Made by a program: the position numbers and the translations under genes
The notes under the pieces: model-generated
The model's input: the letters and a program-made list of their open reading frames with translations, nothing else
The model's database searches: none
What the model was told of the DNA's origin: nothing
Assembly (NCBI GenBank): GCA_947482665.1
Contig: CANKJK010000006.1
Location: 62,001-126,000, forward strand
Length of the DNA: 64,000 bases
Direction of reading: 5' to 3'
Origin: Acidobacteriota bacterium
Lineage (GTDB): Bacteria; Acidobacteriota; Vicinamibacteria; Vicinamibacterales; UBA2999
In this document: positions 1 through 64,000 of the stretch, piece by piece
Numbering within the stretch: position 1 is the first letter of the stretch
Layout: every line of letters begins with the position of its first letter

Positions 1-422
1 ACGTCGAGGTCCAGACCCTCTCCTCCATCGACCGCGCCACACTCGGAGAAACCCGCGTGAAGCGCGGCGCCAAGGTGGACAGCCTTGTCCAGGTGGGACA
101 TGCGTGCGTCGTCGGCGAGGACAACATCCTCTGCGCCCAGACGGGTCTGGCCGGCAGCAGCGTGCTGGGGAAGAATGTGCTGCTTGCCGGGCAGGTGGGC
201 GTCGCCGGTCACCTGACCATTCACGACAACACCATCGCCTACGCCCAGAGCGGCATCAACAACGATGTGCCGGCGGGTTCGGTGGTCGCTGGCACACCCG
301 CCTACGATGCGAAGGATTGGCGGAAGACCTCGGCGGTGCTGCCGAGGCTGGCCGAGCTGCAGCGCGACCTGCGCGCCATCAAGGCCCGGCTCGCCGAGCT
401 GACACCGCCCGAGGCGCTGTAG
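1..422 (+). CDS. lpxD: UDP-3-O-acylglucosamine N-acyltransferase, C-terminal part
   Basis: The reading frame is open from base 3, so the gene enters from the left edge and only its last 139 or so codons are present. The protein is a left-handed beta-helix of hexapeptide repeats, with the segment LVQVGH that matches the catalytic-histidine region of LpxD and a typical [11 protein letters not shown] end. A short helical tail rich in Leu, Arg and Ala follows, as in LpxD. LpxD adds the N-linked hydroxyacyl chain in lipid A synthesis in the cytoplasm, which implies an LPS outer membrane. A GTG at 57 is internal and not the start. LpxA shares the fold, but the early [12 protein letters not shown] segment fits LpxD better. 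Confidence 0.88.
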
Positions 423-437
423 CCCGATTGCCGTGGC

Positions 438-464
438 GGCCGGGGCGCACCACGCACCCCGGCC
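438..464. terminator. GC-rich hairpin between convergent genes
   Basis: A perfect 8-base inverted repeat, GGCCGGGG and CCCCGGCC, with an 11-base loop lies between the end of lpxD and the end of the convergent propeller gene. No T run follows on either strand, so it is a possible bidirectional terminator or simply a stable hairpin. Confidence 0.4.
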
Positions 465-477
465 CCCTGTCATTGGT

Positions 478-1728
478 CTAGCGCAGACTCGCCGGGCCCA
501 GGCCCTTGTAGAGGAAGCGCTGCACGCGCTTACTCTCCCAGGTCTCTCCCACGTAGATGTTGCCCTTCGAATCCGTCGCGATCACATTGGCCGCGCGGAA
601 CGCTCCGCCCTGCGCACCGCCAAACCCGAAGCGCCCGAGCGTCTTGAGCGACTGCCGGTCCAGAATCCAGACCTTCTGGTTCATGCCGTCGGCCACGTAG
701 GCGAACTTCTGCTGCGGGTCCGCCGAGAAGGCGATGTCATACACGGCGCCGCCGAGGGTGTTCGGCGCCACGACCCCTTCCTTCACGAACGTGCCGTCCG
801 TCTTGAACACCTGAATGCGGTTGTTCACGCGGTCCGCCACATAGAGCAGGCCGTCCTTGCTGAGCGCCATGCCGTGGATTTCGCCGAACTGCGGGCTCTT
901 CGGGTCGGGCTTGTACTGCTCCACCTTCACGGAGTCATCGGGCTTGTTGCCATACGCGCCCCAGTGCCGCTTGTACACGCCGGTGTAGGCGTCAAACACG
1001 ATGATGCGGCGGTTCCGCAGCCCATCGGCCACGAAGACCTCGTTGGCCTTCTGGTCCACGGCAAAGGCCACGGCGCCGTTCAGGTTTGCCGTATCGTTGC
1101 TGCCCTTGCTCTGGCCGTGCTTGCCGAGCTGCACGAGCTTCTTGCCGAAGCGCGTGAACTTAATCGCCTGCGCATCGCCGGGACCGTCAGCCCCGACCCA
1201 CACGTTGTTGTTCTCGTCGACGTAGATGCCGCGCTCCCCGAACGGACCAGAGCCGAGTCCTGAGTCTGGGCTTCTGGGCGCAGGCGTCGGCCACTCATAG
1301 CCCGGGCCTGGACCGCCCCACGCCTGCACGACGTTGCCCTCCTGATCGAACTCAATCACCGGAGGCGCGGGCCGGCAGCACATGGCGAAGGGGCCGCCAC
1401 CGTCCTGGCCGATGCCGTAATTGGAATCGTTGGTCGCCTCCTTCTCGGAGTTCTTGAGGCTGGCCGGTCGCTGAATGATCCAGATGTGGTCGCGGGCGTC
1501 CACGTGCACGCCCGCCACCTGCCCGAGCTTCCAGGCGTTGGGCAGCGGCTTCGGGAACGTCTTGTCGTAGGCGAACTGCGGCACCAGCGGCGCCGAGGGA
1601 TCCGGCTGCGTGATTGCCGCCGCCACCGGCTTCGAGGCCGCCGGGCGTTGCTGAGCCTGCAGGAGGTGCCCCGCCGCCGCGATCGCCGCCAGCGACACCG
1701 TGATGACCATCGTACGCGCGCGTGTCAT
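478..1728 (-). CDS. Exported NHL-repeat six-bladed propeller protein (paralog 1)
   Basis: This 416-residue protein has a Sec signal peptide (about residues 1-25) and then repeated YVADxxNxRIQVF-type NHL blades. Blades of this kind usually make a six-bladed propeller that binds ligands or proteins in the periplasm. Near residue 250 it carries the segment RNRRIIVFDAYTG followed by KRHWGAYG, which is nearly the same in the neighbour at 1725-2921 and in the protein at 48184-49344. Its ATG overlaps the stop of the upstream paralog by four bases (ATGA), so translation is probably coupled. An adjacent CC in the first blade (CCRPAPP) is shared in position with paralog 2. The substrate is unknown. A peptidyl-alpha-hydroxyglycine-lyase-like propeller is an alternative name for the fold. 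Confidence 0.85.
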   Translation of the reverse strand: MTRARTMVITVSLAAIAAAGHLLQAQQRPAASKPVAAAITQPDPSAPLVPQFAYDKTFPKPLPNAWKLGQVAGVHVDARDHIWIIQRPASLKNSEKEATNDSNYGIGQDGGGPFAMCCRPAPPVIEFDQEGNVVQAWGGPGPGYEWPTPAPRSPDSGLGSGPFGERGIYVDENNNVWVGADGPGDAQAIKFTRFGKKLVQLGKHGQSKGSNDTANLNGAVAFAVDQKANEVFVADGLRNRRIIVFDAYTGVYKRHWGAYGNKPDDSVKVEQYKPDPKSPQFGEIHGMALSKDGLLYVADRVNNRIQVFKTDGTFVKEGVVAPNTLGGAVYDIAFSADPQQKFAYVADGMNQKVWILDRQSLKTLGRFGFGGAQGGAFRAANVIATDSKGNIYVGETWESKRVQRFLYKGLGPASLR

Positions 1729-2921
1729 GAACGTGTCCTCAAACCCTTATAGAGATAGCGCTGCACGCGCTTCCCTTCCCAGGTTTCGCCAATGTAGATG
1801 TTGCCGCGCTTGTCCACGTCGATGCTGTGCGGCGTGGTCATGCAGCCACCGGCATGTCCGGAACACCCGAACGAGCCGACGATCTCCAGGGTCTTCCGCT
1901 CCAGAATCCAGACCCGCTCATTCCGGCCATCGGGAATGTAGACCCAGCGCTGTCCCGGCTCGGGCGAGAGTCCGACGCCGAAGACCGACCCATTGAGGGT
2001 CTGCGGCTCGATCATCCGCTCGGCCACATACGTGCCGTCGAGCTTGAAGACCTGCAGGCGGCTCGCGTTCCGGTCGGCCACATAGACGAGGCCGTCGCGG
2101 CTGACCTCGATGCCGTGTGGCGTCGAGAACTGATCGGCCGGCTTGTTCGGGTCGTACTTGAAGGGCTTGGAATCATCCGGCCTCTTGCCGTAGGCGCCCC
2201 AGTGCCGCTTGTACTTGCCCGTCTCCGCGTCATACACGACCACGCGACGGTTGCCGTAGCCGTCCGAGACATAGACCTCGCCGCCGGACACCTTCACGCC
2301 GGACGCCTTGTTCATCGTGTCCGGGTTGTTGCTGTCGGGCTTGCCGACGCCGGTCTTGCCGATCTGCAGCACGAACTTCCCCTTGCGGGTGAATTTCAGC
2401 ATCTGGCCGTCCTGGCCGCCGGTGGCCGTGATCCAGACGAAGTCCTTGCTGTCGACGTAGACGCTGTGCATCCCCGAGGGGCCGCCGCCGCCGGTCGGGT
2501 CGGGACTCGGCGCTCCGTCGGTCGGCCAGTCGTACTCCGGGGCTGGACCGCCCCAGCCCTGAATCACGTTGCCGGCATAGTCCAGCTCGATGACAGGCGG
2601 CGCCTTCACGCAGCACTCGCCCAACGGCGGGTTGTGCTGCGCATTCAACTCATCGGGCCGGATAGTGCCGCCACGATGCACGAGCCAGATGTGGTCCGTC
2701 TTCGCTTCCGTCGCAATGCCCACCACGGTCCCCAGCGTCCAGTTGTTCGGCAGGGGCTTCGGAAAGGTCTCGTCGTACTCGAAATAGGGAATCTGCTTCG
2801 CGCCTGCCTGGGCGGGCACCGGCTTGGCGCCGTCCGCCGCGTCCACGCCCGTCCGCAGCAACCACGAGCCGGCGGCCAGTCCCGCCACGAGCATCACACT
2901 GGTCAATCGTCCTGAGGTCAT
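1725..2921 (-). CDS. Exported NHL-repeat propeller protein (paralog 2)
   Basis: The protein is about 398 residues, with a signal peptide (MTSGRLTSVMLVAGLAAGSW) and NHL blades such as YVADRNASRLQVF. An in-frame ATG exists 21 bases upstream at 2942. The Shine-Dalgarno GGAGGA sits five bases before the ATG at 2921, so 2921 is the better start. It resembles paralog 1 along its whole length, including the YGNRRVVVYDAETG and KRHWGAYG segment, so the pair arose by tandem duplication. It lies between a diheme cytochrome (23 bases upstream) and paralog 1 (four-base overlap) and is probably transcribed with both. It is inferred to be periplasmic. No catalytic residue can be named. Confidence 0.85.
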   Translation of the reverse strand: MTSGRLTSVMLVAGLAAGSWLLRTGVDAADGAKPVPAQAGAKQIPYFEYDETFPKPLPNNWTLGTVVGIATEAKTDHIWLVHRGGTIRPDELNAQHNPPLGECCVKAPPVIELDYAGNVIQGWGGPAPEYDWPTDGAPSPDPTGGGGPSGMHSVYVDSKDFVWITATGGQDGQMLKFTRKGKFVLQIGKTGVGKPDSNNPDTMNKASGVKVSGGEVYVSDGYGNRRVVVYDAETGKYKRHWGAYGKRPDDSKPFKYDPNKPADQFSTPHGIEVSRDGLVYVADRNASRLQVFKLDGTYVAERMIEPQTLNGSVFGVGLSPEPGQRWVYIPDGRNERVWILERKTLEIVGSFGCSGHAGGCMTTPHSIDVDKRGNIYIGETWEGKRVQRYLYKGLRTRS

Positions 2922-2944
2922 CACACCGTCCTCCGTTGGCAATC

Positions 2945-4204
2945 CTACTTCCGGCCTGGTGGTATCGCGGCCATTCTCTCGACCGCCACTTTCTCGACTG
3001 CCGCCTTCTCCGCGGCGGCCTTCGGTGGCGGATAGGCGGACGCGACATAGGCCGCCACATCCACCATGTCGTCGTGCGTGAGCTTGGCCACCACCAGCCG
3101 CATCAGCTGCACCGACGGTCCGTTGCGCGCCCCCTGCTGAATGTCGAAGAGCTGCCGCGCAATGTAGCTGGGCGACCGGCCCGCGATGGGCGGCACGTCG
3201 GCCACACCCATGAGATCAAGCCCGTGACAGGCCGTGCACGCGGTCGTCTTGCCCTGCACGATCTGGTCTTTGACGATCGTCATGCCCCCAAGCGTGACGA
3301 GCGCCTTCCCGCGAGCGAGGCTGCCCGGCGGCACGTAGGCCACGAAGCCCGCGCGCGGGTCGCGCAGGGTCTCGGTCCGCTCTTCGTTTTCCGGCACCTC
3401 GATGATGCGGGAACCGATCGGCTCGGTCGGCGTGGGCTCCAGCGCCAGGAAGAGATTGCCGGCAATCTTCGTCTTGGGCACGAGCGGACTCTCGATCACC
3501 CGGACACGCGGGCTCCAGCGGATCGTGGAGAAGTAGTCCGCCGCCTGCGCAACCTCCTCGTCACTCATGGCCTTCGCAAGGTCGATCATCGTGTTGGTGT
3601 TCGGCTTGCGCGGGTCCGCGCTCCGACGGGCGCCGCTTCTGAAGTCGCGGATCTGGCGGACAAAGTACTCCTTCGGCAGCGCGGCCGGGGCGGCGTTCTC
3701 GGGCCGGCCCATGCCGTTGGGCAGGTGGCACGAGCCGCACCCCCGCGTCTTCTCGCCGAGGCGGGCCGGTCCGTGGCGGATGACGTCGGGCATCGGCGGG
3801 TGGTCCTCCGGATGCCAGTCGATCACATGCTGTCCGTCGCGCACGTCCATGAGCGAGTAGAGCGCCGTGCTCCCAGCCAGGGTGCGCTTGCGCGTCTGTT
3901 CCTCTTCAGGCTCATTGGGCCGGAGCTTCCGGCTGGGCGCCCCCTGCGGCTGCGCCTTCTCGCCCGGTTCGGGACGCCGCTCGAAGCCATAGGCCCAGAG
4001 CGGCTGCCCGGCGAAGTCGACCACGGCCGGGGGCGGCGGCACGACCACGTCCAGCCCAAGGCCACCGCCCGGCGCGGCCGGCGCCTGCGCCACGGCCGCC
4101 GCGGGTCGGCGCCGGCCGCGCAGGCGGTCGACATTGCTCATCACGACCATCCCCAGGATGAAGCAGGTCATCCCGAAGACCAGGATTCCGACACGTGAAC
4201 GCAT
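2945..4204 (-). CDS. Membrane-anchored diheme c-type cytochrome
   Basis: The protein is 419 residues. It has an N-terminal hydrophobic anchor (residues 5-23), a proline- and alanine-rich spacer, and two heme-binding motifs, CGSCH (156-160) and CTACH (323-327). Each motif sits in a cytochrome c domain with a following helix. The second domain has the usual GxxxVPPIAGRSPSYIARQL pattern seen in class I cytochromes of the c4 type. An upstream in-frame ATG at 4252 exists, but GGAGGG two bases before the ATG at 4204 supports the shorter form. It is the first gene of a three-gene group with the two NHL propellers and probably carries electrons for whatever they or a partner oxidise. Confidence 0.85.
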   Translation of the reverse strand: MRSRVGILVFGMTCFILGMVVMSNVDRLRGRRRPAAAVAQAPAAPGGGLGLDVVVPPPPAVVDFAGQPLWAYGFERRPEPGEKAQPQGAPSRKLRPNEPEEEQTRKRTLAGSTALYSLMDVRDGQHVIDWHPEDHPPMPDVIRHGPARLGEKTRGCGSCHLPNGMGRPENAAPAALPKEYFVRQIRDFRSGARRSADPRKPNTNTMIDLAKAMSDEEVAQAADYFSTIRWSPRVRVIESPLVPKTKIAGNLFLALEPTPTEPIGSRIIEVPENEERTETLRDPRAGFVAYVPPGSLARGKALVTLGGMTIVKDQIVQGKTTACTACHGLDLMGVADVPPIAGRSPSYIARQLFDIQQGARNGPSVQLMRLVVAKLTHDDMVDVAAYVASAYPPPKAAAEKAAVEKVAVERMAAIPPGRK

Positions 4205-4269
4205 AGTCCCTCCGGCAGCGCTGTCGCCGCGCCTCGGGACGATAGCGGACACGCCCCCTCAAACACAAA

Positions 4270-4303
4270 CGGCGGGACCGGACACCGCTGTCCGATCCCG
4301 CCG
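4270..4303 (-). terminator. Intrinsic terminator after the Vgb-like gene
   Basis: Two 15-base arms with one mismatch surround the loop CCGC. On the minus strand the hairpin is followed by TTTGTGTTTG. It lies 40 bases past the stop of the gene at 4343-6064 and 66 bases before the next start, so it should separate the two transcripts. Confidence 0.68.
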
Positions 4304-4342
4304 CAGGTCGTACCGCGCCCCATGGGGCGCCGAACGGCTGTC

Positions 4343-6064
4343 CTACTCGGTCACTTCCACGCGCGACACGCGGGCCGTCCGCATGTTGGTGAACCACATG
4401 ATCGGCTTGTCGCTCTTCTCGGTGCCGGGCTGGTAGTTGATCTTCTTCGTGTCGAACTCCGTCGGCCAGACATACGCGATGATCTGGTTGGTCTTCGGGT
4501 CGATCCGATAGAGTCGCTCGGCCATGTTGCTCGGCGCGTAGACGCGGCCCTTCTTGTCCGGGTGCGAGGAGGTGTAGGGACCGGCGTAGGGATCGAGCTT
4601 CCAGCGCTGGAACTTGCCGGTCTTCGTGTCGACCTTCACCACGGAATCACCGCGGTACTCGCCGTACCAGAGATTGTCCTCATGGTCGATGGCGCCGCGG
4701 CGGCCCATCGCGTTCTCCACCGGCCACCAGATGCCCTTCTTCGCGGCCACGTCGTACCCCATGGCGCCGCCGGGACCAATCTGCGTGAGCATCCAGGGGT
4801 TGCCCTTCGAATCGATCTCGGTGTTGCCGGCATAGCCCGCGGCGCCCTTCGGCACCAGGTCCGGCGTGGAGTACGGGCTGAACTGCCCGTCCGCCTTCAG
4901 CGTCACCGGGTCCACGCGCGTGAAGCCCGCCCAGATCTTGCCGTCCGGGCCCTTCGAGATGAACTGCGCCTGCACACCCTCGATGAAGGAGTACTTCTCC
5001 GTCTTCGGGTCAAAGCGCAGCAGCTTGGATCCGGCCTTGTCGACACGGGTCGGCATCCAGATCATGCCGTCGTCGCCCACGACCACATCGCGCGTGCCCG
5101 GGATACTGCCCGCGGGAACGTCGGGGATGGTCGGCGGCAGGTATTCCTTGAAGGTCTTGGTCTTGGTGTCAAACCGGCCGAGGTAGTTCCTGCTCTCGTC
5201 CGTGAACCAGAGCACGCCGTCCTTGTCGATGGCGCTGTCGTGGGTCGAGGTCTTCGCGGTCGGGATGTCCCACTCCGTGATGATGACCTTCGTGGCCGCA
5301 CCCTTCGGACGGGGCAGCGTCTGCTTCAGCTCGAACGGCAACGCCGTGCGGCCGCCGCTCAGGTTGAGCGAAGACCAGAACTCCGCGACTTCCGTGCGCG
5401 GCATACCTGGGGACGCGCCCCAGTTCGGCGACTCCTCGAGCATCTTCACGCGGCCCGGTTCCTGGATACGGGCGATGTTGCCGCGGCGGTTGTCGTCGGA
5501 GACGGCCGTGCCATCGGCGTAGTACTTCGCCATCCGGTGGATGACCGGCATGAACTGCTCGGCCGAGTACTTCGTGATCATGATCCGGCGGTAGGTGTGG
5601 CAGTAGTTGCAGGACAGCAACTGATGGACCATCCGGTCCTTCTGCTCGGGCGTCCTGCTCGTGATGTTCATCAGCCACTCAATGTTGGTGAGCTGCTGGC
5701 CGAGATTCTTGGCCTTCACCAGCGGCAGATCCGCCTTGGCGGACTTCCCTGCCGCCACGGTGACGGCGCCCGTCTCGGTCAGGTCATACCCGACCGCACG
5801 GATGCTCAGCTTGTAGGAGCCGGCATCGAGATGCGTGGCCGGAAACGCGTACTTCCCGTCCTTGTCCGAGACTACGGACACCTGCGAATTGCCGCCGTCC
5901 TTGCGCGCCGTCACGACGACGCCTTCCATCTTGCCTTCTTCCTTCGACGTCACCACGCCGGCGATCGCCGAACCGCCCTGCGCCTGCAACGACACCGGCG
6001 CGAACCGGAGACCGGCGAGCACCGTCACGGCCAATGCCGCAACGACAAGTCCCTTCATTCTCAT
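4343..6064 (-). CDS. Exported virginiamycin-B-lyase-like propeller with carboxypeptidase-regulatory domain and one heme motif
   Basis: Domains in order: a signal peptide, a carboxypeptidase regulatory-like beta-sandwich (about residues 30-100), a short helical region with one CxxCH (CNYCH), and a long Vgb-type propeller with repeated DKDGVLWFTDE and DGMIWMPT blades. True streptogramin lyases have only the propeller and act in the cytosol. The signal peptide and heme site therefore suggest an envelope redox or binding protein, not an antibiotic lyase. Several start codons cluster at 6055-6109. AGGAGG nine bases before the ATG at 6064 favours that one. It is monocistronic, with a terminator immediately downstream. 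Substrate unknown. Confidence 0.82.
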   Translation of the reverse strand: MRMKGLVVAALAVTVLAGLRFAPVSLQAQGGSAIAGVVTSKEEGKMEGVVVTARKDGGNSQVSVVSDKDGKYAFPATHLDAGSYKLSIRAVGYDLTETGAVTVAAGKSAKADLPLVKAKNLGQQLTNIEWLMNITSRTPEQKDRMVHQLLSCNYCHTYRRIMITKYSAEQFMPVIHRMAKYYADGTAVSDDNRRGNIARIQEPGRVKMLEESPNWGASPGMPRTEVAEFWSSLNLSGGRTALPFELKQTLPRPKGAATKVIITEWDIPTAKTSTHDSAIDKDGVLWFTDESRNYLGRFDTKTKTFKEYLPPTIPDVPAGSIPGTRDVVVGDDGMIWMPTRVDKAGSKLLRFDPKTEKYSFIEGVQAQFISKGPDGKIWAGFTRVDPVTLKADGQFSPYSTPDLVPKGAAGYAGNTEIDSKGNPWMLTQIGPGGAMGYDVAAKKGIWWPVENAMGRRGAIDHEDNLWYGEYRGDSVVKVDTKTGKFQRWKLDPYAGPYTSSHPDKKGRVYAPSNMAERLYRIDPKTNQIIAYVWPTEFDTKKINYQPGTEKSDKPIMWFTNMRTARVSRVEVTE

Positions 6065-6120
6065 CAATCTCATCCTCCTCATCGGCCGGCAGACGCCGCC
6101 CGAGCCCATCTACTTTACCC

Positions 6121-6576
6121 CTAGGCCGCCTTCTTGGGCGCGTCCGTGGACTGGTGCGATACGAGGCGCCAGGCCCCCTTCTGCCGGATGTAGACGCGGG
6201 TATACAGCAGGTCGAATTTGAAGTCGCGGCCCTTGAGCGACCCCTGCATATGGCCGAGGACGACAGCGGTATCGGCTCCGTAGAGCCGGACGGAGGTCAC
6301 CTCGCTCTTGAGCGACGCGATCATGCAGGCGCCGATGCTGGCCATCTGCTTGGCCTTGTTGTCGATCATTCCGTTGTTGTGAATGAACACGACGTCCTCG
6401 CCCAGCAGGGCCTCCCACGTCTTGACCGTACAGGCCTGGTAGGCGTCGCCCCAGCTGCGGTCTGCGGCCTTGACCGCGGCCACGGCCGCGTCGTCAGCGC
6501 CGGCTGCCAGGACCACCCGCGGCGCAAAGGTCGCCAGCCCACCCGCGATCACCACCACCAACAGCAGTCTTTTCAT
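6121..6576 (-). CDS. Exported NTF2-like (SnoaL/DUF4440) protein
   Basis: This 151-residue protein has a clear signal peptide ending at about residue 25 (VVLAAG) and a DUF4440-type cone fold: helix AAVKAADRSWGDAY, then DVVFIHNNGMIDNKAKQM, then a C-terminal sheet ending in GAWRLVSHQST. Members of this fold bind small molecules or act as accessory subunits, and no catalytic set is certain here. The start is supported by GGAGGAG just upstream of the ATG. The stop lies about 57 bases before the Vgb-like gene on the same strand, so the two could be co-transcribed. The function is not predictable beyond the fold. Confidence 0.8.
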   Translation of the reverse strand: MKRLLLVVVIAGGLATFAPRVVLAAGADDAAVAAVKAADRSWGDAYQACTVKTWEALLGEDVVFIHNNGMIDNKAKQMASIGACMIASLKSEVTSVRLYGADTAVVLGHMQGSLKGRDFKFDLLYTRVYIRQKGAWRLVSHQSTDAPKKAA

Positions 6577-6726
6577 GTCGCTCTCCTCCGCGCCGGCTCA
6601 CCGGATTCCCCGGGACACCTCTCCGCGCCGCGACAGCATACGCCGAACCCTGGCCGCTCGCGGGGCCGAAGACGCGGGGCCCTCCAGACGCCAGCGCCCT
6701 GCCCGGGGACCACTGCGCGATGCCCC

Positions 6727-7779
6727 TCAGTGCGTCGGGTTCCGCCGGAACGCGACGCCGAACATGTCCCACGCCGCCACAAAGAGTGCCGCAAGCACGG
6801 GCCCGAGGATGACGCCCATGGCGCCAAAGAGCATCAGCCCGCCGAGCGTGGAGAAGAAGATCAGGAGTTCATGCATCGCCGCGTCGCGGCCCACGAGTCT
6901 GGCGCGCAGCAGGTTGTCGACGCTGCCGACGACCAGCCCGCACAGCGCCACCAGCACCAGGCCGCGCCACAGATGACCGGTGACCAGGAGCACCACGGCA
7001 GCCGGTACCCAGACCAGCGGCGCCCCAATGCCGGGAATGATCGACACCACCGTCATCACCATGCCCCAGAACACCGCGCCATCCAGACCCACGGCCCAGA
7101 AGGCCAGGCCGCCCAGCGCGCCCTGCGCCAGACCAATGACCATCGAGCCCTTGAGCGTGGCCCGCGTGACGGACATGAACCGCTCGACCATCCGCTCGGT
7201 GTCGGCCTCGGGCAGCGGCACGTAGCCCAGGACGGTCCGGAGGAGTCCCGGGCCGTCGATCAGGAAGAAGTACATCGTGTAGAGCAGCACCGTGGCCTGA
7301 AACACGAGCACGGCCCCGGCCTGCGTGGTGGCCGAGAGCGTCGCAAACATGAAGGCGCTCGTGTTGCCGAGCAAGTCACCAGCGGTGGCCAGGATCTGGC
7401 TCCGGAACGGCGCCACGAGGCCATAGCCCGGGACCGCCCGCAGCCGGACGTCCAGTTCGCCTGGCTGGTCCACGAGCCTGGCCAGCAACGGTCCGAGCGT
7501 CTGTGCGACGCGCAGGGCCTCGTTGGCTCCGGCGCCGAGCACAAACAGGAGCGGTGCCAGCACGACCAGCACCACCAGCGCGAGCGTCGCCAACGCGGCA
7601 GGCATGGCGTGTCCACGCAGATGACGAAGGCACCAGCGATAGATGGGATAACTGAGACTGGCCCCAATGGCGGCGAGCAGGATCGTCAGGACGAACGCGC
7701 GGATCATCGTCAGGAAGATGACGGTGATCGCCACGACCAGCAGCAGCAGGAAGGCATGGCGGATGCGGCGTTCAGTCAC
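6727..7779 (-). CDS. AI-2E family (PerM-like) membrane transporter
   Basis: The 350-residue protein has about eight membrane segments in the order typical of the family. There are two pairs near the N-terminus, a long hydrophilic stretch (about residues 95-160), and a C-terminal block with the family glycine/proline pattern (IGAPLVWVPAAV and LGGLMLFGAMGVILGP). Members export autoinducer-2 or exchange ions; the substrate cannot be told from sequence. It starts at GTG, supported by AGGAG six bases upstream. It stands alone between the NTF2-like gene and a divergent acyltransferase. Confidence 0.92.
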   Translation of the reverse strand: MTERRIRHAFLLLLVVAITVIFLTMIRAFVLTILLAAIGASLSYPIYRWCLRHLRGHAMPAALATLALVVLVVLAPLLFVLGAGANEALRVAQTLGPLLARLVDQPGELDVRLRAVPGYGLVAPFRSQILATAGDLLGNTSAFMFATLSATTQAGAVLVFQATVLLYTMYFFLIDGPGLLRTVLGYVPLPEADTERMVERFMSVTRATLKGSMVIGLAQGALGGLAFWAVGLDGAVFWGMVMTVVSIIPGIGAPLVWVPAAVVLLVTGHLWRGLVLVALCGLVVGSVDNLLRARLVGRDAAMHELLIFFSTLGGLMLFGAMGVILGPVLAALFVAAWDMFGVAFRRNPTH

Positions 7780-7877
7780 AGGCTGCTCCTCACCCTAGTC
7801 TGCCACGCGCCGAGGGACGTGTGCCGTTTGCGACAGCGCCGGCCGCAACAGCCTGCCTAGGATGGACCATTCCACAT

Positions 7878-8900
7878 ATGTCTCTGTCACCCACCGGCCG
7901 CACACGCCTCGACTGGGTGGATTACGCGAAGGGCATCTGCATCTTCTTCGTGGTGATGCTGCACGTCAACGACCTGGTGGAGAACCACGTCCACGCCGTC
8001 GGCTGGCTGGACTACGTCGTCCAGTTCGCCCGGCCGTTCCGGATGCCCGACTTCTTCCTGATCGCGGGCCTGTTCCTGCCCCGCGTCATCGAGCGTCCCT
8101 GGCGCCACTTCGTGGACAGCAAGATCCTCCACTTCTACTACTTCTATCTGCTCTGGATGACGACGGAGTTCGTGCTCCTGGACACCCGGCACATCCTCGC
8201 CGACGGCGGCGGTCCGGCGCAGCTCGTGCGGGCCTACGGCGCACAGCTCGTGAACCCGAGCGGCTCCCTGTGGTTCATTCACATCCTGCCAGTCTTCTTC
8301 GTGGTGACGCGCGTCACGCGCAACGTCCCTCAGTGGCTGGTGTGGGCTGTGGCCGCGGCGCTCCAGATGCTGCAGCCTCACACAGGCTGGGTCGTCGTCG
8401 ACCAGTTCGCCGCACGCTACGTCTACTTCTACTCGGGCTACGCGCTCGCGGGGAGCGTGTTGAGCGGCGCGGCATGGGCGGGGCTTCACCCGGCGGTCTC
8501 GCGCGGGTATCTTGCGGCGTGGGCCGTCCTCAACGCTGCGTGTGTCAGTGCCGGATGGGCGGCTCTGCCTGGTGTCAGCCTCGCGCTCGGATACGCGGGC
8601 GCGATGGCTATCGTCGTCCTGGCCGTGCAATTGTCGGCGCTGCGCGGCACAGTGGCCCTGCGCTTCATGGGCCAGCACTCGCTGGCGATCTATCTTGCGG
8701 ATTATCTCGTCAGTGTCGTGGTGATACGGGTGTTCCTGCCAGTCCTTCCGGACATCGGCTCCGTGGCGCTCATCTCGAGCGTGACCACCATTGCTCTGGC
8801 GCTCATGCTGTGGCGGACCGCACTCCGGACGCCGCTCCGGTTCCTCTACGTGCGCCCGGTGCTGCTGCGCATTCCTGTGCGCGACACCCGCGCCCGCTGA
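7878..8900 (+). CDS. Acyltransferase 3 family membrane protein
   Basis: The protein is about 340 residues with roughly ten membrane segments. The first block (RLDWVDYAKGICIFFVVMLH) carries the family signature with a histidine in the first helix, followed by RPFRMPDFFLIAGLFL. These enzymes move an acyl group, often acetyl or succinyl, onto a carbohydrate at the inner membrane. There is no SGNH domain, unlike the enzyme at 60322. Another in-frame ATG lies 57 bases upstream (7821), and neither has a convincing ribosome site. The closer one was chosen because the first helix then sits near the N-terminus. It ends 25 bases from the convergent response-regulator gene. Confidence 0.85.
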   Translation: MSLSPTGRTRLDWVDYAKGICIFFVVMLHVNDLVENHVHAVGWLDYVVQFARPFRMPDFFLIAGLFLPRVIERPWRHFVDSKILHFYYFYLLWMTTEFVLLDTRHILADGGGPAQLVRAYGAQLVNPSGSLWFIHILPVFFVVTRVTRNVPQWLVWAVAAALQMLQPHTGWVVVDQFAARYVYFYSGYALAGSVLSGAAWAGLHPAVSRGYLAAWAVLNAACVSAGWAALPGVSLALGYAGAMAIVVLAVQLSALRGTVALRFMGQHSLAIYLADYLVSVVVIRVFLPVLPDIGSVALISSVTTIALALMLWRTALRTPLRFLYVRPVLLRIPVRDTRAR

Positions 8901-8925
8901 CCGAGCCCAGTCCGGCGAGACTGTC

Positions 8926-9381
8926 TCACGCGCAGGCAACAGTCCAGGCGCGGTCCAGCCGGCCGGCCGCGTGCGGCCGCTCGAGCAGCAACCGCACCGT
9001 CGCCAGCAGGAGCGAGCCCGAGCAGGGTTTGCCCAGCACAACATCGCAACCGGATCGCTCCGCCGCGACTCTCGCCTCAGGACTTGGATCCCCGGTCACC
9101 AGCACAATCGGGACGTAACGGGTGGCGTGGTCGGCCCGGAGGCGCTCGCACAGTTCGAAGCCGTTCATCACCGGCATGGTGATGTCGGCCACTACGACAT
9201 CCGGCACCGCCGTACGCGCCACATCCAGCGCACCCTGGCCGTCCCCCGCAGTGTAGACCTCAAAGCCTGACGCCTCGAGAAAGCGGGCGTGCAGTTCCTG
9301 GATGTCGGGACAATCGTCCACCACCAGCACGTTGCACTTCCCACGGGTACGCCTGCGCACTTCCGGTGTCATGGTGCTCAT
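8926..9381 (-). CDS. Single-domain response regulator
   Basis: This 151-residue protein consists of a receiver domain and short tails. The acidic pair is D22-D23, the phospho-acceptor is D66 in VVVADITMPVMNG, the switch threonine is T96 and the conserved lysine is K118. There is no output domain, so it should act by protein contact or as a phosphate relay, like CheY or Spo0F. No histidine kinase is adjacent. The closest is the truncated LytS-type kinase at 10077-11195, which belongs to a class that pairs with LytTR regulators instead. The C-terminal 25 residues are Arg- and Leu-rich. Confidence 0.93.
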   Translation of the reverse strand: MSTMTPEVRRRTRGKCNVLVVDDCPDIQELHARFLEASGFEVYTAGDGQGALDVARTAVPDVVVADITMPVMNGFELCERLRADHATRYVPIVLVTGDPSPEARVAAERSGCDVVLGKPCSGSLLLATVRLLLERPHAAGRLDRAWTVACA

Positions 9382-9600
9382 GGCGTCAGTCTACGGAACA
9401 CACACGGACCGGGCTGTTCACTCGGATACACGTCGCGCGATCTCATCGCGGACGACCCCACGTTTTCCGAGACGCACCATGGGGTTCTCCTGGGCTGAAT
9501 GCGGGATCTCACGGATTGCCGCTCGGTACCCGCGGCCATACCGTGAGCAGGTCATTGCAGTGATGACGTCGGACACGCCGCACACAGCACCGGAGGCCTC

Positions 9601-10080
9601 ATGGCAATCACCACCCCGCACACGCGCAGCAGTCGCCTCCGCCTTCTTGGTGTCGTATCCCTGCTGACACTCGCAGCCGCGGCTCAGGCGCAACAGGCGG
9701 TGACGCTCCTGCCGTCGTTGACGCTCTCGACCACCAGCGACTCCAACGTGCTCTCGTCGAATCGGGCGCCTCAGCCGGACGTCGTCGAACGCGTCACCCC
9801 GGGCCTGCGCATCAATGGCCGCTCGCGGCTCTGGACGCTGGCCGCAGGCTTTACCGTCGACGCGGAGCGTTACGAGCGCCACCCCGAGCTGAATGACACG
9901 CTCTCCCGTCAGCTGGCCGACGGACTCTTCATCCGGACGGGACGCACCGTCACCTTCCGGGCGACGGCTCTCTATCTGGCCACGAACGCCCCGCAGGAAA
10001 TCAACCTGCAGACAGGCCCCTCGCTCAGCGTGGCCCGCGGCCCGGCCACCGAGTTGGCGGCCACTCCCTCGATCGTCGCC
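9601..10080 (+). pseudogene. Outer-membrane beta-barrel protein, 3' end lost
   Basis: The gene starts well, with GGAGG five bases before the ATG and a signal peptide cut after AAAAQAQ. The next 130 residues show alternating beta-strands with aromatic ends, such as LTLSTTSDSNVLSSN and LWTLAAGFTVDAERY, as in outer-membrane barrels of about 380 residues. After residue 160 or so (about base 10080) the frame no longer looks like a barrel. It reads antisense to a histidine-kinase gene and stops at 10212. The frame after the break is Pro/Ser/Arg-rich. I read this as a gene cut by a rearrangement. The intact function was probably an envelope pore or a polysaccharide-related barrel. Confidence 0.72.
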
Positions 10081-10085
10081 CGTGT
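10062..10085. other. Rearrangement or assembly junction cutting two genes
   Basis: The plus-strand barrel gene and the minus-strand LytS-type kinase gene both lose family-like sequence inside this interval, tail to tail. A single break that removed the 3' ends of both explains it. No insertion sequence or target duplication is visible at the point. Confidence 0.7.
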
Positions 10086-11195
10086 ATTCGCAAGCCCGAC
10101 GCCGCTGGTCGCCTTCGCGAGGCTGCCTTCATCCGCGCCATCGCCGCTGTCGCCGACTGTCACACGGAGCCGGCCCCCCTGCCGGACGGCCTCCACACGC
10201 ACCCAGCCCTGACGGCTGTGCGGCGCCACGCCGTGCCGGATCGCGTTCTCCACGAGCGGCTGCAGCAACAGGCTCGGCACGTCGGCGCTGATCGCCTCGT
10301 CGTCGATGCGGAGTTCGACCTGGAGCCGCGCGCCGAGGCGCGTCTGCTCAATCTCGAGGTAACTCCGCAGCGTCTCCAGCTCGGTCTCCAGCGGCACGAC
10401 GGGACGATCTCCCGCGCGCAGCGTCAGCCGCAGCAGTCCGCCCAGCTGCTCAATCATCCGGTCGGCCGCTGAGGCATTGGTGCGGATCAGCGCCGCAATC
10501 GTGTTGAGCGTATTGAACAGGAAGTGCGGGTGGAGCTGCCGCTGCAGCGCCTGCAGCCGCGCCTCCACGAGCCGCGTTTCGAGCTGCGCGGAAGCGAGCG
10601 CATGCCGCTCGGACTGCCCGCGGTAGGTGAGAGCATGGGCGAGGCCCACCAGGAACAGGTAGGTCATCAACAGCCAGTCAAACTGCCGCACGTATTCGTT
10701 CGAGGTGAACCACCAGAACCCGCGGGCCATGCCGGCGTGGCCCGACAGGTAGCCCAGCGCCACCCGGCCCGCACCCATGGCGGCGGTATGCGTGACGCCG
10801 TACACGATGACACCGACCGCATGGACCAGCGCCTGCTGCCAGACCGGCGTCGTGTCGAGCGAGAAGCGGCGCGCCAGGCGCATCACGACCGGCGCCAGCA
10901 GCGCCGGCACATACCAGTACCAGACGTTCAGCAGGGCCATGTGGAGCCATCCAACCCAGTCCTCGTGGGCCATGGCTCCACGGTCGAGAAACGCGGCCTG
11001 GAGCGTCGACGAGACACCGAAGACAGTGGCGACCAGAAAGAGCGTCCGGCGGGACACGGCGGGCGGCGCGACGGCCTGCTGCACCTGAGCACTATCGGGT
11101 GAATGCGCCGTGGGCGCAAGCGGGGGATCAGGGGCTGGCCGCCATTCGTCACAGCTCTCCGGCCGTTCGTCCCAGGAAACTGCGGGCACGGTCAC
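10077..11195 (-). pseudogene. LytS-type sensor histidine kinase, 3' end lost
   Basis: From the N-terminus there are about four or five membrane helices (residues 50-190), a short coiled coil, and a His_kinase domain with LHPHFLFNTLN (phospho-acceptor H222). The ATPase domain follows, with N-box LVENAIRHG and G1 box DSGDG. The G2 box GVGLANTRA ends at about base 10077. A normal kinase of this class has 25 to 35 more residues forming the last strands. Here the frame continues with unrelated residues and stops at 9972, antisense to the barrel gene. The usual downstream LytTR response regulator is absent. The ATP lid is largely intact, but the missing final strands probably destroy activity. The start is a GTG 45 bases from the divergent protease gene. 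Confidence 0.78.
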
Positions 11196-11240
11196 ATCGC
11201 CGTAGCCAGGTGCCTGCTATCGCGGGAAAGCTCTCGTGCC

Positions 11241-11825
11241 ATGCCCGAACTCTCCGCGCTTGGCGTCGCGGTGCATCTCCTGATCGCCACGCCCGTACCC
11301 GCCGATGTCGACCTGGTGATGATGGCCGCCGAGCTGCGCCGCATCTGGCAGCCCGCGCTCACACTCACGGTGGACGCACCGGGCACAGTCCCAGACGGCG
11401 GCCGCACGATTTGGCTGCGCTTTGCGGACACGCTCGGCCCCGACGCCCATGCCCGCGCCCTGGGCTGGACGCCCTTCACCGAAGGTCGGCCCGGCGCGGT
11501 CATCACGATCTCCCCCTCACGGATCCGGGTGGTCGTGGCACACGGCCCCTCGAGGCCGTGCGGTCGCCGGACAGGCAGCGGCTGCGTCACGCGCCTTTCC
11601 CGCGCCGTGGCACGGGTCGCCGCGCATGAAGTCGGACACGTGCTGCTGGGCGCCGCCGGTCACGACCGCTCGGGCCTGATGCGCGCGGGCTTGGACCGCA
11701 ACGAACTCCTCGACCCGGAGCCGGCGGGACTCACCCTGCCGGCGGGCATCCGGAATCTGTTGCGGGATCGTAAGGCCCTTGAAGCCCGGGCTGGCCGGAC
11801 CGGGCAGGGCCCGTCTTCTCAGTAG
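11241..11825 (+). CDS. Metzincin-like zinc metalloprotease
   Basis: This 194-residue protein carries AHEVGHVLLGAAGHDRSG, giving an HExxH zinc site with a third His 12 residues after the first. A GLMRA segment follows that resembles the Met-turn. In matrixins the third His comes 10 residues after the first, so the spacing here is longer by two. From memory, similar HExGHxLLG...H...GxM proteins are common in Acidobacteria. No signal peptide is obvious at this start; the first 20 residues (MPELSALGVAVHLLIATPVP) are mildly hydrophobic. Longer frames from 11103 exist but overlap the divergent kinase. The gene meets the sulfatase tail to tail with a seven-base overlap. Confidence 0.68.
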   Translation: MPELSALGVAVHLLIATPVPADVDLVMMAAELRRIWQPALTLTVDAPGTVPDGGRTIWLRFADTLGPDAHARALGWTPFTEGRPGAVITISPSRIRVVVAHGPSRPCGRRTGSGCVTRLSRAVARVAAHEVGHVLLGAAGHDRSGLMRAGLDRNELLDPEPAGLTLPAGIRNLLRDRKALEARAGRTGQGPSSQ

Positions 11826-13699
11826 GGGCCGTCGCCCTGATAGGCCCGCACGCGGGCACGCAGCGCCGGCAGCAGGTCCGGATGATCACCGACGACGCTG
11901 CGCGTCTCGCCCGGATCGGCGACCAGGTCGTAGAGTTCTTCCTTCCCGTAGGCGGGTGTGGCGATGAACTTCAGCAGGCCGCCGTCGTGCGGCAGGAGCA
12001 CGGCGAAGCGGTTCGGCAGGAAGTAGGTCTGGTGGAGACTGTACGGCTTCACGTCGGCCCGCATCAGGGACCGCCCTTCCCAACTCGCCGGTGCGGGCAG
12101 CCCGAGGCGGTCCAGGATGGTGGGCGCGATGTCCACCTGCGAGGCAAACGCGAGATTGGCGTAGCGCGTGCCCGGCCGGTCGTAGATGAGGAGCGGAATG
12201 TGGATGTCCTCGTTGAAGAGGTGCCACCCGTGCGCCCAGTGCCGCTCACCGAGGCCCTCGCCGTGGTCGCCCGTGATGACCACCAGCGCATCCTCGAGAT
12301 AGCCCTTCGCGCCGAGCTCGTCGAAGAGACGCCTGATCAGCCCGTCCGCTTGCCGCACCTTGTCGTCGTAGCGGTCCGGCTTGTTCAGCCGTTCGAGCAT
12401 CTTGTAGGGCTCGAGGCCCGGCCGCACCTCGTCCTCGGGCCGCGTGAAGACGTGCGACTCCGGCAGCTGCACGCCGAGGTAGTGCGTCGACATCAGATGC
12501 ACATAGAAGAAGGACGGCCCCGCCTGCGCGGCCGGCGGCACCCGCTCCAGTCCTTCAAAGACGAGCCGGTCGTCGTCCATGCTGTAGCGCCGCGTCATCG
12601 ACCCGTCGAAGAAGGTGCCCGGCTCCGCCCGGTAGAAGCGCGGCAGCCCGTTCCACGCTTCGTGATTGCCCGAGAGCAGGAACCAGGTCTGGTAGCCGAC
12701 CTTCCGCAACACATCCGGCAGATGAAACATCGTCGGCGTGATGTCGCGGAAGGTGCGGCTGGCCAGCGTGCTCGTGATGCCGCAGAAGGACTCCGGGCAG
12801 GTCGCGAAGGCCTGCGCCACCTGCGCCATGCGGCCGCTCGCTACCATCTCCGAGAGGAACGGCGTCGTCGGCCGGCCGTAGCCATAGGCCTGCATGCGGT
12901 CGGCGCGCAGCGAATCGACGATGACCAGCACGACATGCCGCCGCGTGGCGCCCGCGACCGATGCGGGATAAGCCGCCCGGAGCGCCGCGTCCTCGTGGGC
13001 CACGAGACGCCGCCGCTCGGTGGGCTCGAAGGCAAAGCCGTCCGTCCGGAGGAAGCTAGCCACGAACTCCGTCTTCCACGGCAGGTCGTCGCTCGCCACG
13101 GCGTGCGTCACCGTCGCGGTGAAGAGGACGACGGCCCCGAGGGTCACGGCGATCGGACGCAGCGCCGCCCGTGAACCGCCGGCCTGCCGGACGCCAGTGG
13201 GCGTGACCCACTGGCGCAGCGCCGCGTCAAGGGGCGTGGCCCACCACCGCGAGAGGGCCAGCGCCAGGGCGAGGGTCCCGAGCGCGAACGCGCTGATCCC
13301 AAGGCGGCCGACAGGAAACGGCTCGCGCCCCGACCAGATGGTGGGCGCGAAGGATGCCACCAGGTGCCCGGTGATGTTGCGCCCCCACGAGAGATTGCTG
13401 ACGAGATTGAGCGCGTAGAGGTAGACCTGCAGGCTGAGCGTCAGCGCGGGCAGAACTCGGCAGGTCCACCGCGACCAGGACGCGCGGGCCGGCGGCACCA
13501 CCGCGGTCACCGCGGCCAGAACACCCAGCAGCACCACATCCCACAAACCCACGACCGCCAGATGCCCCGCGACCGGGTGAAAGCTCTTGCCGAAGGCGGC
13601 GGCAAAGGCGGCCGCAATCGCGCCACCGAGCACGAGGTGAGCACTAACCAGGAGCAGGAGGCGGACGCGAGGACCAGACGACCAGGACACAGATCCCAT
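11819..13699 (-). CDS. Membrane-bound sulfatase-family hydrolase/transferase
   Basis: The protein is about 626 residues. It has roughly five N-terminal membrane helices (to about residue 190), a linker, and an alkaline-phosphatase-superfamily domain starting at VVLVIVDSLRADRM (the metal-binding Asp). It includes GDHGEGLGE and a following HGWHLFNEDIHIPLL, which supply the other metal ligands. Where typical sulfatases have CxPSR, this protein has TCPESFCGITSTL, so the formylglycine motif is absent. The nucleophile is more likely a Ser or Thr, as in phosphoglycerol or phosphoethanolamine transferases. The layout resembles YejM/LtaS-type envelope enzymes. An upstream start at 13759 would overlap the divergent decarboxylase, so the shorter form is preferred. 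Confidence 0.82.
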   Translation of the reverse strand: MGSVSWSSGPRVRLLLLVSAHLVLGGAIAAAFAAAFGKSFHPVAGHLAVVGLWDVVLLGVLAAVTAVVPPARASWSRWTCRVLPALTLSLQVYLYALNLVSNLSWGRNITGHLVASFAPTIWSGREPFPVGRLGISAFALGTLALALALSRWWATPLDAALRQWVTPTGVRQAGGSRAALRPIAVTLGAVVLFTATVTHAVASDDLPWKTEFVASFLRTDGFAFEPTERRRLVAHEDAALRAAYPASVAGATRRHVVLVIVDSLRADRMQAYGYGRPTTPFLSEMVASGRMAQVAQAFATCPESFCGITSTLASRTFRDITPTMFHLPDVLRKVGYQTWFLLSGNHEAWNGLPRFYRAEPGTFFDGSMTRRYSMDDDRLVFEGLERVPPAAQAGPSFFYVHLMSTHYLGVQLPESHVFTRPEDEVRPGLEPYKMLERLNKPDRYDDKVRQADGLIRRLFDELGAKGYLEDALVVITGDHGEGLGERHWAHGWHLFNEDIHIPLLIYDRPGTRYANLAFASQVDIAPTILDRLGLPAPASWEGRSLMRADVKPYSLHQTYFLPNRFAVLLPHDGGLLKFIATPAYGKEELYDLVADPGETRSVVGDHPDLLPALRARVRAYQGDGPY

Positions 13700-13735
13700 T
13701 CTGGGCGATCCGTCGCGTATCTGATAGAAGGGGAC

Positions 13736-15160
13736 ATGAATCAGCGCGCGCTCCTCCACTGGGTGGCCGAACGCGGCATCGCCTATCGCGAGTCGGTGGC
13801 CGCCGCCCGCGTCACGCCGTCCGCGTCACCCGCCGCACTCCGCGAGGCCCTTGGCGGCCCGCTGCCCGAGTCGCCCGCCAACCCGCTGGCCGTCGTGCAC
13901 CATCTGGCCGACACGCTGGAGGCCGGCGGCCTGATGGGCATGGCCTCAGGGCGCTTCTTCGGCTTCGTCATCGGCGGCGCGGTGCCGGCAGCGCTGGGCG
14001 CCGACTGGCTCGTCAGCGCCTGGGATCAGAACAGCGGCCTGTTCGCGCCCACGCCCGGCACCGCCATCGCGGAGGAGATCGCCGGCCAGTGGATGCTCGA
14101 TCTGCTCGGACTTCCCGCCGGGTGCTCCTTTGCGTTTGTCACCGGCGGACAGATGGCCAACACCACGGCGCTCGCCGCCGCCCGGCACCACGTGCTGGCG
14201 CAGGCCGGCTGGAACGTCGAGACGCAGGGGCTCATCGGCGCGCCCGCCCTCCGGATCCTCGTCAGCGATGAAGTGCACGTCACCATTCCCCGCGGCGCGC
14301 GCCTCCTCGGACTCGGCACCGATTGCCTGGAGCGCGTGGCCGTCGATGCCAACGGCGCCATGCGCCCCGACGCGCTTGAGGCCGCGCTCGCCGCCCGGCC
14401 GGACGGGCCGGCGATCGTCTGTTGCCAGGCCGGCAACATCAACACCGGCGCGCTCGATCCGGTCGGTGCCCTGGCCGATGTCGCCCATCGACATGGCGCC
14501 TGGCTCCACGTGGACGGCGCGGTGGGCCTCTGGGTGGCCGCGGCCGGGCCTGATCGGATCCCGGGTCTGGACCGCGCGGATTCCTGGTCGACCGACGCCC
14601 ACAAGTGGCTGAACGTGCCCTACGACTGCGGCATCACGATCTGCCGCCACACCGAACCGCACCGCGCGGCGATGACGGTGACGGCGTCCTACCTCGTGCA
14701 GGCCGCACCGGGCACGGACCGCGACCCGGTGGACTGGAACCCTGAGTTCTCACGCCGCGCGCGGGGCGTGCCGGTGTACGCGGCCCTCGCCTCGCTCGGG
14801 CGGGCCGGCGTCGTCGAGATGGTCGAGCGATGCTGCGCCCATGCGCGCCGGTTCGCGGCGCTGCTGGGTGCCGAATCCGGCATCGCGATCCTCAACGAGG
14901 TCGTGCTTAATCAGGTGCTGGTCCGCTTCCTGGTGCCGGATGGCACGGACGCCGAGCACGATGCCAGGACCCGCGCCGTCATCGCGGCCATTCAGGCCGA
15001 CGGCACGTGCTGGCTGGGCAGTTCCGTGTGGCGCGGCCAGACGGTGATGCGCATCTCGGTCAGCAATCAGGCCACCACCGACGCGGACGTCACGGCCTCG
15101 GCGGCTGCCATCCTCGCGGCGGCGCGCATCCCCTTCCTTCCGCGGGCCACGGCCCGGTAG
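13736..15160 (+). CDS. PLP-dependent group II decarboxylase-family enzyme
   Basis: The 474-residue protein belongs to the glutamate/tyrosine/aromatic amino-acid decarboxylase fold. Seen in sequence: GxxTSGG-like FVTGGQMANTTAL for phosphate binding, H181 in SDEVHVTI that stacks on the PLP ring, D260 in LHVDGAVG, and the Schiff-base K290 in STDAHKWLN. It removes the carboxyl group of an amino acid in the cytosol. The substrate cannot be fixed from motifs alone, and some members are lyases or PLP transaminase-like. The start is the ATG after GAAGGGGAC. It is divergent from the sulfatase and 10 bases upstream of the lipoprotein gene. Confidence 0.88.
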   Translation: MNQRALLHWVAERGIAYRESVAAARVTPSASPAALREALGGPLPESPANPLAVVHHLADTLEAGGLMGMASGRFFGFVIGGAVPAALGADWLVSAWDQNSGLFAPTPGTAIAEEIAGQWMLDLLGLPAGCSFAFVTGGQMANTTALAAARHHVLAQAGWNVETQGLIGAPALRILVSDEVHVTIPRGARLLGLGTDCLERVAVDANGAMRPDALEAALAARPDGPAIVCCQAGNINTGALDPVGALADVAHRHGAWLHVDGAVGLWVAAAGPDRIPGLDRADSWSTDAHKWLNVPYDCGITICRHTEPHRAAMTVTASYLVQAAPGTDRDPVDWNPEFSRRARGVPVYAALASLGRAGVVEMVERCCAHARRFAALLGAESGIAILNEVVLNQVLVRFLVPDGTDAEHDARTRAVIAAIQADGTCWLGSSVWRGQTVMRISVSNQATTDADVTASAAAILAAARIPFLPRATAR

Positions 15161-15169
15161 AATCCCGCC

Positions 15170-15688
15170 GTGGCTCACCACTTCCGGCACGCGTTGATTC
15201 TGGGCGGCCTGCTCATGTGCGGCCTCGCCTCCGGCGTCCTGGCAGGCTGCAGTTCGACCCACAGCCCCACCTCGCCTTCCGCCACGGCCTCGCCGTCGCC
15301 GAGTCCGAGTCCGAGCCCAACACCCACGCCGACGCCGAGCCCGACACCGAGTCCGACGCCGTCCCCAACGCCGTCCCCAACGCCGAGTCCGACGCCGACG
15401 CCCACTCCGACGCCAACGCCTGCCCCGGTCACCACGGTCACCTTGAGTGGGTTCGTGCGCAATGCCTCGGATGGCAAGGTCGTTGAGAACGCGCTGGTGG
15501 AAGTCACTACCGGCGCGAGCGCCGGCCGCGGCGTGCGCAGTGACGCCGCTGGCGCCTATCGGCTGGAAGGCCTGGCTCGCGGGTCGGCACGCCTCCAGGT
15601 CACCGCGACGGGCTTCAGCTCGGACGGCGCAACGCTCGACCTCGCGGCCGACACCGTCTTCACCTTCCAGATCAGGCCGGCGAGCTAG
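15170..15688 (+). CDS. Proline-rich lipoprotein with carboxypeptidase-regulatory domain
   Basis: The GTG start gives a signal peptide with a lipobox (LAGC, Cys at about 27). A stretch of roughly 45 residues made almost only of SP and TP dipeptides follows, then a carboxypeptidase regulatory-like domain ([23 protein letters not shown] to the end). The SP/TP region should be an extended spacer that carries the folded domain away from the membrane, possibly across peptidoglycan. Length is 172 residues. It follows the decarboxylase by nine bases, but no functional link is evident. The repeat region could change length by slippage. Confidence 0.8.
15296..15425. repeat. Degenerate hexamer repeat encoding SP/TP dipeptides
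   Basis: About 20 imperfect copies of a six-base unit (ccgagt, ccgacg, ccaacg and similar) encode the Ser/Thr-Pro linker of the lipoprotein. The units differ mostly at third positions and at the Ser/Thr choice, so length variation stays in frame. Confidence 0.85.
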
Positions 15689-15747
15689 CGCTCGCCGCCG
15701 GTTCGCCCCGTTCGACGGGATTCGGCATCCCGCTATACTCCGCGGCG

Positions 15748-17319
15748 ATGGAACTTCCGCTCACGCCCCTTGAATTCATGCGCCGGGCCCGGCGCCTGTA
15801 CGCCGGCCGCGAGGCCGTCGTGGACGGCGCCGATCACTGGACCTACGAGGCGTTCTTCGACCGCTGCGACCGCTGGTCCGCCGCGCTCCAGACGCTCGGC
15901 GTGCGCCAGGGCGACCGCGTGGCCTACATCGCGCCCAACACCCACGGCCAGTTGGAATCCTTCTACGCCGTGCCGCAGATCGGCGCCGTCCTCGTCCCGA
16001 TCAACTTCCGCCTCTCGGCGCAGGAAGTGGCCTACCTCATCACCCACAGCGGCGCGACGGTGGTCTGCGTGGCCGAGACGCACCTCGATCTGGTTGAGGA
16101 GATCCGGCGCGACCTCCCCGGCGTGCGCCACTTCGTCGCGCTCGAGGGCGCGCGCCACGGGTGGGACGACTACGAAGCCCTGCTGGCCGCGGCCGCGCCC
16201 GAGCCGGTGCGACCCGTCATCGGCGAGCGGGACCTGCTCACGATCAACTACACGAGCGGCACCACGTCCCGGCCGAAGGGCGTGATGATCACGCATCGCA
16301 ACGCCTGGGTGAACGCCGTCGGCACGCTCCTCCACTTCCCCCTCGGCGTCGGTGATCGGTATCTGTGGACGCTGCCGATGTTCCACGCCAACGGGTGGAC
16401 CTTCACCTGGATGGTGACAGCCACCGGCGCCACGCATGTATGCCTGCGCAAGGTCGACCCGGCGCAGATCCTGCCGCTGGTCCGCGACGAGCGCATCACG
16501 GCGCTCTGCGCCGCGCCCACCGTGCTCATCGGGCTCGCCCACGCACCGGCCGCGCTCAGGGACGGCGTGCCCGCGGGTGTTCGGGTGCTGACCGCCGGCG
16601 CGCCCCCTGCCGCGACGACCATCGACGCCATCGAGGGCGGCCTCGGCTGGCGCATCACGCAGGCCTACGGCCTCACCGAAACCGCGCCCTTCATCACGGT
16701 GTGCGAACCACGGCCGGAGCACGACGCGCTCACCCCGGCGGCACGGGCCACCATCAAGGCGCGGCAGGGCGTGGAGCTCATCACGTCCGGCGAAGTGCGC
16801 GTTGTGGATACGGCGGGCGTCGAGGTGCCCCCCGACGGCGAGACCCGCGGCGAGATCGTGGTGCGCGGCAACGTGGTGATGGCCGGCTACTTCAACGATC
16901 CCGACGCCACCGCACGGGCGATGGGCGACGGCTGGTTCCACACCGGCGACGTCGCCGTGGTCCACCCGGACGGGTACGTCGAGATCCGTGACCGGCTGAA
17001 GGACGTCATCATCAGCGGCGGCGAGAACATCTCCTCCGTCGAGGTCGAGGCCATGCTGCTCGGACATCCGGCCGTGCAGGAAGCCGCGGTCGTGGGCCTG
17101 CCCGATGAGAAGTGGGGTGAAGCGCCGCACGCCTTTGTCGTCCTCAAGGCCGGCGTGACGGTGACCCCAGACGAGCTGCGCACCTTTTCCCGCGCGCAGC
17201 TCGCGCACTTCAAGACGCCGCACAGCTTCCGATTCGTGAACGAACTCCCGAAGACCGCCACCGGCAAGATTCAGAAATACGTGCTGCGGGGCGGACGCGC
17301 CAACCTCGCCACGCAGTAG
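15748..17319 (+). CDS. Fatty-acyl-CoA ligase (AMP-binding family)
   Basis: The 523-residue protein has the full set of adenylate-forming motifs. These are the P-loop-like [16 protein letters not shown] (about residue 169), the YGLTE motif, [19 protein letters not shown] with the hinge RDRLKD, GGENIS, and the C-terminal lysine in KTATGKIQK. It activates a fatty acid with ATP and CoA in the cytosol. Overall spacing resembles AlkK-like medium- to long-chain ligases of about 520-540 residues. A heme-PQQ protein begins 13 bases downstream on the same strand, suggesting co-transcription and perhaps a shared oxidation pathway. Confidence 0.93.
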
Positions 17320-17332
17320 AAGGGACCTACGC

Positions 17333-19468
17333 ATGACCCCCCGCGCTCTCCTTGTCGTCGTCTTCTCTGCGGCCGGTGCCGTCGCGCTCATTGGCGCCCA
17401 GACTGGGAGCGAGGGCGCTTTCACGGCCGCACAGGCCGAGACTGGGCGCGCCGCCTACACGGCCCGCTGCGCCACCTGCCATGGGGGCCGGCTCGAAGGC
17501 GCCTTCGAGGCTCCGGCGCTGGCTGGCCCCAATTTCCTGAACGTGTGGCGGGCGCGGACGACCCGCGAGCTCACCGACCTCATCGCCACACGGATGCCGC
17601 CCGACAAGGCCGGCACGCTCGACGAAGCGACCAGCACGGCACTCACCGCATTCCTCCTCGCGGCCAATGGCGCACCGGCCGGCGCCACCGCCCTCGCCCG
17701 TACCGCTACGGTGACCATCGGCACGGTCGCGTCTGGCGCGGTGGCCTCCGGCGGGCCAATAGCCGCACCGCAGACGCCCTCGGCACCCGGCGCGGGGGCA
17801 CCACGCGCCACGGCCAGGCGCGGCGTCACGGTCCCAGGCGAAGTACGGCCGTTCACACCCGTGACCGACGCCATGCTGCGCACTCCCGCTCCGGGCGACT
17901 GGCTGATGATCCGGCGCACCTATCAGGCGTGGAGCCACAGTCCGCTCACATCCATCACGCGCGACAACGTCCGGCATCTGCAGCTGGCGTGGGTGTGGGC
18001 CATGACGGAGGGCGCGTGGAATGAGCCGACGCCCATCGTGCACGACGGCGTGATGTATCTGGTCAACGTCGGCCACACCGTGCAGGCGCTGGACGCCGCC
18101 ACCGGCACCCTCATCTGGGAGAGCGTGGCCGGCCCCGAGGCGCTCGGCAACCTGAGCGCGATCCGCAGCATCGGTCTCTACGGCGATCAGCTGTTCGTCT
18201 CGACCAACAACGCGCGCCTGGTGGCGCTGGACGCCCGCACCGGGGCCATCCGGTGGGACGTGGAGGTGGCCGACTCCACCAGGGGCTACAAGAACACGAG
18301 CGGTCCACTCGTCGTCAACGGCAAGGTCATCACCGGCATGACCGGCTGCGAGATGTACACGGGCATCGGCTGCTACATCAGCGCCTACGACGCGGGCACC
18401 GGACGGCTCCTGTGGAAGTTTCAGACGGCCGCTCGGACCGGCACGCCCGGTGGCGACACCTGGGGCAGCCTTGCCGACACCTTCCGCGCCGGCGCGGACC
18501 CGTGGATCACCGGCAGCTACGACCCGGAGTTGAACCTGCTCTACTGGGGCACCGCGCAGGCCAAGCCCTTCATGCCGGCGAGTCGTGGCCTGACCGTCGA
18601 GGACAAGGCGCTCTACTCCAGTTCCACGCTCGCGCTCAATCCCGACACCGGGCATCTGGCCTGGTACGTCCAGCACGTGCCGGCCGAGTCGCTCGACATG
18701 GACGAGTCCTACGAGCGTGTGCTCGTGGACGTGGACGGCCGCAAGACGCTGCTCACCGCCGGCAAGCACGGCATCCTGTGGAAGCTGGACCGCACCAACG
18801 GTACCTTCCTCGGCTTCAAGGAGATGGTGATGCAGAACATCTTCAAGAAGATCGACCCGGCGACCGGCGCCGTCACCTATCGGGACGACATCGCCCGCGC
18901 GCAGGTGGGTCAGCGCCTCTCCGTCTGCCCCAGCACCGCGGGCGGCCACAACCGCGACGCGATGAGCTACGCCCCGGCGTCCGGCCTCGTCGTCGTGCCG
19001 TTGAGCCAGACCTGCATGGAGTTCGTGGGCCGGCCCGTGGAACTGAAGGAAGGCTCGGGCGGCTACGCCGGCGAGCGGGACTTCCGCGAGATGCCGGGCA
19101 CGGCCGGCAAGCTCGGGAAGCTCGCGGCCTTTGATGTGCGCACGCTGCGGCAGCTCTGGAGCGTCGAGCAGCGCGCCTCGTTCACCACCGCCGCGCTGAC
19201 GACGGGCGGCAACGTGGGCTTTATCGGCGACCTGGATCGCACCTTCCGCGCGTTTGATGTCGCCACCGGCAAGACGCTCTGGAAGACACGCCTCGGCACG
19301 TCCGCGCAGGGCTTCCCCATCGCCTTCTCGGCTGGCGGCCGGCAGTACATTGCCGTGGCAACCGGCATCGGCGGCGGCAGCCCGCGGCGGGCCCCGCAGG
19401 CCCTCGCCCCGGAGATCCATCACCCCGACCACGGCAGCGCGCTCTACGTCTTCGCACTGCCCGAGTAG
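17333..19468 (+). CDS. Exported quinoprotein dehydrogenase-like propeller with N-terminal cytochrome c
   Basis: The 711-residue protein starts with a signal peptide (to about residue 23), then a cytochrome c domain with CATCH near residue 44. After an Ala/Gly/Pro linker comes a large PQQ-type eight-bladed propeller (from about residue 180) with repeated VxALDAxTGxxxW blades. In known quinohemoprotein alcohol dehydrogenases the heme domain is C-terminal, so the order here is reversed. The adjacent Cys-Cys pair of methanol dehydrogenases was not found. It should act in the periplasm, oxidising an alcohol or sugar and passing electrons to its own heme. Cofactor binding is inferred from the family. 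Confidence 0.86.
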
Positions 19469-19478
19469 CGCGGCGCCC

Positions 19479-19952
19479 ATGATCGAGATTCGCGAGGCCA
19501 CACCCGACAGCCTCGAAACGGCGCGGGCCATCATCGCGGAATACATCGCGAGCGTCTCCGACGTTGCCGGAGAGAGCTTTGCCCACCAGCGCGTCGACGA
19601 GGAACTCAGCACCCTGCCAGGCCGGTATGCACCGCCCGGCGGAACCATGCTGCTGGCCTGGGACGCGGAGGCCTGCATCGGCTGCGTGCTGGTCCGGCCG
19701 CTCGAGGGGGCGACCTGCGAGTTGAAGCGGATGTATGTACGCCCCACCCATCGCGGCCACGGGATCGGGCGACGCCTCTGCGACGCGGCACTGACCCGGG
19801 CGCGGGAGATGGGCTATCAGGCCATGAAGCTCGATAGCGACCCGGCCCTCAGCACGGCACTCGACCTCTACCGGCGGCTGGGCTTCGCCGATACGCCGCG
19901 CTACAACCAGGACCCTGACCCGGCGACGGTCTATCTGGCGCGCGCGCTCTAG
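19479..19952 (+). CDS. GNAT family N-acetyltransferase
   Basis: This 157-residue protein has the GNAT core: an N-terminal strand and helix (MIEIREATPDSLETARAII), strand CELKRMYVRPTHRGHGIGRRLC with the acetyl-CoA pyrophosphate loop (R/Q-x-x-G-x-G/A as RGHGIG), and a final LYRRLGF motif. It transfers acetyl from acetyl-CoA to an unknown amine. The ATG at 19479 was chosen because the family's first strand begins there. Open frame continues upstream through the previous gene without meaning. Right after its stop lies a cut nucleotidyltransferase gene on the other strand. Confidence 0.9.
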   Translation: MIEIREATPDSLETARAIIAEYIASVSDVAGESFAHQRVDEELSTLPGRYAPPGGTMLLAWDAEACIGCVLVRPLEGATCELKRMYVRPTHRGHGIGRRLCDAALTRAREMGYQAMKLDSDPALSTALDLYRRLGFADTPRYNQDPDPATVYLARAL

Positions 19953-19974
19953 TGTGCCCGGGCCTGGGTGTGGC

Positions 19975-20088
19975 CTGGCACGGCTCGCCCCACCGTTGCA
20001 CGGCCAGACCGCCGATGAAACACGAGTGCCACCCCTGCCCGTCGCAGAATGCCTGAAGGTCAGCGGCCGCCCGGATGACTTCGGTCAC
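19975..20088 (-). pseudogene. Nucleotidyltransferase remnant, N-terminus only
   Basis: Starting at a GTG that overlaps the upstream stop (GTGA), 38 codons read as the start of a nucleotidyltransferase-fold protein. The helix [14 protein letters not shown] is followed by IGGLAVQRWGEPCQ, the substrate-binding Gly-Gly and following strand. In intact relatives the next residues give the metal-binding DxD pair. Here similarity ends at about 19975 and the frame runs into the antisense of the GNAT gene. About 80 percent of the gene, including all catalytic acids, is missing. The intact family includes MNT/AbiEii-type toxins. Confidence 0.7.
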
Positions 20089-20339
20089 CCGCGGCGGGCC
20101 CGGGCAAACACCCGCTGCTGTGCCACCAGGCCCGAGGTTGGCTTCGGCGCGCGCGGGGCCACGCGGTAATCCGCCGGACCGCAAAGTAACTGGATGGCCG
20201 CGTAGGCGTCGAGCCTCCGCAGTTCATCCCGGCGAACAGCCTCAAGCGCAGGTGCCGCGCGCTTCCACGCCTGCACCCACCGACGGCCCTGTTCTACTTG
20301 CTCCGGGGTCCACGCGTCCAGCGCTGACGGCCTCGTCAC
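20085..20339 (-). CDS. Small antitoxin-like partner of the nucleotidyltransferase
   Basis: The 84-residue protein is rich in Arg, Ala and Leu. It has a helical first half ([23 protein letters not shown] and [15 protein letters not shown]) and the ending [16 protein letters not shown]. From memory, short proteins ending in SGLVEQQ are frequently encoded just upstream of IGGLAVQRWGEP nucleotidyltransferases in Acidobacteria and Cyanobacteria. The four-base GTGA overlap with the remnant fits that pairing. The start is GTG at 20339; a longer in-frame form reaches 20393. Calling it an antitoxin is inference from gene order. With its partner destroyed it may now be a relic. Confidence 0.62.
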
Positions 20340-20431
20340 CCGGCTATCGTAGCAGCACGAGGACTGCCATCCGCGCACTCCACACGCCAGCATGCCTGAC
20401 TCCGCGACGACTCTCTGTTAGTCTCTGCAAC

Positions 20432-21163
20432 ATGGCCCGCCCGCCCGCGTTCCCCGAACTCGCCGCCTTTCTCGCCCAGCCGGTCCGCCCGGAAGGGACC
20501 CTCTCGTACCACGAAGTGCAGGGCCTGCTCTTTGCCGTCGCCTGCGCGCCGGACGTGGTGATGCCCCCCGAGTGGATCCCGATCATCTTCAACGACCACA
20601 ACCCAAACTACGACGACATCGACCAGGCCAACGACATGCTCGGCCACGTGATGGCGCTCTACAACGAGGTGGCGGCGTCCGCGCGTGGCGACGAGCCCGC
20701 CCTGCCACCCGACTGCGTGTTCCGCCTGAATACGCTCGCCAACCTGGATCCGGATGCGCCCGTCGCACAGTGGTCGCGCGGCTTCATCGCCGGTCATTCG
20801 TGGCTGGAGGAACTCTGGGATCCCGCCTTTACTGAGGCGGATGACGCCCCCAGCCCGTTCGGGGCCACCCTCCTCACGCTCAGCTTCTTCAGCTCGCGGT
20901 CCATGGCGGAGGAGTTCTGCGCCGAGATCACGGGCGCCACGCTCAGCACAATGGCCGGCACCATGCGGCGCCTGCTCCCAGGCACCATGCGCGAATACGC
21001 TCGGCTGGGCCGCTCAATCGAAGAGGCTCGGCGGCACGCCGCCACCCCCGTGACACACGACGGTCCCCAGGTGGGTCGCAACGACGCCTGCCCGTGCGGC
21101 AGCGGCAAGAAATACAAGAAGTGCTGCGGGACCGACAGCGGTCCACATACCGGGATTCGGTAA
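20432..21163 (+). CDS. YecA/UPF0149 family protein with SEC-C zinc motif
   Basis: The 243-residue protein has an N-terminal UPF0149 helical domain ([31 protein letters not shown]) and a C-terminal SEC-C motif, [13 protein letters not shown]. That motif is the metal-binding tail also found in SecA. SEC-C tails bind zinc or iron and can contact ribosomes or partner proteins. The role of YecA-type proteins is not settled. The ATG at 20432 fits the start of the family. A strong intrinsic terminator follows 67 bases past the stop, so the gene seems to end its own transcript. Confidence 0.9.
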
Positions 21164-21230
21164 TTGACTCTCCCGGCCGTTGGCCTACACTCCGATCCAA
21201 GGCCTAGTCAGCCTTCACTTCCCTTCCTTT

Positions 21231-21260
21231 GAGGGCCTCTTCGGAGGCCCTCCTTTTTTT
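21231..21260 (+). terminator. Strong intrinsic terminator
   Basis: A perfect nine-base stem, GAGGGCCTC and GAGGCCCTC, closes a TTCG tetraloop and is followed by C and seven T residues. It ends transcription from the YecA-like gene and shows that the next coding sequence must start after 21260. Confidence 0.95.
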
Positions 21261-21302
21261 GCCGGAACCCGCAGCGATCAGCGCCCCGCCCGAGACCACG
21301 AG

Positions 21303-23600
21303 ATGCCCGCACGCCCCGTTCTGGAACCACCCCTGCCCGACCGGCTTCATTTCCCACGCCTGACACCCTCGCAGCGCCGCTGGCTGGCCACCGGGCTGCT
21401 CGCCCTGTCCCTGGTCCTGTGCCGGCCGCCGGGCGCTCGTGCCCAGACCATTGACGGCCCGCCGCCCCCGGTCGCTCCGGCGGTCATCACTCGCGGCGCC
21501 GACGGCAAGGCGACGCTCCGCGCGGTGAAGGTCACGGACGGTTTCACCTTCGACGGCCGGCTCGACGATGCGGTGTACAAGAACACCCCGGCGCTCACCG
21601 GCTTCACGCAGACCATCCCGGACACCGGGAAGCCCTCGTCGCAGAAGACCGAAGCGTGGATCTTTTTTGACCGCCGCTACATCTACGTGGCCTGCCGCTG
21701 CTACGACGCGCGTCCACAGTCCGAGTGGACGGCCAACGAGATGCGGCGCGACCAGCTGGGCCAGCAGGACAACTTCGGCTTCATGCTGGACACCTACTAC
21801 GACCGGCGCAACGGCTACATGTTCTACACGAACGTGCTCGGCGCGCAGGCCGACGTGCAGGTGACCAACGAAGGCAATACCAACGCGGACTTCAACCCGC
21901 TCTGGGAGGTGAAGACCTCGCGCTTCGAGGGTGGCTGGATGGCCGAGATGCGCGTGCCCTTCACCTCGCTCCGCTACAAGCCCGGGACCTCCCAGATCTG
22001 GGGCGTGCAGATGCGGCGCACCATCCGCGCGCGGAACGAATGGGCCTTCCTGACACCGCTCCCCGCCGCCATCCAGACGCAGGGCCTCGTCCGGATCTCC
22101 ACCGCGGCCACGCTGGTCGGCGTGGAGGTGCCCTCGGGCGGCCGCAACCTGGAGGTAAAGCCTTACGCCATCTCCACGCGCACCACGGACCGCGTGGCCG
22201 TGCCTCCGGTATCGGGGCACCTCGGCACCGAGGCCGGGTTCGATGTGAAGTACGGCGTCACGCAGAATCTGACCGCGGACTTCACGGTCAACACGGACGT
22301 CGCCGCCGCGGAAGCCGACGACCAGCAGATCAACCTGACGCGCTTCAACCTCTCGCTCACGGAGAAGCGCGACTTCTTCCTCGAGGGCCGCGGCATCTTC
22401 ACCTTCGGCAACGGCTCGGGGCCGTCGATCTTCTACAGCCGCCAGATCGGCCTCAACCGCGGCCGCACAGTGCCCATCATCGCTGGCGCCAGACTCACGG
22501 GAAAGGTCGGACGCACCACGATTGGGCTCCTGAATATCGAGACTGGCCAGGAGACCGTGACGCACGCGGTCGATACGAACTTCACGGTGGCCCGCGTCCG
22601 CCAGGACATCCTGCGCCGGAGCTCGGTGGGCGCCATGGTCACCAACCGCTCCTCCTCACTCGTCCGCCCCGGCGAGGGCAGCGCGGTCGCAGGGGTTGAC
22701 GCGACGTTCGGCTTCTACAAGAACCTCTCAATCGACGGGTCTTACGCACGCGCCAACACGCCAGGCCGCCGCCCGCTCGAGAACTACGTCCTCGCCTTCG
22801 CTCTGGATCCGGATCGGTGGGGCGTCACCGCGACGCATATCTACGTCGACAAAGGCTTCAATCCGGAGGTGGGTTTCGTGAACCGCGACGACATCCAGCA
22901 GACCGTGCTGACGGCGCGGTTGAGCCCACGGCCGGACCATGTGCCCCACGTCGAGCGCTTCAACTGGACGAACACGCTGACCAACACGCCCAACACGGCC
23001 GGCCGGCTGGAGTCGCGCACGCTCACGACCGGCTTCTCCACCGAGCTCGAAAACAGCGACGTCGTCAGTGTGGGCGCGAGCTACGACTTCGACCGGCTCC
23101 TGGCGCCGTTCACGATCACGAAGGGCATCACGCTCCGCCCAGGCAGCTACACCTTCAACACGGTGCGGGCGTCCTACTCGCCCGCGCCGAGCCGCCCGGT
23201 CTCGGGCACGATCGCGTTCGACTACGGGGGCTATTACGGGGGGACGGACTCGACGGCCAGCTACTCCGGGCGCGTCTCGCTCTCGAAGGCCTTCCAGCTG
23301 CAGCCCAGCGTGAACATCCACTGGATCCGCCTGCCGGTGGGCAACTTCACGTCGCAGCTCTGGCGGTCGCGCGTGATCTATACCTTCACGCCCGAGATGT
23401 TCCTCTCGGCCCTGGTGCAGTACAACACCGCGACGCACACGCTCGGCACCAACGTCCGGCTTCGATGGGAATACAGCAAGGGCAGCGAGCTCTTCGTCGT
23501 CTATAACGAGAACCAGAACGCCGCACCGGTCCGGGCCGGCTTCGCCGACCTGCTCGACCGTTCCATCGCCGTCAAGGTCACAAAGCTATTCCGGTTCTGA
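21303..23600 (+). CDS. Outer-membrane protein with CBM9-like domain and DUF5916 barrel
   Basis: The 765-residue protein has an N-terminal signal sequence (residues 22-43 hydrophobic, cut near ARAQ). A CBM9-like beta-sandwich follows (FDGRLDDAVYKNTPALTGF to AFLTPLPAA), then the DUF5916 region with about 16 to 20 amphipathic strands and a terminal phenylalanine typical of barrels. Such proteins are widespread in Bacteroidota and Acidobacteriota; function is not established, and carbohydrate or peptide binding at the surface is likely. Open frame begins at 21180, but the terminator lies inside that extension, so the ATG at 21303 was chosen. It meets the ankyrin gene tail to tail. Confidence 0.9.
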   Translation: MPARPVLEPPLPDRLHFPRLTPSQRRWLATGLLALSLVLCRPPGARAQTIDGPPPPVAPAVITRGADGKATLRAVKVTDGFTFDGRLDDAVYKNTPALTGFTQTIPDTGKPSSQKTEAWIFFDRRYIYVACRCYDARPQSEWTANEMRRDQLGQQDNFGFMLDTYYDRRNGYMFYTNVLGAQADVQVTNEGNTNADFNPLWEVKTSRFEGGWMAEMRVPFTSLRYKPGTSQIWGVQMRRTIRARNEWAFLTPLPAAIQTQGLVRISTAATLVGVEVPSGGRNLEVKPYAISTRTTDRVAVPPVSGHLGTEAGFDVKYGVTQNLTADFTVNTDVAAAEADDQQINLTRFNLSLTEKRDFFLEGRGIFTFGNGSGPSIFYSRQIGLNRGRTVPIIAGARLTGKVGRTTIGLLNIETGQETVTHAVDTNFTVARVRQDILRRSSVGAMVTNRSSSLVRPGEGSAVAGVDATFGFYKNLSIDGSYARANTPGRRPLENYVLAFALDPDRWGVTATHIYVDKGFNPEVGFVNRDDIQQTVLTARLSPRPDHVPHVERFNWTNTLTNTPNTAGRLESRTLTTGFSTELENSDVVSVGASYDFDRLLAPFTITKGITLRPGSYTFNTVRASYSPAPSRPVSGTIAFDYGGYYGGTDSTASYSGRVSLSKAFQLQPSVNIHWIRLPVGNFTSQLWRSRVIYTFTPEMFLSALVQYNTATHTLGTNVRLRWEYSKGSELFVVYNENQNAAPVRAGFADLLDRSIAVKVTKLFRF

Positions 23601-23618
23601 GCCGCGGCGGGGTCCGCC

Positions 23619-25103
23619 CTACTCGGTCGCGCCCAGCTTCTCGAGCACGGCCGCGGCCTTGGGCCGCATGTAGAGCAGGAACATGTCCTCAAACCCGCGG
23701 GCCTGCTTGAGCGGCGTCTCGCCCTTCTTGTTGCGGGCGTTGATCGCGGCGCCGTGCTCGGCCAGGTAGGCCACCATGTGCTCCAGCCCGGCCATCGTCG
23801 CGGCATGCAGCGGCGTATTGCCCGCCTCGTTGGCTTCATTGATATCGAGGCCGAGCTTCAGCAGCATCTCCACCGCCTCGATTTCCCGCTCCTCCGGCAC
23901 GCGCGTCTCCTGCTCCACACGGGCCAGTCCGGCCGCCATGATGAGCGCCGTGTTGTTGTTGGCCGCATGCAGCTTCGGGTCGGCGCCCTTGGCCAGCAGC
24001 AGCTGCATGGTCGGGATGTCCGCGGTCACCGCCGCCAGATAGAAGGGCGTGGCGCCACGAATCAGATCCGTCTTGAAGAGCGCGAACCCAAAGCGCGGCG
24101 GCGCCTTCTCCATCTGGGCGTTGACGCGTGCCCCGTGCGCGAGCAGCGCGTTGATGAGATCGTGCTTCTCCTCCTGCGAGGGAATGCCTGCCAGGACGCC
24201 CCACTCCTGGGTCTTGTTCACGGCGACTTCGTTGAAGATGTAGTCGTGCGAATGGCCGGATTCCCACGTCCCCGCCACCCAGTGGAGCGGCGCAAAGCCG
24301 GGCGTCGCATTGTTCGCATCCGCGCCGCGATCGAGCAGCAGCTTGGCGATGCCCACGTGCCCGCGCACCACGGCCACGTGGAGCGCTGACAGGCCATCCT
24401 TCCCGGCCTGATTGACGTCGACGCCCTTCTCAAGGAGCAGCCGGACCATGGGCAGGTTGCCCTCCCGCACGGCGAAGAGGAACGGCGTAAAGCCGCTGTC
24501 GGACGCGGCCTTCAGGTCGGCCCCGGCGTCGACCAGCGCGCGGGTCACCTCATCGTGCCCCTGCCAGATGGACCACATGATCGCGGTCTGCCCCTTCACG
24601 CGCTCCCGGGCGTTGACGGCCGCGCCGTGGGCCAGCAGGGCCTTGACCGCCCCCACGCGGCCCGTGTGGGCCGCCGTCATGAGCACCGTCTCCCCGGTGG
24701 GCAGCGCCGCATTCGGATCGGCCCCGCCCGCGATGAGCCGCTCGATCATGGTGTCGCTGCCGTTGGTCGCGGCGAGCATGAGGGGCGTGACGCCGTAGTC
24801 ATTCTGGAGGTTCGGCTGCGCTCCGGAGGTGAGCAGCAGAGCCGCCAGCTCGACCTGGTCGCGCTCGGCCGCCCAATGCAGGGCCGTGGCGCCATCGGGC
24901 TGCCGCCCGTTGACGTCCACTTTGCGCGCAATCAGTTGCCGCGCACCCGCGACGTCGCCGCGCTTCACGGCTTCAATCAGCCGGGTATCGCGGACGACGG
25001 GGGCCGCGCCGGCAGGCGCCGCGCCAACCCCGGTGGCCAGGCTGGTGCCGCCCAGCCATGCGGCAAGCAGGGTCACGGCATATCGGTGTCGTCTCGTGCT
25101 CAT
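23619..25103 (-). CDS. Exported ankyrin-repeat protein (paralog A)
   Basis: The 494-residue protein has a signal peptide (AAWLGGTSLATGVGAAPAGA) and about 11 ankyrin repeats from residue 40 to 475, with the usual GxTALHWAA and LLLxxGADxN pattern. Ankyrin stacks bind proteins, and export puts this one in the periplasm or on the surface. GGAGGAG seven bases before the ATG supports the start. It shares the opening RxLIEAVKRGDVAGARxLI with the ankyrin protein at 49358-50974, so the two are paralogs. This one stands alone, not beside cytochrome genes. Its binding partner is unknown. Confidence 0.9.
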   Translation of the reverse strand: MSTRRHRYAVTLLAAWLGGTSLATGVGAAPAGAAPVVRDTRLIEAVKRGDVAGARQLIARKVDVNGRQPDGATALHWAAERDQVELAALLLTSGAQPNLQNDYGVTPLMLAATNGSDTMIERLIAGGADPNAALPTGETVLMTAAHTGRVGAVKALLAHGAAVNARERVKGQTAIMWSIWQGHDEVTRALVDAGADLKAASDSGFTPFLFAVREGNLPMVRLLLEKGVDVNQAGKDGLSALHVAVVRGHVGIAKLLLDRGADANNATPGFAPLHWVAGTWESGHSHDYIFNEVAVNKTQEWGVLAGIPSQEEKHDLINALLAHGARVNAQMEKAPPRFGFALFKTDLIRGATPFYLAAVTADIPTMQLLLAKGADPKLHAANNNTALIMAAGLARVEQETRVPEEREIEAVEMLLKLGLDINEANEAGNTPLHAATMAGLEHMVAYLAEHGAAINARNKKGETPLKQARGFEDMFLLYMRPKAAAVLEKLGATE

Positions 25104-25302
25104 TCCCGAACTCCTCCCACGCGCCTCGCCCCTGTGGGGGCGTCACGACGTGTCCGTGTCGACCTCGAGCATGGCCAGCGCGGGTCACGCGTGCGGCGCC
25201 ATGGCCGCACCCACTCGGGCAGTATGTGCCCGATTCTGAGCGAACTCAACGACCGCCCCAGACTGGAGCCCACGCCGGCGGCAGGGGTACGATGCGGCTC
25301 TG

Positions 25303-26445
25303 ATGACCGACGCCGCCCAGACACGCCACCCCATCGATGACCTCTGCGAGACCGCACCCGGCTACATCCGGGCCATCGCCCCGTACCAGCCAGGCCGGCC
25401 CATAACGGCCGTGGCCCGCGAACTGGGCCTGGACGTCTCGGCCATCGTCAAGCTGGCGTCCAACGAGAACCCGAGCGGCATGTCGCCGCAGGCCCGGCAG
25501 GCCGTCGCCGACGCCCTCGGCGGCGTCTCCCGCTATCCGGACGGCTTCGAGCTCCTCCAGGCCGTTGCCCGTGTGGTCGGCGTCACCCCCGGCCAGATCG
25601 TGCTGGGGAACGGCTCCAACGACCTGCTGGAGATGGTCGCGAGCGCCTTCCTCGCCCCCGGGCGGTCCGCCGTGTTTTCGCAGTACGCGTTTGCCGTCTA
25701 TCCCCTGGCGACCCAGGCCCGTGGCGCGCGCGCCGTGGTGGTGCCGGCCCTCAACTTCGGCCACGACCTCCCGGCGATGCAGGCGGCTATCACCGAGGAC
25801 ACCCGCGTCGTGTTCATCGCCAACCCGAACAACCCGACGGGCACGCGCCTCTCGGCCGCCGACCTCGCGGCGTTTCTCGATGCGGTGCCGCCCACCGTCA
25901 TCGTGGTGCTCGACGAGGCCTACAACGAGTACCTGCCGCCGCCAGAGCGGACCGCCAGCGTGGCCTGGCTGGCCGCGCATCCGAACCTCGTGATCACCCG
26001 CACCTTCTCGAAGGCGTACGGCCTCGCGGGACTCAGGGTCGGCTACGCGCTGGCCCATCCGCGCATCGCGGATCTGCTGAACCGGGTCCGCCAGCCCTTC
26101 AATGTGAACAACCTCGCGCTGGCCGCCGCCCAGGCGGCGCTGGGCGACACAGCCTTCGTGGAGCAGAGCTACGCGCTGAACCAGCAGGGCATGCGCGAGA
26201 TCGTCTCGGGTGTCACGGCCCTTGGCCTGCCCCACATTCCGTCGCAGGGTAACTTCGTTTGCATCGGCCTCCCCCGCACGGGCGCCGAGCCGCGCGCCGG
26301 TGCCGTCTTCGAGGGGCTGCTCCGTCGGGGCGTCATCGTCCGCCCGGTGGCCAATTACGGGATGCCGGACCACCTGCGGGTGACCATCGGCCTTCCCTCT
26401 GAGAACCGCCGCTTCCTGGACGCGCTGCGCGACGCGCTGGCCTGA
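25303..26445 (+). CDS. hisC: Histidinol-phosphate aminotransferase
   Basis: The 380-residue enzyme is a class I/II PLP aminotransferase with the HisC profile: LASNENPSG near the start, VFIANPNNPTGT, VVLDEAYNEY, and the PLP-binding lysine K237 in TRTFSKAYGLAGLRVGY. It moves the amino group from glutamate to imidazole-acetol phosphate in histidine synthesis in the cytosol. No other his gene is next to it. Isolated hisC-like genes sometimes act on aromatic amino acids, so the exact substrate is likely but not proven. The ATG at 25303 gives the usual length. Confidence 0.9.
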   Translation: MTDAAQTRHPIDDLCETAPGYIRAIAPYQPGRPITAVARELGLDVSAIVKLASNENPSGMSPQARQAVADALGGVSRYPDGFELLQAVARVVGVTPGQIVLGNGSNDLLEMVASAFLAPGRSAVFSQYAFAVYPLATQARGARAVVVPALNFGHDLPAMQAAITEDTRVVFIANPNNPTGTRLSAADLAAFLDAVPPTVIVVLDEAYNEYLPPPERTASVAWLAAHPNLVITRTFSKAYGLAGLRVGYALAHPRIADLLNRVRQPFNVNNLALAAAQAALGDTAFVEQSYALNQQGMREIVSGVTALGLPHIPSQGNFVCIGLPRTGAEPRAGAVFEGLLRRGVIVRPVANYGMPDHLRVTIGLPSENRRFLDALRDALA

Positions 26446-26490
26446 CGCGCCTCGCGCGCGTCACATGCGCCACGGACACGACGCGGCGCT

Positions 26491-26520
26491 ATGCGGCACC
26501 ATGCGGCGTCATGCGGCCAG
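26491..26520. repeat. Three short direct repeats in 10-base register
   Basis: ATGCGGC occurs three times at exact 10-base intervals in the space between hisC and the convergent TonB receptor gene. The helical spacing could suit a protein-binding site, but the location after two gene ends makes a regulatory role unlikely. Confidence 0.35.
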
Positions 26521-26553
26521 AGCTTACGCGCACCCACCCCCGTACAGCAGAAC

Positions 26554-26584
26554 GGCGGCGAGCACCCCTGGGGGACCCGCCGCC
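26554..26584. terminator. GC-rich hairpin after the TonB receptor gene
   Basis: Outer arms GGCGGCG and CGCCGCC enclose a second CCCC/GGGG pairing. It lies past the stop of the receptor gene and of convergent hisC. T-rich sequence is weak on both strands, so termination is only possible. Confidence 0.35.
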
Positions 26585-26630
26585 ATTGTTTGGTCTTCCG
26601 TGATCGGGCCCGACGGCCCGGCCGGTGTGA

Positions 26631-29624
26631 CTAGAAGTCCACCTGCAGGCCGAACTTCAGCATCCGGCCACCGAGAATCTGCGTCGGCCGCAGCCACGCG
26701 GAGCCGGCAGACGCCCGCGTCCCGTAGGTGTTGTTCCACAGGATCACGGTGTTCTTGTTGAAGAGGTTGTAGAGGTCGATCATCCCCTTGATTTTCGTGC
26801 TCCTGGCCTTGAAGGTCCGGGAGAAGCGGGCATCGATCTGATTCACCCGATCGCCGAACACCGAGTTCGGACGAATCAGCGGCACCGTGGCGGTCGCATT
26901 CGCACCAGCCGCGAGATTCCGGCCGAGCGAGGCGGCGATATCCGCACCGGTCGCCACGAAGTTCGCCAGGATCTGCTGTCCGGGAATGCTCTGGAACGTC
27001 GCCGCCGCGGAGATCCCGTAGGGCAACTGGTAGGAGCCGAGCAGCTTCACCTGCGTCAGCATCGGCGACTGCTGCTTGCAGTGATTGCCGCCGAGGACGC
27101 CCCCGATACCCGCGACGCCGGCTTCCGGCACCTTCGCGAACACCTCGCAGTTGTCCAGCAGGCTCTTGCCGGAGCTGACGCCACCCTGCAGCACGGCCTT
27201 CGCCAGCCGGACGTTGAGGCTCAGGTCGAAGCCGTTCCACTTCTCGAGCTGCTTGCCGTAGTTCTTGGCACTCGTGCCGAGCTGCTGCAGGCGGCCCAGG
27301 CTCCCGGGATTCAGATCGAGCAATCCGCAGATCTGCTTGCCCGAGACATCGCCCGGCAGGCGCGCGTCGGTCGGCGCCGTGACGCAGAACGAGTCGTAGT
27401 TGCTGGCAGCCACCAGCGTGTTGTCGACGACCGTCAGGTCACCGAACGTGCGGCGGAAGTAGGCGAAGTTCGCCGAGACGCGCGGCATGAGCTCGCGCTG
27501 CACACCGGCGGTCATCTCCCAGTTGTACGGACGCACGTTGTAGCCCGAGATCATCTTCGGGTCGTAGGAGAAGGTCGTCCGGGGCTGACCCCACAGCGCG
27601 TTCGGGCTCGGCCCAATCTCGCCGTTGGCGGCCGCGATGGTCGGGTCGCCCTGTGGGAGGAAGTCGCCGTTGGTGTCCGTCCACTGCCGGGTCAGACCGC
27701 CGCCGGCCGTCGACGTCGGGTCGACCGTCCGCGTCAGGTCGAGCGCTTCCTGCACGACGTAGCGCGACGCGCTGACCTTGACGGCCGTCTTGCCGTCGCC
27801 GGTCACATCCCACGACCAGCCGAGGCGGGGCGAGAGCGACTTCCAGCTCACGACGTCAGCGCCGGCGAATGAGCGCGCCGGGAGGTACGTGGTCTTCTGC
27901 ATATTGACGTCGGCGTACTTGGTCCCGATCCCGTCGTAGCGCAGGCCGTAGTTGAACGTCATGCGCGAGATCTGCCACTGGTCCTGGGCATACAGCGCCG
28001 TCTTCATCATCGAGTCGTGGTACGAGTACGGCGTCGGCAGGAAGTTCACCTGGTTCGGAACGCCGTTCAGCAGGTTCACTTCGTAGTCCGACGGCGCCGA
28101 GACGTTGTTCTTCAGATCACCCGTCTGCACCTGACCGCCGAACTTGAAGTTGTGCGAACCGGTCACATACGACACCGCACCGCGGTACACGTTGTTCAGG
28201 CCCACCTCGTGCACGTCGGCCTGCGGCGCGATGCCGCCGGCGCCGAACGCGGGCGCCCCGAAGCGCTGGCCGGTGGACAGCTCAAGCTTGGTGGGCGCCT
28301 GGGCGATGTCCTTGGTGATCTGCGCGCGCGGGATGCGGGTGACCGACATGCCGGCGTCAAACAGGAGCCGGTTGGTGACCGGTGCGGACCAGGTCCCCTG
28401 ATAGATGGAGGACTTGTAGGTCTGGACGTAGGTGGCCTCGGTCGACGACAGGGAACCGCCGCCGGCGTTGCCCTCCCACTTGCTGTTGTAGTCGTAGAAG
28501 AAGGACAGCCGGTTCTTGCTCGATGCCTGCCACGTCAACCGGTTGGCACTATCTTTCGTGACCTGATCCGAAACGGGACGGAAGCTCAGGTCAGGCACGA
28601 ACTTGAATGGGTTGGCGCTGATGTTCTTGCTACGGACGGACTGCTCCGTGTAGGTCACGCTCCGCTTGTCGCGGTAGGCCACGAAGAACCAGACCTTGTC
28701 CTTCTTGAGCGGCCCCCCCAGAGTCGGGTTCAGATCCGAGATTGTCTTGATCGGCAGCGGCGCCGTCACGCCCTTCGCCTTCAGGCCGTCGTCGTAGTTG
28801 TTGGCCTGCGTGCTCTCGTTGGCGAAGTTCGTGAACACGTTGCCCGAGAACTTGTTGCCGCCCTGCTTCGGGATCAGGTTCGCGATGATGCCGCCCGACT
28901 CGACTTCCGCGGAGTGTCCGCTGACGCCGAGCACGGTCTGGTCGACCGTGCCGTCACCGAGAGAGGCGGGCGTGATCGAACCGCCGAAGAACGTCATGAA
29001 CGCGACGGACATGCCGTCCACGAACGTCTGCTGGTCGTTCCGGCGCGCGCCGTGGATGGACATGCCCTGGAAGTTGTCGCCGCCGGTGCCGCCGACGTCC
29101 TGCGCCGCGCCCGTGCTCGTCTGCGCGACGACCACGCCCGGCACGAGGGCCGCCAGATTGACGAGGGCCTTGGCCGTCGGAATGGCGTCGAGCACCTCGC
29201 GTGTCAGCACGCGCTGCTCACGGACGTTCTGCACGTCCACGATCGGGCTCAGCCCGGAGACGACGACCGTCTCTTCGAGGCTGCCGACCTTCAGGTCCGC
29301 GTTCACGGTCGCGGTGAAGCCGCCAACCAGGCTCACGCCCTCGCGCTTCGACGTCGAAAAGCCCGTCAGCGAGAACGTCACCGTGTAGTCGCCCGGCCGG
29401 AGGTCAACGACCTTGTACTGGCCCGAGCCATCGGTCACGACCGTGCGCACCTTTTCGATGAGCGCGGGGCTGCTGGCTTCCACCGTCACGCCGGGCAGCG
29501 CGCCGCCCGTCGCATCCTTTACCGTGCCGGCAATCGTGCCGGTCTGCGTTTGTGCCTGCGCCACGCCGGCACAGAGCGCCAGCCCGACAGTCAGCGCCAC
29601 CCACTGCGACCATTTCCCTTGCAT
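26631..29624 (-). CDS. TonB-dependent receptor with carboxypeptidase-regulatory N-terminus (Oar-like)
   Basis: The protein is about 997 residues, with a signal peptide ending at VAQAQ. A carboxypeptidase regulatory-like domain follows (about residues 25-105: IAGTVKDATGGALPGVTV), then a plug domain (VSGLSPIVDVQNVREQRV to about 330) and a long barrel. GGGAGG five bases before the ATG at 29624 favours that start over 29657. Oar-like receptors import or display large ligands using TonB energy, though no TonB or ExbBD gene is in the window. It is divergent from a secreted protein, and the 157-base gap contains a 13-base C run. The last residues (LKFGLQVDF) end in Phe as barrels do. Confidence 0.93.
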   Translation of the reverse strand: MQGKWSQWVALTVGLALCAGVAQAQTQTGTIAGTVKDATGGALPGVTVEASSPALIEKVRTVVTDGSGQYKVVDLRPGDYTVTFSLTGFSTSKREGVSLVGGFTATVNADLKVGSLEETVVVSGLSPIVDVQNVREQRVLTREVLDAIPTAKALVNLAALVPGVVVAQTSTGAAQDVGGTGGDNFQGMSIHGARRNDQQTFVDGMSVAFMTFFGGSITPASLGDGTVDQTVLGVSGHSAEVESGGIIANLIPKQGGNKFSGNVFTNFANESTQANNYDDGLKAKGVTAPLPIKTISDLNPTLGGPLKKDKVWFFVAYRDKRSVTYTEQSVRSKNISANPFKFVPDLSFRPVSDQVTKDSANRLTWQASSKNRLSFFYDYNSKWEGNAGGGSLSSTEATYVQTYKSSIYQGTWSAPVTNRLLFDAGMSVTRIPRAQITKDIAQAPTKLELSTGQRFGAPAFGAGGIAPQADVHEVGLNNVYRGAVSYVTGSHNFKFGGQVQTGDLKNNVSAPSDYEVNLLNGVPNQVNFLPTPYSYHDSMMKTALYAQDQWQISRMTFNYGLRYDGIGTKYADVNMQKTTYLPARSFAGADVVSWKSLSPRLGWSWDVTGDGKTAVKVSASRYVVQEALDLTRTVDPTSTAGGGLTRQWTDTNGDFLPQGDPTIAAANGEIGPSPNALWGQPRTTFSYDPKMISGYNVRPYNWEMTAGVQRELMPRVSANFAYFRRTFGDLTVVDNTLVAASNYDSFCVTAPTDARLPGDVSGKQICGLLDLNPGSLGRLQQLGTSAKNYGKQLEKWNGFDLSLNVRLAKAVLQGGVSSGKSLLDNCEVFAKVPEAGVAGIGGVLGGNHCKQQSPMLTQVKLLGSYQLPYGISAAATFQSIPGQQILANFVATGADIAASLGRNLAAGANATATVPLIRPNSVFGDRVNQIDARFSRTFKARSTKIKGMIDLYNLFNKNTVILWNNTYGTRASAGSAWLRPTQILGGRMLKFGLQVDF

Positions 29625-29700
29625 AAATCCTCCCGGTCTCACATCGACCGCGTACAAACCGGCTCACAGCATGGGAGCCGAACTGGGCGATTTTACCTCG

Positions 29701-29713
29701 CCCCCCCCCCCCC
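29701..29713. repeat. Homopolymer run of 13 C in a divergent promoter region
   Basis: Thirteen consecutive C residues lie 76 bases upstream of the TonB receptor start and 68 bases upstream of the secreted-protein start. Runs of this length slip easily during replication and are also a common sequencing-error site. Confidence 0.9.
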
Positions 29714-29781
29714 GCGCTACACATTCGCGCATGCGTGCGCGTCGGCCGCGAGCCCGTGCGACAGGGGTAAGATGCGGGCCG

Positions 29782-31311
29782 ATGCGGGCTTTCCTTCGTA
29801 CGGGCGTACTGACCGGCGCGGCCCTGCTCTGTCTGGCAGGCGCCACGGTAGCCGCGGCCGACACGCCGCCACGCGTCACCTACGTGACGCCAGGCCTCGG
29901 CACAGGGTCTGGCCACCTCTTCAGCTTCGCCTATGCGGATGATGACGGTGCGGGGGACCTCGCCACCGGCGAGGTGCTCATCCAGCACGGTCCCGACATC
30001 CGGGGAGAAGGCGCCTGCTACTTCTTTACCGACGGACAGCGCGTCTGGCTCCGGGATGACGGTCACACCACGTGGCTGGGCCCGGTGACGGCTGGCGCCA
30101 CCGGCACACTCAGGAACGCCCAATGCACGCTCAGCGCCTCGGCCATCACGATCGCTGAATCGGGCACCACGCGCACCGTCACGCTGACGCTCAGCTTCTC
30201 GGCCGCGTTTGCCGGTCCGACGGTGGTCAATATGAAGGCCACCGATCAGGGGGGCCTCTCCTCCGGCTGGATTCAGGCGGGCACCTGGTCCGTGGCGCCG
30301 ATCAGCCCCACCGAGACGATCCTGACCTCCACCTGCCTGGACGCCTCCCGCGAGGCGGACATGGCGCTCGACCTCGTGCGCGACCCACGCGGCCAGAACC
30401 TGCGCTACGACTGGACGCCCAGCTGCTTTCCCCGCTACAGCGACTACCAGTTTCAGGAAGGGAAGTTCCTCACGGACCACACGCCGGTCCCCATTCTAGG
30501 CAGGACGTGCGGGCACTTCGACGTGCTCGTGGTGTTTACCGACACGGAGCCCAACCGGCGCAAGCTCCTCGACAACACCTTCATCCCCGACGCCATCAAG
30601 GCGCAGGTGGCCAGTGGCGCCGTGGTCGAAGGGCTCCGCACGCTCTTTCACAGCTACACCGCGGCCGACATCATGTCCGGCCTGCGGCGTGAAGCGGCCA
30701 GCGTTGTCTCCTTCGATTTCACCGTCGCGCTCACACACACGTCGCGTGGACGGTTTGAATTCGGCAATGACGACGGTCTCGGTTTCGCCCGGTACGACGC
30801 CGTGCTGCTGCTGGATGACCTCACGCCCAATGCCGGCCACGGCGTGCACCGGTGGCCGAGCTTCCCCGACATCCGTCCGGTCTTTCTGGGCGCCGGCACC
30901 GGCGTGGTGTTCAACATCGATCCGTTCTGGCTCGCACCAGGGCTGGTCGGCAATGAACTGCTGCGGCGCAACACGCCGACGACGCTCGCCGAATATCAGC
31001 TGGGCCCCACGACGCTGGTGAGAGAAGGGGGCGTCACCTACGACCGGACGCCCATCATCAACCCGAGAACCGGCGAGAACATCGAGCCGCTCATCCGCTC
31101 GTACGAGGGCCGCACGTCGACCTTTGTGTATCTGAACGGATGGGGGGATGTGGACGGCGACGGCATCATTGACTGCGTGGACCCGGTGATCACGCCGACG
31201 CCAGACAACGTCGATGGGGATTTCGTGCCTGATCGGTTTGATCCCGATCTCGGGCTGAAGCACCAGCCCTACTCCTGGCGATACGCCCCGCGGGCCCCGC
31301 TCCCCCGCTGA
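29782..31311 (+). CDS. Secreted protein with Acidobacteria-type repeat domain and calcium-binding-like DxDGD repeats
   Basis: The 509-residue protein has a signal peptide (GAALLCLAGATVAAA). An N-terminal beta-domain (VTYVTPGLGTGSGHLFSF to GWIQAGTWSVAPI) contains ACYFF, WLRDDG, WLGPVT and SSGW landmarks. From memory this domain occurs, often repeated, in large secreted proteins of Acidobacteria. The middle region (190-440) is not recognised. The C-terminal part has two aspartate-rich loops (DVDGDGIIDCVDP and NVDGDFVPDRFDP) like thrombospondin type 3 repeats that bind calcium. It probably works outside the cell. It is divergent from the TonB receptor across the C run. Partner and substrate are unknown. 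Confidence 0.75.
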   Translation: MRAFLRTGVLTGAALLCLAGATVAAADTPPRVTYVTPGLGTGSGHLFSFAYADDDGAGDLATGEVLIQHGPDIRGEGACYFFTDGQRVWLRDDGHTTWLGPVTAGATGTLRNAQCTLSASAITIAESGTTRTVTLTLSFSAAFAGPTVVNMKATDQGGLSSGWIQAGTWSVAPISPTETILTSTCLDASREADMALDLVRDPRGQNLRYDWTPSCFPRYSDYQFQEGKFLTDHTPVPILGRTCGHFDVLVVFTDTEPNRRKLLDNTFIPDAIKAQVASGAVVEGLRTLFHSYTAADIMSGLRREAASVVSFDFTVALTHTSRGRFEFGNDDGLGFARYDAVLLLDDLTPNAGHGVHRWPSFPDIRPVFLGAGTGVVFNIDPFWLAPGLVGNELLRRNTPTTLAEYQLGPTTLVREGGVTYDRTPIINPRTGENIEPLIRSYEGRTSTFVYLNGWGDVDGDGIIDCVDPVITPTPDNVDGDFVPDRFDPDLGLKHQPYSWRYAPRAPLPR

Positions 31312-31328
31312 GAGCGCGACAGCGGGCG

Positions 31329-31514
31329 TTACGGCTCTGAGTCAGTAACGGAGGAAGGCTCCCACCCGTCGCAGCGGAGCACGGGCAGGGTTGGATACTT
31401 GCGATACCGGCTGTCGGTCTTCGCGCGCTCGCAGAGCTGAAACGCCGAGCCTCTTGAAGACGCAACGCGTCGCCCATGCAGGCACGTCTCGCACAGACCG
31501 GTCGTGGAAGGCAC
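31329..31514 (-). CDS. Small four-cysteine (zinc-ribbon-like) protein
   Basis: The 61-residue protein starts at GTG with GGGAGGAG four bases upstream. It contains GLCETC, a GSAFQLCERAKTD segment, and KYPTLPVLRCDGWEP, giving four cysteines (CxxC, C, C) that could hold a zinc. From memory the pattern CxxC...GSxFxLC...D..(F/Y)PKYPxxPVxxCxGxE belongs to a conserved but unnamed small-protein family in Acidobacteria and relatives. It directly follows another small gene (31526-31690), whose stop lies inside this gene's ribosome-site region, so the pair should be co-transcribed. Function unknown. Confidence 0.68.
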   Translation of the reverse strand: MPSTTGLCETCLHGRRVASSRGSAFQLCERAKTDSRYRKYPTLPVLRCDGWEPSSVTDSEP

Positions 31515-31525
31515 AGGGCTCCTCC

Positions 31526-31690
31526 CTAGTTGAAGCGATCCCGCTGGCTGTCGGCGCGGTTCTCCATCAGCCAGCTCTGGCTGACGATCCCCATATCCTT
31601 ACCGGACGGAGCCGCATGCCTCAGGCGCCGAAGCCCGAGGAGCGCGACGCCGAGAACCGTTGCCGCAAGCGCCACAAATCCGATAGTCAC
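31526..31690 (-). CDS. Small single-pass membrane protein
   Basis: Fifty-four codons from a GTG encode one membrane helix (residues 3-20, TIGFVALAATVLGVALLG), a basic stretch RRLRH, and a tail GIVSQSWLMENRADSQRD. The tail resembles a (V)SQxWLxExRA ending that I recall in short membrane proteins of Acidobacteria. The start could also be the GTG at codon 6. The stop sits 12 bases before the GTG of the four-cysteine protein, with that gene's GGGAGGAG in between. Its composition and ordered layout make chance unlikely, but evidence is limited by length. Function unknown. Confidence 0.55.
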   Translation of the reverse strand: MTIGFVALAATVLGVALLGLRRLRHAAPSGKDMGIVSQSWLMENRADSQRDRFN

Positions 31691-31814
31691 CCTTCAACCC
31701 TAGCCGATTTCCGGCCGGCCTGACTGCGCAGAATAGAACACCCCCGGAAACGTGCGGAATTCACAGGGTTGGCGGGGCGCCGCCCAATGCTGGACGCGCA
31801 CCCCGCCCCACACA

Positions 31815-34181
<2,367 letters not shown>

Positions 34182-34305
34182 TCACGAACAGCACACACAC
34201 GGTCCCGCTCGTGCGCGCTCCGGGATGCGGTGTCCCTGACCCACATCCGGACGGTCGCCGCGCCACCCGTGCGCAGCGGCCGTCCGCCCACCCGACGCCC
34301 GTCAC

Positions 34306-35274
34306 TCACTGCGGGACGAATCCCGCCTGATCGCTCAGCACGAATTCATCGAGCACGAACGCGGCAGAGGTCGTGGCCGCCTTGGTGAACACGACCGTGT
34401 TGACGCCGGCACGCAGGTCGACATTGCCGACGGGCAGATTCACCCACCCCTTGGTGTCGCGGCTCTCATTGCTCCACCGGAGCGCCAGGGCGCCATTGAC
34501 CGCAATCTCCACGCTGCGCGCACCGGGCGGATGCACGCCGTCATCGTCAAACCGGATCCAGAGCGCATACCGGCCGGCCGCCGGCGCAGTCACGGTGTAG
34601 GTGGCACTGGCCCGTCCATCCCCAAGGTAGAGGTAGCCGGCACGCCCGCCAGGGCGATTCGACGACTTGCCAATCGACGTGTACTGCCCACCGCCCGCGA
34701 GCTGCGCCGTCTCGCCCGGGACGATGATGGGAGCGCGGCCACCCCGCACGGATGGTGGAGGAGGAAAAGGCGGAGGAAAGTTGCCGCCCCCACCCCCGAC
34801 GGTGATGCCACCGCCCGTCGTCACGCCCCCGCCGCCCCCGCCGCCGCCCCCACCTGGTGCGGGCGGGTTGCACGCCACCACGAAGCCTCGATCCGTGAAC
34901 GCCGCGTTGAAACCGGCCCGGCACACGACCGGGGCATTGGCCTGATCGCGCAGGTTGCCATCACGTGCCACGACGCACGATCTGAGCCGCGCGATGCCGG
35001 GATAGAACTGGATCAACCCGCCGGCCCTGCACTCGACCGACACGCCAGGACCCGGCAGCAGAAACGGCGCATCCGCGCCGAGTGTGCAGCCTGTGACCGT
35101 GGTCGGCCACGACCCGAACGGCTTCCCGGTCCGCTGCAGATTGCTATCGAGCCGGCACAGCACCGTACTGTTGCCGCCATCGATGGGAAATTCTCCCGTC
35201 TGGGCGAGTGTGTTCGTCACGCCGAGCGTGCACATCGCAGACAGGCCGAGGAAGACAAGTGTGTTCCGCCTCAT
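34306..35274 (-). CDS. Secreted protein with Gly/Pro-rich linker and C-terminal carbohydrate-binding-like domain
   Basis: The protein is about 322 residues. It has a signal peptide (FLGLSAMCTLGVTNTLAQ), then a roughly 130-residue N-terminal part with six to seven cysteines that look like two related halves (CRLD...CTLG and CRAG...C...CRAG...C), probably disulfide-bonded. A run of ten glycines and a PPPFPPPP linker follow, then a beta-sandwich domain (from about 200) with ARYALWIRF-type strands ending in FVLDEFVLSDQ, similar in layout to CBM35/CBM6 domains. GGGAGG before the ATG at 35274 fixes the start. It likely binds a surface or matrix polysaccharide; this is inference from the fold. Confidence 0.72.
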   Translation of the reverse strand: MRRNTLVFLGLSAMCTLGVTNTLAQTGEFPIDGGNSTVLCRLDSNLQRTGKPFGSWPTTVTGCTLGADAPFLLPGPGVSVECRAGGLIQFYPGIARLRSCVVARDGNLRDQANAPVVCRAGFNAAFTDRGFVVACNPPAPGGGGGGGGGGVTTGGGITVGGGGGNFPPPFPPPPSVRGGRAPIIVPGETAQLAGGGQYTSIGKSSNRPGGRAGYLYLGDGRASATYTVTAPAAGRYALWIRFDDDGVHPPGARSVEIAVNGALALRWSNESRDTKGWVNLPVGNVDLRAGVNTVVFTKAATTSAAFVLDEFVLSDQAGFVPQ

Positions 35275-35517
35275 CGCATCCTCCCGTCTCTTCCACTGCA
35301 CGCCGGAAGAGTGCAAGAGATGCTCCGGGAGCGCGACCACCGCCTACCGGCGGGAACCGGGTTCCCGGACACGGCACAGCTGGGCTTTTCAACGACCGGA
35401 GAGGGATTTCACGCGACGCGTGGCTCTGCCGCAGCTGTCGCAAACGGAACAGGTCTGCTACGCCGTGCGTGGTACGGTCGAGCCCTGACTCCCTGACATC
35501 TCTAGAAAGAGGATGCG

Positions 35518-35730
35518 ATGAACACAGCCATTGGCGCAGCCCTGATCGTGCTCGGCCTCCTCGGTCTGGCCTGGGGCGGTATCAACTACACCTCGCGAGA
35601 CACCGTGGTTGACCTCGGGCCGATCCACGCGACGGCCGAGCGGCACCACACCCTCCCGATTCCCCCGATCGCCGGGACCATCCTCCTCATCGGAGGCGTG
35701 GCCCTGCTGGCGATGACCCGCAAGGCGTAA
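35518..35730 (+). CDS. Small membrane protein of DUF3185 type
   Basis: This 70-residue protein has two membrane helices (residues 4-22 and 50-66) joined by a polar loop with TSRDTVVDLGPIHATAERHHTLPIPP. The first helix, the GGINYTS segment and the second helix match the DUF3185 pattern. AGAGG lies five bases before the ATG. It stands alone. Function is unknown for the family. Confidence 0.82.
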   Translation: MNTAIGAALIVLGLLGLAWGGINYTSRDTVVDLGPIHATAERHHTLPIPPIAGTILLIGGVALLAMTRKA

Positions 35731-35837
35731 GCGCGCTCGCCCGTCACCTCACCCTGGGCCCAGTCCGCACCACAGATGGCCCGCTCGATGTGCGGTTCGG
35801 GATAGTTCGCGATGGCAGGGTGCCGTAAGATCGCCCG

Positions 35838-36722
35838 GTGACCACGGCCCGGCGCCTCCGCGCTGGTGCGCTCGCGCACCAGGATCAATTTGCCCACTAC
35901 GCTGCCCGCAAGACCGCGGCCGCGCTGGCCGCCACGCTGCCGCTGCTCGTCACGGACTTCGACCTCGCCGTGGACAATCTCCCCGCCATCGGCAACGCCT
36001 GGACCCGGCGGCGCTTCGACGGCGGCTTCTATCTGTCGCCCGCGGTCAACCCGGACTGGCCGGCGTGCAGTCTGGTGTTCGTGCAGTCCGTTGACGGCAA
36101 CACCGGGACGCCCAGCCCAGCCGCCCTCGGCGGCGGCGCCACAGACACCCATGTCATCTACGAAGGCCTCAGCCAGGTGACGGCCGACGCCGTCCTCGCT
36201 GGCGCCGACACCGTGCGTGGTGGTGATGTCGTCTTCGGGGTCTGGCATCCCCACCTGGTCCGCATGCGCACCGCCCTGGGCCAGCCGCGCTACCCGATTC
36301 AGATCGTCGCCACGCTCCACGGCATGGACCTCGACGCCCCGATGCTCTTCAACCTGCCGGAGTTGCGTGTGCAGGTCATCACCATCGCAGCCGGCGCCTA
36401 CAAGATGCACGACCAGCTCAAGGCGCGCCCGTGGATACAGCCGATTGTGATGAAGCGCGCTGAGGACCTGCCACGCGTCTTCGAAGCCCTGCGACGCGCC
36501 GGCGTGGCCCGCATTTCCGCGGTCGGCGGGCGACACCTCGCGACCCAGCTCATCGATGCCGGCCTCGTGCAGGACCTCTACGTGACCACGTCGCCACGGC
36601 CGGGCGGAGAAGCGGACACGCCGTTCTACCCGGGGTCGCTCCCGGCACGCGTGCTGGTCCGCAAGCATGGGACCGGAGCCGACGCGGGCGTGACCTTCGA
36701 GCACCGCGTACTGCTCAACTGA
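35838..36722 (+). CDS. RibD C-terminal (dihydrofolate-reductase-like) domain protein
   Basis: The 294-residue protein starts at GTG. The reductase fold begins at about residue 75 (CSLVFVQSVDGNTG), with ADAVLAGADTVRGGD, the NADPH-binding AVGGRHLATQLIDAGLVQDLY, and TSPRPGG near the end. These match the pyrimidine-reductase part of RibD. The N-terminal 70 residues do not form a deaminase, so it is a stand-alone reductase-like protein. It could reduce a pyrimidine or another small molecule with NADPH. No riboflavin gene is nearby, so the role in flavin synthesis is doubtful. Confidence 0.83.
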   Translation: MTTARRLRAGALAHQDQFAHYAARKTAAALAATLPLLVTDFDLAVDNLPAIGNAWTRRRFDGGFYLSPAVNPDWPACSLVFVQSVDGNTGTPSPAALGGGATDTHVIYEGLSQVTADAVLAGADTVRGGDVVFGVWHPHLVRMRTALGQPRYPIQIVATLHGMDLDAPMLFNLPELRVQVITIAAGAYKMHDQLKARPWIQPIVMKRAEDLPRVFEALRRAGVARISAVGGRHLATQLIDAGLVQDLYVTTSPRPGGEADTPFYPGSLPARVLVRKHGTGADAGVTFEHRVLLN

Positions 36723-36768
36723 CCGATCAGCAGACGCATCGCCTCGCTCGGACGGCCAGGCGGCGACC

Positions 36769-38517
36769 TCAGGACGCGGCGGGCCTGTCGGGGATTCGGA
36801 TCAGGAACGTGGTGCCACGCGCGCCGCTGGCTTCCACGGTCACTCGCCCACCATGCTGGTGCATCACGTTCTGCACGACGGTCAGGCCCAGCCCGGTACC
36901 CTTCTGTTTGCCGTGACTCACAAACGGCTCGAAGAGGGTGTCCGTGATCGCGGCTGGAATCCCTGGACCATTGTCGATGACGCGAATCTCCAGGCCATCG
37001 GCGCTACGAGTCGCCTGCAGGAGGATTTTTCCGGTCGAGGGCGACACGGTCTCCGCGGCATTGAAGAGCAGATTCAGCAGGGCCCGTTCAAGCTTGGCCG
37101 GGTCAAAGAACGCGGGCTCCTCGCCACCGTCCGCCTGGATGGTGACGTACTCATAATCCGGCAGCGCCTTGACCGTCCGGATCGCACGGTCCATCACGTC
37201 GGCCGGCCGCGCCTCCACGCGGCTCAAGGCTTCCCGCTCGTGCGAAAACCCGAGCAACGAGTTGATCTCCTCCAGCATGCGGTTGATCGCGATGCGGATC
37301 TCCTCCAGATAGTCCTTCCGCTGCGCAGCCGAGAGTTCGCGTTCGGCCAGAAACTCCGCATAGGCCTGGATCGCCGTCAGGGGATGCCGTAAGTCATGTG
37401 AGATGGTGTTGGCCATGCGCCCGATCGTGGCCATGCGCTCGGCCTCGAGGAGCTGATGCTGGGTCCGCTGGAGCTGCCCGCGCATCGCGGCAAACGCCGT
37501 CGTCAGGGCCGCCACTTCGTCACGGCCTGACGCGTCGAGAGGATAGGCGTAGTCGCCCCGTTCCAGCGCGCGGACGCCGCTCACCAGCGTCTCGAGTGGA
37601 CGGGTAATCGTCGTCGAGACGAAGAAGACGAGGATCGAACCCGACAACACCGCCACCGCGCCAATGCCGATGATCCACTGATTCAGACTCGCCAGAAACG
37701 CCGTGGCGGCGTCGAAGGACTTCAGCACCGTCAGCGTCACCGGCGTCTCGGTGGGCGTGGAGAGCCTGACCGTGGACGCCAGGAACACCTCGGGCCCGAG
37801 CCGCACCTCACGCGAGGCCTCCCTGCCGGCGGGCGCCGCCATGAGCGCGGCCCCCTCGGCCCGCGCACTGGCAGGCAGCGTCGTCGCCACGATGCGTCCG
37901 TCGTAGCCGAACGCCACGGAGCTGGCGGCCACGCGGCCGACCTCGGCGGCCACCTCGTCACTGACTTCGTAGCCCACACCGAGCAGGCCCAGGGCGTACC
38001 CGCCCTGTGGGGTCTCAAGCGTGATCGGCTGGAAGAACACCTGGAAGATCCGTCCCCCCCCGTACCACCAGGCCGTGGATTCGTGCCGCTCCAGATAGGC
38101 GCGCAGGCCAGTCTCCGCCGTCTCCGCCGGCACCTGCGCCGAGCTCGCATGAAAGGCCGCCAACCGGCCGTCACGATCCGCGAGCACGAACAGCTGGCTA
38201 CCGGCCAGCTCCCAGAAGGTCGACGACGCATCCTGGATCGTCGCCGGGTCGCCCGACGTCATCAGCGCCTTGAGCGTGGGCAGGGCGGCGAGCAGGCCCG
38301 CCGTACGCTCCAGCATGCGCTCCCGTTGCGCGTGCTGAAAACGGAACGACTCGATGGACCCCGCCAGATCGTCCGAGAGTTGTTGCCGCACGCGTACCTC
38401 CACCCGGTAGCGCACGGTCAGCAGGACGGCGGCCGTGAGCAGGGCGGAAATGGCCGCGAAGGCGAGCAGAAACTTGCCCCGCAGCGTCAATGCGGGGATG
38501 AAGGTGCGCAGGCTCAC
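36769..38517 (-). CDS. Membrane sensor histidine kinase
   Basis: The 582-residue kinase has a membrane helix at 15-35 and an extracytoplasmic sensor of about 240 residues (Cache-like, with FVLADRDGRLAAFH and VGYEVSDEV). A second helix (281-300) is followed by HAMP (301-355), a phospho-acceptor domain with H374 in ISHDLRHPL, and an ATPase domain with N-box LLNLLFNAAE, DNGPGIP and GTGLGLTVV boxes. All catalytic parts are present. Its GTG start overlaps the response-regulator stop by four bases (GTGA), so the two are translated together and are a cognate pair. The signal is unknown. Confidence 0.93.
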   Translation of the reverse strand: MSLRTFIPALTLRGKFLLAFAAISALLTAAVLLTVRYRVEVRVRQQLSDDLAGSIESFRFQHAQRERMLERTAGLLAALPTLKALMTSGDPATIQDASSTFWELAGSQLFVLADRDGRLAAFHASSAQVPAETAETGLRAYLERHESTAWWYGGGRIFQVFFQPITLETPQGGYALGLLGVGYEVSDEVAAEVGRVAASSVAFGYDGRIVATTLPASARAEGAALMAAPAGREASREVRLGPEVFLASTVRLSTPTETPVTLTVLKSFDAATAFLASLNQWIIGIGAVAVLSGSILVFFVSTTITRPLETLVSGVRALERGDYAYPLDASGRDEVAALTTAFAAMRGQLQRTQHQLLEAERMATIGRMANTISHDLRHPLTAIQAYAEFLAERELSAAQRKDYLEEIRIAINRMLEEINSLLGFSHEREALSRVEARPADVMDRAIRTVKALPDYEYVTIQADGGEEPAFFDPAKLERALLNLLFNAAETVSPSTGKILLQATRSADGLEIRVIDNGPGIPAAITDTLFEPFVSHGKQKGTGLGLTVVQNVMHQHGGRVTVEASGARGTTFLIRIPDRPAAS

Positions 38518-39191
38518 GGGACGAACTTGTAGCCGGCGCTATAGACGGTCACCAGATGCGCCGGGCTTGCCGGCGCGCGCTCCAGCTTCTGCCGGAGCGT
38601 CAGGATGTGCGAGTCCACCGTCCGTGTTGAGGGGTAGGAGTCGTAGCCCCAGACCTCACTCAGCAACTGGTCGCGTGAAAACACGCGATTGGGATGCTGG
38701 GCAAAGTATTTCAACAGCTTGAATTCCTGGGGTGTCAGCGAGACCGCCGCACCGCCACGGGTGGCTTCCATGCGGCCGAAATCGATTGCCACATCGTCAA
38801 AATAGAGCTGCTCGACCGGCTGGCTGCGCCGCGCGCGCCGGAGCACGGCCCGCACGCGCGCCAGTAGCTCCTTCGGACTGAACGGCTTGGTGACGTAGTC
38901 GTCCGCGCCGAGTTCGAGCAGCAGCACCCGGCTGACCTCATCGGGCGAGCCGGTGAGGATGATGATCGGCACATCCTCGGACAGGCGCCGGATCTGGCGG
39001 CAGGCATCCTGGCCCCCCATCTGCGGCATCCGCAGATCGAGGATCACGAAATTGGGACGCGCTGACGAGAACAGCGCGAGGCCCTCGACGCCATTCTGCG
39101 CCGTGAGCACCGTGTAGCCCTCGTCCTGGAACAGCTCCTGCAGCGCCTTGCGTGTCGCGCGGTCGTCCTCGACGACAAGGATCTTCTCCAT
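38514..39191 (-). CDS. OmpR-type response regulator
   Basis: The 225-residue protein has a receiver domain (acidic D9-D10, phospho-acceptor D52 in VILDLRMPQMGG, lysine in TKPFSPKELL) and a winged-helix output (LTPQEFKLLKYFAQHPN, RTVDSHILTLRQKL, VYSAGYKFVP) of the OmpR/PhoB class. It is the partner of the kinase that follows. The ATG at 39191 begins the receiver domain; open frame continues far upstream without family sequence. Only 31 bases separate it from the divergent porin gene, so it may control that porin and the cupredoxin. Confidence 0.95.
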   Translation of the reverse strand: MEKILVVEDDRATRKALQELFQDEGYTVLTAQNGVEGLALFSSARPNFVILDLRMPQMGGQDACRQIRRLSEDVPIIILTGSPDEVSRVLLLELGADDYVTKPFSPKELLARVRAVLRRARRSQPVEQLYFDDVAIDFGRMEATRGGAAVSLTPQEFKLLKYFAQHPNRVFSRDQLLSEVWGYDSYPSTRTVDSHILTLRQKLERAPASPAHLVTVYSAGYKFVP

Positions 39192-39222
39192 TCGGGACTC
39201 GGGCGATAATAGCAGTTCACCC

Positions 39223-40653
39223 ATGCAGGTCCCCTTCCGGCTTCGACGCGCCGCGGTGCTGTGCCTCGGGTGCGTGGTGCTGCTGACGATGCCGGCCTTC
39301 GCGCAGACACCCGCGCCGGTGGACGTCGCCGCGCAGATCGCCGCCCTGCAGCGCGCCATCGAAACCCTCCAGCGTGAGCTCGCCACATCCCACCAGCACA
39401 CACTGGAACTGGAAACGCAGTTGCGCGCCCTGCGGGCCGAGCTGGACGAAGAGCGCGACCTCATCCAGGCCGAAGCGAGCACGCTGGACCAGACCAAGGT
39501 GGAGAGCGGCTCCAAATACCGCGTGCGCCTGTCGGGCCTGGCGATCACGCACGTCTCGATGACCACCGGCGCGGTGGATGGCACGGACCTGCCGCTCATC
39601 GCCCGCGCCCGCGACGAGGCACAGCCCGGCCACACGGTGACCGCCAGCGCCCGCCAGACGCAAGTCGGCATCAGCGTGTTCGGCCCGGAGGTGCGTGGGC
39701 TGCGCACGGCGGCAGAGGTGCGCTTCGATTTCTTCGCGGGCTTCCCCAGCGCGGCCGACGGCCTCAGTGCCGCCATCATGCGGCTGCGCACCGTGTCGCT
39801 CGCGGCCGAGGGCACCACGACCTCGATCCGCGCCGGTCAGGAAGCGCCGTTCTTCTCGCCGCTCAGCCCCACCTCGGTGGCGTCGACCGCTTATCCGGCC
39901 CTCGCGGCGGCTGGCAACCTGTGGACCTGGACGCCGCAGGTGTATGTCGAGCATCGGCGCGGCGTGCCGGGCACCGGACAGTTCGTGCTGCAGGGCGGCG
40001 TGCTCGATCCGCTGACAGGCGAATCCCCCGCGAGCGAATACGCCCGGCAGCCCACGGCCGGTGAGCGAACCGGGTGGCTCGCCCCCGCGGGCCGCCTCGC
40101 CTGGCATCGCCAGCTCGCGGGTGACCGCCGGGTGAGCGTCGGAGGCGGCGCGTTCTCCTCGAATCAGGATTGGGGCCTCGGGCGGCGCATCAATGGCTGG
40201 GCGCTCACCGCGGACGCCGAGGTTCCGTTGGGTGCGCGCCTCACGCTGAGCGGAGAGCTGTATCGGGGCACGGCGATGGGCGGGCTCGGTGGAGGCGCCC
40301 ATGCGAGCGTCCTGTTCAGCGGCCCTGCGGCGCTGGCCACCACGCGGGTGCACGCGCTGACGAGCCGTGGCGGATGGGCACAGCTCGCCTGGCGCGTCTC
40401 GCCGGTCCTGCGGGCTCACATCGCCGGAGGCCTCGACCGCTCGCACCCCGACGCCGGCCTCGGCCCGCTGACAGCCCCGGACACGGACGTGCCACAGGCG
40501 CCGCGCAACGCGAGCGCGTTCACCAACCTGGTGTGGCAGCCGCGTTCCAATCTGCTGCTCTCGGCGGAATACCGCCGGCTCTGGACGACACCCCTGGCTG
40601 GCCCCGCCGTCACGGCCGGCCACCTCACCTTCGGGTTTGGCATTGCGTTCTAA
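39223..40653 (+). CDS. Outer-membrane porin-like barrel with N-terminal coiled coil
   Basis: The 476-residue protein has a signal peptide ending at PAFAQ and a coiled coil of about 60 residues (AAQIAALQRAIETLQREL and on). A barrel follows whose first strand is SKYRVRLSGLAITHV, ending in TFGFGIAF with a terminal Phe. The coiled-coil-plus-barrel plan is that of trimeric porins such as OprO/OprP, whose coils project into the periplasm. It is divergent from the two-component system and overlaps the cupredoxin gene by 17 bases. What it transports is unknown. Confidence 0.83.
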   Translation: MQVPFRLRRAAVLCLGCVVLLTMPAFAQTPAPVDVAAQIAALQRAIETLQRELATSHQHTLELETQLRALRAELDEERDLIQAEASTLDQTKVESGSKYRVRLSGLAITHVSMTTGAVDGTDLPLIARARDEAQPGHTVTASARQTQVGISVFGPEVRGLRTAAEVRFDFFAGFPSAADGLSAAIMRLRTVSLAAEGTTTSIRAGQEAPFFSPLSPTSVASTAYPALAAAGNLWTWTPQVYVEHRRGVPGTGQFVLQGGVLDPLTGESPASEYARQPTAGERTGWLAPAGRLAWHRQLAGDRRVSVGGGAFSSNQDWGLGRRINGWALTADAEVPLGARLTLSGELYRGTAMGGLGGGAHASVLFSGPAALATTRVHALTSRGGWAQLAWRVSPVLRAHIAGGLDRSHPDAGLGPLTAPDTDVPQAPRNASAFTNLVWQPRSNLLLSAEYRRLWTTPLAGPAVTAGHLTFGFGIAF

Positions 40654-41350
40654 TCGCTGGCGGCTTCTGCTGCTCGCCGCCCTGCTGGTAACGCCCCTGG
40701 CGGCCCAGCGGGGAGAGCCCGTCACGGTCACGGGCGCCATCTCCGTGGAAGGGGCACCGGCTGGCCGGCGCGACTGGAGCGGTGTCGCCGTCTGGCTGAC
40801 GCCACAGAGCGAGGAGGCACGCCACGCAGACGGCGCGGGCAAGCGGCTTCGGATCCTCCAGCACGGCAAGGAATTCGAGCCACACGTACTCGTCGTGCCG
40901 GTCGGCGCCACCGTGGACTTCCCCAATCTCGATCCGTTCTTCCACAACGTGTTCTCGCTCTTCGATGGACGCCGGTTCGACCTCGGGCTCTATGAGAGCG
41001 GCGCGTCACGCAGCGTGACGTTTCCCCGGGCGGGCATCTGCTTTCTCTTCTGCAACATCCACCCGAACATGAGCGCGACCGTGGTCGTCGTCGATACGCC
41101 CTACTACGCGACGACGGGGCGCACCGGCGCCTTCACCATCACCGGCGTGCCGCCGGGTCGCTACCGCTTGTCGCTCTGGCACGATCAGTTCCGCCCGACA
41201 CGCCCCGCGGACTTCCCCCGCGACGTCGTCGTAGGCGCCAGCCTCACGCTCGATCCGATCACCCTCGTTCAGGCGCACGACCCGATGACCGGGCACCAGA
41301 ACAAGTTCGGACACGAATACACACCCCCGGCCCACAACCCGCTCTATTGA
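40637..41350 (+). CDS. Exported cupredoxin with carboxypeptidase-regulatory-like tail
   Basis: The 237-residue protein starts at TTG inside the end of the porin gene (a second TTG is two codons on). After a signal peptide comes a cupredoxin domain with a full type 1 copper set: H103 in FFHN, C139, H142 and M145 in CNIHPNM. A short beta-domain (TGAFTITGVPPGRYRLSLW) follows, like carboxypeptidase-regulatory repeats. It resembles so-called methylamine utilisation proteins but no amine dehydrogenase is present. It is expected to carry electrons or copper in the periplasm. Tight coupling to the porin suggests they work or are regulated together. Confidence 0.87.
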   Translation: MALRSNRWRLLLLAALLVTPLAAQRGEPVTVTGAISVEGAPAGRRDWSGVAVWLTPQSEEARHADGAGKRLRILQHGKEFEPHVLVVPVGATVDFPNLDPFFHNVFSLFDGRRFDLGLYESGASRSVTFPRAGICFLFCNIHPNMSATVVVVDTPYYATTGRTGAFTITGVPPGRYRLSLWHDQFRPTRPADFPRDVVVGASLTLDPITLVQAHDPMTGHQNKFGHEYTPPAHNPLY

Positions 41351-41702
41351 CGCCATCGGGTCGCCGGCGGGCGCTCCCGTCGAGCACACGGACCAGCCCG
41401 TGCACATCACGCCCGGCCAGCGGATGAGATCAACCCAGATCCCCGGCCGCGACAACAGTCGAAGTCTCGGCCACGCGCTCGCCGAAGGCACACGGCGTCG
41501 CCTGGTCCTGCGCTGCCCATCGGGGACGCACAGGCAGGACTAGACGGCCCCGACGGTCAGGGCTGCAGTGGTCTCGCGCGCCACCGCCACGATCACGATG
41601 ATGTGAGCCGCTGGTCTGGGAGTTGTCAGAGCCGTGTCAAGAACTTGCAAAGACTGGCGCCGGCGCTGAGCGCTCCGGGCACAGGAGGCGGGGCGTCCGC
41701 GT
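41351..41702. other. Intergenic stretch without recognised gene
   Basis: About 350 bases lie between the cupredoxin stop and the stop of the convergent lipoprotein gene. Short open frames occur on the plus strand but show no signal peptide, known motif or good ribosome site. No convincing terminator or RNA gene was seen. Confidence 0.6.
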
Positions 41703-42833
41703 TCAGCGGGCGTGCGGCAGGGCGGTGCGGCGCGTGGCCAGGAGGAGATTGCTGGCCATCATCTGCCCGTATCCCACATGAAACGTGAGCGGGTGCACAT
41801 GGGCGCCGTCGGCGTAGGCGGCCGCGAGCGCCGGCTGAAAGTAGTTGTGAAACCGGGGAATCGGTTGCTTGTACAGGCCGAAGTACTGCGTGTCCCACGT
41901 CGCCTGGTCAAAGGAGCGCAGCGGCACACCCGTGTCGTCCTGCAGCACGGCCTGACTGCGGGTGAGCACGAAGTCCCGGATCGTCGAGAACAGCGGGCCA
42001 TGCATGCAGTAGGACGCCGCCTTGGTGAAGGTCACTGGCGGGGAGAGCGTGCGCATGAACGCGAGCAGCCCCCCGTGCTTCGCGAGGCCTGCATTGGAGA
42101 TGTCCGCCCTGAAGTAATAGAGCGTCCGCACTGTCGGGTCGTGGTCATCGACAAAGGTGATGCGCCCGCCTGGCGTGCCCCGGCCGCTCGCGGACCCGGC
42201 CGGCGTCACATGGCCATCCGCGGAGAGTTCGATCGTGTCCACCGTCAGGATCTGGTGGTGGGTGCCGCCGACGAAGGTCACCAGCAGCGTCAGAATCCCG
42301 TCCTGATAGAGATCGCTCTCCATCTCGCGGGTGTAGAAGAAGCTGCCCGTGAGCAGCGGCGTCACGGCCTTCTCGACGCGGGCATAGGTCGCGGCCACGG
42401 CACTGGCCGGCAGTGCATCCAGGTCACTCACCTTGCCGACGCGTTCGAGCCCCGCCAGCACGTACGTGTGCGCGCGGGGAAAGAATGCGTGGGGAAAGAG
42501 GAAGTCCGCGCCGGCAAAGGGATAGAAGACCGTCTCGAATGACTGCACCGGCGCGAGCGCCTCTCGGGCCCAGGGCCGGACGCGCTCGGCCACAGCGGCA
42601 TCATGGGGCGCCCAGAGTACGGCCATCGCGGCGGCATGCGTGGCAAAGGCCTCCTGTGTGCGGAGGGGATCGTCAGCAGGTCCCTCCGGGTCCTGGACGC
42701 CGGCGAGCAGTCGTGCCGTTCGTGTCAGCCGACGAGCCGCCTCGCGCCCGGCGCGGGAGAGGGGCGCAGGGGTGGCCGACGTTGAGCGCGGCGCCGGCGG
42801 GGTTCCACCCGAGCATGAGGTGAACAGTCCCAC
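41703..42833 (-). CDS. Uncharacterised lipoprotein, start uncertain
   Basis: The frame from the GTG at 42833 encodes 376 residues, and the first residues (GLFTSCSGG) are the end of a lipoprotein signal with the Cys at position 7. In the same frame upstream the bases read TRFVLLLAV, which completes a normal signal peptide. No ATG, GTG or TTG opens that part, so the true start may be a rare codon or a changed one. The body contains FYPFAGADFLFPHAFFPRA and TYVLAGLE, then an alpha/beta region with FVDDHDP. From memory this looks like an unnamed family of bacterial lipoproteins. Function unknown. Confidence 0.62.
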   Translation of the reverse strand: MGLFTSCSGGTPPAPRSTSATPAPLSRAGREAARRLTRTARLLAGVQDPEGPADDPLRTQEAFATHAAAMAVLWAPHDAAVAERVRPWAREALAPVQSFETVFYPFAGADFLFPHAFFPRAHTYVLAGLERVGKVSDLDALPASAVAATYARVEKAVTPLLTGSFFYTREMESDLYQDGILTLLVTFVGGTHHQILTVDTIELSADGHVTPAGSASGRGTPGGRITFVDDHDPTVRTLYYFRADISNAGLAKHGGLLAFMRTLSPPVTFTKAASYCMHGPLFSTIRDFVLTRSQAVLQDDTGVPLRSFDQATWDTQYFGLYKQPIPRFHNYFQPALAAAYADGAHVHPLTFHVGYGQMMASNLLLATRRTALPHAR

Positions 42834-42935
42834 GGCGAGCAGCAGGACGAATCGTGTGAGGAAGGTGTTGATAGGACTATCTTACGGGAGACGCCGCGGC
42901 GGCGTACGACGCACGCCCCACGCAAGGAGCCTCAG

Positions 42936-43865
42936 GTGACGCCAACAACGCTCGGACGACTGGCCAGACGCGGGCGGCACGTGGCCGTCTGGGCGGCGAT
43001 CGCTGGCCTGGTACTCGTGGCGGCACCGGCCCTGGAGGCAGGCGGCATTAAGCACGGCACGGTTCGCCTGCGGGACGGCGTCACCATCCACTACCGGGCC
43101 ACTGCGAAGGGGCCAGGCCCCACGCTGGTCTTCGTCCCGGGCTGGATGATGACCGGCGCGATCTGGGAACCCCAGCTCACGCACTTCGCGGCTACACGCC
43201 ACGCGGTGGCCCTCGACCCCCGTGGCCAGGGTCGCTCCACCAAGACGCCCGAAGGCCTCCAGCCCGCCGCGCGCGCACGGGACATCAAGGGCGTCATCGA
43301 CCGGTTGAAGCTGGCCCCCGTCGTCCTGGTGGGCTGGTCGATGGGGGCATCGGAGGTGGCGCAGTTCGTGGATCAGTTCGGCACGGCCGACCTCGCGGGC
43401 CTTGTGCTCGTCGACCAGTCGCTCGGCGGTGAGCCGAACCCGGCGGCCCGGTCGGCCGTCATCCAGTGGCTCGGCGATGTGCAGGCGGACCGGCTGAAGG
43501 AGACGACCGCCTTCGTGCGGGGCCTCTTCAAGCAGCCGCAGCCCGAGGCCTATCTCGCCAGGGTCACGAAGGACGCGATGGCGACCCCCACGGCCACCGC
43601 CGTGGCGCTCTACGTGGGGTCGATGGCCTCCAGCAGCGCCGCCGCCCTTGCCCGGATCGACAAGCCCACGCTCATCGTCTACGCCTCGGACCTGGATCCG
43701 GACCCGGCCTACGTCCGCATGCAGGCGCGGATTGCCGGGTCGCGGCTCGAGCGGATCGAGGGCGCCGGCCATGCGCTCTTCGTGGACCAGGCCGACCGCT
43801 TCAACCGTGTGCTTGACGCCTTCGTAAGCGGCCTGCCGGACGGACGCGCAGCACATCCACGCTAG
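42936..43865 (+). CDS. Exported alpha/beta hydrolase
   Basis: The 309-residue protein starts at GTG with AGGAG six bases upstream and has an N-terminal signal or anchor (VAVWAAIAGLVLVAAPALEAGG). The hydrolase fold shows the oxyanion region VFVPGWMM, the nucleophile S135 in VGWSMGASE, an acid in YASDLDPDP and a histidine in EGAGHALF, so the triad is complete. It probably acts on an ester in the periplasm; the substrate is unknown. It is divergent from the lipoprotein gene across about 100 bases. Confidence 0.9.
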   Translation: MTPTTLGRLARRGRHVAVWAAIAGLVLVAAPALEAGGIKHGTVRLRDGVTIHYRATAKGPGPTLVFVPGWMMTGAIWEPQLTHFAATRHAVALDPRGQGRSTKTPEGLQPAARARDIKGVIDRLKLAPVVLVGWSMGASEVAQFVDQFGTADLAGLVLVDQSLGGEPNPAARSAVIQWLGDVQADRLKETTAFVRGLFKQPQPEAYLARVTKDAMATPTATAVALYVGSMASSSAAALARIDKPTLIVYASDLDPDPAYVRMQARIAGSRLERIEGAGHALFVDQADRFNRVLDAFVSGLPDGRAAHPR

Positions 43866-43960
43866 CGCGCGGACCGCTCGGTGCCGTGCCTCCGCGCACG
43901 CCTCGGTCCGTGGCGCAGCCCCACACGAAGGCGCTATCCTCGACAGGCCAGAGACACTGC

Positions 43961-46291
43961 ATGTTCAGGATGCGCCTACTCGGGAGACGAACCAGCCGCG
44001 CCATCGCCGGCGCGCTGATGGCGGCGGCGTCGTGGACGACCGCCTTGGCGGCGCCCGTACCCGCAGCAGGCGCGCCAGCGGTGACCTTCACCCGCGATAT
44101 CGCCCCGATTCTGCTGACGCACTGTGCCGGTTGCCACCGTCCGGGTGGCTCCGCCCCTTTCAGCCTGCTCACCTATGCGGATGCACGCCGCCGTGCGCGC
44201 CTCATTGCGACCGTCACCGAGCGACGGGTCATGCCACCGTGGCAGCCGCTGCCGGAAGGCCCGCGCTTCCAGGGTGAAAGGCGGCTCGACGCCGAGGACA
44301 TTCGCCGCATCGCGCGGTGGGTCGAGGACGGAACGCCGGAAGGCGAGGCGCGCGCCCTGCCTCCGGCGCCGGTGTTCACCAACGAGTGGCAGCTCGGCAC
44401 GCCCGATCTCGTCGTCTCCATGCCGGAGCCGTTTGAGGTGCCGGCCGGCGGGCCCGACTTCTTCCGCAACTTCGTGCTGCCGGTGCCGCCACGCGCCGGG
44501 CGATACGTCCAGGCCATTGAATTCCGGCCAGGCAACGCCCGCGTGGTGCATCACGCCCGCGTGCTGGTGGACGACACCGGCGAATCGCACCGGCACGACG
44601 CAGCCGACCCGCAGCCGGGCTTCGGTGGCATGGATACCCCAGGCGCGCGGTTTCCGGACGGGTACTTCCTCGGCTGGGCACCCGGGAAGCGCCCCAAGCG
44701 TGAGGCCACGGCGTGGCCCCTGGCGCCTGGCACTGACCTCGTCGTGCAGCTCCACCTGCGCCCCTCCGGCCGTGCCGAGCGTGTGCAAGCCAGCGTGGGC
44801 CTCTACTTCACGGACACGCCGCCTGCCTTTACGCCCGTGATGCTGCAGATGGGCGCGCGCACGCTCGATATCGCCGCAGGCGATCAGCAATACCTCGTCA
44901 CCGACAGCTACGTGCTCCCGGTGGCCGCCAGGGCCGTCCGCATCGCCCCGCATGCCCACTACCTCGCCCGCGAGATGCAGCTCCAGGCGACCCGGCCCGG
45001 CGAGACGCCGCTCACGCTCCTCCACATCCCCGACTGGAACTTCAACTGGCAGGACGACTACGACTACGCGCAGCCGGTCGAGTTGCCCGCCGGTACGCGG
45101 CTGGAGATGCGGTTCACCTATGACAACTCTCCGGAGAATCCGCGGAATCCCAACACCCCGCCGCGACGCGTAACCTTCGGCTCGCAGGCCAGCGACGAGA
45201 TGTGCGAGCTTCTGCTGCAACTGGTGCCCGCCGCACCAGAGGACCTGCCCCGCCTGCGGGCCGACATCAATCGGAAGTCGCTCGAGATTGAGACCGCCGA
45301 AGCCGAAAAGCGCGTCGTGGACCAGCCGGAGGACGCCGACGCGCGGACGGCGCTGGGCGCGATCTACATCCAGACGGGCCGCTTCGACCAGGGGGCGCGC
45401 GAATTCGAAGCCGCTGTCCGCCTCGCGCCCGACCAGGCGGTCACCAACTACAACGCCGGCCAGGTGGCCTTTGCCCGGCGCGATTACGACCTCGCGCAGC
45501 GGCGGCTGGAGCGAGCCATCGCGCTGCGCCCGGAGCTGGTGGAAGCGCACACCACGCTGGCGGAACTGGCAGAGCGGCGCGGCGACGACACGGTGGCTGC
45601 GGCCCGCTATCGCGCCGCGTTGGCGCTTCGGCCCGGCCATGTGCCGGCCGCCGCGAATCTGGCGCGCGTGCTCATCGCCCGCGGTGCCTGGGACGACACC
45701 ATCGCGATGCTCGAGGATGCGCTCCGCGCCCAGCCACGCGAGCCCGTGCTGCTCGACGCGCTGGCCGCCGCCACCACGGGAGCCGGACGGCAACGCGCCG
45801 TGCTCGACCTTGATGGGGCGCCCGTCACCACGCAGATAGCCGGAGCCCGGGCGGTCGTCATGGTGTTCGTGGGCACCGACTGCCCCGTCTCCAACCGCTA
45901 CGCGCCTGAAGTACGACGCCTCGCGGAACGGTTTGCCCCGTCGGGCATCTCCTTCGTCACGGTCTATCCCAACCCGGCCGAGACGGCTGCCACGATCCGT
46001 CAGCACCTGAAGGACTACGGGCTGCCGCCCCGCGCGGTGCACGACCGCGAGCAGGCGTTGGTGGCGCGCAGCGGCGTCACCATCACACCCGAGGTGGTGG
46101 TCTACGACGCGCGGGGTCGGATGGTCTATCGCGGCCGGATCGACGACCGCTACACGAGCGTCGGCGTGGAACGGCCCACCGCCTCCCGGCACGATCTGGA
46201 GGAGGTCCTCTCGGCCATCATCGCGGGACGCACACCGCCGCTTCGCACGACCAGCGCCGTCGGGTGCTTCATCGCCGACACCGCTCGCTGA
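43961..46291 (+). CDS. Heme c, PHM-like copper monooxygenase, TPR and redoxin fusion protein
   Basis: This 776-residue exported protein has four parts. First, a signal peptide and a heme-binding site CAGCH (55-59) in a short cytochrome-like domain (40-130). Second, two beta-domains (140-425) with all six copper ligands of the peptidylglycine monooxygenase family: H197-H198, H265, H331, H333 and M414. Third, about four TPR motifs (455-600). Fourth, a thioredoxin-fold redoxin (610-750) with a single active Cys, C641 in TDCPVSNRY, and the cis-proline P710. Ligand spacing closely follows that of peptidylglycine alpha-hydroxylating monooxygenase. The redoxin lacks the second Cys of a CxxC pair. 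It could oxidise a secreted peptide or ether in the periplasm; this is inference. Confidence 0.85.
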   Translation: MFRMRLLGRRTSRAIAGALMAAASWTTALAAPVPAAGAPAVTFTRDIAPILLTHCAGCHRPGGSAPFSLLTYADARRRARLIATVTERRVMPPWQPLPEGPRFQGERRLDAEDIRRIARWVEDGTPEGEARALPPAPVFTNEWQLGTPDLVVSMPEPFEVPAGGPDFFRNFVLPVPPRAGRYVQAIEFRPGNARVVHHARVLVDDTGESHRHDAADPQPGFGGMDTPGARFPDGYFLGWAPGKRPKREATAWPLAPGTDLVVQLHLRPSGRAERVQASVGLYFTDTPPAFTPVMLQMGARTLDIAAGDQQYLVTDSYVLPVAARAVRIAPHAHYLAREMQLQATRPGETPLTLLHIPDWNFNWQDDYDYAQPVELPAGTRLEMRFTYDNSPENPRNPNTPPRRVTFGSQASDEMCELLLQLVPAAPEDLPRLRADINRKSLEIETAEAEKRVVDQPEDADARTALGAIYIQTGRFDQGAREFEAAVRLAPDQAVTNYNAGQVAFARRDYDLAQRRLERAIALRPELVEAHTTLAELAERRGDDTVAAARYRAALALRPGHVPAAANLARVLIARGAWDDTIAMLEDALRAQPREPVLLDALAAATTGAGRQRAVLDLDGAPVTTQIAGARAVVMVFVGTDCPVSNRYAPEVRRLAERFAPSGISFVTVYPNPAETAATIRQHLKDYGLPPRAVHDREQALVARSGVTITPEVVVYDARGRMVYRGRIDDRYTSVGVERPTASRHDLEEVLSAIIAGRTPPLRTTSAVGCFIADTAR

Positions 46292-46305
46292 GGCGCGGCA
46301 TCGAG

Positions 46306-46935
46306 ATGGCGGACACCGGACAACCCGACCCGTTTGCCGGCCGCGACCAGTTCGAGGACGAGACCTTCACGGACGTCGAACTCCCACAGGGCGACCTCTC
46401 CGGCAAGGAGTTCATCCGCTGCCGGTTCGAGCGCGGTCGATTCGAAGCCTCACGGTGGCAGGGTGCCCACCTGGAAGACTGCGTCTTCGAGGGCTGCGAC
46501 CTGGCGCGTATCCAGCCTGCGAAGCTCGGCGTCCGCGGCGTCGAGTTCCGCAATTGCCGGCTGACTGGCGTGGACTGGAGCGATATTGGCGCCAACCCCG
46601 CGATCGCGTTCATCGGCTGCAATCTGCAGTACGCGTCCTTCGTCCGGGTGAATCTCACGGGCACGCGGTTCACGCGGTGTCGCCTGCTCGAGGTGAACTT
46701 CGTCGAGTCCCGGCTCGTGGATGCGGTCTTCACGGAGTCCGACCTGAGCGGGAGCCGCTTCGACCACTGCGACCTGCGCAAGGCCGACTTCAGCGGCGCA
46801 CAGGGCCTGCTGCTCGACCCGGGCCGGAACACGGTGAAGGGCGCACGGATCAACCTCGCCGCCGCCGTCTCACTCGCCACTGCCGCCGGACTGAAGGTCA
46901 GCGGCTTCGACGACGCCCCGGACGAACGGCGATAA
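46306..46935 (+). CDS. Pentapeptide-repeat protein
   Basis: The 209-residue protein has about 25 pentapeptide units of the A(D/N)LXX kind, such as CRFERGRFEASRWQGAHLEDCVFEGCDL and DLSGSRFDHCDLRKADFSGA, forming a right-handed square beta-helix. It is cysteine-rich inside the repeats. Relatives such as Qnr and MfpA mimic DNA and protect gyrase, but most members have no known role. No signal peptide is present, so it is cytosolic. It ends 12 bases before the tRNA-Arg gene on the other strand. Confidence 0.92.
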   Translation: MADTGQPDPFAGRDQFEDETFTDVELPQGDLSGKEFIRCRFERGRFEASRWQGAHLEDCVFEGCDLARIQPAKLGVRGVEFRNCRLTGVDWSDIGANPAIAFIGCNLQYASFVRVNLTGTRFTRCRLLEVNFVESRLVDAVFTESDLSGSRFDHCDLRKADFSGAQGLLLDPGRNTVKGARINLAAAVSLATAAGLKVSGFDDAPDERR

Positions 46936-46947
46936 GCGTGGCGTGGT

Positions 46948-47020
46948 GCGCCCGGCAGGATTCGAACCTGCGACACCCGGCTTCGAAGGCCGGTGCTCTA
47001 TCCAGCTGAGCTACGGGCGC
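46948..47020 (-). tRNA. tRNA-Arg (anticodon TCG)
   Basis: The reverse strand gives a 73-base cloverleaf. It has a seven-pair acceptor stem GCGCCCG/CGGGCGC, a D arm GCTC/GAGC, and an anticodon stem CCGGC/GCCGG around the loop CTTCGAA with anticodon TCG. A T arm GCAGG/CCTGC with TTCGAAT closes it. CCA is not encoded. It differs from the tRNA at 60171 mainly in the anticodon loop and a few stem or loop bases. Confidence 0.97.
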
Positions 47021-47123
47021 GTGTGGGATCGGCGTGTCGTGGGGCCGTCAGCGCGGGCTCCAGTGTACCCGGGCTCGCCGCCCCCAGGCCGCGCGACCGG
47101 GCGACGGTATCATCACGGCGCAC

Positions 47124-48167
47124 ATGCCGCCGCCTCTTCGTTCAGCGTCCGTCGCCGTGGCACTGGCCACGCTCCTCGCAACCGCCCTGCTTCCGAGCGC
47201 CTGCGGCCGCTCGACGCCGACGTCGCCGACATCGGCCTCAGGTTCCGCCAACTCCGCCCCCGGTTCTGCGCTGACCGTCTCCCCGATCGACCCGGGACTG
47301 ATCGACTTCATCGTGCCGCTCGGCAATCTCGGCCCGACCGCCCACACGCTTCCCACGGACCACATCTACTTCTACTGGCACGGCCCGGAGCCCTCGCCGC
47401 TCGTGGCGCCGGCCGCGGGCACCGTCGAGAACGTCATCTCGACCGGCAACGACGGCAAGCTCGTCGTGCGCGTCAACAGCACGTTCGTCTACTACCTGGA
47501 CCACGTGACGTTCGCACCAGGCATTGGCGTCGGTACGCGCGTCCAGGCCGGGCAGGTCGTGGGTTCCTCGGCGCGGCTGGCCTTCGACCTGGGCGTGCAC
47601 AACTTCAGCGCCGCGCCCCTCGGCTTCGTGAACCCGGTGCGGTACGGCGGCCTCAACAGCTACAGCATCTACTCAGACGCGCCGCTCAAGTTCTTCGCCG
47701 AACCGCTCCGGTCCCTGCTCTACAGCAAGGTGCGCAGTGATGGCGTCAACCCGGATGGACGCATCAACTTCGACGTGGACGGCACGCTCTCGGGCGGGTG
47801 GTTCCGGGAGGACCTTCCGGCGACGGCGATCCAGGACGGCTCCGTCAGTACCGGTTCCCGGCAGCTGGCCTTTGCGCGCGACAACTGGTTTTCCGACCGG
47901 CAGCGCATCTCCATCGGCGGCTTCGGCATGACGGGCGTCTACGGCGTGCCGCCCGATGCGACCGACTTCGCGTCCGTCACGCCGGCCTCCGGGCGCGTCA
48001 CCTACCGCCTGCTCTACACCGGAGAGCCCGGTGGCCCGCCCACGCCGCTCCAGGCCGGACTCCTCATCGTCGAGATGCTCGATGGACGGCGCATCCGCGT
48101 GGAGGCATTCCAGACGCAGGCCTCGACGGGCACCTTCAGCGAGCGCGCAGAGATCTATCTGCGCTAG
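47124..48167 (+). CDS. Lipoprotein with M23-peptidase-like fold
   Basis: The protein is about 347 residues with a lipoprotein signal (LLATALLPSACGRS, Cys near 22) and a Ser/Thr/Pro spacer. A domain (55-160) follows with PLVAPAAGTVENVIS, VGTRVQAGQVVGSS and DLGVHNFS, the layout of M23/LytM beta-sheet peptidases or the duplicated hybrid motif. The zinc ligands HxxxD and HxH are not intact, so it is probably not an active endopeptidase. The C-terminal half (200-347) is a beta-rich domain of unknown type. It may bind peptidoglycan or regulate an amidase, as degenerate LytM proteins do. That role is inference. Confidence 0.72.
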   Translation: MPPPLRSASVAVALATLLATALLPSACGRSTPTSPTSASGSANSAPGSALTVSPIDPGLIDFIVPLGNLGPTAHTLPTDHIYFYWHGPEPSPLVAPAAGTVENVISTGNDGKLVVRVNSTFVYYLDHVTFAPGIGVGTRVQAGQVVGSSARLAFDLGVHNFSAAPLGFVNPVRYGGLNSYSIYSDAPLKFFAEPLRSLLYSKVRSDGVNPDGRINFDVDGTLSGGWFREDLPATAIQDGSVSTGSRQLAFARDNWFSDRQRISIGGFGMTGVYGVPPDATDFASVTPASGRVTYRLLYTGEPGGPPTPLQAGLLIVEMLDGRRIRVEAFQTQASTGTFSERAEIYLR

Positions 48168-48168
48168 A

Positions 48169-48192
48169 GCACGGTGAAGGGGGTTACCGTGC
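48169..48192. terminator. Hairpin between convergent genes
   Basis: GCACGGT and ACCGTGC form a seven-base stem across the space between the stop codons of the M23-like and NHL genes. The second arm overlaps the NHL stop. There is no T run, so function is uncertain. Confidence 0.33.
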
Positions 48193-49344
48193 CGTTCCGG
48201 TGGCGACAAACCGCTGCGCCCGGTTGCCGGGGCCCACTTCGGCTGTGTAGACCGTGCCGGCTCTGTCCACCGCTACGGCGTGCAGCCCCCGGAACTCCCC
48301 CGGACCTGCCCCCAACTGCCCGAACGACGTCAGGATGGTGAGCGACGTCCGGTCCATCACCACCACGCGGCCGCTGCCATAGTCGGCCACGTAGAGGTAG
48401 CGCTGTGCGGGATCGGGCGAGAACGCGAGGCCGGCGGCCGATGGGTCGCTCGTCCGGCTGACGAAGACCTGGGTGAGGTAGGTGCCGTCGGTCTTGAAGA
48501 CCTGAATGCGGCGGTGTGTGCGGTCGCACACGTAGACGAGCCCGTCAGTGGACACCACGACGCAGTGCACGGGATTGCCGAAGTGCTCCGGCCCGTCGCC
48601 AGTGGGGGCAATCGGGTCCTTCCCGGTGGGGCCGTGATACACGGGGCCGGCATCCGGTGGTTTGCCGAAGGCGCCCCACATCCGCTTGAAGGCGCCGGTG
48701 ACGGCATCGAACACGATGAGGCGCCGGTTGCCGTAGCCGTCGGCGACGAAGACCTCGTGCGTGGGCGGATAGACGGCCACGCTGGTGGCGCGGCCCAGGT
48801 TCTTTGTGTCGTGATTGCCGGCCGTGGGTGTACGGCTGCCAATCTGGAGGCGGAAGGCGCCGGTGCGGTCGAACTTCAGCACCATGCTGTCGGTGGGGCT
48901 CTCCTTCGACGGCGCCGGGTTCGGGCTGCTGCCGGTCACCCAGAAGTTGCCCTCGAGGTCCACGTGCAGGCCGTGCTCGGTCGTCGGCCAGTCGTAGCCG
49001 GCACCAGGCCCGCCCCAGCCCTTCACGAAGGCACCCCGCTCGTCGAACTCGAGCACGGGCGGCGCCACGTGCGCCTTCTGCTCGGGCGCCACCAGGCCGG
49101 GCCGGTGCAGCACCCACACATGCCCATTGGCGCCGGCCGACACCCAGGCCACAGGCCCCATCACCTGCCCGTCTGGCAGCTTCGGCCAGGCCGCGTCCAC
49201 CCGGTAGGTCGGCGCGACCGCCGTCTGGCCCGCTGCCTGGCCCGCTGTCTGGCCCGCCTGCACGCCTCGCGTGCCCGTCAGCGCCACGAGCGCCAGCACG
49301 GTCAGCGCCGGCACCGCCCACCCGCGTCTCATGCGATCCCGCAC
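48184..49344 (-). CDS. Exported NHL-repeat propeller protein (paralog 3)
   Basis: The 386-residue protein has a signal peptide (LTVLALVALTGTRGVQAG) and a six-bladed NHL propeller. It shares the YGNRRLIVFDAVTG, KRMWGAFG, RRIQVFKTDGTYL and final GxRAQRF landmarks with the two paralogs at 478-2921. It is the last gene of the operon DUF1592, DUF1552, ankyrin, NHL. The start can be GTG at 49344 (GGAG two bases before) or ATG four codons later. It is 13 bases from the ankyrin gene. It probably binds a periplasmic partner or ligand. Confidence 0.86.
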   Translation of the reverse strand: MRDRMRRGWAVPALTVLALVALTGTRGVQAGQTAGQAAGQTAVAPTYRVDAAWPKLPDGQVMGPVAWVSAGANGHVWVLHRPGLVAPEQKAHVAPPVLEFDERGAFVKGWGGPGAGYDWPTTEHGLHVDLEGNFWVTGSSPNPAPSKESPTDSMVLKFDRTGAFRLQIGSRTPTAGNHDTKNLGRATSVAVYPPTHEVFVADGYGNRRLIVFDAVTGAFKRMWGAFGKPPDAGPVYHGPTGKDPIAPTGDGPEHFGNPVHCVVVSTDGLVYVCDRTHRRIQVFKTDGTYLTQVFVSRTSDPSAAGLAFSPDPAQRYLYVADYGSGRVVVMDRTSLTILTSFGQLGAGPGEFRGLHAVAVDRAGTVYTAEVGPGNRAQRFVATGTAR

Positions 49345-49357
49345 GTCTCCGCCCTCG

Positions 49358-50974
49358 CTACTTGCCAGCCGCCGCGCCCGCAGGCGGTGCGGATTCGGTT
49401 TCCACGACGACGGTGTTCAGGTTGTTGTTGCCCCGCACGCCAGAGGCCACGAACATCTGCCGCAGTTCCGCCGGGCCGAACACCTTGCCTTCCGGCAGGC
49501 CCCGCTCCGCGAGGAGCTTCCGGATGAAGGCCTCCGTCTCGGGGTGGTACTGATCGATCTGGCCCTGGTAGTCGAGGTGGGCCACGGCCAGCGGTGACTG
49601 GCCGTACTTGTTCACGGCGTCGAGCTTTGCACCCTTGTCCACGAGGAACTGCACCACGATGTTGGCCCCGGTAAAGGCCGCGCCGTGCAGCGCCGTATCG
49701 CCCTTCTCGTTCGCGTCGTTCACCGTGCCCCCGGCGGCCAGCGCCACCTTCACCGCTTCGAGGGCCTCTTCGGGCGGCTTGCTGTCTTCGCCGACGAACG
49801 TGACGTCGCAGCCGGCCGCCGCCATCAGCACGGTGGTGCCCTCGCGGTTCCGGTCCTGGACGTTGGCGCCGTGCTCGAGCAGCACACGCATCAGCTCCGC
49901 GTCCGCGCTCTTGGCGGCCATCAGGAGCGCGGTGGCGCGGATCACGCTGAAGCGGCCGCGCTGATTGTCCGAGCGGCCCCAGGCCTTCGTCACCCGGGCG
50001 TGCACATCCACGCCGTGGGCGAAGAGGCTCTTCACGAAGTCCATGCTGGACAACCGCCCCGTGGGCACGGGGTAGGCGAGGCGCGTCACGTTGAGACCCC
50101 GCGTCCGGGCGGTCTGGTGCAAGGCATTCCAGCCCTGGTCGGCCGCGTTCGGGTCCGCGCCGCGGTCGAGCAGCAGCGCGCCCAGCTCCCAGTGCGCATT
50201 GGCCGCGGCGATCACCAGGGCGCTGGCGCCATCCGGCGCCTTCTCATTCGGGCTCACGCCGGCATCGAGCAGCGCGCGCACCACGTCGAGGTGCCCGCGG
50301 CGCACGGCCATCAGGAGCGGCGTGTATTCGTCGAACCGATCCTTCCGGTTGTAGTTCCCCCGGGTGAACTCGGCGGCATCGAGCGGCGGCGTCGCCGGCC
50401 CATGCGAACGGTCCGTGGCCCGCGCGCCCGCCTCGACGAGCGTCTTCACGACGGCCGCATTGCCTTCGACCGCGGCGGCCATGAGCGCCGTCTGGCCGCG
50501 GCGCGCCTCCCGCGCGTGCACGTCGGCCCCGTGGGCGAGCAGCACTCGCACCGCCTCGGTAGACCCGCTGCGCGCGGCGGCCATCAGCGGCATCTCGCCA
50601 CCCACGCCAGGGGCGTTGGCCTTCGCGCCGGCGGCCAGCAGCGTCTCGAGCAGCGGCCCGTTGCCGTTGGTCGCCGCGTAGAACACGGGGCTCGCGCCGT
50701 ACCGATTCGCCTTCGATGGGTCCGCGCCGGCCTTCAGCAGCAGCGTGGCCAGCTCCTGCTGGTTGCCCCGCACGGCCCACGTCAGCGCCGTGGTGCCATC
50801 GGGCTCAGTCGCAGTGGCACCGGCCTTCTGCCTCAGCAGGGCCCGCACCGCCGCGACATCCCCACTTTTCACGGCCTCCAGCAGCGACGTCTCGCGGTCC
50901 GTGGCGCCCAACCCCGCGAGCACCACGACCGCCAGCAGCGCCATCACCGTGCCACGCACGCGCGTCGTCGCCAT
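49358..50974 (-). CDS. Exported ankyrin-repeat protein (paralog B)
   Basis: The 538-residue protein has a signal peptide (VMALLAVVVLAGLGA) and about 12 ankyrin repeats (residues 25-470) with TALMAAA and LLxxGADxxA units. A tail of about 60 residues contains LDYQGQIDQYHPETEAF and a conserved-looking FGPAELRQMF. Its start is three bases after the DUF1552 stop, so the genes should be translated together. It is paralogous to the ankyrin protein at 23619. Ankyrin stacks bind proteins; in this operon it may hold the cytochrome and DUF1552 proteins together, which is inference. Confidence 0.9.
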   Translation of the reverse strand: MATTRVRGTVMALLAVVVLAGLGATDRETSLLEAVKSGDVAAVRALLRQKAGATATEPDGTTALTWAVRGNQQELATLLLKAGADPSKANRYGASPVFYAATNGNGPLLETLLAAGAKANAPGVGGEMPLMAAARSGSTEAVRVLLAHGADVHAREARRGQTALMAAAVEGNAAVVKTLVEAGARATDRSHGPATPPLDAAEFTRGNYNRKDRFDEYTPLLMAVRRGHLDVVRALLDAGVSPNEKAPDGASALVIAAANAHWELGALLLDRGADPNAADQGWNALHQTARTRGLNVTRLAYPVPTGRLSSMDFVKSLFAHGVDVHARVTKAWGRSDNQRGRFSVIRATALLMAAKSADAELMRVLLEHGANVQDRNREGTTVLMAAAGCDVTFVGEDSKPPEEALEAVKVALAAGGTVNDANEKGDTALHGAAFTGANIVVQFLVDKGAKLDAVNKYGQSPLAVAHLDYQGQIDQYHPETEAFIRKLLAERGLPEGKVFGPAELRQMFVASGVRGNNNLNTVVVETESAPPAGAAAGK

Positions 50975-50977
50975 GAC

Positions 50978-52297
50978 CTAGATCCCCGCCAGCCGGCCCG
51001 TGCTGTCGCCGACGTGGTCGACGTGCACGCCGGCCTTGTCGAGCAGCGCTAGGCCGAGATTCATCATCGGCGTGTCGCGCTTGGCGCGCAGGTGCCCGCG
51101 GCCGACGTGCTGGCCGTTGGCGCCACCGAGCACCACCAGCGGCAGATCGCGCGGACTGTGCTGGTCGCCGTTGCCGAGCCCCGCGCCGTAGAGCATCAGC
51201 GCGTGGTCGAGCATGGTGCCGTCGCCCTCGGGCGTGGCCTTCATCCTGGCCAGCAGGCCCGCGACCAGCGACGCGTGGTACGTGTTGATCTTCGTGTTGA
51301 GCGCCATCCGCTCCGGAAGGTCCTGGTGATGCGACACATCGTGGTGCCCATTGGGCACGCCGATGTGCGCGTAGGTGCGCAGGCTCTGCTCGCGCGCGAT
51401 CTGGAAGGTGGAGACGCGCGTGGTGTCGGACCTGAAGGCCAAGTACTGCAGGTCGAACATCAGCTTCGCGTAGGTGTCGAAATCCTGCGGGATGCTCAAC
51501 GGCTTCTCGCCCGTGTCCACCGAAGCGGCCAGCCGGCCCTCCGTCTTCTGGAGCCGGTCCTCCACCGACCGCACCACCGTGAGGTATTCGTCCACCCTGG
51601 CCTGGTCGGCCCGGCCAAGCGAGCCTTCGAGCCGGCCCATCTCCTGGGTCACCGAATCCAGGATGCTGCGCTGCCGGCGGATCTGCACGCGCCGGGCGTC
51701 GCGGTTGCGGCCGTCGCCGAACAGCCGCTCGAACACGGCGCGCGGATTGTTCTCCATCACCAGCGGCTGCGTCGGCCCCTTCCAGGAGAAGGTGTTCTGG
51801 TAGATGCAGGCGTAGCCGTTGTCGCAGTTGCCCACCAGATAGCTCGGCTCGAGCGCCAGCTCCAGCGAGGCGAGCGGTGTGTCACCCGCCAGCTGCCGCG
51901 CCGCGATCTGATCCAGCGTAGTGCCCGCCGCGATGTCGGCGCCTTCCGTCCGCTTCGGACGCACGCCCGAGAGCCACACCGTCTGCGCCCGGCTGTGCGG
52001 GCCGCCGCCGGAATCCTCCGCCTGCGCGTTGGCCATGCCGCTCACCACCGTCATCTGGTCGCGGAAGGGGCCATAGGGCGTGAGGATGGGCGTCAGCTCG
52101 AAGTCGCGTCCCTCCGCCTTCGGCGTGAAGTGGGCCATCGTGCAGCCGTTGGACACGTAGAAGAACGCCATCCGGATGGGCGGCGCCGCGGCGCGTGCCA
52201 GGGCTGGCTGCATCGCATCGAGCAGCGGGAGACCGATCGCCGCGCCAAGCCCGCGCAGCAGGGTCCGCCTGGGGAGATGGAGTTTCCGGATCGTCAT
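50978..52297 (-). CDS. Tat-exported DUF1552 protein
   Basis: The 439-residue protein begins with a twin-arginine signal (PRRTLLRGLGAA, R10-R11, followed by IGLPLLDAM). It then shows the DUF1552 pattern: IRMAFFYVSNGC, QMTVVSGMANAQA, DQIAARQL, VGVPNGHHDVSHH and LMLYGAGLGNGDQHSPRDLPLVVLGG. The last part resembles the sulfatase/phosphatase-like DUF1501 fold, with histidines that may bind metal. AGGAGA eight bases before the ATG at 52297 fixes the start. DUF1552 genes in Planctomycetes and Acidobacteria regularly sit next to DUF1592 cytochrome genes, as here. Reaction unknown; Tat export suggests it is folded with a cofactor in the cytoplasm. Confidence 0.92.
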   Translation of the reverse strand: MTIRKLHLPRRTLLRGLGAAIGLPLLDAMQPALARAAAPPIRMAFFYVSNGCTMAHFTPKAEGRDFELTPILTPYGPFRDQMTVVSGMANAQAEDSGGGPHSRAQTVWLSGVRPKRTEGADIAAGTTLDQIAARQLAGDTPLASLELALEPSYLVGNCDNGYACIYQNTFSWKGPTQPLVMENNPRAVFERLFGDGRNRDARRVQIRRQRSILDSVTQEMGRLEGSLGRADQARVDEYLTVVRSVEDRLQKTEGRLAASVDTGEKPLSIPQDFDTYAKLMFDLQYLAFRSDTTRVSTFQIAREQSLRTYAHIGVPNGHHDVSHHQDLPERMALNTKINTYHASLVAGLLARMKATPEGDGTMLDHALMLYGAGLGNGDQHSPRDLPLVVLGGANGQHVGRGHLRAKRDTPMMNLGLALLDKAGVHVDHVGDSTGRLAGI

Positions 52298-52322
52298 GGC
52301 TGATGTCTCCTGAGAACTGACG

Positions 52323-54704
52323 CTAGAGGCGGCCGCCGGCCGGCAGGGCCTGCCGCCGCTGGAAGGCGGGGCTGGCCACGACCCCGCGCACCAGCGACGA
52401 AAACCGGTAATTGGTCGTGCGGGCGTCGCGCACCACGGCGCGCACGCGGGGCATGTCGTAGGGATCGAGTCCGCGGCCGAGGCCGTAGACAAACAGCTTC
52501 TCGGTGAGGGTCGTGACGAACCGCTCAGGCCTGGCGAGCAGCAGCGCCCGGAACTCGGCCAGGTTCGCGAACTTGCTGCCGTCCGGCAGCACACCCGAAG
52601 CGTCGATGGCGTTGCGCGATTCATCCACGTCGCGCCACTGGCCCACCGCGTCGAAGTTCTCGAGCGCGAACCCGGGCGGGTCGATCATCGCGTGGCAGCT
52701 CGCGCACACCGGGTTGGCCCGGTGCTGCGCCATGCGGTCGCGCACGGAGAGCACCGTGGCGCGGCTGCCGGCTTCCTTCTCCTTGAGGGCCGGCACGTTG
52801 TCGGGCGGCGCAGGGGGCGGCGTGCCCAGGATGTTCTCGAGGATCCACTTTCCGCGCAGGACCGGCGACGTGCGGATGGCGTGCGACGTCACGAGCAGCA
52901 CGCTCCCCTGCCCCAGCAGGCCCCGGCGCGGACTCTCCTCGGGCAGTGTCACGCGGACGAACCGGCTGCCCTTCACGTTGGGGATCCCGTAGTGCCGCGC
53001 CAGCCGCTCGTTGACGAAGGTGTAGTTGGCCGAGAGCAGGTCCAGCGCGCTGCGGTCGTCGTGCACGATGCTGCTGAAGAACAGCTCGGTCTCCGTGCGG
53101 AACGCCAGGCGGAGCGCGTGGTCGAAATTGGGGAAGAGGAAGTCCGAGGGCGACCGTGCCTCGAGGTTGCGCAACTGCAGCCACTGTCCCGCGAAGTTCT
53201 CGATGAAGGCCTGCGACTTCGGGTCGCGGAGCATGCGCGTGACCTGCGCATCGAGCACGGCCGGCTGCCGCAGTTGCCCCCGCAGGGCCGCCGTCATCAA
53301 CGCCTGATCCGGCACCGAGCTCCAGAGGAAGAACGAGAGGCGCGAGGCCAGCTCCAGGTCCGTGAGCGCGTAGCTGCCGCTGGGATCGGCCGGCCGGTCA
53401 GCTTCGATGCGGAAGAGGAACTGCGGGCTCACGAGCATCCGCTGCAACGCCGCCTCGATGCCGGCCTCGAAGCCCTCCTCGCGGGCCGCGTCGTCGAACT
53501 GCACCAGGAGCGTCTCCAGGTCGGCCGCGACCGGCGGACGGCGATAGGCGCGCCGCGCGAGTGACGTCAGGATGCGCCGGGCACACACGCGGTCCGTTGG
53601 CGAGGCCGGCGTGCACGAGAGGATGGCGCGCCGGCTCGGTGTGTCGCCGGGCCCGGTGGCGCTGAAGGGACCGGTGAGGGTCAGCGCCGCCACGGCCGGC
53701 TGATACGTGGCCAATGCCGGCACCGTGTTGGCCACCGTGAGGTAGACCGGCTTCCTGAAGCGGAGGTAGTTGGATTCGACCTCCTCGAACTCCGGCGGCG
53801 CGACGAAGGTCACCGTGACCGTGCGCGGCCCCGCCTTCACCGGCACGCGGATGGACCAGCCGTCCTTGCGCAGGCTGCCGAACGGCGCCGGCTCCAACAC
53901 GAAGGTCTTGATGGGCCGGCCGTCCACGCTCACGTCCAGTTCGTGGGTATCGGCCCAACCGCCGGATCCGTCACACACGGCCACCGCGTTGGACGAGCCG
54001 CACATCAGATCCACGGCGAAGAGGTACTCCCCATCGAGCGGGAACGTGTGGCGCACCGACAGGCCGCCACGCGTGCCGAGCGGCAGGCCCTCCACGTGCT
54101 GGTCCTGCGGGAAGTCGTTGGGCAGCCGGAACTCCACGCTCGCCGGGGCCACCGGACGGCCCAGCGCCGTCTTGCTGATCTGATCCGCCGCGGCGAGATA
54201 GCGCTCGAGCAGCGCCTGATCCAGCTTCAGCGTGCCGGCCACGTTGTCGAAGCCGTAGCTGCCGCTGTCGGCCGGCAGGAGGGCGGCCACATCGATGTCG
54301 AGCGCGAGCACGTCGCGGATGACGTTGCGATACTCGGCGCGGTTGAGCCGATGGAACGTCTCGGTTCGCCCCGCGTTGGGATGCTGGGCCGCATTGGCAG
54401 TGAGCGCGCCCTCGAGCCACCCCAGGAACGCCTGATACTGCGCCTCGGGCGGGCGCTTGCTGCCGGCCGGCGGCATCAGCCGGCCCTCGACCTTCTTCAC
54501 GACGCGCTCGAGCAGCGGCGCCGACGCCGCCACATCCGCGAGGTTCACGCCGTCGAGCGTAAGCCCCCCCACCTTCACCCGTGCGTTGTGGCACGAGACG
54601 CAGTAGTCCGCGATGAAGGCGCGTGCGTCGTCCGGCCCCGCCCACGCTGAGGAGACCCCGCCCATGAGGGCCACGATCACCGCCCCGACCACACCACGCA
54701 GCAT
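52323..54704 (-). CDS. DUF1592-family exported cytochrome-like protein
   Basis: The 793-residue protein has a signal peptide and a heme-binding CVSCH (35-39) in a planctomycete-type cytochrome domain (DUF1587: FHRLNRAEYRNVIRDVL). A beta-sandwich follows, then the helical DUF1592 and DUF1588 parts (ARRAYRRP, SFFLWSSVPDQ, GQWLQLRNL, RRGLLGQGSVL) and DUF1585 with a second CxxCH (CASCH) followed by AMIDPPGFALENFD. Two heme sites at the two ends are typical. AGGAGA seven bases before the ATG at 54704 fixes the start. It is the first gene of the operon and lies 25 bases from DUF1552. It is likely an electron carrier or oxidase of unknown substrate. Confidence 0.92.
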   Translation of the reverse strand: MLRGVVGAVIVALMGGVSSAWAGPDDARAFIADYCVSCHNARVKVGGLTLDGVNLADVAASAPLLERVVKKVEGRLMPPAGSKRPPEAQYQAFLGWLEGALTANAAQHPNAGRTETFHRLNRAEYRNVIRDVLALDIDVAALLPADSGSYGFDNVAGTLKLDQALLERYLAAADQISKTALGRPVAPASVEFRLPNDFPQDQHVEGLPLGTRGGLSVRHTFPLDGEYLFAVDLMCGSSNAVAVCDGSGGWADTHELDVSVDGRPIKTFVLEPAPFGSLRKDGWSIRVPVKAGPRTVTVTFVAPPEFEEVESNYLRFRKPVYLTVANTVPALATYQPAVAALTLTGPFSATGPGDTPSRRAILSCTPASPTDRVCARRILTSLARRAYRRPPVAADLETLLVQFDDAAREEGFEAGIEAALQRMLVSPQFLFRIEADRPADPSGSYALTDLELASRLSFFLWSSVPDQALMTAALRGQLRQPAVLDAQVTRMLRDPKSQAFIENFAGQWLQLRNLEARSPSDFLFPNFDHALRLAFRTETELFFSSIVHDDRSALDLLSANYTFVNERLARHYGIPNVKGSRFVRVTLPEESPRRGLLGQGSVLLVTSHAIRTSPVLRGKWILENILGTPPPAPPDNVPALKEKEAGSRATVLSVRDRMAQHRANPVCASCHAMIDPPGFALENFDAVGQWRDVDESRNAIDASGVLPDGSKFANLAEFRALLLARPERFVTTLTEKLFVYGLGRGLDPYDMPRVRAVVRDARTTNYRFSSLVRGVVASPAFQRRQALPAGGRL

Positions 54705-54889
54705 CGATGGATCTCCTGCCAGGAACGGCCGGGCATCCCGGCCGGCACAGATTGTAGTGGCGCGAGGGTCCGGGAGCATGAACAGAATTCCGGTAGAAGA
54801 TGCCCGGAGAGACGACGCGATTGGCGCGCACACGCTGATTGCCGCCGCGCACGCGCAGTGGAACAATGAGCGCTCCCGGAGGCCTCACC

Positions 54890-56245
54890 ATGCACAGCGT
54901 TGCTCCTCAGCGGTTACCCGGCCCCGGTGTCATCGCCGCCGTGCGAGGCCTGGCCCGGAGCGGCTTCCTGGCCTACATCGGTGAGGCGTGGAAAGCCCAT
55001 GGGGATACCTTTGAGCTCAACCTGGGCATCCGGAGGCTGATCTTTGCCATGCACCCGGACGCGGTGCGTCAGGCCAACATCACCAATCGCCAGAGCTACG
55101 ACAAGGTCCGGAGCTACGACGGCGTCCGCAGGTACCTGACGGGTGCCGGCCTGGTGGCCAGCACGGGCGACCTCTGGCGCCGCCAGCGCAAGCTCATGGC
55201 TCCGTTCTTCACGCCCAGGGGCGTGGAGGCCTACGCCGGCACCATGCTCCGCGACGCCACGCGACTGGCCGGCCGCTGGGACACGCTGGCCGCGGACGGA
55301 CGACAGATCGACATGGGCGACGAAATGATGCTCGTGACGGCCTCGATCATCCTGAAGGCGATGTTCAGCACGGAGACGGACGAAGCCATCGTGGAAATGA
55401 AGGATGCGGTCAGCACGATGATCCGCTACACCAGCAATCTCGAGCAGGGGTTCAGTCTCCCGCCATGGGCACCCACGGCGGCGAACCGCGCCTACCGGGC
55501 CGCCCGCGAGCAGGTCTACACCTACATCAACGGGCTCATCGCCAGCCGGCGCGCCATGCCTGACGCGGCGTGGCCGGACGATCTCCTGACGCGCCTGATG
55601 CAGGCCAGGGACGAAGAGACCGGGGAGAGCATGGCCGAGGGCCTGCTGCGGGACGAGTCCATCACGACCTTCTTCGCGGGCCATGAAACCACGGCGCGCA
55701 CCATGAGCGCCGCCTGGTATGCGCTGGCCGCCAACCCGGATGTGGCCGCACGCCTACACGCGGAGCTCGATACGGTCCTGGGCGATGACGAGCCGACCGT
55801 GCAGGCGCTGCATCGCCTGCCTTACACGCTCCAGGTGGTCAAAGAAGTGCTGCGTCTCTATCCGCCGGCGCCCTTCTATGTGCGCGACGCGGTGGCGGCC
55901 GACACGATCAACGGGTACGCCATCCCGGCTGGGAGTGCGGTGATGCTCTCGCCCTACTACACGCATCGTCATCCAGACTTCTGGGAGGACCCGGAGCGTT
56001 TCGACCCGGACCGCTGGACGCCCGCGCGCGAGGCCGCGCGTCACCCGACGGCCTACCATCCGTTTGCCACAGGTCCGCGCATCTGTATCGGCAACAACTT
56101 CTCGCTGCTCGAGTCGCACCTGCTGCTGGCCGTCCTGGCGCGCCGCTTTGCCCCGCGTCTTGCGCCGGGCTACACGCCCGAGTGGGTGATGGAGGGGACG
56201 CTCAGCGCAGCCAACGGCTTCCCCTTGCTGATCGAGGCCCGCTGA
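54890..56245 (+). CDS. Cytochrome P450
   Basis: The 451-residue enzyme has the oxygen-binding helix motif AGHETT (263-268), the ExxR pair E319-R322, the PERF region (DPERFDPDRW) and the heme-binding FATGPRICIG with C399. It is a soluble bacterial P450 that adds oxygen to an organic substrate and needs ferredoxin partners, none of which are in the window. GGAGG seven bases before the ATG at 54890 favours this start over 54866. Overall layout is close to CYP4/CYP102-like fatty-acid P450s, but the substrate is not predictable. It is divergent from the DUF1592 operon. Confidence 0.94.
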   Translation: MHSVAPQRLPGPGVIAAVRGLARSGFLAYIGEAWKAHGDTFELNLGIRRLIFAMHPDAVRQANITNRQSYDKVRSYDGVRRYLTGAGLVASTGDLWRRQRKLMAPFFTPRGVEAYAGTMLRDATRLAGRWDTLAADGRQIDMGDEMMLVTASIILKAMFSTETDEAIVEMKDAVSTMIRYTSNLEQGFSLPPWAPTAANRAYRAAREQVYTYINGLIASRRAMPDAAWPDDLLTRLMQARDEETGESMAEGLLRDESITTFFAGHETTARTMSAAWYALAANPDVAARLHAELDTVLGDDEPTVQALHRLPYTLQVVKEVLRLYPPAPFYVRDAVAADTINGYAIPAGSAVMLSPYYTHRHPDFWEDPERFDPDRWTPAREAARHPTAYHPFATGPRICIGNNFSLLESHLLLAVLARRFAPRLAPGYTPEWVMEGTLSAANGFPLLIEAR

Positions 56246-56326
56246 CCGATAAATGCGGCGCCTCAGCGCCGCACGGCCGCCACTCGCACTAGACTCACAC
56301 CGTCCCGCTACCCGAAGGAGGCAGTC

Positions 56327-56512
56327 ATGCGCATCGTGCTCAGGATTATTGGTGTCGTTCTCGTGCTGTTCGGCGTGATCTGGTTCTTCCAGGGCATCAA
56401 CCTGCTGCCTGGGAGCTTCATGACGGGCCAGATCAAGTGGGCCTACAACGGAGGCATCGCGGTGGTGGTCGGCGTCGCGCTCCTCGTGGCGGCACGCCGG
56501 AAGCGGGCATAG
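56327..56512 (+). CDS. Small two-helix membrane protein
   Basis: The 61-residue protein has two membrane helices (4-24 and 40-57) joined by FFQGINLLPGSFMTGQ, with a basic tail RRKRA. GAAGGAGG seven bases before the ATG marks a well-expressed gene. From memory the QGINxLPGSFMTG segment is conserved in short proteins of many Proteobacteria and Acidobacteria. No function is known. It lies 81 bases after the P450. Confidence 0.82.
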   Translation: MRIVLRIIGVVLVLFGVIWFFQGINLLPGSFMTGQIKWAYNGGIAVVVGVALLVAARRKRA

Positions 56513-56655
56513 CCAGTCGCCACGCGTCATCGCACGGTGGGACGCAGCCGCCCCCACCGTGCACGGTTCGCACTATTCCCGCACCACCACAAGAGCGGCG
56601 CTGCGCGCGGCGGGCGCGTTCGTGCGCGATGAGCCACCGCCACGCGGCCGCACGG

Positions 56656-56832
56656 CTACCGCATCATCACGCCGCCCATATTACCGGTCAGCCAGAGCAC
56701 CACGACGATGACCAGCACGAGACCGAGCAATCCGCCCCCATAGTGGGGCGCTCCCCACCCGGCACCGCGGCCGTAGAAATAGCCGCCGCCACCACCAAAG
56801 AGCAGGACCAGCAGAATAATCATCAGCAACAT
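56656..56832 (-). CDS. Small glycine-rich two-helix membrane protein (DUF3309-like)
   Basis: Fifty-eight codons starting at the ATG at 56832 encode MLLMIILLVLLFGGGGGYFY, then a Gly/Trp loop and a second helix (LLGLVLVIVVVLWLTG) ending in NMGGVMMR. The short LLL-GGGGG-Y layout with a second hydrophobic stretch matches DUF3309-type proteins. Ribosome-site support is modest (GGAGAC 9 bases upstream). It lies between convergent and same-strand genes in a 430-base space that otherwise holds no gene. Function unknown. Confidence 0.66.
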   Translation of the reverse strand: MLLMIILLVLLFGGGGGYFYGRGAGWGAPHYGGGLLGLVLVIVVVLWLTGNMGGVMMR

Positions 56833-56947
56833 AGGGTGCCTGTCTCCATCCGCGTTCTGGGTGACGTGAAGCCGTCACCACGGCCAGCATGGCGCAGTCA
56901 CCTCGCGGTGACTGTGTCGGAGTGAGCACCCTGAACGGAGCCCGCCG

Positions 56948-57643
56948 TCAGTCTTCCTTCCACGGGTTGTTCGCGAACACGGCCACCTCAGGCCACAACA
57001 CGCTCGGCGGCATGTGCAGGGCGGCCATGATCGTCTCCGCGATGTCCTTCGCGTAGAGCTTGTTGGGATTGTTGCGGCCCACTTTGCCGCCCCATGCCGT
57101 CTGGACTTCCGACGGACAGACGCACGTGACCCGGATGCCGTGCGGCCTCAGCTCCGCCTGCCAGCACTGGCTGATGCCTCTGACGGCCCACTTGCTGGCT
57201 GCGTACGGGGTGCCCCCTTTGCCGCCTTTCATGCCGGAGGTGGAGGCGAGGTTGACGATGTCGCCGTGTCCCTGCGCCTTCATGAGTGGCACCACGCGAT
57301 TGGTGAGATCGACCATGCCGAACACATTCGTCTCAAACAGGGTCCGCATAGCCTCGACGTCGAGGGCACCAATCTCGGCCGAGTACCCGAACGCGGCGTT
57401 GTTGACGAGCACGTCAATCCCACCCATCCGCTCGCGGCATACCTCGATGGTCCGTGCGTTGTCGGCGCCCACCGACACATCCGCCCGAAGTCCGTGCGCC
57501 CCGGTCTCCCTGCCGACCTGTGCAACCAGTTGCTCGTTTCGGCCCGTGAACACGACGTCGTGCCCCGCCGCGCGTGCCAGTGTGACGATGGCGGCGCCAA
57601 TTCCCTGGCTGCCACCGGTCACGAGGAATCGTTGTGCCTGCAT
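56948..57643 (-). CDS. Short-chain dehydrogenase/reductase
   Basis: The 231-residue enzyme has the nucleotide-binding TGGSQGIG (9-16), NNAAFG, the catalytic N106, S136, Y147 and K151 (YAASK), and the C-terminal PSEVQT loop. It is a classical SDR that oxidises or reduces an alcohol or ketone with NAD(P). The Arg in TGRN after strand 2 favours NADP. The ATG at 57643 places the first strand right after the start; an earlier one at 57676 adds 11 residues. Substrate unknown. A cut slipin gene lies 55 bases upstream. Confidence 0.93.
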   Translation of the reverse strand: MQAQRFLVTGGSQGIGAAIVTLARAAGHDVVFTGRNEQLVAQVGRETGAHGLRADVSVGADNARTIEVCRERMGGIDVLVNNAAFGYSAEIGALDVEAMRTLFETNVFGMVDLTNRVVPLMKAQGHGDIVNLASTSGMKGGKGGTPYAASKWAVRGISQCWQAELRPHGIRVTCVCPSEVQTAWGGKVGRNNPNKLYAKDIAETIMAALHMPPSVLWPEVAVFANNPWKED

Positions 57644-57698
57644 GCGTGCAGAGTACACGAGCCCGGCTATGGGCACACGTTCACGTTCGGGCCGCGAG

Positions 57699-57956
57699 TC
57701 AGCCCTTGCCAGCGGTCACCTGCCGCAGCAGTTGCAGCAAGTCGATCGGCAACGGAAAGATGATGGTCGAGTTCTTCTCCGCGGCAATCTCGGTGAGCGT
57801 CTGCAGATACCGCAGCGTAATGGCGACCGGCTCCTCCGACATCACCCGCGCCGCCTGCGAGAGCTGCGCCGATGCGTCCAGTTCCCCGGATGCGTGAATG
57901 ATCTTCGCGCGCTTCTCGCGTTCGGCTTCGGCCTGCTTCGCCATCGACCGCGCGGA
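57699..57956 (-). pseudogene. Slipin/stomatin (SPFH) C-terminal fragment
   Basis: About 85 codons match the C-terminal third of slipins: [53 protein letters not shown] and [13 protein letters not shown]. The hydrophobic anchor and SPFH domain (about 170 residues) are missing. Upstream the frame turns into unrelated residues at about 57950 and then meets the cytochrome gene. The ATG at 57944 is an internal codon of the family. A 5' deletion or rearrangement is the best explanation. It lacks its membrane part and should not work as a slipin. Confidence 0.78.
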
Positions 57957-57992
57957 GCATACAGACGGAGTACGGCAATACCGGGCGGTTGG

Positions 57993-58439
57993 CTACGGCA
58001 CGAAGCGCAACAGGATCCTCTTCTGCGCCGCGGGCGCTTCCGGCAGCGGAGTCGAACCCGCCGGCAGGCCATTCACCTTCAGGATGTAGCTGACCGCATC
58101 GGCGTACTGAGCCCGGGTGAGGCTGCCGGGGTGCTTGGCCGGCATCAGTTCTTCCATCGTCGAGAACAACGCGAGGATGCTCTGCCCGCCCCACTTGGTG
58201 GTAAACGGCAGCCCCCGCAAGGGCGGCCCGCCATCCGAGCGGCGTCCGGCCCAATCTTCCCGGTGACAGGTCACACATTGCTCGGTGAACAGCCGCTCAC
58301 CGCGTCCGGCCTGCTCCGCGGTATAGATTCCTGCCTGCGGCGCGCTGTACACCGCGCCGGCGCCGACGAGCATCACACCGAGGGCGCCAACCACGATCCA
58401 AGCGCTCTTGCGAGCGCTGGCTAGACTGCATCTCTGCAT
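57993..58439 (-). CDS. Exported monoheme cytochrome c
   Basis: The 148-residue protein has a signal peptide (IVVGALGVMLVGAGAVYSA) and a cytochrome c domain with CVTCH, a GPPLRGLPF segment and an axial methionine likely in ELMPAKHPGSL, the usual class I layout. It should carry electrons in the periplasm. It begins 18 bases after the stop of the glycine-zipper gene on the same strand, so the two may be co-transcribed. The gene is intact, though the slipin fragment starts only 40 bases beyond its stop. Confidence 0.9.
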   Translation of the reverse strand: MQRCSLASARKSAWIVVGALGVMLVGAGAVYSAPQAGIYTAEQAGRGERLFTEQCVTCHREDWAGRRSDGGPPLRGLPFTTKWGGQSILALFSTMEELMPAKHPGSLTRAQYADAVSYILKVNGLPAGSTPLPEAPAAQKRILLRFVP

Positions 58440-58457
58440 CTCAGGCTTCCCGCGAAG

Positions 58458-59138
58458 CTACCGTCGGTCATCGTCGCCGTGATAGTGGTCCCCGCCCTGC
58501 TCACGGCCCCTGTCCTTCCAGCCAATCGTGAGCGGGCTGTCCAGGCGGAAGGTCACGAGCGACTCGGCGGGCAACTGCACGAACTCCCCGCGCACGTGAA
58601 TCTGCGTGACCGCGCCCACGCCCGCGCCGGCCACGGCACCGACCGCCGCCCCCTTCCGACCACCGACAATGGCGCCGAGGATCGAGCCGATCACGGCCCC
58701 GCCCCCCACGTGCTGGGCCGTCTCGCGGTTCTTGCCAATAGTGCTGTCGACCTCTGTCTCGCCCTCGATGCGACGCGAGACCACCTCGACGCCATACCAG
58801 GAATCGCCGACCCTGATCGACTCGACGTCGAGGAAGAGGTCGCCGTTTCGATCTCTGCGGATCGTGAGTTCCGCGGCCGCCCCGCGCGGGATGGCCAAAC
58901 GGCCCCGTCGGTCGCGTACGTCTTCTTCGACAATGCCGGGATACACCCGTCCACTGGGTCTGCGTTCGTCGATGTCGCGTGTCGTCCGCACTCGAATCTG
59001 CGTGCCTTCTTCGATGGACGCCTGCGGCTTCCATGCGCCGTGACGCTGCGTGGCCACCACCGACGGGGCCAATGCCACGAGGGCCGCCGCGAGGGCGAGG
59101 GTAGTCATCGTGGTGCCGACAATCTGTCTGGTGCGCAT
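58458..59138 (-). CDS. Exported glycine-zipper protein
   Basis: The 226-residue protein has a signal peptide (LALAAALVALAPSVVAT) and a beta-rich middle (40-130). A glycine-zipper segment (GGGAVIGSILGAIVGGRKGAAVGAVAGAGVGA) can form a tight membrane helix or oligomer. Its tail is rich in His and Asp (GGDHYHGDDDRR) and may bind metal. GGAGG five bases before the ATG supports the start; another ATG lies 10 codons on. It resembles unnamed envelope proteins with YMGG-type zippers. Role unknown; a stress or envelope-integrity role is only a guess. Confidence 0.74.
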   Translation of the reverse strand: MRTRQIVGTTMTTLALAAALVALAPSVVATQRHGAWKPQASIEEGTQIRVRTTRDIDERRPSGRVYPGIVEEDVRDRRGRLAIPRGAAAELTIRRDRNGDLFLDVESIRVGDSWYGVEVVSRRIEGETEVDSTIGKNRETAQHVGGGAVIGSILGAIVGGRKGAAVGAVAGAGVGAVTQIHVRGEFVQLPAESLVTFRLDSPLTIGWKDRGREQGGDHYHGDDDRR

Positions 59139-59355
59139 AGGGCCTCCGAATAGTGATGGCGAGTGCCGCGGCCCACCAGGGCCGCACGTCGACCTTAGTC
59201 GGCCGGTTCCATGCGCGCTGTTCCGTGTGACACATCACGGTCGTATGGGTGCTACCTGTCACGAAGTGAACGGCCCGCTGCGGTCGGCGCGAGTTACGGT
59301 GCGAGAGCAGGCGTCAGAAGGCATGACGTTTCCAGGACTGGAAGAGGTAATCACC

Positions 59356-59955
59356 ATGACCGCAACATCGCGCGCGCACGGCAGTCGGCACGTCCTCGTC
59401 ACACTCCTCCTATCGATCGGTGTGCTGGCGAGCGGCACGGCCGCCAGGGCTGAAGGTTTCATCAGCCCCTTCGCGGGCTACGACTTCGGCGGCGACACGA
59501 AGTGTCCGCAGTTGACCAACTGCGCGGACACACGGCTCAACACGGGCGTGTCGCTTGGTGTCATGGGTCACGTGCTGGGGCTCGAAGAGGAGTTTGCCTA
59601 CGCGCCGGACTTCTTCGGCGTCACGCCCGGCCTCTCCTCGAGCGTCGTGACGCTGATGACGAATCTTATGGTGGTGCCGAAGATTGGCCGCGTCCGGCCC
59701 TACGTGCTGGCCGGCGTTGGCGCCGTCAAGACCCATGTGGCGCTGAACACGGCCAGTCTGCTCACGACGGACAACACCGCCATCGGGTGGGACATGGGTG
59801 GTGGCGTCATCGTCTCGCTCGGCCGTCACGTCGGCGTGCGTGGCGACCTGCGCTATTTCCGCGGCTTCAAGGACATCGCCATCGCCGGATTGACGTTGAC
59901 GAACTCCACGCTGACGTTCGGGCGCGGGAGCCTCGGACTCGTGTTGTCGTTCTAG
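59356..59955 (+). CDS. Small outer-membrane beta-barrel protein
   Basis: The 199-residue protein has a signal peptide ending at ARAEG and about eight amphipathic strands, such as FISPFAGYDFGGD, LNTGVSLGVMGHV, PYVLAGVGAVKTHV, VGVRGDLRYFRGF and the final SLGLVLSF. Two cysteines (in TKCPQLTNCAD) may form a disulfide in the first outer loop. This is the size of OmpA/OmpX-like eight-strand barrels. The ATG was chosen because the signal peptide follows directly. Function unknown. Confidence 0.85.
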   Translation: MTATSRAHGSRHVLVTLLLSIGVLASGTAARAEGFISPFAGYDFGGDTKCPQLTNCADTRLNTGVSLGVMGHVLGLEEEFAYAPDFFGVTPGLSSSVVTLMTNLMVVPKIGRVRPYVLAGVGAVKTHVALNTASLLTTDNTAIGWDMGGGVIVSLGRHVGVRGDLRYFRGFKDIAIAGLTLTNSTLTFGRGSLGLVLSF

Positions 59956-60170
59956 CAGCCCCGGTGGCGTTGTGATCCAGACAATGGGGCCTGGCAGAGA
60001 GCCTGGCCGCTAGAACGGCGGCAGTGCTGGGCGAGGAATCGTTCACCGGCCTCTCGTGACGCGGCACGAATCGGCCGCCCGAATGCCGTCCGCACGCTGA
60101 ACTACGTATCCCGCCGGCCCGCCTCGCAATTCTTCTGCGTTCGAAACCCACGATGTCGGTAGGAATTGGC

Positions 60171-60243
60171 GCGCCCGGCAGGGCTCGAACCTGCGACCCC
60201 CGGCTTAGAAGGCCGGTGCTCTATCCAGCTGAGCTACGGGCGC
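60171..60243 (-). tRNA. tRNA-Arg (anticodon TCT)
   Basis: The reverse strand gives a 73-base cloverleaf with acceptor stem GCGCCCG/CGGGCGC, D arm GCTC/GAGC, anticodon stem CCGGC/GCCGG around CTTCTAA (anticodon TCT), and T arm GCAGG/CCTGC with TTCGAGC. CCA is not encoded. It reads AGA and AGG codons and resembles the tRNA-Arg at 46948. Confidence 0.97.
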
Positions 60244-60321
60244 GTCACTGACGAGTGTAAACCGAGGTCCCGGGTCATCCTCACCAGGAGTCGGACGTTC
60301 GTCCCGCTCGTGACGGCGATA

Positions 60322-62271
60322 ATGGATGCCGTGCCCCCCCCTGCGCGAACCCGCGACTCAGGTCCCGCGGCCGGTCCGGCGGTCGCCGCGCCGGCCTTTC
60401 GTCGGGATATTCAGGGGCTCAGGGCGCTCGCCGTCCTCGCGGTGGTGCTCTTCCATGCGTTTCCCAGCGCGGTGCCAGGTGGCTTCGCCGGCGTGGACGC
60501 CTTCTTTGTTATTTCGGGCTTTCTCATCGCCGGCATTCTGATGAAGGAGCTGGCGGCGGGGACGTTTTCGCTCAGAGCCTTCTACATCCGCCGCGTCCGG
60601 CGCCTCTTCCCCGCCCTGCTCGTACTGCTGGCGTTTGCCTTTGCCGCGGCGTATGCGCTGCGGCCACCGCGGGAATTCGATGAATTCGCACGCACGGCGA
60701 TCTCGGCCGTGCTGTTCGTGTCCAATTTCTATTTCTGGCGCCTGACGGACTACTTCGCCGAAGGCGCCGCCGAGAAGCCCCTGCTCCACACGTGGTCTCT
60801 GGCGGTGGAAGAGCAGTTCTTCATTCTGTTCCCGCTGTTCCTGTTCCTCGCGTGGCGTCTGTCACGCCGCGCCGTGCCGGCCACGCTGATCGCGGCGCTG
60901 GCCGGCTCATTCCTGCTCAGTGAATGGCTCGTCCGAACAGCGCCCACCGCGGCATATTTCTTCAGCCCCGCGCGCGCCTTTGAACTGCTCATCGGCGCCG
61001 TGGCCGCCGTCGCGGTCCCGCGGTGGCGGCCCGGGGGGATGGCTCGTCGCGTCGCGTCCGGCATCGGACTGGCCGGACTGCTGACCGCCTTCTTTGCCTA
61101 CGGTCCGTCCACGCCCTTTCCCGGCATCAGCGCGCTGTTGCCGTGCCTGGGGACGGCCCTGATGCTGGTGGCGGGGCGGGAGGAGCCGACGTGGGCGGGC
61201 CGCGCCATTTCAGGACGCCCGTTCCAGTTCTTCGGCAACCTCTCCTATTCGCTCTATCTGTGGCACTGGCCCATCCTGGCCTTCGCGCGAGACATCGCGG
61301 GATTCGACTTTTCGCCGTGGGTCGCCGCCGCCGCCGTGGCAGTCTCGATCCTGTGCGCCTGTGTCTCCTACTACGGCGTTGAGCGCCCCTTCCTCGACCG
61401 CCGCCGCGATGGTCTGCCATTTTTGGCACTCGGCGCCGCGACGATCGCGCTGGTCGTGCTCGCGGGAGCGACCGTCGTGCTGCGCCACGGCCTGCCGGGG
61501 CGCTATTCGGACGCGGCGCTGGCCATGTTTGCGGCCCGCACGGACTTTGACCCGCGGCGCGACAGCTGCCACACCTACGACCACATCCCATACGACCAGA
61601 CCTGCCACTTCGGCGATGCGTCGGCCCAGCCCGATCTGGCAGTGTGGGCAGACAGTCAGGGCACGGCGCTGGTCGTGGCACTGGGTGAGGGGGCGCGGCC
61701 GGCCCGGCGCTCGGTGCTCGCGATCACCGCGTCCGCCTGCCCTCCGGCTGTGGACCTCGACCTCCCCGAGCGCAGAACCTGCCGCGAGCACAATCGCCAG
61801 ACCCTCGCGTCGTTGACGGGGGATGCGCGCGTCACCACCGTCGTGCTCGCCATCCAGCCTGATCGCTACCCGGACCAGGATGCGCTGATGCGGTCCTTTG
61901 AGACCACGGTCCGGTCTCTGAGAGAGGGCGGCAAGTCGGTCATCGTGATCGATCCCATTCCAGTCATGGTCACGGACCCGCCCCTGCAGGTTGGCCGCGC
62001 GGTTCAGCGGGGCATGACGCCTGCCGAGCTGGGCCTGCCTCGAGCGGTGTACCAGGCCGCCTCCGCTCCGTGGCGTGCGTTTCTGATGACGCTCCAGCGC
62101 CGCTACGGCGTGCAGGTCTTTGATCTAGTCAGCCGGCTGTGCAGCGATGTGCGCTGCCATGTCTTCGATGCCCAGGCGGGCGTGCTCTACCTCAACGCCT
62201 CGCACCTGACGCTGGCCGGAGCCCGTCTCGTCTTCGCACCCCTGGTCTCGCGGCTGTATGGGCCGGCCTGA
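60322..62271 (+). CDS. OafA-like O-acyltransferase with altered SGNH domain
   Basis: The 649-residue protein has an acyltransferase 3 domain with ten membrane helices (about 20-390), carrying the RDIQGLRALAVLAVVLFHAF and GGFAGVDAFFVISGFLI signatures. A C-terminal SGNH domain (about 425-649) follows. In the SGNH part the nucleophile motif reads ADSQG instead of GDSH, and the final motif reads NASHL where DxxH is usual. The catalytic Ser and His are present, but the Asp is Asn. OafA-type enzymes acetylate O-antigen or other surface glycans. The ATG at 60322 fits the family start; the frame upstream reads through the tRNA and is not real. Confidence 0.9.
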   Translation: MDAVPPPARTRDSGPAAGPAVAAPAFRRDIQGLRALAVLAVVLFHAFPSAVPGGFAGVDAFFVISGFLIAGILMKELAAGTFSLRAFYIRRVRRLFPALLVLLAFAFAAAYALRPPREFDEFARTAISAVLFVSNFYFWRLTDYFAEGAAEKPLLHTWSLAVEEQFFILFPLFLFLAWRLSRRAVPATLIAALAGSFLLSEWLVRTAPTAAYFFSPARAFELLIGAVAAVAVPRWRPGGMARRVASGIGLAGLLTAFFAYGPSTPFPGISALLPCLGTALMLVAGREEPTWAGRAISGRPFQFFGNLSYSLYLWHWPILAFARDIAGFDFSPWVAAAAVAVSILCACVSYYGVERPFLDRRRDGLPFLALGAATIALVVLAGATVVLRHGLPGRYSDAALAMFAARTDFDPRRDSCHTYDHIPYDQTCHFGDASAQPDLAVWADSQGTALVVALGEGARPARRSVLAITASACPPAVDLDLPERRTCREHNRQTLASLTGDARVTTVVLAIQPDRYPDQDALMRSFETTVRSLREGGKSVIVIDPIPVMVTDPPLQVGRAVQRGMTPAELGLPRAVYQAASAPWRAFLMTLQRRYGVQVFDLVSRLCSDVRCHVFDAQAGVLYLNASHLTLAGARLVFAPLVSRLYGPA

Positions 62272-62280
62272 CAGGTGCTC

Positions 62281-63153
62281 ATGTCGATGATGCGTCGCGT
62301 GTCATCGCGGAGTGTCACGTGGCTCTTGGCCGCCCTGGGTCTCGCGTTGGTGGGCGGCGCCACGGCGATCCTGATGCGGGGTGTCCCGCTGCGGGACACG
62401 CGTGCCTACGACGCGCACGCCCGCCTGGTGAGCCGCACGGGCACCATCGAGGTCGCCTGCCCGGCGCAGAGTGGTGAGACGGCCGTGATCGTGGCCCTGG
62501 GCCAGTCGAATATCGCCAACACCGCCGCCATGCGCGTGGTGACGCGCTATCCCGCGCAGGTGGTCAGCCTCTTCGCCGGACGGTGCATGGTCGCCGCCTC
62601 ACCGCTGCTCGGGGCCAGTGGCCAGGACGGCGAATTCCTCACACTCCTGGCCGACCGCCTCATCGAGTCTGGCCGCTATCGTGGCGTCGTGCTGGTGCCC
62701 CTCGGCGTGGGCGACTCCGCGATTGCGCGGTGGCAGGACGGCGGCGATCTCAACGGCGACCTGAAGGCCGCCCTCGCGGCGATGCCCTCGGGCTATCGGG
62801 TGACACACGTGCTGTGGCATCACGGTGAAACCGACGCGCGCCACGGCACGTCGGCCGAGGGCTATCGGGCCGCGTTTGCCTCGCTGACACAGACCCTTCG
62901 CTCGGCCGGCGTCGACGCTCCCATCTTCCTGGCGATCTCGACACGATGCGGTCCGCACTGGACCCCGGAGAATCCCACAGCGTTGGCGCTTCGCTCGCTG
63001 GTCGCTGATGGACTGGCGCGCCTGGGCGCCGACTCTGATCGGCTGCTCACCTCCGTCGACCGTCTTCCGGACGGCTGCCACCTCAGCGCGTCGGGTCAGA
63101 CCCGCACGGCCGATGCCTACGCAGCCGCCATCGCCGCGGCTGGCCGCCGCTGA
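62281..63153 (+). CDS. SGNH-type acetylesterase (SASA-like), membrane-anchored
   Basis: The protein is about 290 residues with an N-terminal hydrophobic anchor (VTWLLAALGLALVGGATAIL). It shows SGNH blocks typical of sialate/carbohydrate acetylesterases: VALGQSN (nucleophile Ser), VGDSAI, HHGETDA and the final DGCHLSASG with Asp and His. All catalytic parts are present. It begins nine bases after the O-acyltransferase, so the pair may add and remove acetyl groups on the same surface glycan. Other starts (GTG 62275, ATG 62287) are near. The target glycan is unknown. Confidence 0.82.
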   Translation: MSMMRRVSSRSVTWLLAALGLALVGGATAILMRGVPLRDTRAYDAHARLVSRTGTIEVACPAQSGETAVIVALGQSNIANTAAMRVVTRYPAQVVSLFAGRCMVAASPLLGASGQDGEFLTLLADRLIESGRYRGVVLVPLGVGDSAIARWQDGGDLNGDLKAALAAMPSGYRVTHVLWHHGETDARHGTSAEGYRAAFASLTQTLRSAGVDAPIFLAISTRCGPHWTPENPTALALRSLVADGLARLGADSDRLLTSVDRLPDGCHLSASGQTRTADAYAAAIAAAGRR

Positions 63154-63375
63154 CGTACTCCGCTTCGCTGGACTGATTCCACTCCCATGGGATGCGCGCG
63201 ATGCACGCTGCGCGTCTGGTGCGCATCGCAACACCTGGTGCCGGCGTGTCGATGGCGAGGTCGGGTCGCGGGCCGACTCTCGACGCACGGTGCGCCTCGT
63301 CATGCGCGGACGGCGGATGGGAGGCCCCCGCCGACGAGTGTCGGCGAGGGCGTACGGCTCGACGGTCTGGGGCGG

Positions 63376-64000
63376 TTACTTGGCCGCGGGCCAGCGGGTG
63401 TCGATCGGCTTCTTGGCGTCGGCCGTGATCTGCAGGTCCGCGCAGTGGTGATAGGAGTAGCCGCCGGGCTGGTTGTAGCCGTGGTCCGCCATGAACTGCA
63501 CCACCTGCAGCGTGCAGCGCGGGCAGCTGATGTTCGGCAGCTCGATGTCGGTTTCCCACGGCGTCATGGGCGTCGTCGGGCGCGCGGACGACGGTTCACC
63601 CGGCTTCGGATAGTGCTGGAAGATGCCGTCCACCAGCACGGGCAGCTGTGGCGGGCTCTGGATGGCGGCCCACACGGAGTAGACGCCCCGGTCCGTGTAC
63701 TTCTCGAAGGTCATCGGATCCGGCGGCAACTCGTTGCGCGAGTTCACGGCCAGCGCGACGCGGTAGTGACCCGAGTGGAACACCGTCTCCTGAATCTTGA
63801 TGTGGAGCTTCGAGCCGCCGGTCACTTTGCCGATGGCCCCGGTCAGGAGTTTTTCATTCTGCCCCTTCGGGTCGCCGCCGCAGGGGCCGAGCTTCTGGGG
63901 ATCACCAAGCTGGTCCTCGACCAGCCACGAGGCGGGCTCAAGCAGCTTGAAGTGGGCGTCGATGGCGACGGGGAGCGCCGTCGCGGCCACGGCGACGGCA
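63376..64000 (-). CDS. LPMO-like secreted copper protein (SCE4755-type), N-terminus beyond the window
   Basis: The frame is open to the right edge, so the start and most of the signal peptide are missing. The last signal residues are VAVAATALPVAIDA, which would leave His as the first residue of the mature protein (HFKLLEPASWL). A second histidine in ETVFHSGHYRVAL could complete a histidine brace, as in lytic polysaccharide monooxygenases. The C-terminal part has ISCPRCTLQVVQFMADHG and YSYHHCADLQI, with four cysteines. I recall a family named SCE4755 polysaccharide-monooxygenase-like with this pattern. It should be secreted and bind copper; activity on a polysaccharide is unproven. Confidence 0.74.
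   Translation of the reverse strand, partial: AVAVAATALPVAIDAHFKLLEPASWLVEDQLGDPQKLGPCGGDPKGQNEKLLTGAIGKVTGGSKLHIKIQETVFHSGHYRVALAVNSRNELPPDPMTFEKYTDRGVYSVWAAIQSPPQLPVLVDGIFQHYPKPGEPSSARPTTPMTPWETDIELPNISCPRCTLQVVQFMADHGYNQPGGYSYHHCADLQITADAKKPIDTRWPAAK

Follow-up and report, generated by a model that had tools for sequence, protein, structure and literature searches.

A tail-to-tail junction truncating an outer-membrane barrel gene and a LytS-type kinase gene in an Acidobacteriota genome, best read as a deletion

In the 64,000-nucleotide window analysed here (C6:62001-126000, on contig C6 of G000, the genome under study), a barrel frame on the plus strand (9601-10212) and a LytS-type kinase frame on the minus strand (11195-9972) overlap tail to tail. 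Are these two genes with natural ends, or the two sides of a break? The original prediction held that both lose family sequence at one place and that the LytTR partner expected beside the kinase is gone, all three facts being explained by a deletion, with an assembly join as the alternative giving the same picture. On sequence comparison, a deletion appears to be the best-supported reading of the junction and we consider it likely.

Results

The plus-strand gene retains the N-terminal ~158 residues of a TIGR03016/BBP2_2-like outer-membrane barrel (9601-10074), as judged from family matches, relatives and per-residue scoring. This part has an intact frame and a coding-like third-position GC (0.84), and it resembles the TIGR03016/BBP2_2-like protein of XrtA-type exopolysaccharide loci, with identities of up to 46% (G109, across residues 17-158) and 35% to G025. 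The profile matches themselves are weak, 30.3 bits for TIGR03016 (curated cut-off, 90.85) and 14.6 bits for BBP2_2 (cut-off, 23.7), and the full-length G025 relative is also under the TIGR03016 cut-off (52.3 bits). The window gene differs from its relatives in what follows: the last family signal is at I158 (10072-10074), possibly R161/V162 (10081-10086), and the tail of the frame (10087-10212) runs antisense to the ATPase domain of the kinase and holds no family sequence, whereas all relatives compared (12/12) are full length and continue for ~225-240 residues beyond the end of the window barrel at ~158-162. A profile of this missing half found nothing across G000 (best E 0.52); in six genomes used as positive controls, four of them outside the profile, it gave E values of 1.9e-23 to 2.9e-95. 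The truncated barrel gene is adjoined at 8926-9381 (-) by a stand-alone receiver-domain response regulator, which has no output domain and is not a LytTR protein.

The minus-strand gene is cut in a comparable way. It retains a His_kinase domain (PF06580, 90 bits for a cut-off of 25.2) and HATPase_c through the G2 box GVGLANTRA (10077-11195), as seen with Pfam, alignment and per-residue scoring, but HATPase_c is matched only at profile positions 9-85 of 111. Similarity to family-level relatives is strong through the G2 box and then gone. Past this box the relatives carry a conserved LYG..HRFEF...GGL.V.I.IP stretch, which we take to form the final helix and strands of HATPase_c; it is absent from the window kinase, where it is replaced by antisense barrel sequence (9972-10067, the final ~34 residues, by alignment and per-residue scoring). 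The last kinase family signal is at A373 (10077-10079), possibly E376 (10068-10070), and the ATPase domain is complete in 14/14 aligned family-level relatives. Because the frame, at 407 aa, is as long as several of these relatives (406-408 aa), the loss is visible by sequence and not by length. The usual total length of the frame could speak for two working convergent genes with natural ends at the junction; this reading has a negligible probability, given that the tails carry no family sequence and that the missing part is present in every relative examined. Relatives ending at the same residues, which the original prediction had named as an observation that would count against it, were searched for among these sequences and none does.

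By per-residue family scoring, the ends of the barrel and kinase signals meet or overlap inside 10068-10086, essentially the shared truncation point first proposed (10062-10085), and past the junction each frame is only the antisense of the opposite gene. The two signals overlap by ~10-19 bp, up to ~19 bp fitting either gene, an interval compatible with a short sequence shared by both parent sites. A genome search for a repeat at the junction found none, and the junction sequence has no second copy anywhere in the genome with up to 3 mismatches allowed.

A LytTR gene lies directly downstream of the kinase in 14/14 family-level relatives examined, and nearly all wider relatives with contig room also carry one in this position; beside the window kinase there is none. 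The assembly encodes only two LytTR genes (C6:218602 and C10:130105), each paired with another kinase, and a search across it for an orphan, unpaired LytTR gene returned nothing, so that the predicted absence of the partner is borne out for the whole assembly. The window kinase thus resembles LytS/LytTR systems (PF06580 + HATPase_c kinase, PF04397 regulator) in its His_kinase domain and its ATPase boxes to G2, and differs from them in that the end of its ATPase domain is cut off and its regulator gene is missing. An inversion or translocation that carried the lost segments to another place in the genome would likewise cut both genes at a single point, but the assembly holds neither an orphan LytTR nor a barrel C-terminus and shows no flip in GC skew; such a rearrangement is largely refuted within the assembled 97.5% and we regard it as very improbable. 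As a separate observation, in 10 family loci (L115, L116 and L118-L125) the kinase-LytTR pair converges, within ~1-7 kb, on a gene for an Oar-like CarboxypepD_reg outer-membrane protein, a relative of window 26634-29663; this arrangement is missing in the window genome.

On the barrel side, relatives suggest that more was lost than the three items of the original prediction (barrel 3' end, LytTR gene and kinase 3' end). The next gene after the barrel in at least 6 relatives encodes a polysaccharide export protein, all from one clade (54-72% protein identity between the four that were compared); the gene after that codes, in G109, G025 and G035, for an XrtA-type chain-length determinant. The window barrel has no adjacent export gene, and the nearest export proteins of G000 are 38-44% and about 30% identical and lie at other loci (C3 and C10), the 38-44% counterpart in a locus of different gene order. 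The partner chain-length determinant likewise scores 1e-70 to 1e-99 in relatives vs 8e-33 in G000, a value that resembles general Wzc-type paralogues; only general or divergent paralogues were found. Since the export partners also have no close counterpart in G000, the lost stretch probably measures at least several kb, and the predicted content of the deletion, which stands for its three items, would probably have to be extended by the export genes. XrtA is here a label by similarity only, because a search for an exosortase in G000 and two relatives found none.

We rejected the idea that the C3 export locus is the barrel's partner, moved to another site: the identity of its export protein reaches just 38-44%, its genes stand in reversed order, and the neighbouring product has hardly any resemblance to the barrel. 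This locus is a second polysaccharide locus (L109:10591-12701), reversed in order relative to the relatives' barrel-export loci, with a TIGR03027-like export protein and then a 429-aa protein whose match to the barrel profile is very weak (E 0.7).

Could the junction be a product of assembly? A false join, in which the organism does have the segment between barrel and kinase but assembly passed over it or it went unbinned, both genes being really intact, would give a local picture identical to that of a deletion. The assembly is a draft (3.53 Mb, 38 contigs, 97.5% complete), so that with ~2.5% expected to be missing, the lost piece could be merely unassembled; both remaining frames are also undecayed, as they would be had no change occurred in the cell. 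On the other side, contig C6 has no N, its GC skew keeps a negative sign along the whole 251 kb, composition is continuous over the junction, a usual cause of misjoins is absent given that the junction has no repeat, and the missing parts are on no other contig. By tetranucleotide distance the junction does not stand out at 20 or 40 kb, and at 10 kb it ranks 14/116, within the upper eighth. A chimera with foreign DNA, or one driven by a repeat, is disfavoured by the absence of N, the skew, the composition and the uniqueness of the junction; the same evidence does not speak against a join that skipped unassembled sequence. The assembly alternative raised at the outset thus keeps a lower probability than a deletion, and we judge it unlikely while giving it real weight.

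Discussion

In the deletion that we favour, supported by both truncations and by the failure to find the lost sequence anywhere else in the assembly, a single event in the lineage would have joined the interior of the barrel gene (left) to the interior of the LytS-type kinase gene (right), possibly through a short shared sequence. It would have removed the last ~225-240 barrel codons, the LytTR response-regulator gene, the last ~30-50 kinase codons and, probably, the polysaccharide-export genes that come after the barrel in relatives. We infer that this was one event in a living cell, that the lost piece had the size suggested above, and that both proteins lost function. The deletion is probably recent, because neither remaining frame has decayed. 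No relative with barrel and kinase in one neighbourhood was found in a synteny search, and because no relative found carries both neighbourhoods, the ancestral gene order is itself inferred.

A deletion of this type is an ordinary kind of event. In Salmonella, verified spontaneous deletions carry microhomology of at least about 8 bp at their junctions, a feature that told true deletions from ligation chimeras (PMC3411829). The window junction is similar to such illegitimate recombination at short shared sequences, with two unrelated sites joined and intervening DNA lost (PMC3411829), and its interval leaves room for a short shared sequence.

If the deletion is true, one two-component system and probably an exopolysaccharide locus are gone from this bacterium. 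Given that G000 (3.53 Mb) is smaller than most well-assembled relatives, it is conceivable, though we hold it doubtful, that the deletion has reached fixation in the lineage, shutting down an entire exopolysaccharide export locus and the neighbouring sensor system at once, in the course of genome reduction. For annotation, two annotated genes are remnants, one of which, the kinase frame of normal length, could pass as intact, and the junction is a clean site at which to test the truth of the assembly. Elsewhere in the window, the open frame at 15175-15507 (-), which contains a low-complexity GVGVGVGVG run, is probably no gene.
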